Shown piece after piece: positions 1-64,000 of a DNA stretch of 64,000 nt (positions are counted from its first letter, which is position 1; every line of letters starts with the position of its first letter). The notes under the pieces were generated by a model that ran no database searches, had not been told where the DNA came from, and saw nothing but the letters and a program-made list of their open reading frames with translations. The DNA is from Volutella citrinella. Its lineage: Eukaryota > Ascomycota > Sordariomycetes > Hypocreales > Nectriaceae. The stretch is taken from assembly GCA_034401135.1 (NCBI GenBank), contig JAWZSP010000002.1, forward strand, positions 3,286,001-3,350,000. The letters run 5' to 3'. The translations under genes were made by a program, and so were the position numbers.

Positions 1-239
1 TCGTGCTGTGTTTTATTTTTATTCTTATTCCTACACCTTTCCTGTCCAAGTGATAACCGATACACGCACGTCTCGAGGCGCACTGATGGGGCATGTCTCT
101 CTGACTTTCGATGCCTGATTCGCTCTAAGCAACGTAGATTTCTAGTACATAACAACGCTTCCAGTGTCCAGGGCAATGCTAAAAACTGAACCAAGCAAAT
201 CCCCATTTGTTACATTCACGCCCGTTCGTATGGGCTGTG

Positions 240-1283
240 CTACTTCTTTGGGAATGCCTTTTGCTTATTGGAAAAGTCACGAATTACCATTGCGCAAGTG
301 GTATCTGCACACAGGCGGCGGCGACGTTGGGGAGGCAGTTGTGTGGCAAACTCGAGACCACTGGCCCGCTCCACGGCCTCAAGGGGCACCTCGAAGTCAG
401 TGATGGGCTTCGAGTTGGAGATGGTGGCGTTGGGTAGGACAAAGGCACCCAGCGCCACGTTGCCGCCAACCCTGCCATCCTCGGCCAAGATGACCTTGTA
501 GAAGTGTGTGGGAACGGCGACTGAGGGGGGGCTGCCAATCATCTCGTACTTGACATACCACTTGCCGTCAGCCTCCTTCTTGGGAAGGTAGAGAGGGCCG
601 GTGACAACGCGGACGGAGGGGTATTTGTTGGTCAGGTCGCGGCAGAAGCCCTCAAAGTGAGCCCAATAGTCACGGTTGAAGCCCTCGCCGACCTGGGGAC
701 ACATGTTTGTGAGGTAGAAGGTGTCGTCCATGGCAGCCTGGGACCACTTGCAGTCGGCAGCAGGGACCTGGTGGCCACGATCGTAGCCGCTACCACGGTA
801 GTCTTTGAGAAGGGCACGGAACTTTTGGGGCACGCCATCGTCCTCGCGGAAGTCGCTGTTCTTGCGGTCACCGCCCTTGATCTGGAGGGACTCGCGGGTG
901 ATGTGCTCGACGACGTAGTGGGGGTTCCGCAGGCGCCGGTCGTAGCTCGAGATGAGCGATGTGCGGTTACCGATGTCGGCGACGGGGCCGGGGAAGCCAT
1001 ACTCGAAGATGCCGGCCGGGTTGACGGGGGCACCGGCGAGGGCGGCGGCGTTGGGAGGCGGCGCAATGGCCGGGGGGCCGAAGATTTCGGAGGGAGGGAG
1101 GGGGGACTTTGTGGGAGCGGCCACGGCGACGGGGGCGGAGATGAAGTTGGACGTCGTGGGCGGAGTGACAATTGACTGAGCCTCGGGCTTCTTGCTGCCA
1201 CGGAGGGAGAAGAGGGCGGCGGTGATGGCAGCGCCGCCTCCCGCGCCGAGGCAGGCCATGGTAGCGAGTGTGGTCTTGGACAT
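240..1283 (-). CDS. nuc1: Mitochondrial DNA/RNA non-specific endonuclease (EndoG/NUC1 type)
   Basis: Single-exon gene for 347 residues. The central and C-terminal region matches the beta-beta-alpha-metal (DNA/RNA non-specific) endonuclease family: the catalytic D-R-G-H motif falls at residues 168-171, with H171 as expected general base, and downstream come T-N-M and an F-N-R segment that normally supplies the metal-binding Asn. The first ~30 residues are hydrophobic and Gly/Ala-rich with no acidic residues, followed by a Pro/Ala-rich linker to about residue 95. This fits import into mitochondria, where family members sit in the intermembrane space or inner membrane and degrade nucleic acid in apoptosis-like death and recombination. 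Length agrees with fungal NUC1 proteins. The chosen ATG begins the only reading that includes the presequence. The function assignment is strong; the localisation is inferred. Confidence 0.93.
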   Translation of the reverse strand: MSKTTLATMACLGAGGGAAITAALFSLRGSKKPEAQSIVTPPTTSNFISAPVAVAAPTKSPLPPSEIFGPPAIAPPPNAAALAGAPVNPAGIFEYGFPGPVADIGNRTSLISSYDRRLRNPHYVVEHITRESLQIKGGDRKNSDFREDDGVPQKFRALLKDYRGSGYDRGHQVPAADCKWSQAAMDDTFYLTNMCPQVGEGFNRDYWAHFEGFCRDLTNKYPSVRVVTGPLYLPKKEADGKWYVKYEMIGSPPSVAVPTHFYKVILAEDGRVGGNVALGAFVLPNATISNSKPITDFEVPLEAVERASGLEFATQLPPQRRRRLCADTTCAMVIRDFSNKQKAFPKK

Positions 1284-3590
1284 GATGTCTCGCAGGTCGG
1301 GGGGTGTATCGGGTGCGAGGTATGAAGAAGAAAAAAATCAGGGTCCAAGGTCGAAGCAGCGGGACGGGCTTAAAGAGAGTGCGGTCGACGAGAGGGCTGA
1401 AGCTGTGTCAGAAAGAACGACCGGGGCGGGCCCAATGCGACGTGCCAAGGGGGAGCTCGTGATGCGTGAGATGGACGAACTCGGTGGTGGCTTGCCGGGG
1501 TGAAGGTGCAGCTGAGCTGAGAAGCTGCCCTCTGCGCTGTGTAGTGGTGGTGTAGGAAATATTTAGGCGCTGGGGCTGCAGCACCGGTGATTTGCCGCCA
1601 TTATCGATAGCTGGCCGCCCCAAGGGTCTTCGGGGTCCAAACGGCCGGGATGCGCGATGGAGCCGCCCGTGGCTTGTGGGGCGTGGTGCAGGGAGCCTGT
1701 GGGATAGGCTGCTTGCGTGCACGAAGGGCAGACAGATATTCCTGGCATAGTCAGGGTGGTTGAGATGGTGTTCCATCATGACCTCAGCGCCTGCGATGAG
1801 ACACACATTTGGACCAACAGGCTGAGCAGCAGCATCTGGGCTTCAGTGACGCATCACAAAAGCATCGCTGCAAAGAAGCATTGCACAGACGACGGCTGGA
1901 TGCGTTGGCCGCGGCTGTTACGAGTGGCTACAAATATTACTGTGCTACGGCAGGAAAGCATTGGGGTCGACAGAGCGAGTCTGACAGGCCGATGGCGTCC
2001 TGTCTTGATAGGGCTGAGTGAAACACAGTTAGATCTGGCCGCCATCTACTTATACTTTGAGCATCTGGCATGTGAGTTTCATGCACCAGCCTGCAAGCCA
2101 TTCCATAGATCAAAGCACCCGGGTTTTGTACAGACGATGAAATTCTGCGAGGCTCCATAAGTTCAAGGGTTTAGGTATCTACCCGTGTCGCGACTCTTGG
2201 CGTGGAGTAACAGAGCGGTTGCTTGGTGATGACGAAATGGATTGCTTTGATTGGTGAGATGGCCTGCTGGCGGGAACTACAACTGGGACTCGTGGACTGG
2301 GCTACAAAGCATATGTCACGCAATTCGCATATGACGAGAAAATGAATGGAATCTTTAATGGACAAGAATGGAGAAGGATTTCAAAGCTTCAACAAAGAGT
2401 GACAAATCCGGCCCATCGCACGAGACTGGGTTTGAAGATGCTCTGCCCAAGGCACTAGCACTAATCAAGCTGGAAGACCTGACTACTAGCTGCAGGGCCG
2501 GCCCATGTGCTCTGTAAGCTGGCCAAAATAGGCAGTCCAGCTCAGGTACGGCAATATGACGTCTTGGAAGGACTTGTTGGACATTCACCATCCCAACTCA
2601 AATCGAATCCAGACTCCAGGCGATGCACTCCCAGGCGCTGCTCCGTACTTGGTGCTGAAGTGGCGCGTCTTTCAAGACACAAAGCACGCTAGGCGTCTCA
2701 TTCTCCAAAGGGGGGAGTGGGGGCAGGGCCGCGTGTGGTTGACCGAAGGTGAGAACCCTGATGGACCGCACTACGAGTTACAAGACGGGAGCCTATCGCA
2801 GTACCGCCGGAAACCCCCAATAACAGGCTGAGGGGTGATGAGGCGGTATGAGACCACGAATAATAATCCCGCCGCCCTCCCCCCCCCTTACCTTCTGTCA
2901 AGACTGTCAACAGCGCGAGTGCTAATCCTGATACAGCTCCGACTCATCAAGTCCGGGATGTGGTCATGACCTCACCCCTCCTCGCACCATACAACCATCC
3001 AGCAGCATCTCGTATATTATTCCCCTGTCCTGCGTATCCTAATTAACAGCAGCTGCCAACCTCTGCTATCTCAACCGATCTGCCATCGAGCAACAAGTTG
3101 TCGTGGGGCGCGCATCGGCATTTCACTTTCTCTTTCTACACCAGCCCACACACCTCGCCTCGCGCTTGCCTGTCAACGGGCTAGCGTGCCGCCATCCTAA
3201 ATCCCATCGTCGCCTGCCGTCATTGCCCCCCTCAGCGCTGCCCTCTGCCATTCTACAAAATTACGGACAACGACATCGTCGGCGCCGCTGCTGAAGCTTG
3301 CTGCCAGTCTTGTCGACACCGGTACCCATCCGAGACCCTGCCGTCCTGCCGGACCAACCTTCGTCGAAACCGAGCGCCTGGGCGCAATACGTCAGACCCT
3401 CCATCGCGCCAGCGTCGCCCCACCGCATCCGGAGCCCAGCTTCTTCCGCCTCTGATTCTTCAACTCGACGCCCGTATCTAGTCCCGTTCGACGACCGATC
3501 TCATATGCCGTGACCTTGCGAGCCCCCACAGAAGACATACGAAAGCCCTTTTACTAGCGGCGGTGGAAGCACGAGAGGAAGGACTTCATC
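1284..3590. other. Intergenic: nuclease upstream region and zinc-transporter leader
   Basis: About 2.3 kb between two divergently transcribed genes. Only short open frames without recognisable motifs occur. The last ~500 bases before the ZIP gene are C/T-rich, as in fungal promoters and leaders, and contain two short plus-strand frames (3103-3294 and 3298-3513) that could only be upstream ORFs if transcription starts that early. I see no tRNA, repeat or transposon relic here. Confidence 0.5.
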
Positions 3591-5401
3591 ATGGATCTCC
3601 TCAGGAGGTCGCTCGACAATGACACTCGTGGGTGGATTATGTCTGTTGTCAGTGGCATTGGTACGTCTTTCCGGTGGCATTAGTCTGCTTTCCGTGTCTT
3701 CGCCAGCTCTTGCGTCTTTTCTCATCAAACACTAACCTCAATTCACTGCAGCCTGCGTTGTGGGAGCATCAATAATCTTCGTCGACATATTTGTTCGCAT
3801 GCTACCTGGGAAGAAGACCTTTCGAATCCAAGACAGTAATGTCTTCCTAGCGAGTTCACTCAGTTTGAGCTTCGGTGTAATGGTGAGGCCCCCTACATCG
3901 CCACCTAGGAAACCATGACCCCTCAACTAACCTGTTGCTGCTGCAGCTCTTCTCCGCCCTGTACAGCATGCTGCCCGAATCTAAGGGATATCTGAAAGGA
4001 GATGGCTGGTCCGACCAGTCTGCTGGGCTACTCATGATGGGTTGGTTCATCGCAGGCTTCTTTGGTATCCAGGTAGTCTCGCGACTGTTGCACCAACACA
4101 TGCCAACCCAGGTTGTGGATTGCGACCATACACACGAGGAGAACGCACACGAGGACGACTCTTGCCAACACGATCGTAGACACTCTAGGGCCAGCCGTGC
4201 ACGACGACGCATGCCGCGCCAATCATCGAACTGCAAGTCATTGGCGACCACGGAGAACGGACATGGCCATGACATCGCTGTCGAGTCAACACCCCTTCTT
4301 GGCGCAGATCGAGGCGGCGACACAAAAGGGTCCAGGAGGCCAATGCCCACAGCCGGAGACGAGATGGTCCAGCAGTCCACCGGCCCTGCTGTTGTTACTC
4401 ACAGCCGCCCAAATACTGCGAACGCCGACGCCCCGGAGCGGAAAACGTCGATGCTGCAGGTCCGGAAGCGAGTCATGTCCTTTGTGCAGGACACGAGATG
4501 TGACTGCGATGAATCTGGAGATTGTTACGGCTACACCGATCCATGCGGCCAAGAATGCTTCAAACATTTGCCCTCTCAGAAGCAGTCCATACTTCGAACA
4601 ACTACCGGCACGTTTCTCCCTCGCCCAAGAGAGACGTCGAGCGACCACCATGACCATGACCATGACCACGAACACGACCACGACCACGACCATGACCACG
4701 ATCATGGACACGGACACGGACACGCAGCTGACCATGGCCATGACCATCGCCATCATAGCCACCCTGCAGAGTCACTGGTGAGCCCAAGCTTCCGAACGAG
4801 CCGGGCAACCTCCCGAGGACGAGTCGGCCCAACTATTGATGAGGTCGAGCACGCTTCGGCTTGCTCTACGGTGCGAAATGACGATGACCTGGAGGCGCAG
4901 CATCACCACCACGTTCCTACCAACGCCTTCCTCTCAATCGGTCTCCAAACTTCGATTGCGATTGCTCTTCACAAGTTCCCAGAAGGCTTTATCACCTACG
5001 CCACAAACCATGTCAACCCATCGCTAGGCTTCAATGTATTCATGGCTCTATTTGTTCACAACCTCACTGAAGGCTTCGCCTTGTGTCTGCCCCTTTACAT
5101 GGCCCTCGGCTCCCGGTGGCGGGCCATGGCGTGGTCCTCTTTGCTCGGTGGGCTATCCCAGCCTATCGGGGCCGGTCTTGCCGCGCTTTGGTTCAAACTC
5201 GCAAGTCGGACTCACATGACGCCAAACGCTGTTGTCTATGCCTCCTTGTTTGCTGTCACATCAGGCATCATGGTCAGCGTAGGCTTGCAGCTCTTTGTCG
5301 AAGCTCTCAGCCTCAACCACAATCGAAATTTGTGCATCTTCTTTGGATTCATGGGCATGGCGCTGTTGGGACTGAGCAATGCGCTGGTTGGATCGCACTG
5401 A
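3591..5401 (+). CDS. ZIP-family zinc/metal transporter (ZRT3-like) with His-rich loop
   Basis: Three exons (3591-3660, 3752-3882, 3947-5401) join in frame to give 551 residues. The first two exons supply the N-terminal membrane helices, ending around F-G-V-M, and exon 3 continues with L-F-S-A-L-Y. A cytosolic loop near residues 299-340 is an alternating His-Asp/His-Gly run typical of metal-sensing ZIP loops. The ZIP signature follows at about 395-455: H-K-F-P-E-G in one helix and H-N-L-T-E-G-F in the next, the intramembrane metal ligands. The C-terminus ends shortly after the last helix. The large loop and order of helices resemble the yeast vacuolar zinc exporter ZRT3 more than plasma-membrane ZRT1/2, so release of stored zinc into the cytosol is the likely role. 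The subtype and exact metal are inference. Confidence 0.9.
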
Positions 5402-5839
5402 AATATATTGGCAGAACTGGGGCGAGCATGCTCTTTACTCCTAGGATACGAAGTTACGGTCTTGGCCCCGATCACTTTGGTTAGGCGTTCCGGTCGGTAT
5501 TGGTGTTGAGTCGGTTACAATGGCAGTCCTTCTGGCTTTGCAAATTATTTTTTGCTTCATGCATTTTTATTCATGGCGGTGGGTTAGGCACATAGACAAC
5601 AGGTGTAGGTCAGGCGCAGGAAAGACCTTGAAAAAAGAATAGCTGGATATCAATATCATTATTCTCCATCATGCTCCTCAGCCCTTTTTATCCCTCAATG
5701 CCTTTTCCTCTTTCACCGTCATAAACATCGTGATACTAGCGGTTGTGTTGCTAGCCTTGACAAACAGTAGCCATCTGACTACGGGTATCTAAATAACTTT
5801 TTTACTTCCATCAAGAAACGCCAATACATATGTCATATG
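5402..5839. other. Convergent 3' intergenic region
   Basis: Lies between the tail-to-tail ends of the zinc transporter and the TFIIIA gene. It is AT-rich relative to the flanking exons and presumably holds both 3' UTRs and polyadenylation signals. No ORF or RNA gene is supported. Confidence 0.5.
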
Positions 5840-7407
5840 TCAAAGAGTGCCCAGAGCAGGGTCGATGAGGGGATCTTGGTTATCGGTACCATGGGCGAGG
5901 AGGAGAAGGTTAGCTTCATCCTCAAGCCACTCGTCTTGGACAGGGCCGTAATCCATCTCAGCAGCGAATATTTCCTCCTGAGCCATGTCATCCATCCATG
6001 AAGAGGGGTTCTCGATGAACTCGGGTTGCTCGGTATCGAGTTGTGTCTCGGAGAGTAGGGAAGCGGGATCCGCCTCGAGCCCGGCCCCGCCACTGTGGAA
6101 ATTCTCAACATGAGAATTTAGATCGTGATACCGGATAAACGCCTCGTGGCAGTGCGGGCAGGTGAGAGTCTGCTTAGCCTGGGTAGCCACACCGGTAAGA
6201 TCGTCGAGCACGTTGGGGGCGCGGGATGTCCCCGTCTTGGTCATCTTGGGCCGCTCGATCCCAAGGTGTTTGTACCGGATGTGGTCCTCCAGGCGAACCT
6301 TGGAGCTGAACTTGTCGCCGCAGCCTTGGTCATTGGTCCACCCGTCCAGACCTGCGTTGCTGAGATCAACCTCGCCACAAATGAAGCGGAAACCCTCATG
6401 CGCAGTGCGGATGTGCGCAGTCAGGTTGGACTTTTTGGTGAACATCTTTGTGCACCCATCGTGGGGACAGGGGATAGTCTTTCGATCATGGACCGACTTG
6501 CCCGAGTGGTGCATATCGACGTGTTGTTCCATCTCCCAACGGGTCCCCGACTTGTAGTCACAAAACAGGCAGTTCTGGTGTTCCGTCCGGATATGGGTCT
6601 GTAGGAGTGTCTCGGTCGTAAATCCAACGGGTTGCTCGGAACCATCGGGCATTTTCTTCGGCTTGCACTCCCCACACCAGAACTTGGTCTCTCCGTGTTC
6701 ACGCTCACGATGCCTTTTCAGTGCCGGCTTGGAATTGAAGGCCTCCGCGCAGCCGGCCTCGGGGCACTCGTGGGCGGGTTTGCCGAGGTGGTCTTTTCGA
6801 ACGTGCTTGTGTAGTGTTTCCTTCTTCCGAAAGCTCTGCCCGCATTCTTGACATCTGAACCGCTCTTCGCCCTCGTGCACTGCCTGGTGTCGCTTCAATC
6901 TAGTGCCAGTGACAAAGCTCTTGCCGCAGCCCTCGCGTGGGCATACATGCTTTCGCTCCAGCGTGTGGACCGCCTTGATATGCTGCTTGAGGTGCTTGTC
7001 TTCGATATAGTCCTTGTCACAATCGTCGTATGGGCACTTGAAGGGGCGGGAGTTTGTGTGCGAATTCATATGATCTCGGAGCCGAGCTGGCCTGTTGAAG
7101 GTCTTCGGACATCCAGGCCAAGTGCAAGCTAGCGTTTTATAATCCGAGGGGAACTTGGCACGAGGAGTTGTAGCTCCTGTGGCAACAGTCATGGGGGAGT
7201 CCGCTTCCGTTATTGAGACGGGTGTCCGAGCGTTGGATATGTCATCGTCGTCCATGCCACCATAGTCGATGTCTGGGACCAAGGTTAGTGAGAACAGGCT
7301 GGATAATTGAAGAGGAAAAGCGTACATAAATCGTCTAGGTCTGCGGATTGATGCCTCTTTTGAGGGGGCTCCTCAGGGGCAGCATCGAAGGCACCACGTT
7401 TGCCCAT
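5840..7407 (-). CDS. Transcription factor IIIA (ten C2H2 zinc fingers)
   Basis: Two exons (7407-7326 and 7272-5840) give 504 residues. The first exon starts M-G-K-R-G-A-F and joins at D-D-L/Y-I-D-Y across a 53-nt intron. From about residue 76 nine C2H2 fingers follow in close succession, two of them (6 and 9) with long Cys-His spacers, and a tenth finger stands apart near the C-terminus after a Thr/Ala-rich linker. Nine clustered fingers plus a distant tenth is the arrangement of fission yeast TFIIIA. TFIIIA binds the 5S rRNA gene internal control region, recruits TFIIIC/TFIIIB and also binds 5S rRNA. The C-terminal tail is acidic. The gene is head-to-head with the RPB6 gene. Orthology is inferred from architecture, not from a search. 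Confidence 0.87.
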
Positions 7408-7728
7408 GCTTGATATCATGCCCTCGCAGCTGGCTGGTGGTAAAGTTCGTCCTAGCTGGTCGGCGGATGGCGGCAGAATTATATTTCAATAATAAGGCGG
7501 TGTCGACGGAATTTTATTGTGGGTTACCCAGAGCTCGGACCCACTCAGCACCAAGCAGGAGCCGTCCCCCGCCTTCCAGAACGCGAGACGGAAAATCTTC
7601 GGCCTAGCTTTGTGCAGCTTTTTTTCCACGGGCTGAAGCGCGGTTGCGCCAATCACTGCGACCTTCACCTTTCACGGCCAAGGATTTCCCCCAGAGTTGA
7701 CTGCCGCTCCCCGACAAAAGAGTGCAAG
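7408..7728. promoter_or_regulatory. Shared bidirectional promoter of TFIIIA and RPB6
   Basis: Only 321 bases separate the two divergent start codons, so both genes must be driven from here. A CCAAT element (gccaatc) lies near 7645, closer to RPB6, and an A/T-rich patch (ttatatttcaataata) near 7480-7495, closer to TFIIIA. The remainder is GC-rich. Core elements were located by eye only. Confidence 0.6.
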
Positions 7729-8369
7729 ATGTCTGACTTCGGCGATGACGATGTTGGTGTTGGAGGGTGAGTTTCTGGAAGCTACAGCGCCGCGCCGCCT
7801 GCTTGTAGGCTTTGATTTAACATTTGTCACCAGCGACGAGCCCATGTACGACGAGGACGAGGGCGGCGAGTTCTACGATCCCGAGGTTGTGGACGAGGAT
7901 GGCGAGCAGCAACAGGGCGGCGAGGACCAAGACAACGTCGTCATCTCTGGCGACCCTTCGGCTGCCGCCAACGCGCTCAAGGGCGGCGAGAAGGGCATCA
8001 AGGACAAGAAGATCCCCGAGAGCGAACGAACCACAACGCCTTACATGACAAAGTACGAGAGGGCGCGCATCTTGGGAACTCGTGCCCTGCAGATCAGGTT
8101 CGTCGACATGTGTGCGATTGAATGCGGGCGACGACGGCCTGGCTAACAGTTGGCAGCATGAACGCGCCCGTGCTGGTCGACCTCGAAGGCGAGACGGATC
8201 CCCTGCAGATCGCGATCAAGGAGATGCGTGAGAAGAAAATCCCTCTCATCGTGCGACGATACCTCCCGGATGGCTAGTATGTGATGTCTTGCATGATCTT
8301 TGCTCGTGGAGGCAGGAACTAATATGCTGCAGCTACGAGGACTGGACCTGCGAAGAGCTTCTTCAATGA
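7729..8369 (+). CDS. rpb6: DNA-directed RNA polymerases I, II and III subunit ABC23 (RPB6)
   Basis: Four exons (7729-7766, 7834-8097, 8157-8276, 8333-8369) give 152 residues. The N-terminal ~75 residues are acidic and disordered, as in all eukaryotic RPB6. The conserved core starts at [20 protein letters not shown] and continues through M-N-A-P-V to the family's ending R-R-Y-L-P-D-G-Y-Y-E-D-W. The third intron has a clear branch site (actaat). RPB6 is shared by all three nuclear RNA polymerases and stabilises the clamp and the largest subunit. Intron positions are set by the core being readable only after removing all three. It sits head-to-head with TFIIIA. Confidence 0.96.
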
Positions 8370-9462
8370 ACGGAGACGGACGGCAGCACGGCACGGACTC
8401 CGATCGGGCTTTCAGTGCATATACCCTTATTCTCGGCCTTCAAGACCATCGAGCAGCTGTCGCGTCGTTCCGCCCAGTCTTCCTGTTCGCTCGATCGTGT
8501 ATCCCGAGGTCGTTTTATCATGTATGAGCGTGGCGTTTGAATTGGCTGTATACTGGCATTAGACAAAAAGACAGAAAAGGGCATCTGGTTTGTGTTTCAG
8601 TCGTCGTCTCTTGGCCTCGTCATGCCGTGCTGAAGCAACATACTTGGCCCACCCCCATCTCGTGGCCGTTTTGATCTTGCAGCCACCATTCTATGGATCG
8701 GTCTCTCGCATTTCCAAACCTCGACGACGGACAAATTGGTAACGCGCATTACCACGATGGGGCGCAAAGCTCGGGCGGCGCGTCACTGGTGTGTGAGAGC
8801 AACCGTGAAGTCGAATTGGTGTACATCGACCACGAGGGAATGCCATGCCTTGGGTTACGCGAGGACGCAAACTTGGGCGGGACGTTGACGTCGTTGATAT
8901 GGCTTGAGACACGGCAGCCCCTCGCATCATAAGCATAGCGTAGCCATTTACAGTAGATGGTGATCTATTTAGGAATAGATGCTCCGTTATCGCCATCTAT
9001 ACTAATTGGCCAGATGTGTGTCTTAGGGCAAGGCAGCCTCGTGAGTTTGCCGATGTGAAGAACCCACCCTTGTGAGGATCACCTGTGCAGGTGTTTGCCT
9101 CGCGGAGAGCTATGGCATCGATTGATGCTGGCAGACGTCTGGTCATTTGTGCTGAATACCACGCGACGTGTGTTTGTGTGATTGTCCAAGACAGTGCCTG
9201 TGTCAGCGGCCGATGGCGTCGACTGGGATAGATGCGAATCTTGCCGATCAGGTCGCACAAGAACAGCGCTGCGTCATCTGATGGTCGGTTTGGGTGACTT
9301 TAAAAGACGTTGGCAGCCTGTTTCCCTTGGTGGTTCGGCAATGACAGCCTAGACACCCATCACTGAATTGATGCTGTAGGAGAGCAGCCTCACAACAACG
9401 ATCGACAAAGCGATTTCCGACCTTTTCTTGAAACTTGACCTTCCTGGAATTACTACGGTGCC
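8370..9462. other. Intergenic region, no gene supported
   Basis: About 1.1 kb containing only short overlapping frames on both strands with no recognisable domain, signal peptide or splice structure. It includes the RPB6 3' UTR and the upstream region of the next secreted-protein gene. Confidence 0.45.
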
Positions 9463-9954
9463 ATGAAGATTTCAGTCGCTCTCGTGGCGCTCGCATCGCT
9501 CCCTGGAACAATCTCGTCGCCCATTGCGAAGCGCCAAGTTGGAGGTGTAAGCCACCCCGGAAGTTGGACTCATGATGCCGCTCCTCAAGAAGCCCCTTGC
9601 CCTTGACCTTCATTTTTCTGATAATTCGTCGCTCAGGTCCTTCTATGTACGGGCGCCAATGCCACTGGCACCTGTCTGCACAGGGTGTTCGGGCTGAACA
9701 AGTGCCATCAACTGCCAAAGCCATTCTACCAAAACATCAACACTTTTGCGCCGGACGGGGAAGACTTTTTCTGCTTCCCGCGCGTGGGAGACTGTGACGG
9801 CCCTCCCTGCAAGAGCCCAACGGGCTGCACATTTGGCGCCGTCGACTTTAACTACGAGAACAAGTACAACCTGAGCGCCATCGGATGGGACACGTTGTTC
9901 CAGAGTTTCGACTGTGCGGAGAAGACGAAGAATACAGCGAAGAGGCTGGAGTGA
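9463..9954 (+). CDS. Small secreted cysteine-rich protein (8 Cys), effector-like
   Basis: Two exons (9463-9546 and 9637-9954, phase 0) give 133 residues. Residues 1-18 form a signal peptide (M-K-I-S-V-A-L-V-A-L-A-S) followed by a short pro-segment ending in Lys-Arg at 23-24, a Kex2 cleavage site, so the mature form would be about 109 residues. It has eight cysteines, several Gly/Pro turns and aromatic residues, and one N-A-T glycosylation sequon. I do not recognise the family. Size, even cysteine number and the signal plus Kex2 site fit an apoplastic effector or antimicrobial-type protein. It lies upstream of a secreted GH5 glucanase on the same strand. The role is unknown. Confidence 0.78.
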
Positions 9955-10675
9955 TTGGATGATTCTATCCCGCATTCGAATCGCTGAGTGTTTGGATGGC
10001 TTATTATTGTTGTTGTTGTTTTCAACAAGTGTGCGAGATGGCGAAATAGTGACAGCGGGCGGCCATTCATCTCCCCCGAAGGGATTTGATAGGCGCATCT
10101 TGACGTATAGGGCTAGCTAGCGGGCATTACGTTCAAAGGCGATTGAATGTTTTACTTTCAACAGTTTCAAGACCTAGACGCGGAGGTATTCCGTGGCATC
10201 ATTGATCCATCCCAGTGCAGTTGCAGCATCGGGGAGCAGGCATGTGTCGCTCTATCTCACACGTCATAATCCCATGGCTAGGCAGGCAGTTCGAGTCCTA
10301 GTGGAGTCCGGTACTGTAAGCGAAGCGGTTGATCGGCCTACAAATTGCAATGCAAATATGGGTCGACGGGCAGTGTAGATTCAGCCGCACCCTTCTCAAT
10401 CTCGAGTTCACCCCATTCCACCGTGCACGGGCACTCTATATGGAACAGATGCGATGGGCCCTACGATTTTGACATGTTGAAACGCGGAACTTTGCAAGAA
10501 CAACTCAGCCATGCAGCGGATGCATTCCGAAAAGATGAAGAGATCTACCCGCAAGGGTGGAGACTTGACGCAATCAGGACGGGCACTGCATTCTAGTATA
10601 TATCTTGACATTATCCCATCATCATGTATGCAGACTATTTCATTATACAACATTTTAGCGTTTGCAAAATAAGTC
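9955..10675. other. Intergenic region upstream of the GH5 gene
   Basis: About 720 bases without a supported gene. It contains the 3' UTR of the secreted-protein gene and the promoter of the glucanase; the stretch just before the glucanase ATG is AT-rich (attatacaacattttag). Confidence 0.45.
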
Positions 10676-12011
10676 ATGTTGCTGGGAGTCACTCTGGCGC
10701 TTCTTGCGGCCACGGCGAAAGCCTGGATGCCAATAGCAGGTTCGCAACTCTCAACCCGAAGCTGGCGCAAGGAGACTAATTAACTTGATTAACTCGAAGC
10801 AGAGCACGGCGACGACGGCCTTCTCCGGCGAGAGATGCCAAAGTTTGACAAGTTCCGTGGCGTAAACCTCGGGTCCCAATTCATCGTTGAACGCTGGATG
10901 GCCGAGGACTCGTGGAAGGACATGGGATGCGGCGCGTACAATGACGAATGGGCATGCGTCGAGGGCATTGGTCAAGCAAAAGCCGACAAGTCGTTTGACA
11001 AGCATTGGGATACATGGACTACCGAGGCCGACATCAAGCAGATTGCAAGCCTCGGCCTCAACACGGTGCGGATCCCCCTGGGCTTCTGGATCTACGAGAG
11101 CCTGGTCCAGGGCGACGAGCACTACCCTCGTGGCGGACTAAAATACCTCGACCGCATCGTCGGATGGTGCAAGAAGCACGGCCTGTATGTTATCATGGAC
11201 CTCCACGCCGCCCCCGGGTCCCAGTCGCCAAACGAGCAGTTCACCGGCCACTCCGTCAAGGACCCGGGCTTCTACACGAGCGCAAACTACGAGAGGGCCT
11301 GCAAGTTCCTCGAGTGGATGACGAAGCGCATCCATACAAACGAGCAGTACTCGACCGTCGGGATGCTGCAGGTCCTCAACGAGCCCGTCCATGTCCCCGC
11401 GTGGAAGGCCGAGGCGGCCGATATGATTAAGAGGTTTTACCCCAAGGCATACCAGCGAATCCAGAGCATGGAAACCAGCCTGGGGGTGGCCAAGGCAGAT
11501 CGCTTGCATATTCAATTCATGGTTTGTTCGGACAATGATAAGGCGGTAGATGCAATGCTGACAACTGATCATCTAGGGCACGGGATGGGGCTCGGGCAAT
11601 CCCAGAACCTATCTACCAAGCACCGAGTTTGCCTTCTTCGACGCGCACCGGTACCTGAGCTTCGACAAGCGCATCCCGGGCTACAAAAAGGACTACATAG
11701 TCGCGGCGTGCAGCGACGGCATGGGCAAGGACGTGGTTGTCGGGGAGTGGTCGCTCTCGGTCAACAGCACGCTCAAGAACACGCCCGAGTTTGAGATTGC
11801 GGACCACCAGAAGCCCTGGTACCGGGCATACTGGGCGGCTCAGGCGCAGTCGTTTGAGCGGTCCAACGGGTGGATCTTTTGGTCGTGGAAGTGCTACGGC
11901 GGCATCACCGACTGGCGATGGTGCTACCAGAACGCCGTGGCCGCGGGAGTCATTCCCAAGGACGCCAGCAAGGCGGGCAGTCTTAGTCCCTGCACTCGTT
12001 ATCTAAGTTAG
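10676..12011 (+). CDS. Secreted GH5 exo-beta-1,3-glucanase-like glycoside hydrolase
   Basis: Three exons (10676-10739, 10803-11521, 11577-12011) give 405 residues. Exon 1 encodes a signal peptide (M-L-L-G-V-T-L-A-L-L-A-A-T-A-K-A). The mature protein shows family 5 hallmarks: R-G-V-N-L-G near the start, the acid/base in L-N-E-P (E215), an H-R-Y segment, and the nucleophile in V-G-E-W-S-L (E318). The W-I-F-W-S-W-K segment near the end is typical of the EXG1-like fungal exo-beta-1,3-glucanases (GH5_9). Such enzymes trim cell-wall beta-1,3-glucan from non-reducing ends, in the fungus's own wall or a fungal or plant target. The second intron (11522-11576) is proven by the frame, since the conserved C-terminal half lies in another frame of the raw ORF. 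Confidence 0.9.
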
Positions 12012-12369
12012 AATAGACTAACTAGTAGACTAAATAGTAGACTAACTTGGTATCATTATTGTCTCCCATTTCCGCATCAAGCCGACGGGCCGCAAGCCGG
12101 AGCGGGGCACGGCGACCGGCTCCACCGGCTCCACCCGGCACATGACCGGCAACCGACCGGGTCTCCTAGCGCACCGAGAAGCACCTCTTCCCTTGGCTCC
12201 CCAACGAAGACACTGCAACAACCGAATCAAGCCCCCCCGCCAATCCATCCCTGGCCCAGCTGATTGGCCCTGCGGCGCAATGTTTAGGCCAACTGGGTCG
12301 GACCCGGGGTCGTCGTTTGGGGGTCGTCTGTTCCCTGCGTCACCCCAGCCCCGGCGCTACGAGATAAGT
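12012..12369. other. Short intergenic region between GH5 and the Zn2Cys6 regulator
   Basis: 358 bases between two co-directional genes. The first part has a short near-repeat (actaactagtagactaaatagtagactaac split around 12018-12048) that would lie in the GH5 3' UTR. The rest is GC-rich promoter-like sequence without a supported ORF. Confidence 0.45.
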
Positions 12370-14826
12370 ATGGCCGCCGGCGGGCGGGCGAGGAGAGCCA
12401 CGCGAGCGTAAATTAATACCAAAGACTCCACGTATTTGCTTTCGGTTTCTGACGAACTCCGCCAGGTGTGACAACTGTCGGCGGCTCAAGGAAAAGTGCA
12501 ACGGCGGGACTCCCTGCGACCGGTGCAACAAGTCTGGTCGCCAGTGCATGTTCACCGACGCCTTTCGGAGGACGACGAAACCCCGAACGGCAGCGCGGCG
12601 GACGCAATCTACTGCTGCTGCTGCTGCTGCTTCTGCGGACCCCATTGACCCCAAGGCCTTCTTCGACGTCGCCAGGATCCGCAGTCTCGAGGCCATCGTC
12701 CAGCACTTTACCAGCGTCCAGCACTGCACCAAGTCGAATCTTGAAGACGTCTTGGCGAGACTGGCGACTGAGGGGGATAGCTCACCCACACTTAATGACA
12801 CAGAGCGCTTCCACGATCCGGAAGAGCTTGGTGGTGCCATTGGTCTGACAAGGGCAACTGGTTCGGCTTCACTACCAGGTATACAGCACCAAGGCACTCG
12901 AGCTTGACATACCATCAGCCTGCTGACGATTTTCCAATTAGCATATGAATTCTCTCATTCAGACTTCTCCCGCCAGATACAACAGAAAATGGGCAGCCAA
13001 GTCGAGAGGTCCTACAGTGTACGAGTCGGTGATTGATCCCACATATGACCCCAGAGCTGACGGAGAACACACACAGGACACGGCGACTGGCGCTGCCACA
13101 GCCGAGCAGCTTCTGTCCCGAAACTACGTCGTCCAAGAAGCGTCGTCTCTCTTCCCACCCGCCGAGGTCGCCGCCCTGCTCCTCGAGGTCTTCTTCAACG
13201 TCGCCCAGACCAACTACTTCTACGTCGACGAGGAGCACATCCGAAACAAACTGTCCGACTCGTACGCCCGGGACACGCCGCTGACGGTGGCAGACTCGCC
13301 CTGGGTCTGCACCGCACTCATGGTGTTCTGCGTCGGCACCCAGTTCGCGCACCTGGCCCCCAGCTCCGGCATCCGGGGGCTGCGGCAGGCCAACGGCGAC
13401 GAGATCAGCATCACATCGGCAATGGACGACACCCTCGCGCTGGCGTTCTACCGCAAGGCGACGGCCCTCGTCCCGGACCTGCTGACCATTGGGTCGCCAC
13501 AGAGCGTGCAGGCCTTTGCGCTGCTCGGCGTGTACGCCCTCCCTATGGACCCGGCCGGGCTGGCGTGCACGTACTTTGCCATTGCGGTCAAGATAGCCAC
13601 GTACAATAACATGCATCTACAGACCCGCGAGAAGCGCGGGCTGCAGGAGTCGGAAATCCGAAATCGAATATGGTGGACCGCCTATACGCTGGAGAGGTAA
13701 GCCAGTTGCCCTTGTTTTTGTGTTATAATCTATTCACTGGATAGGCGAATTTCGATCCTGCACGGCAGGCCAGTCTCGATCCCCAGAGCTGAAGTCAATG
13801 CCACCTTGCCGGTCGACCGGATCGAGCTACAGCCCACCGATAGAGTCAACACTTTCCACAACGTCATGGCGCAGAAGCGCATCACTGAGATCATGGAGGA
13901 CGCTAGGGACGCCATGTTCGTACCCCCGCCCCCCTTCATTCTTTGAGGCACCGTGATAACATCCCCCCAGCCTGGCCATCAAGAAAGCAGAGAGGTCGAA
14001 GCTTGGGCAGGCAGCCCAGAACGCCTCCAGAGTGAAACAAGAACTGGAGAGCTGGTGGGAGGGCCTGCCCGAGGACACCTACTGCCGAGACCTGGCCCCG
14101 GAGAGGCCCCTGTTCAGGCCCAACATCCACCTGGCGCTGACGTACCACCTCGTGCACATCTTCATTGGACGGCCCTTTATGTTTGACTCGGACCCCGGGG
14201 CTGGAGACAATGGAGACGGGGCCGAGGGCTCGCGTGAATGGGTCAACACGCGCGACGCCCTCATACAAGACTGCATAAAGAGCGCCGTCCGGTCCATCGA
14301 GCTCTGCCAGATGCTGCACGACAAGTTCGGCCTATCCAAGTCGTCGTACACTGAGTTCACGTCCTGCTGCGCCGCCCTAATGACGCTCGTGGCCCGACGC
14401 ATCTTCGCCGAGACGCCCGACGTTGGCGACGTCTGCGACCAGGGCGTCGCCCTGCTCAAGGTCATGTACGGCGGCGTCTTCGCAAAGAGCTCCGAGAAGC
14501 GCAGCCTCGAGATACTGGAGATGGCGCTGGCGAGGCTCGGCGCGCGGCAGGGGGGCGGCGGCGGCAGCAGCAGCGCCGGGCTGGGCGGAGCGGGCGGCTA
14601 CGCAGAGTTTCGGGACTGGGTGGCCACGCAGCAGGTCGAGCCCAGCGAGATGCCGCGACAGGAGCAGGTGATGCCGCTCGTGGAGTGGGCGTCTGGGGGT
14701 GAGTCGGGGCAGGACTCACTGCAGTTGGACGGGGGTAGTCTAGGACCGGACCTTTTCCCTACTTCCTTTGCAGACCTTGGCACGCTGCCGGGCTTGGAGG
14801 ACTGGTTCCAGGCGTCGATGGGGTGA
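12370..14826 (+). CDS. Zn(II)2Cys6 fungal-specific transcription factor
   Basis: Six exons (12370-12407, 12466-12878, 12942-13018, 13077-13696, 13745-13915, 13971-14826) give 724 residues. The binuclear zinc cluster is split by the first intron and reads C-x2-C-x6-C-x5-C-x2-C-x6-C with cysteines at 14, 17, 24, 30, 33 and 40. A basic N-terminus precedes it and a linker follows. The middle homology region spans roughly 220-520 (L-L-E-V-F-F-N-V; R-N-R-I-W-W-T-A-Y-T-L-E-R; I-L-H-G-R-P), matching the fungal-specific transcription factor domain. The C-terminus is Gly/Ser-rich and then acidic, a likely activation region. The intron at 13019-13076 (donor gtacga) is the least certain; it is needed to keep the S-H-S-D-F-S-R segment in frame. 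The target pathway is unknown, although the adjacent GH5 gene is a possible target. Confidence 0.86.
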
Positions 14827-15188
14827 GATAGGTTGTAACAGGGAAGGAGTTTCATTTTGGAGTGGTGACTTGACTATTTAACCTGCCGTTCCTTGCATGG
14901 ACTAGATCTAATATTTCATAATGCCCACATGCCACGCCCTGTTCGGAGGTTTGAATTATTTCTTTAACTGATCTGGCATCTCTCGAACTTGATCAAGTTG
15001 ATTTTTAAAAGTTCCAAGTAATGTGTGCCAAAGATGTCGTCTAGCGACTGGATGGGGACAGATAGCACCGAGATTATCAAACGGTTCGTGTATAATGCCC
15101 GAGAAATTAATCCAGAAAACATCTAGCCTTTATATTTTAGGGGTTCTATAAACTCCCATCTTCTGCTATCCGCCAAGGCTTCATTGTC
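14827..15188. other. Convergent intergenic region
   Basis: 362 bases between the regulator and the HAD gene, whose 3' ends face each other. AT-rich, probably two 3' UTRs. Nothing else is visible. Confidence 0.45.
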
Positions 15189-15911
15189 CTACTGTTGTCC
15201 AAGTTCCTTGTCCAGCGCATCTGCCATGTCCTTCAGCGTATCAAACTTCCAGTCATACACCGCCCCGTCCCTGTTTCCCATAACAGCCCCCGGCCGCACG
15301 ATCCAGCTGGAGCTCATGCCCATCTTCTTGGCAGGCTGGTGGTCGTGGAACTGGCTCTGCGCCGTCTGGAGGACCTGCGCCTTGGCAACCCCGAACTTTT
15401 CCTCCACGGCGTGAAGCATGTATTCAAAATTCCTCAGGTCAGGCTTGTAGCTTCCAACATCCTGTGCAGTGACGATGAGGTCAAAGGGGAATCCCTCCAT
15501 CGGGCCCTTGTTGCTCAGCCCGAAGGACTCGAGGTCGACGTTGGACAGGACAACGAGCTTGTAGTGCTTGGCCAGGCGCCGCAGGGCAGCCACAGTATCG
15601 GGGAAGGCCGGCCAGTCGCCGACGGAGTTTCCAAATGCCTTGTCCTGCTCGGCGGTGGGAGCGGGAAGCCCGAGGCGAGCTGCAATCTGGGGGTGGATGG
15701 TCGCAATCACCTCCGAGTACTTCATGTCGGGCGTCTTTGATTGTTGCGTGCGTTCAAACTCGTGATACACCTCGAGCAGATGCTCACGGGAGAATGTAGC
15801 GCCATTGGATTCCAGAAGAGGCTTCAGGCCGTTCAGGACTCCAGTCTCCCAGTCGATGAGCGTGCCGTAGACGTCAAAGGTGAGGACGCGGAAGTCAGAA
15901 AGTTGGGCCAT
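15189..15911 (-). CDS. Type II haloacid dehalogenase-like HAD-superfamily hydrolase
   Basis: Single exon, 240 residues, the normal length for the family. Motif I is F-D-V-Y-G-T-L with the nucleophile Asp at 13; motif II is V-V-L-S-N-V-D; motif III is S-Y-K-P with the conserved Lys. The segment between motifs I and II is the alpha-helical cap of the L-2-haloacid dehalogenase subgroup. In that family the first Asp attacks the C-halogen bond of short 2-haloacids, but many fungal members have other phosphatase or unknown substrates, and the usual motif IV Asp-Asp pair is not obvious here. Cytosolic; no targeting signal. The substrate is unproven. Confidence 0.88.
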   Translation of the reverse strand: MAQLSDFRVLTFDVYGTLIDWETGVLNGLKPLLESNGATFSREHLLEVYHEFERTQQSKTPDMKYSEVIATIHPQIAARLGLPAPTAEQDKAFGNSVGDWPAFPDTVAALRRLAKHYKLVVLSNVDLESFGLSNKGPMEGFPFDLIVTAQDVGSYKPDLRNFEYMLHAVEEKFGVAKAQVLQTAQSQFHDHQPAKKMGMSSSWIVRPGAVMGNRDGAVYDWKFDTLKDMADALDKELGQQ

Positions 15912-16459
15912 GGTGATGAGTGTGGTGGCGGTGATGGTGTGTGGAATTTGGAGTGTGGTTGATTGACGAATGATGAATGGGGAGAGAAGTCAGGGATAGA
16001 TACCCCTGCTCTATGGTCCTATTTATCGTCGACCTGGAGGAGATCGATGGCAAACCGTCGACCCCGCTGCCCTCCACAGATACTGTACTGAGCTGTTCGA
16101 GGAGCCCGGCAATGTGCCGGTATGCCGGTGTGCCGGTTCGCCGGTGCCCCGGTTTCCCGCGCGCCGGGGTTCGGCTCAACGCGGAGCTATCTGCTTGGCG
16201 TATCGCGACGTGTATGGGTGAGATCGTGTCGTTTGAGTAAAATTCTAATAATTTACTATCGCAGGTGATGAAATTACTCACCGTGTCCAGACTGACACTG
16301 GGTCGGGACTCCTATCAAGCTTCACGAATCACCGAGGAAGTCATCCATCCATAATGCGGTCAACGGAAAATATCCTCTCATTGAGCTCAATTGGTTCAAT
16401 AAGGCTATTTGATTTCCATTCTATCTGTCATACAGCAACTCCCTACTCTGAAGATCCGA
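15912..16459. other. Intergenic region between the HAD and histidine-phosphatase genes
   Basis: About 550 bases. Both flanking genes are on the minus strand, so this is the HAD promoter and the phosphatase 3' UTR. A short cluster of ccggt/gccggtgtgccggt motifs occurs near 16110-16150. No ORF is supported. Confidence 0.45.
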
Positions 16460-17109
16460 TCAGTTGTCCAGTCCAGGACAACCCTCAGACTCGACCACGG
16501 TGATCTTCTTGTACGGCAAAGGGACTGTCCAGATGAGGTCGAACCTGTCGTCGGGATAATTGCTTATGTCCTTGGCGCCGAGCTCCTCCACAATGTTGTT
16601 CATTTGGCCATGTTGCCAGCTGGAGAAAGGTCAGCAGTGCACTCAGTGGGGAGGGGATGAGATGGCAATGCTTCGACGGCACTGACCAGATCAGAATGTT
16701 GCCCTTTCCCTTGTAGTCCTTGACTGCGTCTGCAACACATTCGCTGTCATCGCGGTCGCACGACGTGTCGACTTTGAGGCCGAGATCGGTGGCCACAGGC
16801 AGCACGGTGTCATAAGGACGCTTTCTTTTGCCGCCTATGGAAGTAAGAGATCACAAGCCATTAGCAGACTCGGACGACGGAGAGTAAAGGGCATGGGAGG
16901 CACTCACTCTTCTTGTAGTCCTGAGCCATGATTTTCCCAATGTTATACTTGGAGCTGGCGCCAAACACTTGTCGGAGACACTGGGCGCGCTGCTCTCCTT
17001 CTATGCTCAGGCCCTCACCATCCTCAGGCTTCTCACCATGGCGGATCAGGTAGATGGTCGGCTTGCATGTCGCAAGGACAGCGAAGAACAAGAGACTGGA
17101 GACCTTCAT
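16460..17109 (-). CDS. Small secreted histidine-phosphatase (phosphoglycerate-mutase-like) protein
   Basis: Three exons (17109-16908, 16834-16687, 16619-16460) give 169 residues. The N-terminal ~15 residues form a signal peptide (M-K-V-S-S-L-L-F-F-A-V-L-A). The catalytic motif is Y-L-I-R-H-G-E-K with the phospho-accepting His at 24, and the second conserved His lies in C-W-Q-H-G, readable only after removal of the second intron. This is a compact version of the histidine phosphatase fold found in many fungi as a short secreted form. It probably dephosphorylates small phosphoesters outside the cell or in the secretory route, but the substrate cannot be told from sequence. Same strand as the flanking HAD and cupin genes, with independent promoters. 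Confidence 0.85.
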
Positions 17110-18206
17110 GCTGTATCTGCAAGATCGAAGGACTCAAAAGTCAAGTGTCTGGATTCAGGTTTGAGAAACCTTGATGCTGAAATCTTATCACCGCCAGATT
17201 ATCTCGCATTTATACACGCAGAGCAGACCTTGGCACCCAAGGTTTCCGGGTGCAGCGGCAAGACAAGGCCTGTAGATCTATGGGTCATCAATGGTTCTCG
17301 CTGGCTTCTTTGGGCGCTGGGGAGGCTGAATTCAAACCTCGAAGATTTAACGCCTGGACCATGAGCCCACGTGCACTAGGTTTGCTAGTTTCATTGATCC
17401 AGTCCGCCACGCACATATACTTGTGAAGCGGGTCCACTCCAAGGCATCCGGAATAGTGACCGAGGATCCACGCCATGATGCCGCCAGCGTCCCGTTTCCG
17501 AGCCAGATGGAGGTCAGATGGTGGGGAGCTGAGCTCTGAGGGGCATTTATTCATTGGCTGCGTGTGGGCGATCGGGTGTTTCCTCCACCGCCGCCTTCTT
17601 ATTCTGGGGTTGAGTGCATACGGTGGAAACAAGGACGGAGTTGGCCTAGCACTATTCAGCATGCAATGAAATCAGATTCTTGGTTTGTTGGCCAGAGTTG
17701 GTTGTGAAACTGGACCTCGGCTGTTTCTGATCGCAGGATATTCACACTTGATCCCTTGCCACCAACGCTATCTAGCAGATGAGCTACTCAATATCTTTGT
17801 AAAAGGAAAATCAAACCGGGGTCAATCAAGCCCAAGAGCCTATAACATGGCGCACATTGAGCAGAAAATCCAAATGACCTTATGTATAAGCAGTGTTATA
17901 GGTTAGGCCATCTCCCGCAAGCATATCCCCAACTAAGAGTCGCTGTAAGACGCCTGGAATATAAAATCTCATGTTCAGCGTATTTCATCTTCCTCAACTG
18001 AATGATTGCAGTATAGTGGTCTCTAAAATATCGGCTGTTTGGGCGAAGATGATCAAGGCAATTCAAGTACTTTGCTTCATTTCTCGGCTGAAGTCTCATG
18101 CACATCCTCGAGGTTTAAAGTCCCCCATCATCACCATAAACACTCCACACCAGTTTATAATCCTTCCTTTATTGTGTGTCGTAGTTTCTTCCACCTCAAT
18201 TACTTC
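17110..18206. other. Intergenic region, no gene supported
   Basis: About 1.1 kb between two minus-strand genes. It carries the phosphatase promoter and the 3' UTR of the cupin gene. The half nearer the cupin gene is AT-rich. Open frames are short and overlapping with no signal peptide or domain. Confidence 0.4.
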
Positions 18207-18902
18207 TTACAGCTTCGACTTTGTGTCCTCCTCTCTCCCCAAAAGGTTAGGGTGAGGGACTCGAACTGGTCGGGTGACAGCATAGAATGCGAAGCCCTGA
18301 GATTTGGTGGAGAACTATGGCGAGAGGAAATGTCTGTCAATCATTCTTCTTCATAAGTTATGGCTGATATTGATTGCATACCTTGACCTTGGACCCGACG
18401 TGGAAGAAGGCAAAGTCTCCAGGTACTAGGTGGTGTGTGATGCCAGTGGCCTCATCCTAAACATGAACCAGGTTAGTGAAATCTATATACGACAGTAGAC
18501 AAAATCAATCCGATTCGATGGGAGCAGCTTCCAAGCCCGTGGCGAAGAGTGGGTGTGCCAAGGTTTGACATACCAGCACATCAATCTGCCCGCTGAGAAC
18601 ATACTTGGTCTCCTCAAAGTCGTAGGCGGCAGGTCGGGCAGGTCCAGCAGTGATCTTGTAGAAGCCCGAGGTGAAGTGGGAGGGGGAGGCGGCCGTCTTG
18701 GTGCGGATGGAGTGGAAGTCGGCGACGGTGGCGTTCTCGCCCTCGGGGAGGGGGATGAACTCGTGGCCGGCGCCCTTGATGATGGTGAGAGGGACGATCT
18801 TGGACACTGTGCTCGCAATCAGCAGAGTTCGGTCATGGTCTTGGTTTCGCAAGTTGCTATTGGTTCATCTATAGCAGGCGTGGGTTCAAGTGCCGACTTA
18901 CT
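18207..18902 (-). CDS. EutQ-like cupin protein with an intron-split start codon
   Basis: Coding pieces are 18902 (the A of ATG only), 18806-18574, 18456-18382 and 18314-18207, giving 138 residues. No ATG opens the conserved N-terminus in the genome, but splicing the intron 18901-18807 (donor gtaagt, acceptor cacag) joins ...aaatcA to TGtccaag and makes the start M-S-K-I-V-P. The protein is a single-domain cupin: E-E-T-K-Y-V-L-S-G strand, H-H-L-V-P-G-D turn, and the ending V-K-F-S-T-K-S-Q-G-F-A-F-Y-A-V-T-R. This is the EutQ/ethanolamine-utilisation-like family, where the metal-free cupin's substrate is unclear in fungi. Each further intron is phase 0. A TATA-type element lies about 80 bases upstream of the A. 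Confidence 0.85.
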
Positions 18903-18979
18903 GATTTTTGACTGCTGCTTTTTCAAACAAGTACAAAGAACCAAAAAAGCCTTGAGGAGCAAACGGGAATGAGCCGCAA

Positions 18980-18989
18980 CTTATAAAAC
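18980..18989 (-). promoter_or_regulatory. TATA-like element of the EutQ-like cupin gene
   Basis: On the minus strand this reads gttttataag. It lies 78 bases before the split start codon, leaving about 50 bases for a short first exon that contains no other ATG. The spacing supports the idea that translation starts at the splice-created ATG. Confidence 0.5.
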
Positions 18990-21111
18990 GAGCATGTACC
19001 TCATTACTCGAGCGGGAATCTCTCGGTCCATTCTCGGACTGCAGCCGTAATACGGGTGTCGTCCCGTAGCTTACATGTCCCGGCTGACGTCCCGGGATTT
19101 GTCCCCATCACCAAATCCGTGCCCACTTCCTATCTGGGCCGTAGTTGTAGGGCGCCCCTCCATCCCGCTCCGTCTTGCCGGCAGTAGTTTCACCACAAGC
19201 TCCCGCATTGGCCAATTTGAAGATGGCTTGCATATTTGAAGTCAGTGTCGTTTTCCGATCGGAATAAGATATTGAGAGCACGCAATCGCCTGGGCTAGGG
19301 AGGCAGATATTCGTGACGCACATCCAGTCAACATGTTGGCCGGCAATGGTGGCGAAGAAATGCCATGGCCTCAAAGGACGAGAATGGATTATAGAAGTGA
19401 TGCTGGAAATGAGAAACCAGCTAGGATGCCGTATCATTAATGGCCATGTATGTAAACGCCAGGGCCCTCCCTTATCATCGACCCCGCCCCCGGATCTGTC
19501 TGGCCCATCACACAGCTTCATCCATGTGTCGCTGGCCTTGGCTGTGGACGGTGACGCAGTACAGCCGTGACCGATTCAGGAGAGCAAAGCATCATACCCA
19601 GGAATACCTCTCCCTGGGGAATTGATGGAGGCTGGGGTGGTCAATGACGAGGGTTGGAATCAGACAGGTCTGCTCTGAGGCTGGTAATGGACATCAAGCC
19701 ACATCGAAATCGACCCTCCACAGCAAGAGGCAACTACCAGCCAATGCAAACGAGGTGGGTGTTCTCGCGTGCGCTCCCTTGTCAGTCATGCTAATTGGTC
19801 CCTCGCAACGGGGGGGAACAACGGTGTGGGTGCTTTGACGCGGGAGCTGGGCAAGCCACAGGCTCCGAAATCAGTTCTGTCCATCTCAGATGATTCCTGC
19901 ACACCGGTCAGTCAAGTAGATAGGCACTTCTTGGCATTGAGGCGTTTTGCGCTCTGACTGATGGTGCGCCATGTGGAAGTGGAAGGATGGAGAGGCAGCA
20001 GACAGGCCAGAAAGAGGAAATGATTCGCGGCAGCTGAAAAGCCCAGCTGCACGGCGTGCATGGGACGGGAGACGCTCCGCAGTTGAGACGTATCGGGCTG
20101 CGAGTCCTGGAATCAATTGCCTTGTTCTGCCCTCGTGATGCTGATGCATCTGGGTGCGTCTGTCCAGCCGAGCTTCGGTGTACTTGAAGCACGACTAGGT
20201 CTTGGAGAGATAAAAATTCCCCATTCACCTTCTCCAGGACTCGAAAGGCATTTCGACGGGTTCCCGTCCGCTGCACCTTCCATTGTCAAATTAACCGCCA
20301 GCCAACGGGCCAGCGGGCCCGTGGGAAGCCCGTGGGTGCGCCCAGCGGTACGGCCCCTGCATGCCCACGCTGCGCCTCGACCACGGGCGCCACACGACTG
20401 AGCGGCAGCGGGGGAGAGTGCCCGACCCAACCTCGATATCTGCAGGCTGCTGCTCCCTTGCCTGGTCCGGGTTGGAGGGCAGGTCTGCCGAACGGCGGAA
20501 TATTGGGGCTTCGCCTCGCAAGGCAATCAGGTATCTCGTCTTGTCCAGCGCTAGCTCGACTGTCGATGTACTGAGTTAAACTTCCCTTGTTCTCCTCGTG
20601 GGGGCGCTCGAACGGGCGGCTATCGAGGCTGATGATGGAGTGCGCTCATCGAGAGCCAATGGCTGCTGCGAGCAAAAGAAAATGACAAGGGCATGCACAC
20701 AGATGTACGGATAGCAGTACGGATACTGAGCTAGGCCTCCCTCAGCGGCTTCAAGGGCGACCCAACGCCCTGTCCGCCTCATCCACCACCACTGCCTCAA
20801 CACCAACAGGCCAGGCCCCGGGCCGCAGATCAGTCCACTGGACCTCTTCTGGGTTGCGCTTCCACTTTTGTGCCGCGCCCTCGCTTCTGCCAGGCTCTGC
20901 CAAGGGGGCATTCCGCCATGCGGCTTTATGTAGGCTCTCCAAGGTATACTGCCCATATCCCGGAAGCTGAGGCGTCCGGGGTGGGCTCAGCTCAGCGCAA
21001 TGCGAGAGTTACTTAAACTACACAGCAGTCCACACCCACTATGGCGCACAAGATAGTATCGGCAGGCTCTCTACTCTAGTTTTTCGTCTCTTCTCCTCAT
21101 CCGTAGAAACC
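18990..21111. other. Gene-free interval, 2.1 kb
   Basis: No reading frame here shows a domain, signal peptide or convincing splicing. The part around 20100-20500 has long overlapping frames on several strands, which is what GC-rich non-coding DNA produces. The last ~60 bases are the promoter and leader of the GRF-like gene. Confidence 0.4.
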
Positions 21112-22490
21112 ATGTCGCGAACGTTTCCTCTCCAAACGGCGCCCAAGTGCGGGAGATGTGATCGGCCAGCCATTGCTGAGAGGACAGGAGCCGGCAACAC
21201 CAACGGAAATGCCTACAGGCCCTACTACTACTGCAACCGGGGCCACTCGCGTCAGTTTATCACCTGGAACGACTCTCGAGATGTCGAGCCAGGCAACCCG
21301 CGGTGCCATTGCGACTTCCCGACTCGCCGCAACAAGAGGAACGGCTCCGAGTCCTACTGGTACGACTGCTCGGCCAGGGTGTGCAGCTTCAAGACCGACA
21401 CACCGCTGCAGCAGTCCATCGAGATCACTCCCGAGCTGGAGGAGACGGTTCGCGTGCCCAAGGTGGCCGCGCCTGTCGTGCCCACCACGCCGCCTCGCCT
21501 TTTCCAGCAGCCCATCACTCCGCCTCCAACCCTGCCACCTACTCTGGACAAGTTCAGCTTCAACTTTACTCCCACAAAGGCTACTGGGTACGCAATAAGC
21601 ATGTCTGATCTCTGACCAGCTAACTGACAAGCCCCAGACCTGCGATGCCATTCACGGCCGCTCCATTATTTGGTCACAGCACGCCGTCATCCTCGCCCGT
21701 CGTGAAGAAGGAAGAGAGTCCCGAGTCCAATGTCTGGAACAACAGAGACTGGCAGAAACAAAGCGTCACGCCTCAGTCCTCGCCTCCGGTCAAGACGGAA
21801 GAGCAACCGTTGCAGCAATCCCAGACTTGGAGCAGCAGCTTTTCAGAATCCAAGACTGTCACCCCAGAGTCCTCCTTCTCCATCAAGGTTGAAGAGAAGG
21901 AAGCCATCCAGAAGCCCAACTGGGACAGGCCATCATCCCCGCCCAGCGTGACACCCGGACCGCCCGTCGTGAAGTCGGGCACCAGCCCCGAGTACCAGGC
22001 CGAGAACCCGTCAAAGGAGAGCGTGACCAGAAGCCCCGAGTCGCCCTCCAAGGCGCCCACGCGGCGCGTCAGCCGCCCGGCGTCCAGGAGACCATCCTCG
22101 GTCCAGCACAGGCAGGCGTACCGCAGACAGCAGCCCACCATCCAGGTGTACCACATCGTCCTGCCAAACTCGGACACCATCTACGCCAGCACCGACAAGT
22201 CGCTCGCGGAAGCTGTCGTCGAGGCAAGGAAGCTCGATGCCCAGCGCCTGGCCCAGGACGGCCGAACAGGAGAGACGATCAAGCCTCCGGCCGAGGTTGC
22301 TGTCGAGACGAAGCGAGTCGATACCCAGCAGCTGTCAGAGCTGGAAACGGAGCCTCCCAGGAATAACGAGGTCATGACTGTGAATGCCAATGTAGCCAAC
22401 GACAAGCCGAGAGTTGATAACCAGCCCATGGTAGTCAGCGAAAAGGCACCAGCGAGGTCGCCTTTCCGGTTCCTTTGTTTCTCGTGCTGA
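21112..22490 (+). CDS. GRF-type zinc-finger-like protein, function unknown
   Basis: Two exons (21112-21587, 21638-22490) give 442 residues. The N-terminal ~95 residues hold two Cys-rich modules: P-K-C-G-R-C...Y-Y-Y-C...F-I-T-W-N-D, and then R-C-H-C...Y-D-C...V-C-S-F-K. The spacing and the aromatic/W-x-D ending resemble GRF zinc fingers (seen in topoisomerase III alpha and APE2), which bind single-stranded nucleic acid. The rest is disordered, rich in Pro, Ser, Thr and Lys/Glu, with S-P repeats. A short structured-looking patch (Y-H-I-V-L-P-N-S-D-T-I-Y-A) at about residues 330-360 interrupts it. No catalytic domain is attached, which is unusual for GRF proteins. The nucleic-acid role is inference. 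Confidence 0.75.
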
Positions 22491-23117
22491 TGCATCGTTT
22501 TGGCGAAGTTGGCGTTGAAGGATTCCGGGAGTTTGGTGTGCAAGGAATGGGGTAATTGCATCTTCTTTCAGGGACTTTCAAGGACTTTTCATGTCATGCC
22601 TGGGTCTTATGCTTTACAAACTCAGTTACAGTCGCTACCTAGTCGAAATCCATACCCAGTTCTATAAATCCACACTTCCGTCTCCGTTTTCATTGTGCAC
22701 ATGCCCATCTGTAAGGTCTAGCGCTACTGGGGTGTCTTATCCCGACGGCCACTAATTAATACGGCACGGGTCTAGGTGACACAGCCCGTCGTCCGTTGCG
22801 GTTGGCTTTGGGTTGGAGGCTAAGACCGCCCGGCAACTTAAACTGAACAAGGAAATTCGAGAGCAACACCGGCATTTGGGGCGTCTGTCCAGTGGCGCGG
22901 CGCGGCGGGAATACTTCGTCATCTCGGAGAGGTGGGGAGCCGACCACAATGATTCCCCCTCATACCCCGCCTTTTTGACGTAGAGGTTCCGGACGGATCT
23001 CGATATCGGCACCAAGCTCCCCCTCTGTACAAACATTATCCGTCCGGCATTGGTTTTCTTCTTCTTCAACTCACAACCTTGAAGATCGATCCGTCCATCC
23101 TCACCAACACCACCATC
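22491..23117. other. Intergenic region upstream of formylglutathione hydrolase
   Basis: About 630 bases holding the 3' UTR of the GRF-like gene and the promoter of the next plus-strand gene. The final ~80 bases before the ATG are C/T- and A/C-rich as in fungal leaders. Nothing else is seen. Confidence 0.45.
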
Positions 23118-24098
23118 ATGTCCGTCTTCACCACCAACGCCACCATCAACGCCGCTGGCGGCCGCTTCCTCAAGCTCGTCCACCAGTCGGCCACCACCGG
23201 CACGCCCATGGACCTCAACATCTTCATCCCCCCCGGAGCCTCGGCCTCCAAGCCCGCGCCCGTGCTCATCTACCTCTCCGGCCTCACCTGCACACCCAAC
23301 AATGTCACCGAGAAGGGATTCCTGCACGCCCACGCCGCCCGCCTGGGCCTCGCCCTGCTCTACCCGGACACATCCCCGCGCGGCACCGACCTGCCCGGCG
23401 AGCACGACTCGTGGGACTTTGGCAGCGCCGCCAGCTTCTACATCGACGCCAAGAAGGACCCCTACGCCGCGAACTACAAGATGGAGACGTACCTGACCAA
23501 GGAGCTGCCGGGGCTCGTCTTTGGCCAGTTCAAGGAGCTTGATGGCTCCCGCGTCGCAATCTCTGGCCACTCCATGGGCGGCCACGGCGCCCTGACGCTG
23601 TTCCTCAAGAACCCCGGCGCCTACAAGAGCGTCAGCGCCTTCGCCCCCATCTCCAACCCTACCCAGTGCCCCTGGGGCGAGAAGGCCTTTTCCGGATACC
23701 TGGGCGAGGACCGCGACGAGTGGAAGAAGCACGATGCCACCGAGCTCATCAAGAGCTGGAAGGGCCCCCTGAACGCCCTCATTGACGTGGTGAGTTGACC
23801 CCGGGCAAGCGTGCTCGTGCGCTAGGTCGCTAATGACGCTGTAGGGAACCGGTGACAACTTCTACAAGGCCGGCCAGCTGCTCCCCGAGAACCTCGAGAA
23901 GGCCGCCAAGGAGGCCGGCGTGGACGGCGTCAAGGTCCGATACCAGGATGTCAGTCCCCCTACATACACTGTCCCTCGCTGCTTGATGCAACAACTGCTT
24001 ACCCGTGATTCCAGGGCTACGACCACTCCTACTTCTTCATCTCGACCTTTGGTGAAGATCACGTCAACCACGCCGCAAAGGCTCTTGGCCTCCTGTAA
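23118..24098 (+). CDS. S-formylglutathione hydrolase (esterase D)
   Basis: Three exons (23118-23789, 23845-23949, 24015-24098), all phase 0, give 286 residues, the family's normal length. It shows the esterase D alpha/beta-hydrolase fold: an L-S-G-L-T-C oxyanion-hole region, the nucleophile elbow G-H-S-M-G-G-H with Ser at 152, the Asp in G-T-G-D-N-F at about 228, and the catalytic His in G-Y-D-H-S-Y-F-F at 263. The enzyme hydrolyses S-formylglutathione to glutathione and formate, the second step of glutathione-dependent formaldehyde detoxification in the cytosol. The chosen ATG is the first in the frame after an A/C-rich leader. It lies tail-to-tail with AFI1. Confidence 0.95.
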
Positions 24099-24596
24099 AT
24101 TCCACCATGTCCCGCCAGTAACGGTGCGTAATCACTGATGTCAAGATGCGGCGTCAAGAAGTAATGAACGGTCAAAATCGCTGTCCGAGGATGCATGTAC
24201 TGCTGCAGGCCGGGGGCGGCACCGCCAGACTGAGCGCCCCAAAATCTGATAGAGCCGCGATATAGGCTCAAGCCTCAGTGCTGACGATACACTCCTCCGT
24301 AGCTCTGAGAACGCATAAAAAAGGAAGGAGAAGAAGAACGAAATAGAGACCTTGGAACAACCGGGCTTTCTTTCTCAAGTTAAATGGTCTCTTCATCACA
24401 CGTGCCCTAAGTACCTTGCTAATTTATTATCCCTACTTCTCATCTCCTCTTTACCCAATATGCAAACGCCGCACACATGGTCCTTGGTCCCCTCAACAAA
24501 CAATGGCCATGCTGAACTGAAGCTGAGGGAGTGTTGTAAAATAAAAAAGATGCTGCCTCCTCCATGCGATTAATTACTCCAGATCTAGGTTCATAT
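24099..24596. other. Convergent 3' intergenic region
   Basis: About 500 bases between the ends of the hydrolase and the AFI1 gene. The part near 24400-24570 is AT-rich, as expected for 3' UTRs. No gene is supported. Confidence 0.45.
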
Positions 24597-27232
24597 CTAG
24601 CTGATTCGTCGATCCAAATCAAGCGCCGGGCCTTCTTTGTCTAGTTTCGCTCGCATTTCTACTTCCGTCTCGCGCCGGATTCGAATATATGCCAGTTTTT
24701 CGAACCGACTCAGATTCTTCCACCAATGCTGACCCGCTTCGTGTTCGCCGATACGCTCAATCAGTTCCGAGGTTCGGACCCGGACTTCACGGTCTTTGTG
24801 AAACAGGCCAAGCGCTATGTAAAATAGTCCCGCGTGAGACTCGGGTGCAACGCTCAATAACAGAGAAATTTCGTCGTAAGTGTGGATGTGCTTCGCAAAT
24901 GTCAGGTATAGATCTCGGCTCTGCGCTGGTGACAAGCGTTGGATGCGCAGCCGATCATGCATATGAGCCAGATCCAGACCCTTGAGCGGTCGGACAGTGT
25001 AGACCTGAGCCAGGTCCTGTTACAGTTAGCAAACGCCCCGGTTGTTTCACCGAGAGGGAAAAGGAGGTCGTACCTGAATAAAGCTGTAGTAGCTCCGGGT
25101 GTTGCGCCAGCCTTCGATCCTCGTAACATTTCCAGCAAGCTCCCTGTGCTTTGCCGCGTCGTCCGGCCAGACATATCCATGTCCTGCCGCTCCGGGGGGC
25201 ATCATGCCTTGATCATCTCCGCCAATGTGCAGAGCACTGGCACCATACACACTCTCTTCAAAGTGGGCAGCAACACGGGTAAACTTCTGGACCCAGTCGC
25301 GCCACTTGGCTCGAATCACTCGCTCACCGTGTCGAGCTGCAATACTCCGTAGCACATCGGCCACGAAGACGTTGTCCCCAGTCAAGTCCTGAGTGGTATT
25401 GACAGTTCCACTAGCCACGGTCGCCAACGAAGCATTTTGCTGTTGGAAATACACCAACCCCTCTGTCGGGGCGGCAGGTTCGATCTTGTTGCTAATCTTC
25501 AATCGGCCGCTGGGAAGATCACACAAAATATCCCACCACTCCGGGTGGTGCTCAAACGTTGGATTGGTAACCCCGGCGATGAACCCCGGCACGTTTAGTA
25601 GATCGTCGATTTTAGTTAGGTCGGTGTACGGGAAGGCGTGTCTGGTAAAGCCGCGCAGGATGCCTCCTGAAGCCAGAGCACATGCAGCGAGAACTGCTTC
25701 TGCCACCTCGCCCGAGGGCATATTGTATCCCAAGAAAATGATTCTTTTCTGTGTCAAGAGGGCGTTGACAAGCACAATGATAGGGTGTGTATTGACGCCA
25801 TTCGTTGTGAGGTGTGGGTGCAGAGCAAACGGTTGGGGTGCCTTGGCGTGCGTGTCGGAGAAGTTTTGGATGAGTTTGATGAGAGAAAAGTCACCGACCG
25901 TCTCCGGCATGACGGCTACGGGAACCTTGATTGGAATGGGAATGTCCTTGTATATGACCTTGCTCTCAAACTCGTGCGTGTCGCGAGGAACCGAATAATT
26001 TGACTGGCCGCCACCCTCGACGTGGGCCTTTGTGCCTGCTCGAGAGATGCTGGTGGGCTTTTGGGGGCTGCGTGTTGCATCCAGCGTTGGGTCGCTCGCT
26101 TCTTCCTTCTGGTCTTCGGCCAGCCGCAGCTGGATCATTTGCTCAAACTTTTCCACAAAGAGATCCTTGTTGTCGCTTGCCTGTAGGAGATGCCTCTCGA
26201 GGAGGCTGAGCTTTGGCATCAGCGAGAGGTCCATGGCGTTTACAGCGTCGTAGAGCATGGCCAGCGTTTCCGGAACAGGGGCTTTGAAATATTCCTCCAG
26301 AGCGAGCAGCAGCAAGGGCTGTGAGAGAAGCGGTTAGTCAGTAGGTCGGCGAATGGATATGACAAGGGCCTACATGCCTTGTAAATATGCAGGAAGGGAT
26401 GCCGCGTGCAGATGGCCATGGCTTTGACAATAGCTCCACGCTTGACTGTTTTGTCATGCTTTGTGTTCACCAAGTTGAGCACATATATCAGAGGCGGGCC
26501 TTCGCCGCCCTCGGGCTCGCTGTCAGTAGATTCGTCGTCATCTTCAAGGTCGTCATCAAGCAGATCATCCTCCTCCTCTTCCCCGTCGTCTTCGATCAAT
26601 CCGGCGGCGATATCGCGCCTACGCTTTCGGCGCCTCCTGCGCTCCTCCTTTGCCTGTTGCTCCTCATCCTCTTCCTCCTGGCTAGTGTCCTTGTGTAGGA
26701 AGAAGATGGTCCAATCCTGGTTTCGAGCATGCGCTTGGTCAGGCAACATCAGCTCAGCAAGCATATTCTCGTCCCCGGTTATGGCGACAGGATATTGGTG
26801 TTCCATGACCGGACCCCGGTCGATATCGAACGAGGCGACCAAGATGTATTCGACATGGTTCTCAGTGGAGGACCGCGGGTATTGAGAGCGAACCTTCCTG
26901 CGAGTCCGGCCTGGAGGCGGCGCATTGCGTGGCGCGTACAGAGAGGAGTGCGGTGAGGATAAACCAGTCGACGGCGTCTTGGACTTGGAATCTGGCTCTG
27001 AAACGTGGTCCGCCTCCAGCCCTAGGGCAAGGGGCGACCTCGAGTTGGCCGGCGAGGCCTGTGACATTTGCGACGGCGGGCGGGAATTGCCAGAGGCGAC
27101 AGATGCTCGGCGATTCGGGGGCGACCCATTGATATAGGCGCCGTTGGCGACGGCGGCGGCGGCGGTGGTGTTGTTGTTATTGTTGCTAGTGGTGCGTCCC
27201 ATGTACGGAAGCGTCGACTGGAACGAAGCCAT
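24597..27232 (-). CDS. Arf3-interacting protein AFI1-like (DENN/Afi1 docking plus polarity-axis domain)
   Basis: Three exons (27232-26378, 26318-25074, 25016-24597) give 839 residues. After a low-complexity start (poly-Asn, then Ser/Pro-rich, residues 1-120) comes the Afi1 docking region: [16 protein letters not shown] and D-W-T-I-F-F-L-H, then a long acidic/basic insert and P-L-I-Y-V-L-N-L. The C-terminal half has the stabilization-of-polarity-axis (DENN-like) signature: [19 protein letters not shown] and [15 protein letters not shown]. In yeast AFI1 anchors Arf3 at the plasma membrane and supports polarised growth. The first intron has a GC donor (AAG/GCATGT), the only join that keeps P-F-L-H-I-Y-K/P-L-L-L-L-A-L in frame. 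The ATG at 27232 is the first true ATG. Confidence 0.9.
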
Positions 27233-28469
27233 GGCCGAAGCCAAACCACCCGACTGGGGGTGGGACAGCTATTGAGAAAGGTCGATGGAGTATTTCCCCC
27301 CACGCACACGTTCTGCAGCTTGCGCACGCTCCAATACACGGACTCTGGAGCTCCGTGATGTCGGGCTCAAGGCGTATTCGCGTGATGGGTCGCTGGGGTT
27401 GATCCCAAGGGGGGGACCAGGTATCCAGTTCGAGTGGCGCGCAATGGACGGACGTCGGTTGATGGGATTCGCTGGTTTAGTGACGCAACTGTAGCCGAGA
27501 CATGATCCGCAGCAGCAAGCGCAGAGCCCTACCGGAGAGCAATTGGACCAGGTGCGGGCGAGGAACCGGCAGGTGATGTGCTCGATTCTATTTCGTGCCC
27601 AGGGCGGTGATGGGATGGATGAATGGGCGGTGGTGAGTGGTGCTCCATGTGCGTTAGCCGCCTAGTCTCTCCACCACTGGGCTGGAGCCCCTCCCTGACC
27701 TCCCACCACCTCTGCATTGGTCCCTCCTTCCTCCCTGTCACTGGGCCCCTTATACGCTTGGGGTAGGCACGATAGGGAAGTGGCTGCTACAAGTTAGCCC
27801 CTGAGGGGCCAATAAGTGGCCAGCGCTCATGAAACCCCTACCTGCGATGCTACAAGCGCAGGGTGCAGTCTCTCCACGCGGCATCCGGAAATTCGGAAGC
27901 ACCAGAAGAAGTGGTCGTCAAATTATCAATTAATTGCGACTACTATGTACATAAGTAGTAGTCGTCGTGTCCATTTGCCATGCCTGTCGCACCCAAAACC
28001 CCCAGGGTTGGTGGCATGGCCTTTAGTGGTCTCGTGGCCCTAGCGCCCATGCGAGCTCTACACTCAAGCCCCGGGTTCTTGCTCTTGGCTTCGGCTTGCC
28101 CCGCACTCCTGTGGCTAGGGTGTGGCTGGGCATGATGCCATCCCCCCAGCTACCAAATAGACTGTTTACTTCCCTTTTGGCTCTGGGTGTCCGACCGCCG
28201 ACCAGGTTTATCGTGACGAGAAAGAAGTGACATCTGCATCGTCTATTGCGCTGACAAGCTACCCTCGTATCGGACAACTCGTGCACACATACATCTCCTC
28301 TCGGGCAGAGCAGGCAGTTTTGCTTCTTCTCTGCGTCACACGGCAGTGTTTATTGTTTTCTTCTCTGTTGATCAGTCACGGACCCACGTAAATGACGATG
28401 GTACACTCTCACAGACCTCCAAATCCCAGCAAGCGTATGCAATCCTACTAACGCCGTCGTTTCCAGTCT
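27233..28469. promoter_or_regulatory. Divergent upstream region of AFI1 and the myosin light chain
   Basis: About 1.2 kb between head-to-head genes. Just before the light-chain ATG a leader intron is likely: donor gtaaat at 28388, branch ctaac, acceptor ttccag ending at 28466, 79 nt. The AFI1 side has a run of alternating purine blocks. No ORF of note. Confidence 0.5.
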
Positions 28470-29364
28470 ATGCCAACAGCCTACAAGCCATCGCCTCTGG
28501 GCTACGGCTCTTCTCCTCCAACCCGCAGCTCCCCCTTCCGACGACCCGAATCACCTGCCTCACCGTCGCCCCTTCGACACACAACGCCCACCGGTTCACC
28601 TACCAAGGCCGGGCCGTTCAACAGCAGCACTTCCAGGTTTGCCCGACCAACAACTCCCACAAGCTCACAGCCTAGCTGGACGCCAAGGGCCAAAACATCA
28701 ACCGAAGACATGGCCTCCCCGCCAAAGATGTCACCAGCTCCTCGAACACCAGTATCAAAAACATTAGGGGACGGAAACGCCCTGTCTCAACTGCAACCTG
28801 CCCAGGTGCGGACGTTGAGGGATGGGTTTCAAATACTCGACCGTGACTGTGACGGGGTGGTCAACCGAGAGGATGTAGCAGAAATGCTGGGCCAACTAGG
28901 TATGCCATTGTTCAATTACTGGAGAGATTCGCACTAACGAATTGATCACCTCAGGCCTCCCATCTGGTCCCTCCGAAGTGTCCAAGTTCTTCCCCCCCTC
29001 AGCTCCTCAAACAATCGCGCTGGCAGCATTTCTCAATTCCCTCGCCGAGGCTCTCTCGGCCCTCTCATCCAGCACAGAGCTGCTGTCCGCGTTTTCGGCC
29101 TTCGACGATGACGACAGTGGCCAGGTCGATTTGGTCGAACTGCGACGTGCGCTTCTGGATACGGCGCCTGAGCCGGGCGAGAGAGCACTCACAGCGGCCG
29201 AGGTAGACAAAGTCATGAGCGGGTTTACCGGACGGCGGGCATTCAATCGAAACATGAACGCCCACCTCGGTGCCAAGCGCGGCGAAGTCTTCAAGTATCA
29301 AGAATTTGTCAACTCCATCATGGGATCCAATGGCGGCGGAGACGGTCAATCCAATGATAACTGA
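28470..29364 (+). CDS. Myosin II regulatory light chain (EF-hand)
   Basis: Two coding exons (28470-28899, 28955-29364) give 279 residues. The first ~105 residues are basic, Ser/Pro/Thr-rich and disordered, then two EF-hand pairs follow. The first loop is D-R-D-C-D-G-V-V-N-R-E-D and looks able to bind calcium. The second recognisable one is D-D-D-D-S-G-Q-V-D-L-V-E. The remaining helix-loop-helix units are degenerate, as in light chains. The layout matches fission yeast Rlc1 and other fungal regulatory light chains, which bind the neck of myosin II at the cytokinetic ring or septum. The N-terminal tail is longer than in yeasts. The start ATG follows directly after a leader-intron acceptor. A calmodulin-like protein is the main alternative. 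Confidence 0.85.
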
Positions 29365-32041
29365 AGAATTAATTGTTAAATGGAAACCTGGGTCGGCGTA
29401 TATGTTGTGGCTAGGGACTTTGTTTTTGGCTTTGGTAATTATGGTGTGGATGGGTCAGGGCATGTGTTAGTTCCGGGAATTATCAAGTGCGAGCAACGCA
29501 GGACAGATACGGTAGCTTGTAGAATTAGACATGTTGAATCACGCAGGGCAACAAGTCAGTTTGGTGAATTACGAGGAAACTGGCAGCCGACTCGCTGAGA
29601 GAGCTTAGCCAACTTGCGACGCCATTGCGCCAACGGTTTCTCATGAGATCATGAAAATTCCACAATAGTCCATCCGAAAGCCACTATTGTCAACCCTGGC
29701 CGCTACAGAACCTAATAAGATCTTACCAATATTTGAACTTGGCTACCTATGTTGGATAGCACTTTTTCGAAGGTCAAGGAGCTATGCTGATTGGGTCAGG
29801 CCATGCCAAAGCAGCTTGTTCTTTTGGTGGGAGACCTGGCTCGCATGGAAGAAAAGAAAAGTAAGGATACGGAAGGCAGGCATCGTCTCAATCCGTGACT
29901 AGGGCCTAACGCAGAGCGTGTTGATGTGTTGCATTCACATCAGCCACGTCAAAAAGCACGTAGCAATGAGAGGTGGTGCTCACCCGCCAGTGTTCGAGTC
30001 CAATACTACCAACGACAAATACTATAGTGCACACAACTCCTCAGCGTAGTAGCTAAGCTGTTCTGCTCGTAGTGTGCAGCATGGATCATTGAAGGTAGCG
30101 CTTCCGGTAAAGACGTCGGCTTCAGGCTCCAATCATTTTGACAGCAACTCGTCCCCTGTACTACGTTGCCCTGTAAGCTTAGGTTGAAAGTGACAGCAGC
30201 TGAGTGTGAGCTGGCCCGAGTTTTTCCAAGTTGAGAGAGGCTGGGGACGGGTGAGAGCCCGCCACTCAGCAATCACTAGGCAACGGCGCGGAGTAAGACT
30301 AGCATTGGTTGGAGGTGTCATGGCGCTTACAGGCCGTTGCTTGGCTCGCATCTGAGTGCCCAATGGGATTGCCTTCCAGGAAATTCTGGCTGCAGTCGAA
30401 GACAGGAGCAACAAAACAACAAATCGATCGTCCGCTTGACTTATCAACAGACAGCTCGCGGTGATGAGGCACGACTTGGAATAGCTGTATGGGAGGAATC
30501 TACGCACTAGGGCAGGCCAAAGTTGAACCAAGAATAGGTATCAATGCCCCCCAGACCTCTGGGTGACGTGCAGCCAAGCGATATACCCAGGCCTCTCAAG
30601 GTTCCGTTCGCGGTTGGCTGCGTCTGCCATTGCCCAGGGCCCACGCGGCGGCGGAATCGAGCCTGGGGCCTTGTCCTTGTTGCCTGTCAAGTTCCCCGCT
30701 CTCGAAGGACCACCCACAGTCGTCGCGATTCGTGACTGCCTCGGGATTGACAACAATCTAATGCATTATCACTGTGGATGACAGTGCCGAGACCGCTGAG
30801 AGGGCTGCGCTGATGCAAAAGTGGACACCCACTTTGGTGGCGGGCTGGCGGGCTGGTGGCGGGAGGTCGGGTAGTGCGGGGCCCCACTGAACCTTCTAGA
30901 ATCCCGTCCGCGTAGGTGCAACACCCCGATATTGCGGTGCACAGAGCCGGGTGCCAAATGCGAGTTATCGACGTGGTGGGTGCCAGTTGTTAGGGACAGG
31001 ACTCAGGGACTCAGGCAAGTCAGGGACCTAAGTTGCTGTCTACTAGTGCTCCCATGTCTCCGTAAGCTTCCCGAAAGCCCGCCCGGGCACTAAACTTAGC
31101 GGCTCCCAGGCACTACGACCAACTGTCAATTGCCCAGAAACTCGAGGTCGTGCGTCCCTGCGTTGTAGTAATTATGTCCATTGGCCTTCCGTTGCTGTCG
31201 CCTATAAGGAAGGTAGGCCGTGGATCGGCCTCCATGCTGCCAACCTCCCATCTCCCGCTGCGGTCAGTGGTGTTGCCTCCAACGCCGGCTGGCCAAACAA
31301 ACAGAAACAGGCGTCCGTTGCCTCACAGCCCGGCTGCGAGACGGTCTAGGACTGCTTCTTCCATAGGCTGCCAGTGTAAACAACGCACCCGCTTCCCCTG
31401 TTCCATTGGTTCTTGGACTTCCCCCGAGACCCTGCCTGCGCCTTGCTTGTTGGGCTCTGTAGTGGGGTGTGCATCACAGCCAGGTCTCCAGTACCTCTGC
31501 CCGCAGCAGTGGCGCTCGCTACAGCTTGTCACAGTGACCGCTGTCGGCAAGTCATGGCCCAAGATTCTTGACGCTGCCCCCCCCAGCAAGTCACAATTTC
31601 TTCACGCCTAGATCAGTCCAGCCCAGCCCTCTCTTGCTCTGACAGCCTGGAGGCCCTGGACAATGTGCCAATGTGCCAATTGTGCAGGCCCAGCTGATAA
31701 ATCGTCACCGTTTGGACGGGGTCGGTCATGATCACTCTCTCTCTCCACGTCCCCTATTTCTGACTTCCTCCCCTCCTACTAGCTGGACCTCTGGATCTAG
31801 ACATTTCCATCGCCAGACCCGAGCATCCCAGAGCCCTCCGCCCGCCCTATCTGCTGCAACGGCTAGTACTAACCTTTCCCTCGGTCGCGCGTCCACACAC
31901 ACCCCCCATGCCCGCCGGCAGTGGCCCCGATAAAAAAATTTGGAAAAAATAGGTCGCTATTTCCCTAACGCCCGTTTAGGGCACTGAGTCAAGTCAGTAT
32001 CCGGCATAACCTTGTTACGGGATTCTTCCTCCTCCGGCCAA
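29365..32041. other. Gene-free interval, 2.7 kb
   Basis: Only overlapping short frames without domains. A box-B-like string (gttcgagtcc) at 29992-30001 lacks any foldable tRNA around it. The last 400 bases are C/T-rich (cctctctctctccacg and similar) and form the promoter and leader of the DnaJ gene. An A-rich run (aaaaaaatttggaaaaaa) lies just upstream near 31933-31950. Confidence 0.4.
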
Positions 32042-34251
32042 ATGAAGTCCTTCTTTGGAAATAAGAAACCACCCTCCAAGAAGCCCGCCAACGACCGTCC
32101 CGACGACCGCGAACGCGAACGCACTCGAGACGACGTCGAGCAGCCGTACTCGGAGCCTTACTCGGACCCCTCGTCGCCCGCACGCTCCCCGACCAAGTCA
32201 TCGTCCTCCCGGTCGCCAAAGAAGCTATCCCGGCCTTCCTCCTACGTTGAGCCGTCGACGTCGTCGTCTTCCTCCAACAGACACTCGCGCTCTGCGTCGT
32301 CCCGCCTCTCGCGGCACCCCACGGACCCGGGCTATTCGGCATCATCGTCGTCTTCATCGAGACGGTCCAAGCGTGACACCCGTGACACCAGCATCCATCC
32401 CCTCAACCTCCCTCCCGAGGAGCGCGATCGGCTCGCTTCCAAGATGAGCACCCCCATGGATATCGACGGCGACCAGCCCACCGTCAACGGCAACGCCGGC
32501 CGCATGTCCACCCCGCCTCCCACAAACCCCTCAGCCCAGACCAACTTCTCTGTCCCAATCCCCAATGGCACCACCGGCGGCGATGCGCCTGCTCCCCCGC
32601 CGCACAAGTCTAACCCCTCCAGCCCAACCATCACTCCGGAGGAGGATGCCGAGGCTTACAAGGCTGCTGGCAACCGCTTCTTCAAGGACAAGAATTACGC
32701 AAAGGCCATCGAGCAGTACAGCAAAGGTATTCCGCGACGTCTTTGCGCCCCTTGGAAGCCTTGCTGACCATTACCCCTCCAGCCGTGGATCTATTCCCCA
32801 TGTCCCCAACATATCTAGGCAATCGCGCCGCTGCCTACATGTCCAATGGCCAATATGAGCTTGCTCTGGCCGATTGCACCCGTGCAGCCGACTTCGATCC
32901 GCAGAACTCAAAGATTCTGCTGCGGCTTGCCCGCATTTACACGGCCCTCGGTCGCCCTGAAGAGGCCATGATGATGTTCAGCCGCATTAACCCCCCTCCC
33001 TCCGCCAAGGACATGGCACAAGCCAAGGAGATGTTCAGCCACATTGAATCGGCCCATCAGACACTGGAGCGCGGATCGGCCATGTCCATGGTGCTCCATG
33101 CCCTCGACCAGGCTGAGCGCCTATTGGGGGCCGGTGTAAGCAAGCCCCGCAAGTGGCAGCTCATGCGCGGAGAGGCATACCTGAAGATGGGCCGCGAGAA
33201 CTCGCTAGGTGAGGCGCAGAACATCGCCATGAACTTGCTCCGTGGCAACAGCAACGACCCCGAGGCTCTTGTCCTCCGTGGTCGTGTTCTGTACTGCCAG
33301 GGCGAGAACGAGAAGGCCATTTCCAGCTTCCGCATGGCCCTGAGCTTCGACCCTGACTACCGGGACGCCGTGAAGTGGTTGCGAATCGTGCAGAGGCTTG
33401 ACCGTATGAAGGAGGAAGGCAACGCCGATTTCAAGGCCGGCCGCCTCCAGGAGGCCATCGTCAAGTACACCAACGCTCTGGAGATTGACCCCACCAACAA
33501 GTCCATGAACGCCAAGTTGCTACAGAACCGTGCCCAGTGTCAAATCAAGCTCAAGGCTTACGACGAGGCCATCGCCGACTGCGAGCGAGCCATCAGCCTG
33601 GACCCCGGATACCTAAAGGCCCGCAAGACCAAGGCCAACGCGACCGGTTTGGCAGGCCGGTGGGAGGAAGCTGTCAAGGAGTGGAAGTCGGTTCAGGAGC
33701 TGGATCCCGAGGACCGCACCATCATGAAGGAGATTCGCAAGGCCGAGCTGGAGGTGAAGAAGGCCCTGCGCAAGGACTATTACAAGATTATGGGTCTGGA
33801 GAAGTCGGCAACACCGGATGAGATCAAGCGAGCCTATCGCAAGAAGGCCGTTCAGCTGCACCCCGACAAGAATCCCAACGACCCTGAAGCCGAGGCCAAG
33901 TTCAAGGACATGCAGGAAGCGTACGAGACCTTGAGCGACCCTGAGTAAGTTGGACCCGTTCAGCCAACGTGATGAGACAGTACTGACAGCCCGGATAGGA
34001 AGAAAGCTCGCTACGACAATGGCGACGACCTCATCGACCCCAATGACATGTACGGCGGAGGCGGTATGGGGGGGGGAATGGGGGGCATCGACCCCGAGAT
34101 CCTCTTCAGCATGATGGGCGGCCAGGGCAACTTTGGGGGCGGGGGGTTCCGTTCGGCTGGGGGCTTCCCTGGTGGAGGCGCACAGTTTAACTTTGGCGGT
34201 GATGGGAGACAGCGTGGCGGATTCCCGCCCGGCGGCTTCAATTTCTCCTGA
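32042..34251 (+). CDS. TPR-DnaJ co-chaperone (DNAJC7/TPR2-like)
   Basis: Three exons (32042-32726, 32783-33944, 33999-34251) give 699 residues up to the TGA. Residues 1-195 are low-complexity, Ser/Pro/Arg-rich. TPR repeats run from ~200 to ~540 (E-A-Y-K-A-A-G-N...; [19 protein letters not shown]). The J domain spans about 559-625 with H-P-D at 588-590 between K-R-A-Y-R-K-K-A and K-N-P-N-D-P. A Gly/Phe-rich tail with N-F-S ends the frame. DNAJC7-type proteins hold clients between Hsp70 and Hsp90: the TPRs bind EEVD tails and the J domain stimulates Hsp70 ATPase. The long N-terminal tail is unlike animal DNAJC7. An open in-frame extension follows the stop (see findings). Confidence 0.92.
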
Positions 34252-34602
34252 CCAGCCGACGGAGAAGAGACGGCGTCGTCGACAATGGGCGAAGAGGACA
34301 GTGAAGAGGGAGAAGATGACGAAGACGACGAAGACGAACATGGGTATCCCGCCGCCAGTAAGGATGGCGGCGCATGGGCGGCTCCGGGCGTCAAGGGTGG
34401 GCTGCGCGGCCAGTTTGAGGCGCGCCAAGAGGCCCGCAATCATCTCGTGGCTACGGTTCGACAGTACGGCGTGGTCTTGGTGGCTGCTCTGGTGCTGCTG
34501 CCGGCGCAACTGGTGCTCTTGGTCCTGGTAGGGATCGCCATTGTATACATATGCATGAGGCACTCGTGGCCTCGCAGCGGGACGAAGACGCCGACAGGAT
34601 AG
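34252..34602 (+). other. In-frame open extension after the DnaJ stop (acidic stretch plus membrane helix)
   Basis: The 116 sense codons directly after the TGA are in the same frame as the DnaJ gene and end at TAG. Translated, they give a short linker, an internal Met (34285), an E/D-rich run, a Gly/Ala linker, and a strongly hydrophobic segment of roughly 25 residues (V-V-L-V-A-A-L-V-L-L-P-A-Q-L-V-L-L-V-L) followed by a basic tail. Such composition looks coded rather than random. Options are stop-codon readthrough, an independent 105-residue tail-anchored protein starting at 34285, or a chance frame in GC-rich 3' UTR. No signal decides between them. Confidence 0.4.
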
Positions 34603-35354
34603 ACAAGAGGCGACTGGGATGAAACGGGAAACGTCATTGTAAGGGAAAGGAGAGGAGGGGGGGCGGGGACTACTAGCATGTGTGTTTGACACAAATACCA
34701 TTGCCGCGGCGTTATTCGGGGATACTACCTTAGACCAGCAACCAAACAAATGGGAGACCTGCACGAACGCGCAAAGGGCACCAGGAATGGCTTCCAGAGC
34801 GGGGCACGGAAACTTGATTGTTGTTACTTACCAGTACCGCCTGCCCATGTTCCGGTACTTGTTGTGGAAGTGGAAATTGGGAGTCAGCCTGGCAGGCCGG
34901 CGCGGAACGGCTTTGGAAGGGCGGATTATACAGCTGGGTTTGCATAGGTTCTCAAAGATATTAGAACGGTTTATGTGAAAGCACAAACGGCATGTTTCTG
35001 TGTGTTTTGATTTTGATCTTGTGGAATCTGCATACACGCTGTTGTGTCCTACCTCTGCCTGGCGGAACGGCTGCACATGCAGCGAGTCTCTTCTCCCCCC
35101 TGTCAGCAGAACTACATCTGCCATTGCAAAAGGCAGTGTTGCTAGCGTTCTGCATGTAGGCCTTCCCTTTCCAATAGGCCTTGGGTATCTTGATGTCGAA
35201 TAGTGGCCGTTTTTCCGGTTGGCCTCACCTTTCGTGCATATGCTGTGTCGCGGACGCTCTCCGGTCGCATGTCACCGAGTCCTAATGCGATGCCGATTCA
35301 CCATCCAAATACTGAGTCGCTTGTTTCTTCGCTTGAGCCAGTTCATTATGGGAC
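34603..35354. other. Convergent intergenic region
   Basis: About 750 bases between the ends of the DnaJ and Med10 genes. Frames are short and lack motifs. It presumably holds both 3' UTRs. Nothing else is visible. Confidence 0.4.
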
Positions 35355-36003
35355 TTAACCTGTCGCCATAGCGCCGCTCCCAGGCACAGCGCCCATGCCC
35401 GACGTGCCATTCTGCTCTTGGCTCCGGCGCTGCGGCTGGCCGCCGGTTTCTTCCAGCACGTGCGCAACGTCTTCTCGCAACTCGGGCATCGCGGAAGTCA
35501 TTTGCTCGGCAAGGACATCTCGGAAGGAGGCAAAGGCGTGTAGTTTGCCGCGCATCAGCTGGTTGCCGCGACGGACGAGCTCGACAAATTCTCGGGTGTA
35601 GATATCCGGGTTACGGTTGCTCTCCACATATAGGATAAGCTCGGGAGGGACTGAAGGGAGGACATTGGGAGGCGAAGCAGTTGTGTGCAGCTGCTGGAGT
35701 GATCGAGAGAGGGTTTTGCTGGGCGCGGGCAGGTCAGCAGAGGTCTCGGCTCGGAGAGTGCGCGCGCGCGAACGGGGAGGGCAAGGCTTTGCATGGCATA
35801 CATCTCATTGACTAGCACATCGCGGCTGGCCCGACCCATGGAGTCGTATGTGGAGACCTGGACCATGACCTGGTAAAGGTCCTGGATGATGTCCTTGAGC
35901 TGCTCTGCATGCGACACGTCAGTCTGAGCTTGGGGGGGAGGGTGCCGAGTGGCTCACGCTCTAAGGCAGTGTGGTCGACAGGCTTCTGCTCGACAGGTGC
36001 CAT
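35355..36003 (-). CDS. med10: Mediator complex subunit 10 (NUT2)
   Basis: Three exons (36003-35958, 35904-35802, 35718-35355) give 170 residues. The start reads M-A-P-V-E-Q-K-P-V-D-H-T-A-L-E and joins to Q-Q-L-K-D-I-I-Q-D-L-Y, the Med10 core helix, which continues Q-V-S-T-Y-D-S. The third exon carries the typical N-P-D-I-Y-T-R-E-F-V-E-L-V-R-R-G-N-Q segment and K-L-H-A-F-A-S-F-R. The last ~35 residues are Gln/Gly/Ser-rich and variable. Med10 is an essential middle-module subunit of Mediator that links the hook to the tail and transmits activator signals to RNA polymerase II in the nucleus. Both introns are short; the second (35801-35719) has donor gtatgc. Size fits fungal orthologues. Confidence 0.93.
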
Positions 36004-36803
36004 AGCTTCGAATTTCGGTAGAGGATGCGCCCGGCGTTGGTGGTGGACCTTGACGTCGACGTGGTCGATCTCAGAGCGACCGAGTGACGATGGACCAGAG
36101 ACGACGTTGACTTCTAGAATGAATAGTGGACTGTCATAAGTGTGGGGCCGCCTGAATACGCGGAAGACAGCCGGTCCGACGCGGCCAGATCGGGCAAGCG
36201 GTGCGGGTGACAGTGGCCCGGGCGCAAGGCATTCCCTCACACACGGATTTTGACAACGGCAGGTGGGATGGAGGGGCAGAGGTCCAGACCGCCAAGGCCG
36301 CCTTGCCGCCACACATTTGCATACGGCAAAGCAAGGCACTCAGCCTCGCTCGCCAATACCTCCGTACGATGCTCGCCAATACTACGTAAGTCTTTGGGCA
36401 ATGACACACCGCCGGGCGCATGACGGGTTGCGCATCGACGGATCGACGGATAGACGGTCGGTCTCGACGACATCTGCCTGCGCTTTCCTTCTTTTCGGTG
36501 ATCGAACGAGGAATCAGCCGCACGTAGACGCCCGGTTGGGGTGACAGCCGCCGCATCTCAGCCACACCACGTTGCCAGCAGCGCCTATTGCCATAGGCTG
36601 CTTCGCAAACTGATGGGCAGGTGCCGCCAGTGGTAATTATGGAACAGCACACGTCCTGCATGCGATAGCACACGACCTGCTTCTTCCCTTGTGCCGACCT
36701 ATAAAAAAAACCTCTTCCCTTCTGAGTCTCTCAGACGTCTGAACATTGCGTCTCTTCCTCAGACTCTTTTCGTATCCCACATAGGTGACTCCCCTCGTTC
36801 TCA
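36004..36803. promoter_or_regulatory. Divergent upstream region of Med10 and the glycine-rich-domain gene
   Basis: 800 bases between head-to-head genes. Contains CT-rich leader sequence in the last ~100 bases (cctcttcccttctgagtctctc). A TATA-like tataaaaa lies at 36701-36708, about 95 bases before the downstream ATG. No ORF is supported. Confidence 0.5.
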
Positions 36804-39566
36804 ATGGCCGACAACGATGGCGCCCCAGCGCCTGCCTACCCTGGCGATCCGGCGCCGGGACAATCACCACTCGGCATGCTCATGGCCAACTTGGGTATTA
36901 CAAACGGCATCCATGACCCGGGAGAAGAGACTTGTCTTGTCCACCTCAAGCTGCTACACGCCATCCACTCCATGAAGGAGGACATCGGCTACACGGACGG
37001 CCTGTTTGGCATCTGGAACACGCGTGCCGAGTTCAGCCGTACGGTAGAGTCTGAAGGCACCATTCGGGAATTGGAGTTGCCGGCGGGCGAGCCCGTTTCG
37101 GACGACGAGAAACTCAAGACTCTCAGCAAGTTGCGAGAGAAGCGGTGGGCTCTGTATGTGGCTCGAGCCGTTGATCGATACGATGCGTGGTGGCACTCCA
37201 TGTTCACCAGGAGACTAACACAGCGCGATACAACAATTCCGGATGCCCTGGCCTACGAGGGCTTTCCAACAAATCTTGAGGTGATGGACTGGTCCAAGGT
37301 TCCACTTCCCCCACTAGGTCAGTAGTATTTGCCATGTTCATCTTCATGTTGCCACAGGCCCAGCGTGCTAAGATAACCAACAGATGTCCTGATGGTGCTG
37401 CACGCCCATATGCTCAACCCGAGATACTTCCTAGAAGACTGCATCATTTACGGCGCCCGTGCCTTTTGGGCCACTGGCCTTCCGTGGCAGCATATCAATA
37501 CTGCCATTGATGAATCCTTTGAGTATAACGTTTCAGATCAGGACAAGGCCGCCTGGGTCGCGCAGACTGGTCGAAACTGGGATAACTTGGAAGACCCCGC
37601 GACCAAGGCCGTTCCTTGCCCCAATTGCCAACGACAAAACAACGTGCCCTGGACGACTTGTGGCCTTCCACAGAACCCAGGCGTAAGTCGGTAAGTGACA
37701 TCAGGACTAGCCCCCAGCTGGGATTCCCACTGACAGACAGCCGCTCAGGAAAGGAGGGTCATTTCATCGGCCTGGTCTGATTGGTGCTGGTTTTGGAGAA
37801 AGCCTGTTCCGGGCCGACTGCTTCAGCTGCAACACAAACTTCAACAAGGATAATATTTGCGCCCGCAAGTTCATCAATCACTGCAAGGACCTCATTGAAA
37901 GGGATGTCCCCATGCCGGGAACCATCCTGGACCCAAAAGATGGTCAGCCACACGTGGCGCCTGTTGAAGGAGTGAAAACGCTCGAGGAGCGCACCTTTCC
38001 AAACCGAATGGTCCAGTTTTCGAGCATCGTGGCGGACATTACGCATTTTATTGACCAGTCCCGCTCGCCGCTCACCGGTCAGACCCAGTTCCCTGATGTC
38101 GAGACTTTGAAGGGACTGGTCGAGCCCATCATCAACAACATGAAAACGGTGGAGAAGGTGGACCGCCCACCCGGCAAGTCGAAGCGGTGGGCAACGGTGC
38201 TCACGACCGCAGAAAAGCATGCCGTCCGCAGGACGATGATGCGATATTGGGACAACTGGGGTCCCTTCGCCGTAGAGCTTGGTGGCGCCGTCGTCCGGCA
38301 GGGTGTCTTCGTGGAGAAGATGGTCAAGATTGACTGGCTACACAGCCCTACGGCTGTGGAAACCATGAGCCGCATCCTCAGCAAACTTACCAGGTTCTTC
38401 CAGATCATTGCTGCCAATCCGGGTCGGATGGCAGTGCCGACATTGGATGTGGACTTGGCGTGGCATACTCACCAGCTCTGCCCCGGGGCTTACTACCGGT
38501 ATTCGCTCCAGACCACGGAGAAGCTCATCGACCACGATGACAGAGTTGATGAAACCAACTTGAACGCTGGCTTTGAGTTTACCAGCAAGACGTACCAATC
38601 AATGTTCAACGAAGTGTATTCGCACTGCACTTGCTGGTACTGCGAAGGTAAGTCGTTTCCGACGCCCCGTGGCCGGGTGGAAGAAGGTGTTGTGTGGCAC
38701 TGACGCGGAGTAGCTACGCGGGCCTCCCATATATCTTCAGTAGGTCGACTTCTTGGTGCATCACGCCATGAGAAGAGTAAGTTACCTTTTCTCAAGATAT
38801 CCTCCAGGCAGTCCACACACTGACAACTGGGGATGGGCCAACAGTCTCCGAGGCGTTTCATACATCCGGCGAGGCCAACTACTGTCCGCCAGACAACTCT
38901 GCGCACATCTCGGCACATAACTCGATTCAGGTCAGGGAACCCAGTGGTAAGAAGGAACAGTCAACGTGGCGCATGTACAACATGGTCCGAGACCGACAGC
39001 GCCGCAAGCTGGACGAGAGTTACGACAAGGCGCGGCGCAGAGCGGAGAAGCAGGGCCGCAAGATTCCGCCCAAGAAGGACTACTACAACCACTGGGGATA
39101 CACGTATGCTTGTAAGGCTCCCTACGTATTCTCCAGAGGCGTCGACTATCCGAGCGACCCAGTGGAGGAGGCGCATGTGACTGACTGGTGTCTGTTTCAG
39201 ATTATGGCCCATACTGTCCCCCGATGTACATTTCGCCGCCGCTTTACTACGGCCCCGACCCTCATTCTGCCACCCCAGGCGAAGGCAACTACGCGAATTG
39301 CTGTCAAGGGGCATGCAGTACCTGGGGTGGGTGTGGCGGCGGGGGAGGCGGAGGCGGATCAGATGGCACCTCGTATGGAGTAAGTCTCGTGTTTGGGAGA
39401 CGACTGTTCAATGTCAGGAAGCTTACTTGTTGTTTTACAGGGAGATGGAGGTGGAGGCGGCAGCGACGGCGGCGGTAAGCTCAGATGGCCCTTCTAGAAT
39501 GCATGTTTCCTTCTTACTAACGATATCATAGGCGGAGGGTGCGGTGGGGGCGGCGGCGGCGACTAA
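36804..39566 (+). CDS. Glycine-rich domain-containing (GRDP/DUF1399-like) protein
   Basis: Eight exons (36804-37317, 37384-37690, 37749-38647, 38714-38776, 38845-39111, 39201-39379, 39441-39474, 39532-39566) give 765 residues. The signature is the L-D-V-D-L-A-W-H-T-H-Q-L motif near residue 507, with H-A-H-M-L-N-P and Y in the first half, as in plant GRDP and fungal DUF1399-like proteins. A C-x2-C pair follows at about 256-259 (C-P-N-C), then C-F-S-C and C-T-C-W-Y-C, possible metal sites. The end is a Gly/Cys tail: C-C-Q-G-A-C-S-T-W-G-G-C, then oligo-Gly spread over three tiny exons. Molecular role unknown; plant relatives act in stress and growth signalling. Exon 2 has two gtaagt donors 8 nt apart; only the second keeps the frame. 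Confidence 0.82.
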
Positions 39567-40604
39567 CATGGGCCTTGTACGAACAGGATGCTGTATATGT
39601 AGAGGACGCCGAATTGAGTATCGACGTGATTTGACGCGAAAAGAAGCGGCTCAACCCTGCATGAGTGAAGCACCTCGTTCACGCAAGAGACGTCTAGTGC
39701 AGATCAAATACGAGCAGCACCGCCCGTTTTGTATCAACGCTGACGTGGCTTGAGCCATCCTATAGTGTGTCCAGGGTAAGGAATTGGAAGAGAGGGGTTT
39801 CAGCCCTCTCAGTCTCTTGCGGGAGGGAATCTACGAGCGGAGAGGCGGGTCGCAGCAACGACAGGGAGCTGCTCGTTTCGTGGACCGGCCAGTCGGTCTA
39901 TTGATGGAGGGAGCGACCAAGTGGCATGAGACAGGCGGCGCAGGGGAATGTGAAGAGAGCTGTCGTTTGGCGTGACGTCAGGCCTTGAGTCTTGGGCTTT
40001 GGGCTCGTATCTTGATTCCTTTTTGAGTTAGATGGCGCCGCTAGCTGGTACCTGTATTGTAGGCAGCTAATGGACGGGGATCCCGCCAATGCGCTTCGCC
40101 GGGCATTTGTTTGCTGAGCTTCGTCTCTATCGCACTATCGCACGGGGCTGGGCTCCGTCCCCGGGCCTCCAACCACGGCGACGAGGTACCATCTCAGTAC
40201 TTGCCAATGAAGAATAAGGTAGGGAGGGACCTGGGGCTGTACAGCCTCCCTAGGTACAGGGCCGGTGCAGTGCTGACGCCTGCCTAACAGGGCCCTCCGG
40301 AAGGGCCTTTGGTAAAATTCAGGCCGTTGATTGGCTGGGAAACCCGCGACCTGCAAGTGCCCTGTAGGCCCACCCAAGCTCCAGCTTCTATTATTAGCGC
40401 TGCGGCCAGAGGTGCCATGAGCGCCCATGAGTCCATGACTCCATGACAGGGTGCGTCACTGGTAGCTGGGCTTGGCGGGACAGGTGCAGGAAACATATTA
40501 AACAATTGCGATCGCAATCGTCCACCTTTTGAGGCTGCACCCAAAGTTCATTCACTCGTTCACCTTTCAATCGCTTTGCGACAGACCTCAATCGCTACCC
40601 AATC
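39567..40604. other. Intergenic region, no gene supported
   Basis: About 1 kb between two plus-strand genes. It holds the 3' UTR of the GRDP-like gene and the promoter of the Ras-like gene. Short frames only; no domain, tRNA or repeat is visible. Confidence 0.45.
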
Positions 40605-41733
40605 ATGCCCATCTCGGAAGAAGAAGCAGCCATTGTGCGCTTCATGCTGCGGCGCAACGAGGAATCCCCGAAGATGACGGTCGAGCACGTCCGGGACTTT
40701 CGCGACGAAGGCATTCCCAGCGTGCACCAGCGGGTGAGTCTCTGAAGCAAGGTGCTGTCGCGTCTAGTCTCGTCGTAGTTGCTGATTGAATCGGTGTAGC
40801 TGCTGGGCACTGCTCTCTACGCCGAGGGGGACGATCCCCAAACCGCACCCCAGACTGTGTAAGTGGAATCCATCACGCTCAACCTCAACTTCAACCTCAA
40901 CTTCAACTCCCCACCTCCACTGCCACACCAACCCTTGCTGACCCCCCTCCTGCAGCTCCCGAGGCGCGCGCGGCGTCCACCAGGGCAGGGCACCCGTCGT
41001 CAGCCTCGACGACTACCTCAGCTTCGTCCTCTTCACCGAGTACCCCGGCGACCGCCCGGCCCTGTTCCCCAACACGACGTCCGAGGGCATCATCCTCGTG
41101 TACGACGAGGCCGACCGCAACAGCTTCGAGTCCATCGCCTGGTTCAGCGAGCAGCTCAAGATCAACGGGCCCATCTCGCCGCCGGCCTACCGCACCGACA
41201 AGGGCTGGGTCTTCCCGCCCACGCCCCGGGCCCCCAACGAGCACCGCGCCTCCGCCGTCGTCAACCCCCGCCCGCTCGGCAAGCCCAGCGACGGCAGCTT
41301 CGTCGACCCGGAGCTGCGAGTTCTCCTCGACCAGATCCCCACGCCCTCGTTCCCCATCGTCGTCGTCGCAAAGGAGTCGCCGTCGAGCGCTGTTCCCGCC
41401 GCCGACAGGGTCCCCCGCGCCGACGGCGAGGCCCTCGCTAAGCGCATCAACGCGGACTTCTACACCCTCTCCACCGAGTTCGCGCCCACCCTCGACGAGT
41501 GGAAGGTCCCGCACCCGGCCGTCACCGACATGGCTGACAAGATCCTCGTGAGGCGGGCCTGCGGTTTCGAGGAGGGGAGGCCCCTGCTGAACCCCAACGA
41601 GGCGTCCTATGTGCAGAGGTGGAGGTCTACGTTCCCTTTGCAAGACAAGGAGGATGCCCGAGAGTCTTCATTCAAGAGCCTTGTCAAGTACTTGATGGAC
41701 AGGGTGCCCTGGTTGTCGCGGATACCTCGGTGA
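40605..41733 (+). CDS. Ras-superfamily-like protein lacking GTP-binding motifs
   Basis: Three exons (40605-40733, 40800-40858, 40956-41733) give 321 residues. The middle aligns by eye with the C-terminal half of a Ras-type GTPase: G-I-I-L-V-Y-D-E-A-D-R-N-S-F-E-S-I (the post-G3 strand and helix), then after an insert of about 60 residues F-P-I-V-V-V-A-K-E-S (where N-K-x-D of G4 is expected), then D-G-E-A-L-A-K-R-I-N-A-D-F-Y-T-L-S-T-E (helix and G5, S-A-K expected). No P-loop G-x4-G-K-S/T occurs upstream and G4/G5 are changed, so nucleotide binding is doubtful. The C-terminal 90 residues are unfamiliar and lack a CaaX box. Function unknown. Gene reality is well supported by frame and splicing; the Ras link is inference. 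Confidence 0.7.
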
Positions 41734-42314
41734 TCTGTCGTCCGTCATCCAGTGGTCTGGGTTGAAGCAAGCAGTAGGACAATTGTACATACATACACAT
41801 ATAGGTATATAAATGTATATACGCAAGGTACATCATCCGGAGGGTCCAGTTGGAATGTTTTTAAAACTGTCGAGCGTCGTGGCATCAAGTTACTAAGCTA
41901 GCTATCTACATGAAATAGAATGTAATGCCAAAGGACAACGTCGTCCACCTCGCGGCAGAGTGCGAAATTCCTTCATCTCGGGCATGCTTCCGAAGCATGT
42001 CCTCGTCCAGAGCCCTAAGAGCATCAATACTAGCCATTCGTGTCTCTCCTAGCCTTTGCCTCCAAGTATCACCCTGCCAAATGAAAGAACCAGACCAGAG
42101 CATCCCCAAGGGGGGAGGAGCAAGAGTGATTGCTTTCCAACCAGTTGAGCGCCAAACCGTTAAGGATCGTGGTATCCTATGCCCTGCTAGGCATGCGGCG
42201 AAGCCAGCTTTGACATAGACAAAAAAAAACAGAGAGACACACCCGAAGATGTTGAGCCAATCCATGTTGGCCAAGGGAAAGATGAGAAGAGAATTAAACA
42301 TTACATTAGTTTGC
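41734..42314. other. Convergent 3' intergenic region
   Basis: About 580 bases between the ends of the Ras-like and GPI-repeat genes. AT-rich near 41780-41830 (tacatacatacacatatagg). A 142-codon minus-strand frame overlaps the GPI gene's 3' end but has no supporting features. Confidence 0.45.
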
Positions 42315-43767
42315 TCAGAAAAGAGCAATAACACCGACGAGGCCAGCCATCAACGCCACTGCAGGAGCCTTGTTGGTGTGGCCGGCGCCGGGCTGGATCG
42401 GTGCGGGAGGGCTCACCGCCGGTGGCGGAGCCTGATACGTCTGCGTGACAGGAGGCTGGGAGACAACCTCAGTGGCGGGGATCTCAATGGTTGTTGGTTG
42501 AGGCACAACCGTCTCGATCACGGTGCCGCCGCCAACGGTGATGAGGACCTTGGAGTACTTGGTCTCGACCTTGACCTCGCCAACAGTCTGGTGGATCGTC
42601 TCGTAGGCAGGGATAGTGGTCACGACCTTCTCCACGATGTACGAGGTGGTCGTATACACCTTGGTAACGACCTCGCCATTGACCGTCTGCGTCTCCGTTA
42701 CTGGGCAGAGGGTAGTCTTGGTCTGGTATTCCGTTTGCTCCTCAACCTTGGTGACATCAGGCCCCTTGACAACGTCGACAATAGTCGTCTGCACGGCGAC
42801 GACCGTCTCTTTTGTGGTGGTATAAGTGATTGTGGTCTCCTGGCCGTTGATGGTCTTGGTCTCGGTGACGGGGCAAACAGTCGTCTTGGTAGTGTAGGCG
42901 ACGTCTTGCGCAGTCTTGGTCACATCAGGTCCCTTGACAGTGTCATAAACGGTGGACTGCACGGCCACCACCGTTTCCTTGGTTGTGGTGTAGGTGATAG
43001 TAGTCTCCTGGCCGTTGATGGTCTTGGTCTCCGTAACTGGGCACACCGTTGTCTTGGTAGTGTAAACCACATCTTGCGCAGTCTTGGTCACGTCAGGTCC
43101 CTTGACTGTGTCATAGACGGTCTCCTTGACAGGCACGACCGTTTCCTTGGTTGTGGTGTAGGTAATAGTGGTCTCCTTGCCTTCAATCGTCTTGGTCTCC
43201 GTCACAGGGCAAACTGTTGTCTTGGTAGTGTAAACCGTCTCTTCTGCAGTCTTGGTCACATCGGGGCGCTGGACAGTGTCATAGACGGTCTCCTTGACAG
43301 GCACGACCGTCTCCTTGGTGGTGGTGTAAGTCACAGTGGTCACCTTTCCCTCGATGGTCTTGGTTTCCGTCACAGGGCAGACGGTAGTCTTGGTCGTGTA
43401 GTCCGTCTCATACTGGGTCTGGGTGACGTCGGGACCTTGAACAGTCGTCACACAGCCCTTGCACTCAGTCACAGTAATGGTGGATGTGGTGAGTTCAGTG
43501 ACGCAGTAGGTCCTAGCCGCAATATGTCAGTACATTACAATCACAAGTATTGCTCCGCGGAGCTACTCACGTTCCCTCTTTAGTGTAGGTAGAGGTGACG
43601 GGGCAAGTAGTCACAGTGGTATAGGTGATCGGAGTCTTGTCTCCATAACCGCCGCCATGACCGCCGTTGCCATATGAATCACCATGGTAGCCATCGTCTC
43701 CGCGGGCATGTAGCTGGCTAGCCGACGCCGAAGTGGCCAGGGCCAGGATGGCAGCAGAGAATCTCAT
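42315..43767 (-). CDS. GPI-anchored cell-wall protein with 56-residue Thr-rich repeats
   Basis: Two exons (43767-43571, 43512-42315) give 464 residues. Residues 1-17 are a signal peptide (M-R-F-S-A-A-I-L-A-L-A), followed by a Gly/Tyr/His-rich stretch. The body is Thr/Val-rich and contains four near-identical 56-residue units, each with T-T-V-C-P-V-T-E-T-K-T-I near its start and G-P-D-V-T-K (R-P-D-V-T-K in the first) near its end, plus degenerate units at both sides. A Pro-rich stretch and a C-terminal hydrophobic tail (A-V-A-L-M-A-G-L-V-G-V-I-A-L-F) preceded by small residues mark a GPI-attachment signal. The role is structural or adhesive in the wall, O-glycosylated on Thr. One Cys per repeat suggests cross-linking. 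The repeat family itself is not one I can name. Confidence 0.85.
42732..43403 (-). repeat. Four tandem 168-bp coding repeats in the GPI-anchored protein
   Basis: Units begin at about 43403, 43235, 43067 and 42899 (minus strand), each exactly 168 bp or 56 codons. The middle two differ at few positions, suggesting recent duplication or homogenisation. A diverged fifth unit continues to about 42565 and a diverged partial unit lies upstream across the intron. Copy number is likely to vary between strains. Confidence 0.85.
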
Positions 43768-46700
43768 AGCGAATGAATGAGACGTTGAAGATTGTGTAGC
43801 GACGGTGTGTCAATAGAGCAATTGATGTGGTACAACGAGAGTATCAAGTAACCTGAACGAAGCGGTCACTTCGATCCAGTCAGTCCTTCAGCTGGCCCGA
43901 ATGTGCAAGAGTTGTGATGGGTCCTGCGGGAAATAAATGCCCACATGTTTGAGTGGACTGGGCAGGGTGTTTATACCTATGCAGATAGATACTCAGTCGC
44001 CAGGATTGCCCTTTGGGCACCAGCTCCTATCCATGACATGTTCAGCCAAGGTCGCCGAATTCGTCCCTAGCTTCAGCCAGGGCTGCATGATGCTGCTTCC
44101 CATGGCTGGTACAAGGAAGAGACAACCTTGCAAGACGCCAATCCATAGGACGGAACTCAGACCGACCGGATATCAACGTGAGGGCACTAACAAATGTGGC
44201 TCCAGCTCACTGGAGCAACATCTCGACGCATGGAAAGTGCGTTGCACCAGGCCATTCTTGGCTAGAGTACGCTGCTCGACCCATCCTCGAGAGGATACAC
44301 CAAAAGCCAAGCATGGTCAATGTCACGTCACAAGAACGATGACCGTTGGACAGAGGATTCGTAGTTGCAAGCCAGGATGGTGGGCCCGTATTCTAGCCTC
44401 GTTGATCTGCAAGAGCAGGACGGCAAGGCCGGGTCTAGCCATCGGGGAAGACCTTCTTGCAGCAGAACGCCATTCATATTCTTCGCATGCAAATTGGAGA
44501 ATCGCAAGAACCCAACAGGGCTTGCTAGAGAAGTAGTTGAAGCAAGGCACTTTTGGTATTGCAACGTGATAGTAGCAGTTGGGCAAGGCAAGGGGTTGCG
44601 ATGGAAACAAGATGCATCCCGGAGCCGACAGGCGGATGCCATGTGCCTTGTCTTGGCGGCGTGCAACGGCGCCACACAGCATTCTATCTCCAAGTAAGCA
44701 TGGAAAATATACGAGATCTCCGGAGTAGAATCCACACCCCGAGGGGCTGCGTGAAAAAAAAGAGAGAGCAGCCATTGAGAAAGACGGAAGCGAGCGTCAG
44801 ATGGGGAGGAAGAGGCGTCAACATTGAGGCGGCCTGTATCACAAATCCCGAGTCGAGGTACCCAGCACGCTTAGATGTATCTTGTCAAAGTAAGCGTCAT
44901 GACTTGAGGGTTTCTTGACCATGCGGGACACCCCGTGAGGTCAGCAGCCAGGCAAGGTCGAGTCAGGCAAGTCAGCCCGAAACAATGCACACAGCTTCAA
45001 GTCGCCGGTATCCGTCACAAGCAGCCCTCAAGCATCGAGTACTATTCCAGAACCGTCCGACCGAAAGGCCATTGCCATGGAGTGCGGCAGAACTCCTAGA
45101 GAAGGAATCAGGTTGTACTGGTTGCTGTAGCCGGGCCTATGTGCTGACCTTCGTGTTGTCGCAGGTACAACGTCGCTGTACTTCTTCAAGCCTATCACCA
45201 ATCGTCAACTGTCTGACATCCCTGGTTGTACACTAGGGCAGATGCAAGTCAAGGTTTCGGATGGGTGGGTCATGGCCCAACACCTTCCAGGAACTGGGAA
45301 AAGGCGTCGACGATCCCCGTTGCAGGGCTGGGGCAGCTCGTCATCACACGATTTACAACGCAGCGTGTAAGCGGTCACAGTTCCGAGTCCCTCGGGTAGG
45401 CCATAGAACGAGACGGTGAGGTGGTCCAGGACTTGCTGGAGGCCATTTTCTGCCAGTGTCGAATTCGCAGGCGCTTGCCACGTGGTGATATTACAGACGT
45501 GAATGACTGAATAGTCTCTTGTCAACGAATGCGTTCCGGGTATGCGTACGAGGCATGTTGGCGTTCAATACTTGCCCACGCCAACCGAGCCATGTTTGAT
45601 GCAGGCTATGGCCACGGATTCTCCGCGGGCAATCGTAGGAGTCTCAGCTTGACTTGGAAGGGGGGTGTGCAGTTAACACGATGGCTGGTAGCTTGCTTGA
45701 CGAGTTGGGCGAGATATGAACCAATGAACGAACAGACATCAGCCTTGTAGGGTCAACAAGAAGCCGGCCCAACCGGCCACAGCATGATCATTGCCGCAAG
45801 GGGATGGCCTCGCAGAGGCCGGGGTTTACATCCAGGCGTATCCCGGACTTCTGTCGTGATTTTCGATCCAAGCGGGTGGGCGGAACGGATGGTCGATCCA
45901 TCAGGAGCGGCACAAGACGCCGCGACGGTGTGGCCGACACGGCGTCACGGTGCAACCCGCGCGATGAATCGTCCTCGAGGCATGGAAATCAAGGGCTATA
46001 GCCATCAAGGCTCAAATGAAAATTTTCCTCGCTTTAAACGAGCCACTAAGTGAAGGAGGGGCGGGATGTCCTGTTCTGCGGCGACTGGAGGAATGGTCGC
46101 GGACGATCGTGCATTAAGGGCTTTGAATACGAGAGAATGCCGCGTTGAAGGGGCGTTGTGACTGAGAATTAGGTTTGGCCTGGGCTAGAGATGGTGGGGT
46201 GACGAGCATCGGGATAAGAGAGGGGGGGGGAAGGCGCCATGTGCTAAACGATGGTAGTGGAGGAAAGAGTGATGGACCTACATACTATATGCTCACTTGC
46301 ATGATTTCCATCCATCTATCCAACCAAACAACCTAACACCATCAATGCCAGGCCAGCTCAGCGCTGCTGCATGCGCGCACTGGCGCCAACAATGCTGCGC
46401 GGTATATCCGACCGTTTCTCATGACTGGCTGGAACCGGCTTGCCAAATCCAGCTCTTTACCGATGCCATCTCGATGGCGCTAAGCTACAACCCGGGGGTT
46501 TCATGAGGGGCTCATGACATCACTCCTCCAATGCTCTGCTGAAGCTCGACTAGAGCTCGACCCCAACACAACAAAATTCCATCCTGCGCCCGTAGTGTCG
46601 GAGCCAGACGCCATAATCCTTCGCCGTTGGTGGACCTGTACACTAAGGTAGTTCCCGCGTCTTCCTGTGCTTCCCCCTCTTCCGTATGGAACCGGCTGGC

Positions 46701-47499
46701 TCGTGCGACCAGGATACCCTCTCCGCCGGTGCTGTCTCGGCTCAGGCCAAGGACAAGGGCCCATCCGGCCGTCACCATCCGCTGCATCCCCTTGGACGCC
46801 CTCTGCAGCGGGGAGTCACATATACGGGGATCCTTCGCCGTCGTGTTATCGGCCAAGTTGTAATGATGCCATCCGGCTCCAGCCACGGCTTGACACACGG
46901 CACTGCGCAGTCATACAACAAGCCACGCTCCACAGTGGCATGGTTAGGGCTTGTTTTCGCAAAGCGAGAGCCAACTCTCTGCCGTATTACATCTGTTGCT
47001 TCGACTACGCAGGGCGGGCATCTGCGACGCCCGCACACGAGGCGGGCAATGGACGGCTGTCGGAAGCGGGCAGAAGCAACAGTAGGCGGATGACGGAGGG
47101 TAGGCGAGATCCCGTGTTATCCGGAGAGTCCTGCCCCGTGCTCATCGAAGCGGGACAACAAGACGAGGGCGGGCGGTTGACCCTGTTGCCGATCAGTCAG
47201 TCCTACTACCTGCCAGAAGCGCACCCGTCCTCGTCTCGCTTCAAACACGAGGTTGTCAAGGTTGTGCACTTTCCTCATGGTGGCGCATTGGCCCTTTGAG
47301 CTTGGCGCACCCACATCTTTTACTCAGTGGACACTGACATCATAAATAGTGATGATATATGGTAAAACTCTAGCTTAAATACAAAAAGGTATATGGTTGA
47401 TGATGTAGCTTGGTCACCCAAAAAGGAATTGAAACTCTATACAACTAAATGGGCAAAGGCTACCAAGTTTCATTTTGTGAGAAAATGAGCAAAAAAGAA
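43768..47499. other. Gene-free interval, 3.7 kb
   Basis: No convincing gene. The best minus-strand candidate is an open stretch at 45205-45513 with six cysteines (V-C-N-I-T-T-W; L-R-C-K-S-C; C-I-C), which could be an exon of a small Cys-rich protein if joined to ATGCCTC at about 45560 through a gtacgc...ttcag intron, but it lacks a signal peptide. The 210-codon plus frame at 46667-47299 shows no domain. The final ~150 bases before the tRNA are AT-rich. Confidence 0.3.
47491..47496 (-). terminator. RNA polymerase III terminator of the tRNA-Thr gene
   Basis: A run of six T on the minus strand, three bases after the discriminator base (ATTCTTTTTT). Six T is enough for efficient fungal pol III termination and shows the locus still has a complete transcription unit. 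Confidence 0.75.
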
Positions 47500-47622
47500 T
47501 GCCCGGGGCCTGGATCGAACAGACGACCTTATCATTACGAGTGATACGCTATTACTTGTTAGATTGGAATGAGACATTTAGACTGACGACGAAACTCACC
47601 ACTACCACTGTGCTACCAGGGC
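47500..47622 (-). tRNA. tRNA-Thr(CGT) gene interrupted by a 51-nt GT-AG insertion in the D arm
   Basis: On the minus strand the gene starts GCCCTGG and ends CCCGGGC plus discriminator A at 47500. Exon parts are 47622-47600 and 47548-47500. Joined, they fold as a 72-nt tRNA: acceptor stem 7 bp with one mismatch (U5-C68), D stem GCAC/GTGC perfect, D loop AGTGGTA, anticodon stem TATCA/TGATA, anticodon loop CTCGTAA (anticodon CGT, U33 and A37 present), variable AGGTC, T stem GTCTG/CAGGC, T loop TTCGATC. The D stem is complete only after removing 47599-47549. A pol III terminator of six T follows. A box and B box are intact. Activity is unproven; it may be a pseudogene. Confidence 0.8.
47549..47599 (-). 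other. Spliceosomal-type intron sequence inside the tRNA D arm
   Basis: 51 nt beginning GTGAGT and ending AATAG, with TCTAAC placed 8 nt before the terminal AG. These are the donor, branch and acceptor signals used by protein-gene introns of this same window. The site, between the third and fourth base of the 3' D-stem strand, is not the canonical 37/38 tRNA intron position, and I see no clear bulge-helix-bulge around it. Confidence 0.65.
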
Positions 47623-48356
47623 GATTGTTAGTAATATTTCCCAATTTTCTGCTTTATATTCCTGTTCTCGCTAGCGCGATACTGTGAACCCGCCCAACCT
47701 GACCTGGTTCATCACCACCGTCTCTCCTCCAATTTATCGCCTCGCTCTCATTAGTACGGTCCTATGATAGTACTCTGTGGTCTTGTACGAGATTATCGAA
47801 GCCTGCCTCTTTGGCCATGACCGAAACATGGCAACCCTATCGCCAAGAGCCGCCATGCTCTCGGCAGACGCGGAGCGGACAGACACAAGAGATCAACGGG
47901 CGCGGCGTCAAGGTCTACCCTGTGGCGGGAAGGGAACGGCCCCCAATTGACGGGTCCGAGCTGTCAAGGAGCTACAAGACTTGCTTTCGCTCAATTTGGA
48001 CTTTCCTTCACAAAAGCAGAATATTCTGTGGTTCAATGGGATTCCGATTGGGGTCCGTGATGATCCTTGCCCTGCTGTCCATTTCTTGTAAGCGAGAGGC
48101 GGCCGCTTCAGCAAGTGTCATGAAGTTGAGCTACGCCATTCACGACGAAGGCGCAACACATTTTACAAAAGAATCGAGGTACACCACAGGTCAAGCATCT
48201 TCTTGAGTTAGTAAGATGACATATCGCATTCCATTGTTTTTTGAGATCCGCTCAGTGCTCCGTTTTTTGGACATGCATCGCTTCATAGACACATCCAAGT
48301 GTTTTTAGCCAGCATCTAACACCACACACCTCCGTGTTCCTGCTCCAGCCTATCGA
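47623..48356. other. Intergenic region with a small coding-like fragment
   Basis: About 730 bases. A plus-strand frame near 47958-48088 reads V-R-A-V-K-E-L-Q-D-L-L-S-L-N-L-D-F and I-L-W-F-N-G-I-P-I-G-V, which looks protein-like but is bounded by stops on both sides and has no start. It may be the remains of a decayed gene. No family is recognised. Confidence 0.3.
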
Positions 48357-49563
48357 CTAATTGGACGGTTTCTTTTTAGCATCAACTCCTGTGCTCCAAG
48401 CCTTGAGGATCTTCTCGAGCTCCTTCGCCACCGCGTCTACCGCCTCCTTGGTGGTAGCGCTGCCACAATGATCCTTGGTGCATGGACCGCCATCAAGGGA
48501 AGCTCGCACAACATCCTCGACGGCTTTTGGTTCCTTGTTTAGGTTGAGGGAGTATCTTAGAAGCATGGTTACAGACGGAATGGTTCCGACGGAGATCACG
48601 ATGCCCTGGCCGGAGATGTCGGGCGCAGAACCTGGCAGGAAGCACATTCGTTTGTTCTCGGCACCACCATTCAGCCGGAATCAAGGTCGTCCAACACGTA
48701 CCGTGGATTGGCTCGTATATACCGTTGCACTTGCTTGCCCTTCGGCCTAGTTAGCGGGCGTTTACCATTACGATGAGGCCATTAGCAGGGGAAAACTGAC
48801 CTGTCTGTCGGGGATGCTGCTCAAGCTGGCACTGGGCAGCAGGCCGATGCTGCCAGGGACGACGCTCGTCTCGTCGCTGATGAAATCGCCAAACAAGTTG
48901 CCGGTGACAACGATGCCGTTGAGGCCACCGTGGTTCTTGACCATGATAGTGGCGGCGCGGTCAATCAGCTGGTGCTCGATCTTGAGGTCGGGGAACTCCT
49001 TTTCAAGCGTCTCCGTCATGACCTTGCGGCACAGCCGGCTGATGGCCAGCACATTGGCCTTGTCAAGCGACCAGACCTTCTTGTCGCCGCGGCAGCGGGC
49101 CAGGAAGCGGGCCAGGCGGGCGATGCGCTCAATCTCGACATGCGAGTAGGGCTCAATGTCGTAGACGGAGCCCGAGACTGTGCCCATCACTAGCTCGCCC
49201 ATAGAAAATAGTATCAAAACTGGCTATATGCCCATCAGCACGTTCCTGGTAGAAATTGAAGATCACAGACTTTCCAACATCAACGCAGAAGTTGCCGCGA
49301 CGGAACTCACCCGTACCTTGAAACCTGTGAAGGTAGTCTAGTGATCGGGAAAATTTGAATTGATCTCCCGCCTACTGCCGACAGTCCCATACTCACCCCT
49401 GGCTACCTTGAATGTTACTGAGCGAGATGGCTTCATCGGAGCTCGATACACTAACCAAACTTTCGATAGTCTGTTTGTCTACGGCCGGGCCGAAAGGCAG
49501 TTGATCAACAAATATGTGCCCAACGTCGGGCCTCAAGCGCTGTAGGAAACAAGTGAGGCCTTC
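48357..49563 (-). pseudogene. Broken 3-isopropylmalate dehydrogenase-like (LEU2 type) gene
   Basis: Pieces of a LeuB/LEU2-type dehydrogenase are recognisable in order on the minus strand. An N-terminal scrap at 49563-49393 has P-F-G-P-A-V-D-K and S-S-D-E-A-I. A long central block (about 49202-48801) has Y-S-H-V-E-I-E-R-I-A-R-L-A, S-L-D-K-A-N-V-L and N-L-F-G-D-F-I-S-D-E. A 28-nt piece (48729-48702) encodes N-G-I-Y-E-P-I-H-G, and the end (48631-48357) S-A-P-D-I through A-K-E-L-E-K-I-L. About 100 residues between scrap and core, including the substrate-binding R-x4-R region, are missing, and an in-frame stop sits before the core. The family oxidises 3-isopropylmalate in leucine synthesis, but this copy should be inactive. 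It may be an extra paralogue, not the main leucine gene. Confidence 0.75.
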
Positions 49564-49841
49564 CATCATGCAGGGGCACTGTAGCAGTCGCATATTTTCT
49601 CCATATTCTCATAATCATTGGATTGAGGCTCCAGTTTCAGTCATAAATAAGCTCCTTGTTCTTATTAGGTCTCGCATGGATGCAACTGGTGCAAACCCCA
49701 ATACATGTGGCGGGAGCCTTGCCTGTCTTTGTTTCGTCAAAATGATGCAATGGCGTACGTGTATTCAACAAATAAAACAGCACCTTTCCCGGTTCGCCCG
49801 CCGTTTTTTGTTAACTCCTTCATAATGATTTCCGTTCATGC

Positions 49842-52279
49842 TCATCGAAATGGCCTAAATGATTTGTTTGCGAGCGGAGATCCTGCAGATCTTGCGTTCA
49901 TCATGTTGCCTCGCCCGGTATCCCGCATCCGACCCCCCCGCATGTTGGGCGTGTTGGCGCAGAATGCGCAGATGTAAACTCCTGGCATCGTTCGTCGATT
50001 GATATTGACACAGTTCCCGTGAAGCCACATCTCACAGGACTCGCTGTCTCCGCGTTAGTGGAAGCCCAACCTCGCCTCCTCCTCGGGCCGGCCAGGCACA
50101 TGTGGTGCTAAACTTACCACTGAATCATGAAGCCGTCGCCCTCAGCAGATCCCCCTCGGTGGCAGACACATCGAACATCTTGTCTGTCTATTGTGAGGCT
50201 TGAATCTGTGAGGGTCGACGGCGAAACGGCACCCCCGCGAAAGTTGCCGACGTTGCCCGCGTGTAAGAAGCGCTGCGCGTTGGCGCTTCCCACCTGGTTA
50301 CCGCGCTTTTGGCGGCCCTCAATCAGCTTCCGAAGCTCACTGGTAGCGTCTCCTACTTCACCCATGACGGTTTCAGCTTCACTCTCGGCTTCGTGGTGGC
50401 TGTCGAGCCCTGCCTCGTGGCCACCGAAGCTGCTTGTGCTCCTATCACTCACGCTTCTTCTTGAGGAATGGAAAATGGAGCCGACGGGCTTCAGAGGGTC
50501 CGGCAGAGCGAAAGAGGCGTTGAAGGAGCTCACACGACTGGGTATGATGATGGGCTCATCGTCGCTTGAGGAATCCTCATCCTCTATCGATTCATATTCG
50601 TCTCTACGACTCGTGTCCCGCCGTTGGTTAACTAGACTGCCATCTAGCGCGATTTCATTATGGACCACTGTGGTCTCAGCACGAGCCCGACCTCGCTCGT
50701 CGATTGTGAACCTAACTGAGGTGCGAGTTCGAGGTTGTAAGGAGGCTTCGGGTATTGAGGCAAGGCCAGAAAGGCGATGGTGGCTCTTGACGGGAGAAGA
50801 TCGACCTGATGGCCTTGACATGGGTCTGCCAGTCTCAGCAGCAGGCCCGTTGCTCACTTGTGGCACAGGGCGCGCTGCTGGAGCTAGCTTGGGGAGGACT
50901 GGCCGAGTTTGATTCTTCTTTCCTCGGTTCTCGCTCATGCTCCGGCCCAGGCCTGGTCGGTTTGATTTCACCGGCGAGCTGGCAAACGACCGATCCGGGA
51001 GACGGCCGCTCCGAATATCTTTGACACTGGCTGATCGTCGAAGCTCATCACCCACGGGAGTCCTCGATCCCGACCTCGCGATTGCTGCCTCCGCTGAGCC
51101 CGTCTCAGCCAGGGGGTTCAAGCTTGTATTCGCCAGGGTAGGTTGGGGTTGACTGAAGAGAAGGCCCGGATTCACCGCGCCCCCAGGGTTAATAATGCCG
51201 AAAGGGTCTTCCAGCGAAGGCGCAAATGCGGTGGGAACAATGCTGCTCGCAATCATCGGGGCAGAATCAACGGCTGGTGGTTTCGGGGCCAGTGTGCGTT
51301 CACGCCGGCTTGGCTGGAGATTCTCTTGGTTTTGTACATTGCTCTGGGTCGAGACCGGCGCACTTGGATCCTGGAACAACTGAACCTCACTATTCCAATC
51401 AAACGACCCAGTATGGCGGTGTCCCTGAATGGGTGTTGTCTGGAAACAGTTCGACGATGGGTCAAAATCGAGGTCCATGCCCATGGACATGGAGGGATCC
51501 CAAAAGCTGGTCGGCGCTGTTGCTGGTGCGGACATGGGGTAAGAAAACATGTCACCCGATACAGCCATCAAAGCAGCCAGGTCAGGCTGCTGGGGTGTCC
51601 CCATGAAGTCAGGCTGGGCGTAGGTCTGGTCATTTTGCATCGTGACTGTGGGATCGAGCTTTCGCCCTCCCCTATGCCCTGTTGGTGGTGGGCTTGCAGT
51701 TTGCGCAGGCTCGGGGCGAGTTACGGTTCCTCTTCGTACTTTTTTTGTTGACTGAGGGGGGTTGGATGGGTTCGGGCTCGGTAGGAAATCGGATATCGGG
51801 GCGTGGTTGTGAGAGGGGGTTACAGTGTTGGGCGAAGAGGCTAGGAGCTGCGATGAGTCGACCGGAGGCAGAGGTAGGTTTGAAACCGGAGCAAAGTGGT
51901 TCACATGGGTCGCAATCTCCGCCGCCAGGCCTTCGACAGACAACAGGCGCTTGTGACGGCTGGCGGGAGTTGTAGGGACGAAGTCGGGGAAAGGTCCCTG
52001 AGTTCCACGCAGGTTCCCTGGGGTAGAGTTGAAGACGGAGAAGTCCTCGGCGAAGCGCGGCGTCCAGCCACCGGCGTCGTGAACGCAATCTTGGCTCAGG
52101 TCGGGTGTGTGGAATACGGGACTGGGGAAGACGGCCGATGTAGGTGTTTCTTTAGGAGTGGGCGGGAGTGGATTCGGGTTTGCGAAGCTGTTGGAGGAAT
52201 TGGGTCAGGGTCAGGGTCAACATGACCAATTTGGAAAGTAGCCGGAGACTTGCCTGGTAGCCAGTCGATCCCCGCTCAT
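49842..52279 (-). CDS. PHD-finger protein (chromatin reader type)
   Basis: Three exons (52279-52254, 52187-50118, 50043-49842) give 765 residues. The 26-nt first exon encodes M-S-G-D-R-L-A-T-S and uses a GC donor (CCAG/GCAAGT). The following S-F-A-N-P-N-P-L-P-P-T-P-K and W-T-P-R-F-A-E-D-F-S-V-F-N-S-T-P-G motifs are ordered islands in an otherwise disordered Pro/Ser-rich protein. A basic Ser/Pro region with S-P-V-K repeats occupies the middle. The only folded domain is the C-terminal PHD finger at about 680-730: C-V-C...C-E-S-C-E-M-W-L-H-G-N-C...Y-I-C-A-F-C, with all Cys/His ligands present across the last intron. PHD fingers read histone H3 tails; a role in a chromatin complex in the nucleus is inferred. 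Confidence 0.85.
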
Positions 52280-55070
52280 AGCCACTCGAGAGGTGTATCA
52301 TGTAGGCCAGGTCGAATCCAGCCCTTGAGGGCACGAGAGGAGCCAGATCAAGTGCACGGTGGCAATCGGGACACGCAGTGTATCTTTCGTGGTTATGAAC
52401 AAACAAACAAACAGTGCAGCAACGGTGGCAGTCGCTCGCAAGCACGCAGATCCAAGAAGGCTGGCCAAGGGAAGCAGGATATGTACTCGAGACAGGACGA
52501 TGCGGTGGGGATACGCTGAGACAATGTTTCGCAGGGACAGTTGAGGTGTCTAGAAATATTTTCGGCCGTGGATCATTATCGAAGGTTGAATGCGATCAAG
52601 GAACAATACATCGAAGCCTAGGTTGCGTGAGGGCGCTGGTCAGCAAATGCTGGAGTGCTGAAGAACAGATGGAGCAAGCAAAAGGCCCTAGAAGGAAAGG
52701 GCAGATGACTGGGGGGCGGACAAACAAGGCCGGGCTGATAAGGCCACCACAAGGAGGGGCAGGGAGACTGCGCACTCAAGGCACTGTGAGGACGGGAGAA
52801 CTGCAGAAGGAGAGACAGAGGGAGGAAATGGCCGAATGGGAGACAAGCAGTGGTTGATGTGCAAATAGCCCGGCAGGCTGTCCGCCGCGGGGGTGGGAGG
52901 CAATTGGCCCGGGGTTCTTCAGACTGAAGGACTTTCTGATGGCGGCAGAACTGCACGGCTGGGGGGTGTCGTGATGGGGGCGGCAGCGACTTTGGGAGCT
53001 TACCCAGGAAGCAACAGGCTGGCGATGTAACATCAAGGACGCGGGAGGGAAGGGAGGGAGCCTCAGATCGACGCTACTTTCCCGCTGGACGGGTAGCCAC
53101 AGATGGGAATCGGGGAGAATGATTATTGTGGTGCCCGTCTGTTCTGTGCTCGAACTGTTTTGGTGCGGCGTGAAGTTTTGCAGACGGCCTGAGACGAGAC
53201 GGGATTTGTCTGCTACTGCTGCGGGGGGCCTTGACCGATGGGTCTTTTTGCTTTAGGCAGAAGGAGGGAATGGGGAAGGAGGCTCGTTAAGTCGAGCTGG
53301 GAAATTTTACGGCGAGGAAGGGCACGACTCCGGAGTAATTCTTACGAGCGAGCACGTAGGCACGGTGAATTGATCCATCCAGCCTCGGCCTCGGGCTCGC
53401 CTCGCTTACCTTTAAAACCACTGGGCCAGCCAGCCAGCCAGCCAGCCAGCGTCTCCTCCAGCAATAATTAATTGCCAGTGAACCGAAGCAAACGGATGGG
53501 ATGTGTGGGATTGACCATTCACCGGCTCGGCCAGCCGCTACGGATACGCATGTACCTTGCGTCTTGCATGGACTCGAGCCAGTCAAGCTGCCAAATCGAA
53601 TCAAGGCCATCAAGCAGGCAACGAATGCATGTCCTGTGTGGGCGGTGGAGCTCGGCAAGTGAAGATGCGTGGGAGGGAGCAGCAGCATGCAGCTGCAGAA
53701 TTATAGCTCCAGCTCGAGCTCCGTGCAGGAGCAACAGCCACGACAGGTGATGCCGCCTCCTACGAGACAGGCGCTGTTGAGCTCGAGTCCCAACCACACA
53801 CCGCCCACCATCTCGCCGTCGGCTCCAGCGCCTGAAGCAATTGCATCAGCATCCCACGCAATTGATACGCTACCGGGCCCTCCTTCAGCCCTCTGTGCGC
53901 TAGCGGTCGGCTGTTTCTGCTAGTGGACAAGCCTGGTCGTTGCGCAATCGATGGTGGCCGCCGCCAGAGCTCAACAGGAGACAGCCTTGGGGCTAACCAA
54001 GTGGCTGGGTCATTCTACAGGTCGCCCGAGGTCCGGAGGGAGGTGTGAGCAACTGCCCCTCCCTAGGGCGGCAGTAGGCATAGGGCATCTGGCGGGCATG
54101 ACCTTCTGTATTTACGTACCTAGCGGCCCGGAGGAAACGCCGACACTGGGCTGGCACAGACGGTGTCCAGCAGCCGGACGACGGGGGGACGAAATGACGG
54201 TGAGTCAAGTGACTGAACAATCTGGATAGCGGCAAAAGCATCTATTGATTCCAGTCAACACGCTCCCCTGGACTGCTCTGGCAAACACTAATCAATGTCT
54301 GGGGCAATGATGTGCCATGCTGCACCTCGGGCTCACAGAGCTGCCTGCTTACCACCTACGGCGGGGCCCTATCAGCATGGGCTGCGAGGGGCTACCGGCC
54401 GCCGGAAGCAACACGCCATCTTCCAGGAACACAACCAACCAATCGTCCCGGATGTTGGACAGAGTTCCGAGGGAGAGCGGATCGCCTAGCTGGGCACAAT
54501 TGAACAGGGACAGTGACATGATAAGGTTAGATTCTGCTTGTACTATCGCTATAAAGATAATAGTGGTATAGGGGAGCTTCCTCGAACCGGTAATATTCCA
54601 AAGAACAGGAGGGAGAATGAGAACAGAAGGGACTGTCCTTCGCCACCCACTACTAGAGCCAGACGGATGGAGGCTCCAGGGCGGCTACGGGTGGCGCTAC
54701 AATCCCCTGATTGGGCATGGCGACCCCCGAAGCCCCCTAATATTGCCTTGCCCACTGCCGGCTGCCAACAGGAGACCTGGGATGCAGCGTCCAACCAGCC
54801 GGGATGCGCACGCAGAGCTGACTGGACATGGCAATTGCTGCCTGCACGCACCTGCCTGCACCTTTTCAGCCACCAACCGGGCTGCTTGATTGGGTGTGAA
54901 GCCGCCGATCAGCCCCTGACCCTCTGCGCCGCTTCCCACCACAATCCGAGGCTACCAGTGAAGGCCACTGAGCGACGGCACTTGGCAGCCAGCCAGCACT
55001 CCGCGACAACGACAGCCTCAAACCCAACCCAACCTCGTAGCCGCCGCTGGCGAGCAGGGCGTCTCCCCCA
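52280..55070. other. Gene-free interval, 2.8 kb
   Basis: Upstream region of the PHD gene and downstream region of the cupin gene. Frames are numerous but motif-free. It is rich in low-complexity tracts, including a GCCA tandem array and gagg/ggga purine tracts near 52700-52830 and 53040-53060. The long leader would suit a regulated transcription-factor-like gene. No RNA gene is seen. Confidence 0.4.
53425..53450. repeat. (GCCA) tetranucleotide microsatellite
   Basis: Six and a half tandem copies of GCCA, uninterrupted. A likely length-variable marker in the intergenic region upstream of the PHD gene. Confidence 0.9.
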
Positions 55071-55801
55071 TCATGCCTGCGCAGCCGTGTTTGCACGCGG
55101 TGGCAGTGGCACCACCGCCTCGCCCGAGTACTCGTCGTACGTGCCCTTGAATCCCAATGCGCCACCAACCAGGGCAGCCAGGTTCAAGATGCCGTGTGTC
55201 ACCGTCCTCCTCGCCACCGCCTGCGCCCGCTGGCCAAACCACCCAGGGCCCGCCCAGAACAGAGGGTAGTTGTCGTGGGCCTGCATCACCACAAACAGCG
55301 ACAGCAGCAGCGACAGGCTCCCCGTGACACCCGGGCGCCTGTCCTGGATGCAGCCGAGCATGTTGCGGAAGAAGACCTCCTTGTCGCCGTCGGCCGGGTC
55401 GGTCCACTCCGTCACCCGCAGCACCACGTCCTCGGACCCTCGGCCCTCCGTGCGGCCGTCGGCCCTGCCGTACTCGTGGATGGCGAACCGCGGGATGGTG
55501 ATGGCGCCGTCCTCGGGCCCAAACACGGCCGTGCGGTCGTCGATGGTTACCAGGGCTTGGCCCTGCTCGACCTGCAAGTACTCTAATCGTTGGGGGACGC
55601 TAGGTGTAAGCTTTCTCGAGCATATCTCAGTCACTGCTGCGTACCTGTCTTATCCTCGTGCCAGTGGAGGCCCGTCCTCTCCTTCGCCCCCACATGGAAT
55701 ATCACAGTCGACCTGGCCGTGTTGTCTCGACGGCTGGGAAACTCGACGCCACCCACGTCGAGCATGATGGCGGGAGCATCTCGGGTAACGGATCGCGGCA
55801 T
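55071..55801 (-). CDS. Cupin-domain protein with C-terminal membrane segments
   Basis: Two exons (55801-55645, 55582-55071) give 222 residues. The cupin core reads T-G-L-H-W-H-E-D-K-T then E-Y-L-Q-V-E-Q-G-Q-A, joined across an intron whose acceptor is ttag at 55585-55583; only this acceptor restores the G-x5-H-x-H-x3-4-E pattern of cupin motif 1. Motif 2 is I-P-R-F-A-I-H-E-Y. After it two hydrophobic segments (S-L-L-L-S-L-F-V-V-M and H-G-I-L-N-L-A-A-L-V-G-G-A-L) suggest a membrane-bound form, a common pattern for fungal cupin hydroxylase-like proteins of unknown substrate. The His/Glu ligands are present, so it could bind a metal. The enzyme activity is unknown. Confidence 0.82.
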
Positions 55802-56747
55802 TGTACAAAAGCTACATGGGATGGCCCTAGGGCAAGCACACAAGATCCTATCAGTTGCGGCGATGCCCTTTTTATGACGCCGCGGCCTGGTCCAAAAGTC
55901 TCCGTTGTTAGTCCGACTCGGAGGCTTCCACAACACGATCCAGTTTAGCTCCGTCCAGACTCGGGGCAAACACCACAGCGACAAGTGTCCGTGCTGGGTA
56001 TCGGTTCGACCTGTTTGCTTCGTAGTTTTCTTCACTACGTAGACTGATTCACTCCAGGTAAACGTCCTCAGTGCTCAAAATAAGCCAGAAACGTGGGAGC
56101 TCATCGAGGCATCGCAAGCCACAAATGCAGATGGGCATTGATGTCAGCCTCATCACCACACACACCCTACGACTCTTCAAACCATCAAAATACGTGATTC
56201 CAGGCGCACAAGCCCCTAGATTCCAAAGTATGCTCTGGCTCTGCACATGCAATGTTCCCATCTGAGTCTCTTGCATACCAAGACCTGAGTGGGGGTCGAC
56301 GTAGATTGTACATCTCAATACTCGGCGCGGCTCGACACGGCGTTTGTATTCGGACTTGTTGCGCCGGCATGTGTCAGGGCTAGGAAAGTCAATTGGGCCT
56401 GAGCCATGCCAGATATACTGGACTTTGACTCAAATCTCGCCATTCTCAAAAGCCACTCCCGTCGAGGGTGCCAGCTTACAGCGTCATCCGGACTTTTTTA
56501 CCTCGCCATTTGGCATCACCAATATGTAGGAAACGGCATTTAACGAGCGTGGTGTTTTTATTGTGCTGCTAGTCCCAACTACATGCTTCCCGTTGGGATT
56601 CTAGAAACGAGCGTCCTGTTTGAACCAAATCCTGTCCCTGCGTCCACCAGAAGAACCGATAGGCCTTGCTCTGCTGCCGCCATCGTGCTTGTCCGCGCCT
56701 GTAATCCCCGTCGCTTTCTTGTTTTCGGTCTGCTACCCATGCGACCC
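55802..56747. other. Intergenic region, no gene supported
   Basis: About 950 bases between two minus-strand genes: the cupin promoter and the 3' UTR of the Cys-rich secreted gene. Only short frames without motifs. Confidence 0.45.
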
Positions 56748-57280
56748 TCACAGCTGGAGAACATCCTCGGGGGCCTTGCAGCAAGCCCAGCAAGGTTGCG
56801 TGGCAGTGCCCTAAGACATCAAATGTTAGCTCAACTGGCGAGATGCTGGAGAAGGGTCAATACCATGTTGTTGGAATACTATTAGCACATGTTAGCTTAT
56901 CAGAGCTCTCTGCAGATTTTGGCATGTAGTTGTACTTACCCATCCATCAGGGCAGTGGGGGATCTGGTCCATGCAGAGGCGGAGACAGATGTCATACGAC
57001 TTCATGTCGAGCCCGGCCTTCTGGACGGGGGGCTGGGAGACCTTGATCTGAAGACTACAGTACGTAAGCGAGTGAAGAAAGAATCAATCAAGACTGCGAA
57101 AGCCTGGCTACACTCTGCCTAGTGAAGCATATCGGGTTTGACGGGCGTCGACAGGGGAGACTGGACGTACGTGATGTCCTCCTGCGAACGCTGGGATGTC
57201 CCAGAGGTTGCCGCAGAGGACCAGGGCATCGCCGCAATGCCCTGGGCGAGAGCGAAGGTCAGGACAGTGGTAAACTTCAT
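56748..57280 (-). CDS. Small secreted Cys-rich protein with a 15-nt micro-exon
   Basis: Four exons (57280-57171, 57054-56940, 56878-56864, 56810-56748) give 100 residues. The first 17 residues form a signal peptide (M-K-F-T-T-V-L-T-F-A-L-A-Q-G-I-A-A). Six cysteines follow in the pattern I-C-L-R-L-C, P-H-C-P-D-G-W and P-C-W-A-C-C-K, resembling small secreted fungal proteins that end in P-C-W-x-C-C. The micro-exon encodes Y-S-N-N-M and both of its flanking introns are phase 0, so it can be skipped without a frame shift. All splice sites are canonical (gtacgt/gtag, gtaagt/atag, gtattg/ttag). Acts outside the cell; an effector-like role is a guess. No known family assigned. Confidence 0.8.
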
Positions 57281-57357
57281 TGAGTTTACTTGTTGAGACT
57301 GCTAAGAAGCTGCTTGAAAGAGATCGGTGTCGACGTGAATCAGTGCCGTGGCCAACA

Positions 57358-57365
57358 TATTTATA
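57358..57365 (-). promoter_or_regulatory. TATA box of the small secreted protein gene
   Basis: TATAAATA on the minus strand, 78 bases before the ATG. A perfect TATA element is typical of inducible fungal genes and fits regulated expression of a secreted protein. Confidence 0.6.
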
Positions 57366-58553
57366 TTTACTCTAGGCTGCTCGGTCGGTGTTTTCTTGCC
57401 CAGTTCCCCACGCTCATCAGATCACACAGCAGGCATAACGAACGATGTGGCCATGGTAGAGAGAGCCGTTTGGACAAGGAGGCATAACAGCCGGGTTGTG
57501 ACCATCGGGCCGAGGTGTGTACCCGGGCCGCAACATATCTCTGTCGAATCAATTCTTGAATCCTCCTAGTACAGTCTCCATTGGCCAGCATGGTAGTTTT
57601 CGTCGGCCGCTTTGTCGTTACAGCCTGTTGTGGTTACAGAAGAGGACCGAGGACAGCATTTCCAGCCCAGCAGCACACAGAAAGATGTCAATACTGGCCG
57701 AGTGTAGAACCTCGAAACCAACATGAGCCAGCATGCACCACGTCGGCGAATATACGAATTTATCACGCTTTATTAGTTTTCCTACACTACTAGTCTATGC
57801 CCCCCCTAGTCGCTAAACCCCATCGCTAAAAGCACAAGATAAAGAAATCTGGGTATCAAAAATGATAGTGCAGCACAAGACGAGGTGTGAGCTTGAGGTG
57901 TGACCGCTCTCTAGCACTGCTGGGCATCCAGTCATCTGTACACATGCCAAATTTGCCCCTGATGTAGTCTGGTCTCTCCAGTTCTACCCCAGTGTGTGTG
58001 TGACAGCAGCAACTCGACAACTCGCCACAATCCGAGCAGTAAGCGATCCCAACGTGTGGCAACTGCACGCCGAGCTCCCAGAAACACACAGCCGATGAGC
58101 CGAAGGGCACGAGAATGAAGCAAGCGGCCAAGGACTGCCAGTCGAGCCTGCTCGTTGCCCCGAGGAGCGAGTTATTCAACCCTGAGACACGTGCCACACG
58201 AAAGCCACTATTACCCCACGTGTGGCAGTTTGAGATGCTGTGAATCTCATCCCGCCGACCTTGCACAGCCGTCTGGAGTTGTTGGCACTTCGCAGAGCCT
58301 GTCGATGGCACTCCCGGTGGCACCGACCCGCACCAGAAGGGCTGCCGTGGCTACTGTACGAGGTGACAGAGCCTCGAACCCGCAGTTCCCCGGGCGGTTG
58401 TGCGCGTGTCTCAGAAGCCTGGTGGATTCTCTCCAGGCGCTGGCCTCGACTGTCCGTCGTTGAACCAGCTACTGCTCCGAGCACTATTTTGTGTTTCGTC
58501 GACTCTGAGGGGACCATGGCTTATAGGCTTCCTTTCATAGACTTGTTTCTTGC
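57366..58553. other. Gene-free interval upstream of the secreted-protein gene
   Basis: About 1.2 kb. The 155- and 113-codon minus-strand frames here have no domain or signal peptide. A box-B-like cggttcgagg string (minus strand, near 58372-58382) has no partner stems and is not a tRNA. Confidence 0.4.
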
Positions 58554-59330
58554 TTAGTTCAGCTTCATCTTCATATCTCCCCGAGCGTCGCGCATGGGCT
58601 CCTCGTTGGCGCGGGCCTTGAGCTTGTCCTTGGCTAGCTCGAGCTCATACTCGCTGTCGCTGTCGCCGAGCTTCAGGTTGGCGTTGGGGGCGGACGAGGA
58701 GGACGAGGCGCCGTTCTTGTCGAGGGGCCCCGTCTTGGCGAAGATGGCGCCGAAGAAGGAGAAGATGCTGGAGATGCGCACCATCATGGTCACGTAGAGG
58801 GTCATGCCGACGACGACCATCTCTTCCTGGAAGGCCTTGTCATGGGCCTTGGGCCCCATGAAGTAGATCTGGCCAAACTTCTTGACGGCCCAGGCGTTTG
58901 CGCTGAAGCGCGCGACGGGCTCCATCTTCTCGTTGAGGCAGATAAAGTCCCACGTCTTGAAGTCGCCAGAGCTGGTCCAGGTCATGGTCTCGGGCACCTC
59001 GGTGCCAGAGTAGGTGTGCGACAGGTGGGTGTAGGACGTCTGGAACTTGCGGAGGGGCTGGACCTTGCCCTTGCGGCCGCGGAGCTCGTAGTCGGCATGG
59101 ATGTGGAGACAGTGGATGGTGCCGGTTGCCACGACCTCGCCGGTGCCGATGTGCTTGAACTTGAGGCTGGGGCCCTTGAAGTTTAGCATGTCAATGTCGT
59201 AGACGGGCTTGTCCTTCTTGCCGACCTCGCTGATGAGGGCGTGGTACTTGAGCCACTGGAAGTCGACGCTGAAGGTGGGACCCTCGAGGGCGTCGGTCTG
59301 GTAGGGGAGGAGCTCTGAGGAGACACACAT
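58554..59330 (-). CDS. Conserved-looking protein of unknown function, beta-rich, tubby-like fold suspected
   Basis: Single exon, 258 residues. The N-terminal ~170 residues alternate short hydrophobic strands and turns (Y-D-I-D-M-L-N-F-K-G-P-S-L; V-A-T-G-T-I-H-C-L; W-D-F-I-C-L-N-E) in the manner of tubby/LURP-one-like beta barrels. Next is an amphipathic to hydrophobic segment (V-V-V-G-M-T-L-Y-V-T-M-M) that could touch membrane, and a charged tail (D-S-D-S-E-Y-E-L-E) follows. No catalytic motif is visible and I do not recognise the family; the fold suggestion is inference from strand pattern only. The leader contains GAGGA-type purine repeats and a tatatat element about 185 bases upstream. Confidence 0.75.
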   Translation of the reverse strand: MCVSSELLPYQTDALEGPTFSVDFQWLKYHALISEVGKKDKPVYDIDMLNFKGPSLKFKHIGTGEVVATGTIHCLHIHADYELRGRKGKVQPLRKFQTSYTHLSHTYSGTEVPETMTWTSSGDFKTWDFICLNEKMEPVARFSANAWAVKKFGQIYFMGPKAHDKAFQEEMVVVGMTLYVTMMVRISSIFSFFGAIFAKTGPLDKNGASSSSSAPNANLKLGDSDSEYELELAKDKLKARANEEPMRDARGDMKMKLN

Positions 59331-60780
59331 TTTGTTTGAGGTGTGTAGAGGAGAGGAGAGGAGAGTAGAGGAGAGTAGAGTTGGGCTGAGGGAGCAAAAG
59401 AGTCAATTGAGTGAGACGCTGTTGCTGATTGGCAATGTGCTTGATGTGTTTGCTTGTTGGGATGCTGATGGCGATGAAGGATACGATGCGAAAACCAGGG
59501 CATTCGGGCGATATATATAGTTATCTTGACAATTGCGCCTGATGCTCCTGAGACTGGGGTTTCGCGTATTGGACAGGGGATCGGCTGGGGTAGACCGAGA
59601 TGCCAACAATACTTCAGTGGTGTTGTCACACTGCCCTGCCAAAAGAGGTAGGGGAATGGCTGAATGGCCAATCAGCAGTCGCGCTGCCCTGGCGTGGCAG
59701 TGCTCTTGGGGGAAATCCTTAGGGGCCGTTGGGTGCCTACGCTGCTACGCATTGCCCTTTAGGTGCAGCCTTACTGGGCTCGCAGATACGCGGGATTGCG
59801 GGGCTCCACTAAACCGGGCAACACGGCGATGCCATTGGTCCCGTATTGGAGCCAGGAATACGGCCGGGGCTTAGGTGCCACTCCATCGCCGTTGTCCCGG
59901 CCCCACCCCCGGCCGCCCTCAGCCACTGCCAGGCGGGTTTCGGCCATCGCCTGACAATCCGCGTATTCCGCCCCGACTCGGCTTTCCTGTCTTACCCGTG
60001 TCTCTCGGGCGTCACCGGAACCATGATTCAGCCTACCATAGCCACTGTCAAGAGGCTGTTCTTTCTGTAGTGTCTGGTGTCTGACATTCGCGCTGCAATG
60101 TAATTTGTACTCCAGCGATTGAACATCAGTTGCACCCGGCTGTCTGGCACTCATGGAGACTCGCTCATACAACTCGTCCGGCTGCGCTTCATGTGCATCA
60201 TCAACTATAAAACCTTAGCTTGCTACATTTATATTCTTTACTGTTTACACATTTGATGATCCGCTATCCTCCCGGGCACAGCCACATGCAGCGCTACTGG
60301 CTTGCCGTTCAATGCAATACAATTCAACCTCCATCTTCTTAGCTCACCAGTCAATAGTAGAAGAAGAGGTCTCGTTTTCGACGTCGGATTGTCGGTCCGC
60401 AATTGGCATTTCGTCACGAGGAGGTGACGGGGAGCTTTATCTTGGAGTATGTGGATCCATGTCATTTCGTGGGGTATGGGGAGCCCCTGCTTCCTGACAA
60501 CGCTCACGTGGTCGTCTTCCTGGGGTTGTCGCAGGGGGGGCGACGGTTGACACCTTCTCACCGGAGAATGCCGCTCGACTCATTATCCGACGCATCTAAA
60601 ACCGGAAGATCCACCCCAGCAGGACAAAGATAATCGAAGTTCTGAGATTCAGCTTCTCCCTGGAAAGACCGGGGTGTCTAATCGAGGACGAAATAAAAAA
60701 CTGTGGCCCATTTGATGTCAGCGGGACCAGACTGACCGGCGAAAACCACTCGGGCAAACTGATCTCCATCTAAGAATCAT
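59331..60780. other. Intergenic region, no gene supported
   Basis: About 1.4 kb. Begins with the purine-repeat leader of the preceding gene (59341-59382). A frame at 60403-60510 has a protein-like run (G-S-F-I-L-E-Y-V-D) that may belong to the decayed gene described next. No intact ORF. Confidence 0.35.
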
Positions 60781-60859
60781 CGAAGAAATACCATGCGTTG
60801 GTCGCGGATGCTAGCTGGTGCACTTGGAGGTCCGTGGTGGAAGGGCAGAGGAGTTGCTA

Positions 60860-61385
60860 GTTGGTGGTGCCCATCAGGTGCTTGGAATTCCCGGCGTACA
60901 CGGCGATTTGTCGCAGGAAAACATCATTATGGGTTTCACACTGACACTCAGTGATAAAGATGCCTTGGACAAAGGTAATAAACCGCTGGCTTACGACAGG
61001 TACCGATGCGCACTCGAGCTATACGGCAATGAGTACGCAATCCGCCGTGCAGAACGATGCAAGCACTTCGCAACCTGGGCACACCAAGGGTGGTACGGGC
61101 TATCACCCAAAGACCAGAGATGGTGTATGTTCTTTACTTCTTAACAACACCTACAAGCCTATGACCTTCAGACCGGGACAAGGGCCGGATATCTTGCCCC
61201 CATCCAGGACGAGGAGGTCCTGGAAGAAATCGACTGGAACCCTCTTCCGGCTTACCTCCCCACAATTGGTCCAGCTCTCCGGCCTCCGAGCCGACATTTT
61301 CTCTCTGGGTCTCGGCCGGCAACCGCGATAGGGCGTCCGAGACTACGTTTAGCGCCCCGGGGATGCATCATGAATAGATACGTAT
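60860..61385 (+). pseudogene. Possible decayed kinase/phosphotransferase-like gene
   Basis: A plus-strand frame contains V-H-G-D-L-S-Q-E-N-I-I-M, matching the H-G-D-x4-N catalytic loop of aminoglycoside-phosphotransferase/kinase-like proteins. The frame runs on through R-Y-R-C-A-L-E-L-Y-G to a stop at 61142. A shift or intron (gtatgt...caag, 61123-61158) would connect it to D-E-E-V-L-E-E-I-D-W-N-P-L-P-A-Y-L-P downstream. No start, N-lobe or D-F-G/D-x-D motif is seen. The match is one short motif, so the identification is weak; it may be chance. Confidence 0.3.
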
Positions 61386-63130
61386 AAGGTATCAGACCAC
61401 ACCCTACTCGACAACCTCGATCAAGTCCTTTGTAGTCCGCTGTGTAGCGACTCTCGCCACCGACACAGATCACCCATGTCTCAACGAGGACATATATGCC
61501 CATTTAAAGAAACGATAGAACTCAATAGTTGGCTCTGTGCTATGGGCCCTTCTGTTTTTCCTGCCACTACTAAGACAGCTTAGCTGCCCATCAGAGGAGT
61601 GTTTGCATCAAGTTGAGCTGACTGGAGCTTTCGCTAACCCAATCACTGCGCAATGTTATCCTCAATTCTACATGTGCAAACGTCAAAGAGTAAATTTCTC
61701 GTCTTAGTGAGACCATATCTCATTAACTATCGCGACTTACTCCAGGGAGAACAACGATCCCTTCAGAAGCTACTCTTCTCTCACTCGAAGCGGCTCGTTG
61801 CCGTTGTCTTTGGTCTGGTTCCTTTCCCTGACCAACCCACGCCGGGTTGCACAATCCGGTTGAGCGGAGGAGACTCCTTCGCTTCAGTATACACAGATTG
61901 GTCAGTTTATAATCCATAGCGAAACATTATAGAATCTTCAGCGTCTGTATATGCGCTCGTCTCAGCTGCCAACTCAAGAATGGACCAGACACTTCTAAGG
62001 CGACAGAATACGGCACTGTAGCGGCAAATAGAATTCACCCTGCCCGGATCAATATGCACTTTTCTATTCATATGTAGTGTCATAGTCCCTTCTTCTCAAT
62101 AGTCCCGTCCGCGCGCTAATGCTGGGCTCTGGAATGTGCCAGGTCGTGCAAAGCGTGATATGACCCTCAGCCGCTGTTTAAAGATGCTTCAGTGTCTGTG
62201 TTTTTTAATTAATACAACTGAGTAAATAAAGTGGAAACTATCGCATACTTGTGGCGTGTACACATCGTAACAACGTTGGTCACTCTCATCAGTGCAAATG
62301 CCTTGGCCTCAGAGTCCAAATAGAGCATTTCCCTAGAATCCACAAATCTTGAGCATCTTGAGCATTGCTGTTAGGATTCATTTATTAATGGCTATCAATA
62401 TTGTACCTGTCTGGCTTCTATATTCAACATGGCTTTGTTTCCACTTTTGTGTTGGTTCTCGGTACATGTTCTTCCCATTTCCAGCCGACGTCCACAATCC
62501 GTTCCTCACGCGCCCTAGAGACCGGACCCCATTGAGTCACCTCGAAGACACTAGGGTATCTCTATTCGTATATAAAATTAGGTGCAACTAAATATATTAA
62601 ACACTTCCTATAACAATGTCACACACAATGGCTGCCTAGACCTACATCAGTCTATGTAAATAGGAATCGCCGTCTGTAGATGAGAAGCGAGTCAATCACA
62701 GCCCAAATGTCGCAAAACTCATCCTCGACAGATGCCCTAATGCATACGAATCGTCCTCTACACGGCTAATACTAGGATGTTGTTTAAATCATTGTCGCAT
62801 TGTAAGTATTGTGTATCAGAAAGGAACATGAAAGCTGGCTATCCGATAGAGACAACATAAGCATCAATTGTCTTATTACGTTACAAGATGAACCTGCCAC
62901 CCCATTCATCTCTAATTTTGCCAGTATTACGGAGACTCCTTGCCTTCACTGCAACAATAGGCAATTCAAGTCAATAGATGCTGGGAGAAACAGTAATGTG
63001 CTTTGCCCAATGGCATACTATGCGAACATGACAGGCTCCCGTTGTAAGTGAGACAACGACTTATAGCACGAGTATTCGAGGTTTAGATTTGATGCCATGC
63101 AGTGCCGGCATTCTCATTAACAACATTAGA
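61386..63130. other. AT-rich gene-free region
   Basis: About 1.7 kb of conspicuously A/T-rich sequence with many stops in all frames, in contrast to the GC-rich rest of the window. No transposon domain or repeat boundary is identifiable. It is compatible with old repeat-induced point mutation or a relic of a mobile element, but I cannot test that here. Confidence 0.4.
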
Positions 63131-64000
63131 CTCAGTCAGCTAGCTTGAGGCTTTGCGCTCATGGTTCCGACAACTGCAGATGTGCGCCGTACTCCAAACG
63201 GTTGATGATGACATCAACGGAGCTATGTGCTTGATCCGTCCCATAGACACGACGACTTTGAGTCCACCTTCACACCCCCCAGAGCAGGTATGAGTCCCGC
63301 AAACAGATGCACCGGGTACCACGTCCTGAACAACAGCTTCCCCCCCACCACGCCAACTACACTCAAGCAGCCGCACCCGGGCGCATAGGGCTCGCCGCAA
63401 CTTGGCGCCGCTGGTGGCCACCATCAAATCCCATGACATGTTGCCCGCATCTGGTTGGGACGGGGCGGCCGGGGGGAGGCACACGGAGGCCATCCCGGGG
63501 ACCGTGCCTGCGGAGAGAGGGGCCCTTCATTTCCGACGGCCGGAGGGCTGCGCCGAACCATGACGAAGCTGCGTCTTGGTCTACGTATTCCCGAGTTTCT
63601 CTCCCTGCTTGTCTGCCCCTCCCCCTCCTCCTCCTCCTCCTCCTCCCCAGCGATGCCGGGCATCAGCAGCCGGCCGATTTCCGTCGGCCGTTGAGTCCGA
63701 TCTGCTGGGGAGGGGAGGGGGGAGGGGTGTCGACTACTAACTTGGCCTTGTCGACCAGCCTAGCTCAGTAGCTCGCGGTCTAAAAGCCAGCCAGGGCCAG
63801 GTGTTAAAGTGCCTGCGTCGAGCAGAACAGATGCTAGCCTCGGAAACGGTCAGCCTTATCTTCATTTTTGGGAGGGGGCGTCGCTTGGTGCTGCTGAACA
63901 TGGTCTTTTTTTCTTTTCTTTTTTTTTTAGTGGCATAGTTGGTGCACGATGGTGGAAGTCGGTTCGACTGAGTGGGTGAGGCCATCAAGAAAAGAACGAC
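63131..64000. other. GC-rich end of window, no gene supported
   Basis: About 870 bases returning to GC-rich composition, with CTC and C/T tracts (63601-63650) like those upstream of other genes here. It may be a promoter for a gene beyond the window edge. A poly-T tract lies at 63904-63929. No supported ORF. Confidence 0.35.
63624..63646. repeat. (CTC) trinucleotide tract
   Basis: Uninterrupted CTC repeats within a pyrimidine-rich stretch, as is common in fungal promoter and leader DNA. Confidence 0.85.

Follow-up and report, generated by a model that had tools for sequence, protein, structure and literature searches.

A tRNA-Thr(CGT) gene of Volutella citrinella interrupted in its D arm by a candidate spliceosomal intron

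The splicing of tRNAs and the splicing of mRNAs are taught as separate systems, and a 2026 review, in the part that bears on the matter, treats the splicing of tRNAs as a process that does not involve the spliceosome. A clean spliceosomal intron inside a tRNA gene would connect the two. A tRNA-Thr(CGT) gene of Volutella citrinella, split by a 51-nt GT-AG element, raises the question of which machinery, if any, removes such an insert, and whether the gene still gives rise to a working tRNA.

The gene occupies 47622-47500 on the minus strand of the 64-kb window (the whole stretch of DNA analysed, to which coordinates refer unless a contig is named) and is made up of 23 nt, 51 nt and 49 nt, with the following features.

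47600..47622, minus strand: exon 1, 23 nt (acceptor 5' strand, A box, D stem 5' strand, D loop and G22-T23-G24), from sequence, deletion scoring and a weak second covariance-model match at 47600-47612
47618..47618, minus strand: U5 of the sole stem mismatch, U5-C68, from stem-pair comparison
47605..47615, minus strand: A box TAGCACAGTGG, intact, from sequence against the consensus
47549..47599, minus strand: insert of 51 nt, GT-AG, a putative spliceosomal-type intron at tRNA position 24/25, from sequence, deletion scoring and pattern counts
47594..47599, minus strand: 5' splice site GTGAGT, from sequence
47558..47563, minus strand: branch-point motif TCTAAC, 7 nt before the AG, from sequence, the pattern being enriched genome-wide
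47549..47551, minus strand: 3' splice site TAG (the insert ends ATAG), from sequence
47500..47548, minus strand: exon 2, 49 nt (C25, anticodon arm, T arm, acceptor 3' strand and A73), from sequence and covariance model
47537..47539, minus strand: anticodon CGT, from sequence and ARAGORN
47512..47520, minus strand: B box GTTCGATCC, intact, from sequence against the consensus
47505..47505, minus strand: C68 of the sole stem mismatch, from stem-pair comparison
47491..47496, minus strand: T6 run resembling a pol III terminator, from sequence

Joining the two exons gives a 72-nt cloverleaf with a CGU anticodon, the tRNA invariants and 20/21 stem pairs, U5-C68 being the only miss, and removal of the 51 nt restores the D-stem pair G10-C25. 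Directly 3' of exon 2 stands TTCTTTTTT.

ARAGORN reported no tRNA in the 64-kb window and none at the unspliced locus, and Rfam at its gathering threshold gave no match anywhere in the window; as both missed the gene, similar genes may be uncounted. The description of tRNAscan-SE 2.0, where it turns to introns outside 37/38, gives a search for them in the archaeal model. Supplied with the joined 72 nt, ARAGORN calls a tRNA-Thr(cgt) with a score of 115.07. Its intron-tolerant parses of the unspliced locus were a Val(aac) tRNA (105.4), which lies below the joined score, and a 79-nt Thr tRNA with a 44-nt intron (101.7), also rejected on score. We then took 441 deletions compatible with a 70-77 nt tRNA template and gave each of them points for paired stems and for tRNA invariants. 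First place, with 45/49 points, was shared by removal of the 51-nt GTGAGT...ATAG piece and removal of the same length shifted by 1 nt, both leaving an identical product; four deletions without GT-AG ends followed at 43 points, and the Thr(AGT) gene itself reached 46. That boundaries picked by tRNA structure alone coincide with GTGAGT...AG ends supports the reading of the insert as an intron, and the ARAGORN score together with this ranking bears out the tRNA boundaries and letters proposed in the initial annotation. A covariance model built solely from the Thr(AGT) and Thr(TGT) genes of this genome also matches the locus (37 bits, E 3.1e-8 in 16,001 bases, the next best match having E 1.6), with the 5' part aligned into the insert, as expected of a split gene.

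What kind of intron, then, is the insert? It carries the signals of the U2 type, namely a GTGAGT 5' site, TCTAAC, TAG and a short spacing between branch motif and AG (7 nt rather than the 8 nt first given), all within 51 nt. To gauge how often such a combination arises, 51-mers that start with GTRAGT, hold CTRAC 3-15 nt before their end and end in AG were counted in the genome's own sequence and in a reversed control, leaving out 14 own loci (mostly mitochondrial) and two foreign loci. The control held 26 with GTRAGT...AG among 609,382 51-mers, of which 0 also had the branch motif. In the real orientation there were nine, four of them with the branch motif, and these four are the tRNA insert counted three times (the window overlaps with loci L001 and L035) plus a single place elsewhere. 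Across the genome GTGAGT-TCTAAC-TAG occurs at 55 places against 20 in a backward control, which indicates that the combination marks real introns, with about one third of matches arising by chance. Within 309,536 letters, GTRAGT...CTRAC...YAG gave 26 matches against 7 in the control, and the looser GTNNGT...CTAAC...YAG showed no enrichment (35 against 44). The intron of a neighbouring PHD-finger gene, mapped with the help of homologues, reads GTAAGT...ACTAAC...CAG. Spliceosomal introns typically have AG in the exon before them and G in the exon after, and the joined exons here have TG before the junction and C after it, which we count against a spliceosomal intron.

As for the neighbourhood itself, among named homologues of the PHD-finger protein the best come from Ilyonectria robusta (67%), Dactylonectria macrodidyma (66%) and Neonectria magnoliae (65%). 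Ilyonectria belongs to the Nectriaceae, within the Hypocreales. An isopropylmalate dehydrogenase-like gene (48399-49202, minus strand) adjoins the PHD-finger gene, and in several Fusarium and in Dactylonectria estremocensis there are predicted proteins that combine both domains.

Were the signals set aside, the insert could be an ectopic tRNA intron that depends on the tRNA splicing endonuclease and a ligase for its removal. This has been proposed for the introns of red algae and nucleomorphs, which likewise sit in the D arm of nuclear tRNA genes. Passages of PMC4090602 and PMC9602550 report the removal of introns outside 37/38 from nuclear tRNAs in algae, and the former credits the ectopic introns to the tRNA endonuclease. 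Neither possible junction of our insert, however, shows a bulge-helix-bulge (1/4 and 0/4 central pairs), the precursor shows no folding advantage over shuffled sequences (z 0.86), the insert lies at 24/25 rather than at the 37/38 position of the tRNA endonuclease (SEN), and the yeast enzyme, in the section of a review devoted to it (PMC4033280), cuts strictly at 37/38. The full set of spliceosomal signals would, moreover, have to be coincidence, and we consider this explanation very improbable. Still less credible is a chance arrangement or an assembly artefact: we have one locus in one assembly, but the joined tRNA shares the length and layout of Thr(AGT), with 54/72 positions identical and no gap, and the signals are absent from the reversed control. 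That the signals are spliceosomal and not those of a 37/38 intron, as initially proposed, is thus upheld by the control counts and the missing bulge-helix-bulge, and the identification of the insert in this tRNA gene as a spliceosomal intron of the U2 type is, as far as sequence can carry it, well supported.

How the insert arrived is another matter. Reverse splicing or an introner-like insertion had been suggested, and neither found support. A 161-nt query against the genome at E<=10 returned only itself, in an insensitive search that skips common words, and when 13 of the 27 other introns listed were compared with the insert, the best similarity was reached by 10/200 shuffles; the proposed comparison with introns of the same genome thereby extended to 13 introns and gave no similar copy. 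The many near-identical copies of an introner-like element did not appear in the 161-nt genome search or in the 13-intron comparison. Exon 1 followed by GTRAGT was found in one stretch each of prokaryotic genome contigs and viral contigs, both unrelated and without a tRNA. Reverse splicing by the spliceosome is described, in the relevant part of a review (PMC3443670), as shown only with a mutant and believed to be extremely rare. An introner, a transposed intron or reverse splicing as the origin would therefore be unsupported suggestions.

Whether the cell has need of the split gene depends on its other threonine tRNA genes. Of 18 places with CTCGTAA and a T-loop motif, one has both stems, and this is the split gene itself. 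The CTDGTAA pattern gave 16 places, including five Thr(AGT) copies, identical in their anticodon and T arms, and one Thr(TGT), and TTCGTAA gave one place without a tRNA. When room was left for a short 37/38 intron (CTCGTA, gap 19-49), three of 40 places passed the anticodon and T stem test; one, L064, pairs at 7/7 acceptor positions and the others at no more than 4/7. L064 (C4:206631-206675, minus strand) is a second tRNA-Thr(CGT) gene, whose intron, 15 nt long and placed at 37/38, lacks splice-site signals; the gene scores 107.4 in ARAGORN with the intron and 114.9 without it, and is missed by ARAGORN without its intron mode. The idea that the split gene is the sole CGT gene is ruled out by L064. 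The count of CGT genes is at least two, as the stem tests covered gaps 19-49 and the same pattern with gap 49-79 has 50 further places. The initial annotation had held that many intact CGT copies, together with a lack of expression, would reduce the split gene to a pseudogene; one other copy was found, with its ordinary intron, which agrees with the first of these conditions in small part.

Other searches of the genome added little to this inventory. The 72-nt joined query recovered only the two exons of the split gene, in an insensitive search that missed Thr(AGT) too. GTGGTA followed by GTRAGT...CTAAC, a pattern covering one D-loop type, occurs at two places genome-wide, the split gene and C5:2573529-2573586 (minus strand), against 1 and 1 in the controls, and the second match may be due to chance. 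An Rfam tRNA search scored 63 of 1061 candidates. Among the tRNA matches, those of contigs C16 and C26 repeat at an offset of 37,643; C16 (75,286) is exactly twice C26 (37,643), and the two are probably the mitochondrial genome assembled as dimer and monomer.

With a second CGT gene present, the cell need not depend on the split one, and a recent pseudogene becomes the main rival, since a young loss would be expected to have left few further changes. A spliceosomal intron would here have landed in a working tRNA gene and killed it, leaving the reading of ACG to the other CGT gene and a TGT gene, both of which are present. The U5-C68 mismatch fits this account: among the stem pairs compared with Thr(AGT) it alone (linear 5-67) has changed on both sides with pairing lost. 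It weighs less than it was first given, when it was taken to leave function and decay in balance, because Thr(AGT) and the ordinary Thr(CGT) each also have 20/21 stem pairs, so that one mismatch alone is no sign of decay. A young pseudogene would nonetheless look much like what we see, as at 2% neutral divergence 53% of 5000 simulated copies keep all their remaining stem pairs; at 10%, just 5% do so.

Against the loss of function stand the other stems, both boxes, the T6 run and the clean splice signals, all intact, and the pattern of divergence. Relative to Thr(AGT), from which the joined tRNA differs at 18/72 positions, five stem pairs have changed on both sides and still pair (12-22, 51-61, 50-62, 48-64 and 7-65 in linear positions) and two have changed on one side with pairing kept. 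When 18 random changes were placed on Thr(AGT), 20 pairs survived in 0.02% of 20,000 trials (mean 13.2); the same test gave 0.015% against Thr(TGT) with 21 changes, and 0/20,000 against the other Thr(CGT) with 24 changes (of 72 positions). So many differences with 20/21 pairs kept, five of them by two-sided change, indicate that the gene diverged under constraint. The test shows a lineage maintained as a tRNA over a long time, under a constraint that may itself predate the arrival of the intron. The second CGT gene lowers the odds that the split gene functions and the constraint test raises them. The split U6 gene described below further argues that genes of this kind can persist with introns in this genome. 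Taking these points together, we regard the recent pseudogene as doubtful, though it is to be taken seriously.

A different way for the spliceosome to reach the insert would be a longer pol II transcript, spliced as an mRNA, from which the tRNA is then cut. Such a precursor would allow ordinary co-transcriptional splicing and is compatible with the sequence, but the locus has its A and B boxes and its T6 run, no open reading frame of at least 120 aa overlaps it, and the sole stop-to-stop frame of at least 50 codons across it has 68 codons on the opposite strand. We consider a pol II precursor improbable. Transcription by pol III, to which the intact boxes and the T6 run point instead, would produce a 123-nt precursor from the A and B boxes to the T6 run. 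The spliceosome would recognise GUGAGU, UCUAAC and UAG in this precursor and remove the 51 nt, and the joined 72 nt would fold as a working tRNA-Thr(CGU), the product of one of at least two CGU genes. On balance we lean towards this reading, a nuclear tRNA-Thr(CGT) gene with a U2-type spliceosomal intron at 24/25, removed by the spliceosome to give a working product.

The same genome offers a parallel in U6, which the initial annotation had drawn from fission yeast and which is now strengthened by a split U6 gene with two GT-AG inserts in V. citrinella itself. There are three U6 matches, the weakest of which, on C4 and below the family cut-off, is the split gene.

C4:4223855-4224058, plus strand: split U6 gene with two GT-AG inserts (loci L107 and L108)
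C2:4256403-4256508, minus strand: uninterrupted U6-like gene (among loci L105 and L106)
C3:5044332-5044432, plus strand: uninterrupted U6-like gene (among loci L105 and L106)

The first insert of the split gene is 50 nt long (GTACGT...CTGAC...CAG) and contains a B-box-like GGTTCGAAAACC, an 11-nt middle exon ACAGAGAAGAT follows, and the second insert of 56 nt (GTCCGT...GCTAAT...TAG) precedes the last exon. Joined, these exons give a near-consensus RNA of 97 nt that has one extra T and aligns to the Rfam U6 consensus across the ACAGAGA box, AGCATGGCCCC and AAGGATGACACGC. Both uninterrupted genes have the core GCATTTCCCC instead of GCATGGCCCC. They may be retrocopies or represent another type of U6, and, with their core differing, the main U6 copy may or may not be one of them. 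If the gene on C4 is the main U6, V. citrinella shares with fission yeast the splicing of a U6 transcript, which is recorded for the yeast in a passage of PMC10484740. U6 introns in fungi are reported by Canzler 2016, as cited in PMC5832005 and PMC9518982, and a table in the latter lists, for T. reesei, a 'U6 snRNA promoter with 1st intron'.

The tRNA gene can be compared with these and other known systems. The mRNA-type U6 introns of fungi such as fission yeast share with it a host that is usually a pol III gene, a short GT-AG intron with a branch motif and a structured RNA, whereas the host here is a tRNA without a link to the spliceosome, so that one cannot argue directly from reverse splicing into the catalyst itself. 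Introns of fungal U3 snoRNA genes are likewise short and spliceosomal, and their host is a small structured RNA as well, though no tRNA; U3 and U6 are named in the pertinent text of PMC5832005 as the only small structured RNAs known in 2017 to be often interrupted by introns. The nuclear rRNA genes of ascomycetes provide spliceosomal introns in a non-pol II gene, but with an rRNA as host. Such genes are transcribed by pol I and, unlike the split tRNA gene, are multi-copy. Their introns were described by Cubero 2000 and Bhattacharya 2000, as cited in PMC11889510. The ordinary 37/38 intron of L064 interrupts the same kind of tRNA, yet is 15 nt long and without splice-site signals. Among the matches listed in the open-licence literature, none describes a spliceosomal intron in a gene for a tRNA, which does not prove that such reports are absent.

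Two routes to tRNA-Thr(CGU) would then coexist in V. citrinella, the tRNA endonuclease serving the 37/38 gene and the spliceosome the 24/25 gene, so that a pol III-made tRNA would be spliceosome-dependent and the decoding of ACG partly tied to mRNA splicing; this we put forward tentatively, with close to even confidence. The locus would provide a simple test of whether the spliceosome can act on a structured pol III transcript with exons of 23 and 49 nt, and the same genome supplies two controls: L064, the tRNA-Thr(CGT) gene whose intron is ordinary, and the U6 gene that carries two spliceosomal-type inserts. If the two-route reading is true, tRNA finders overlook genes of this sort, and fungi may have more of them than is known.
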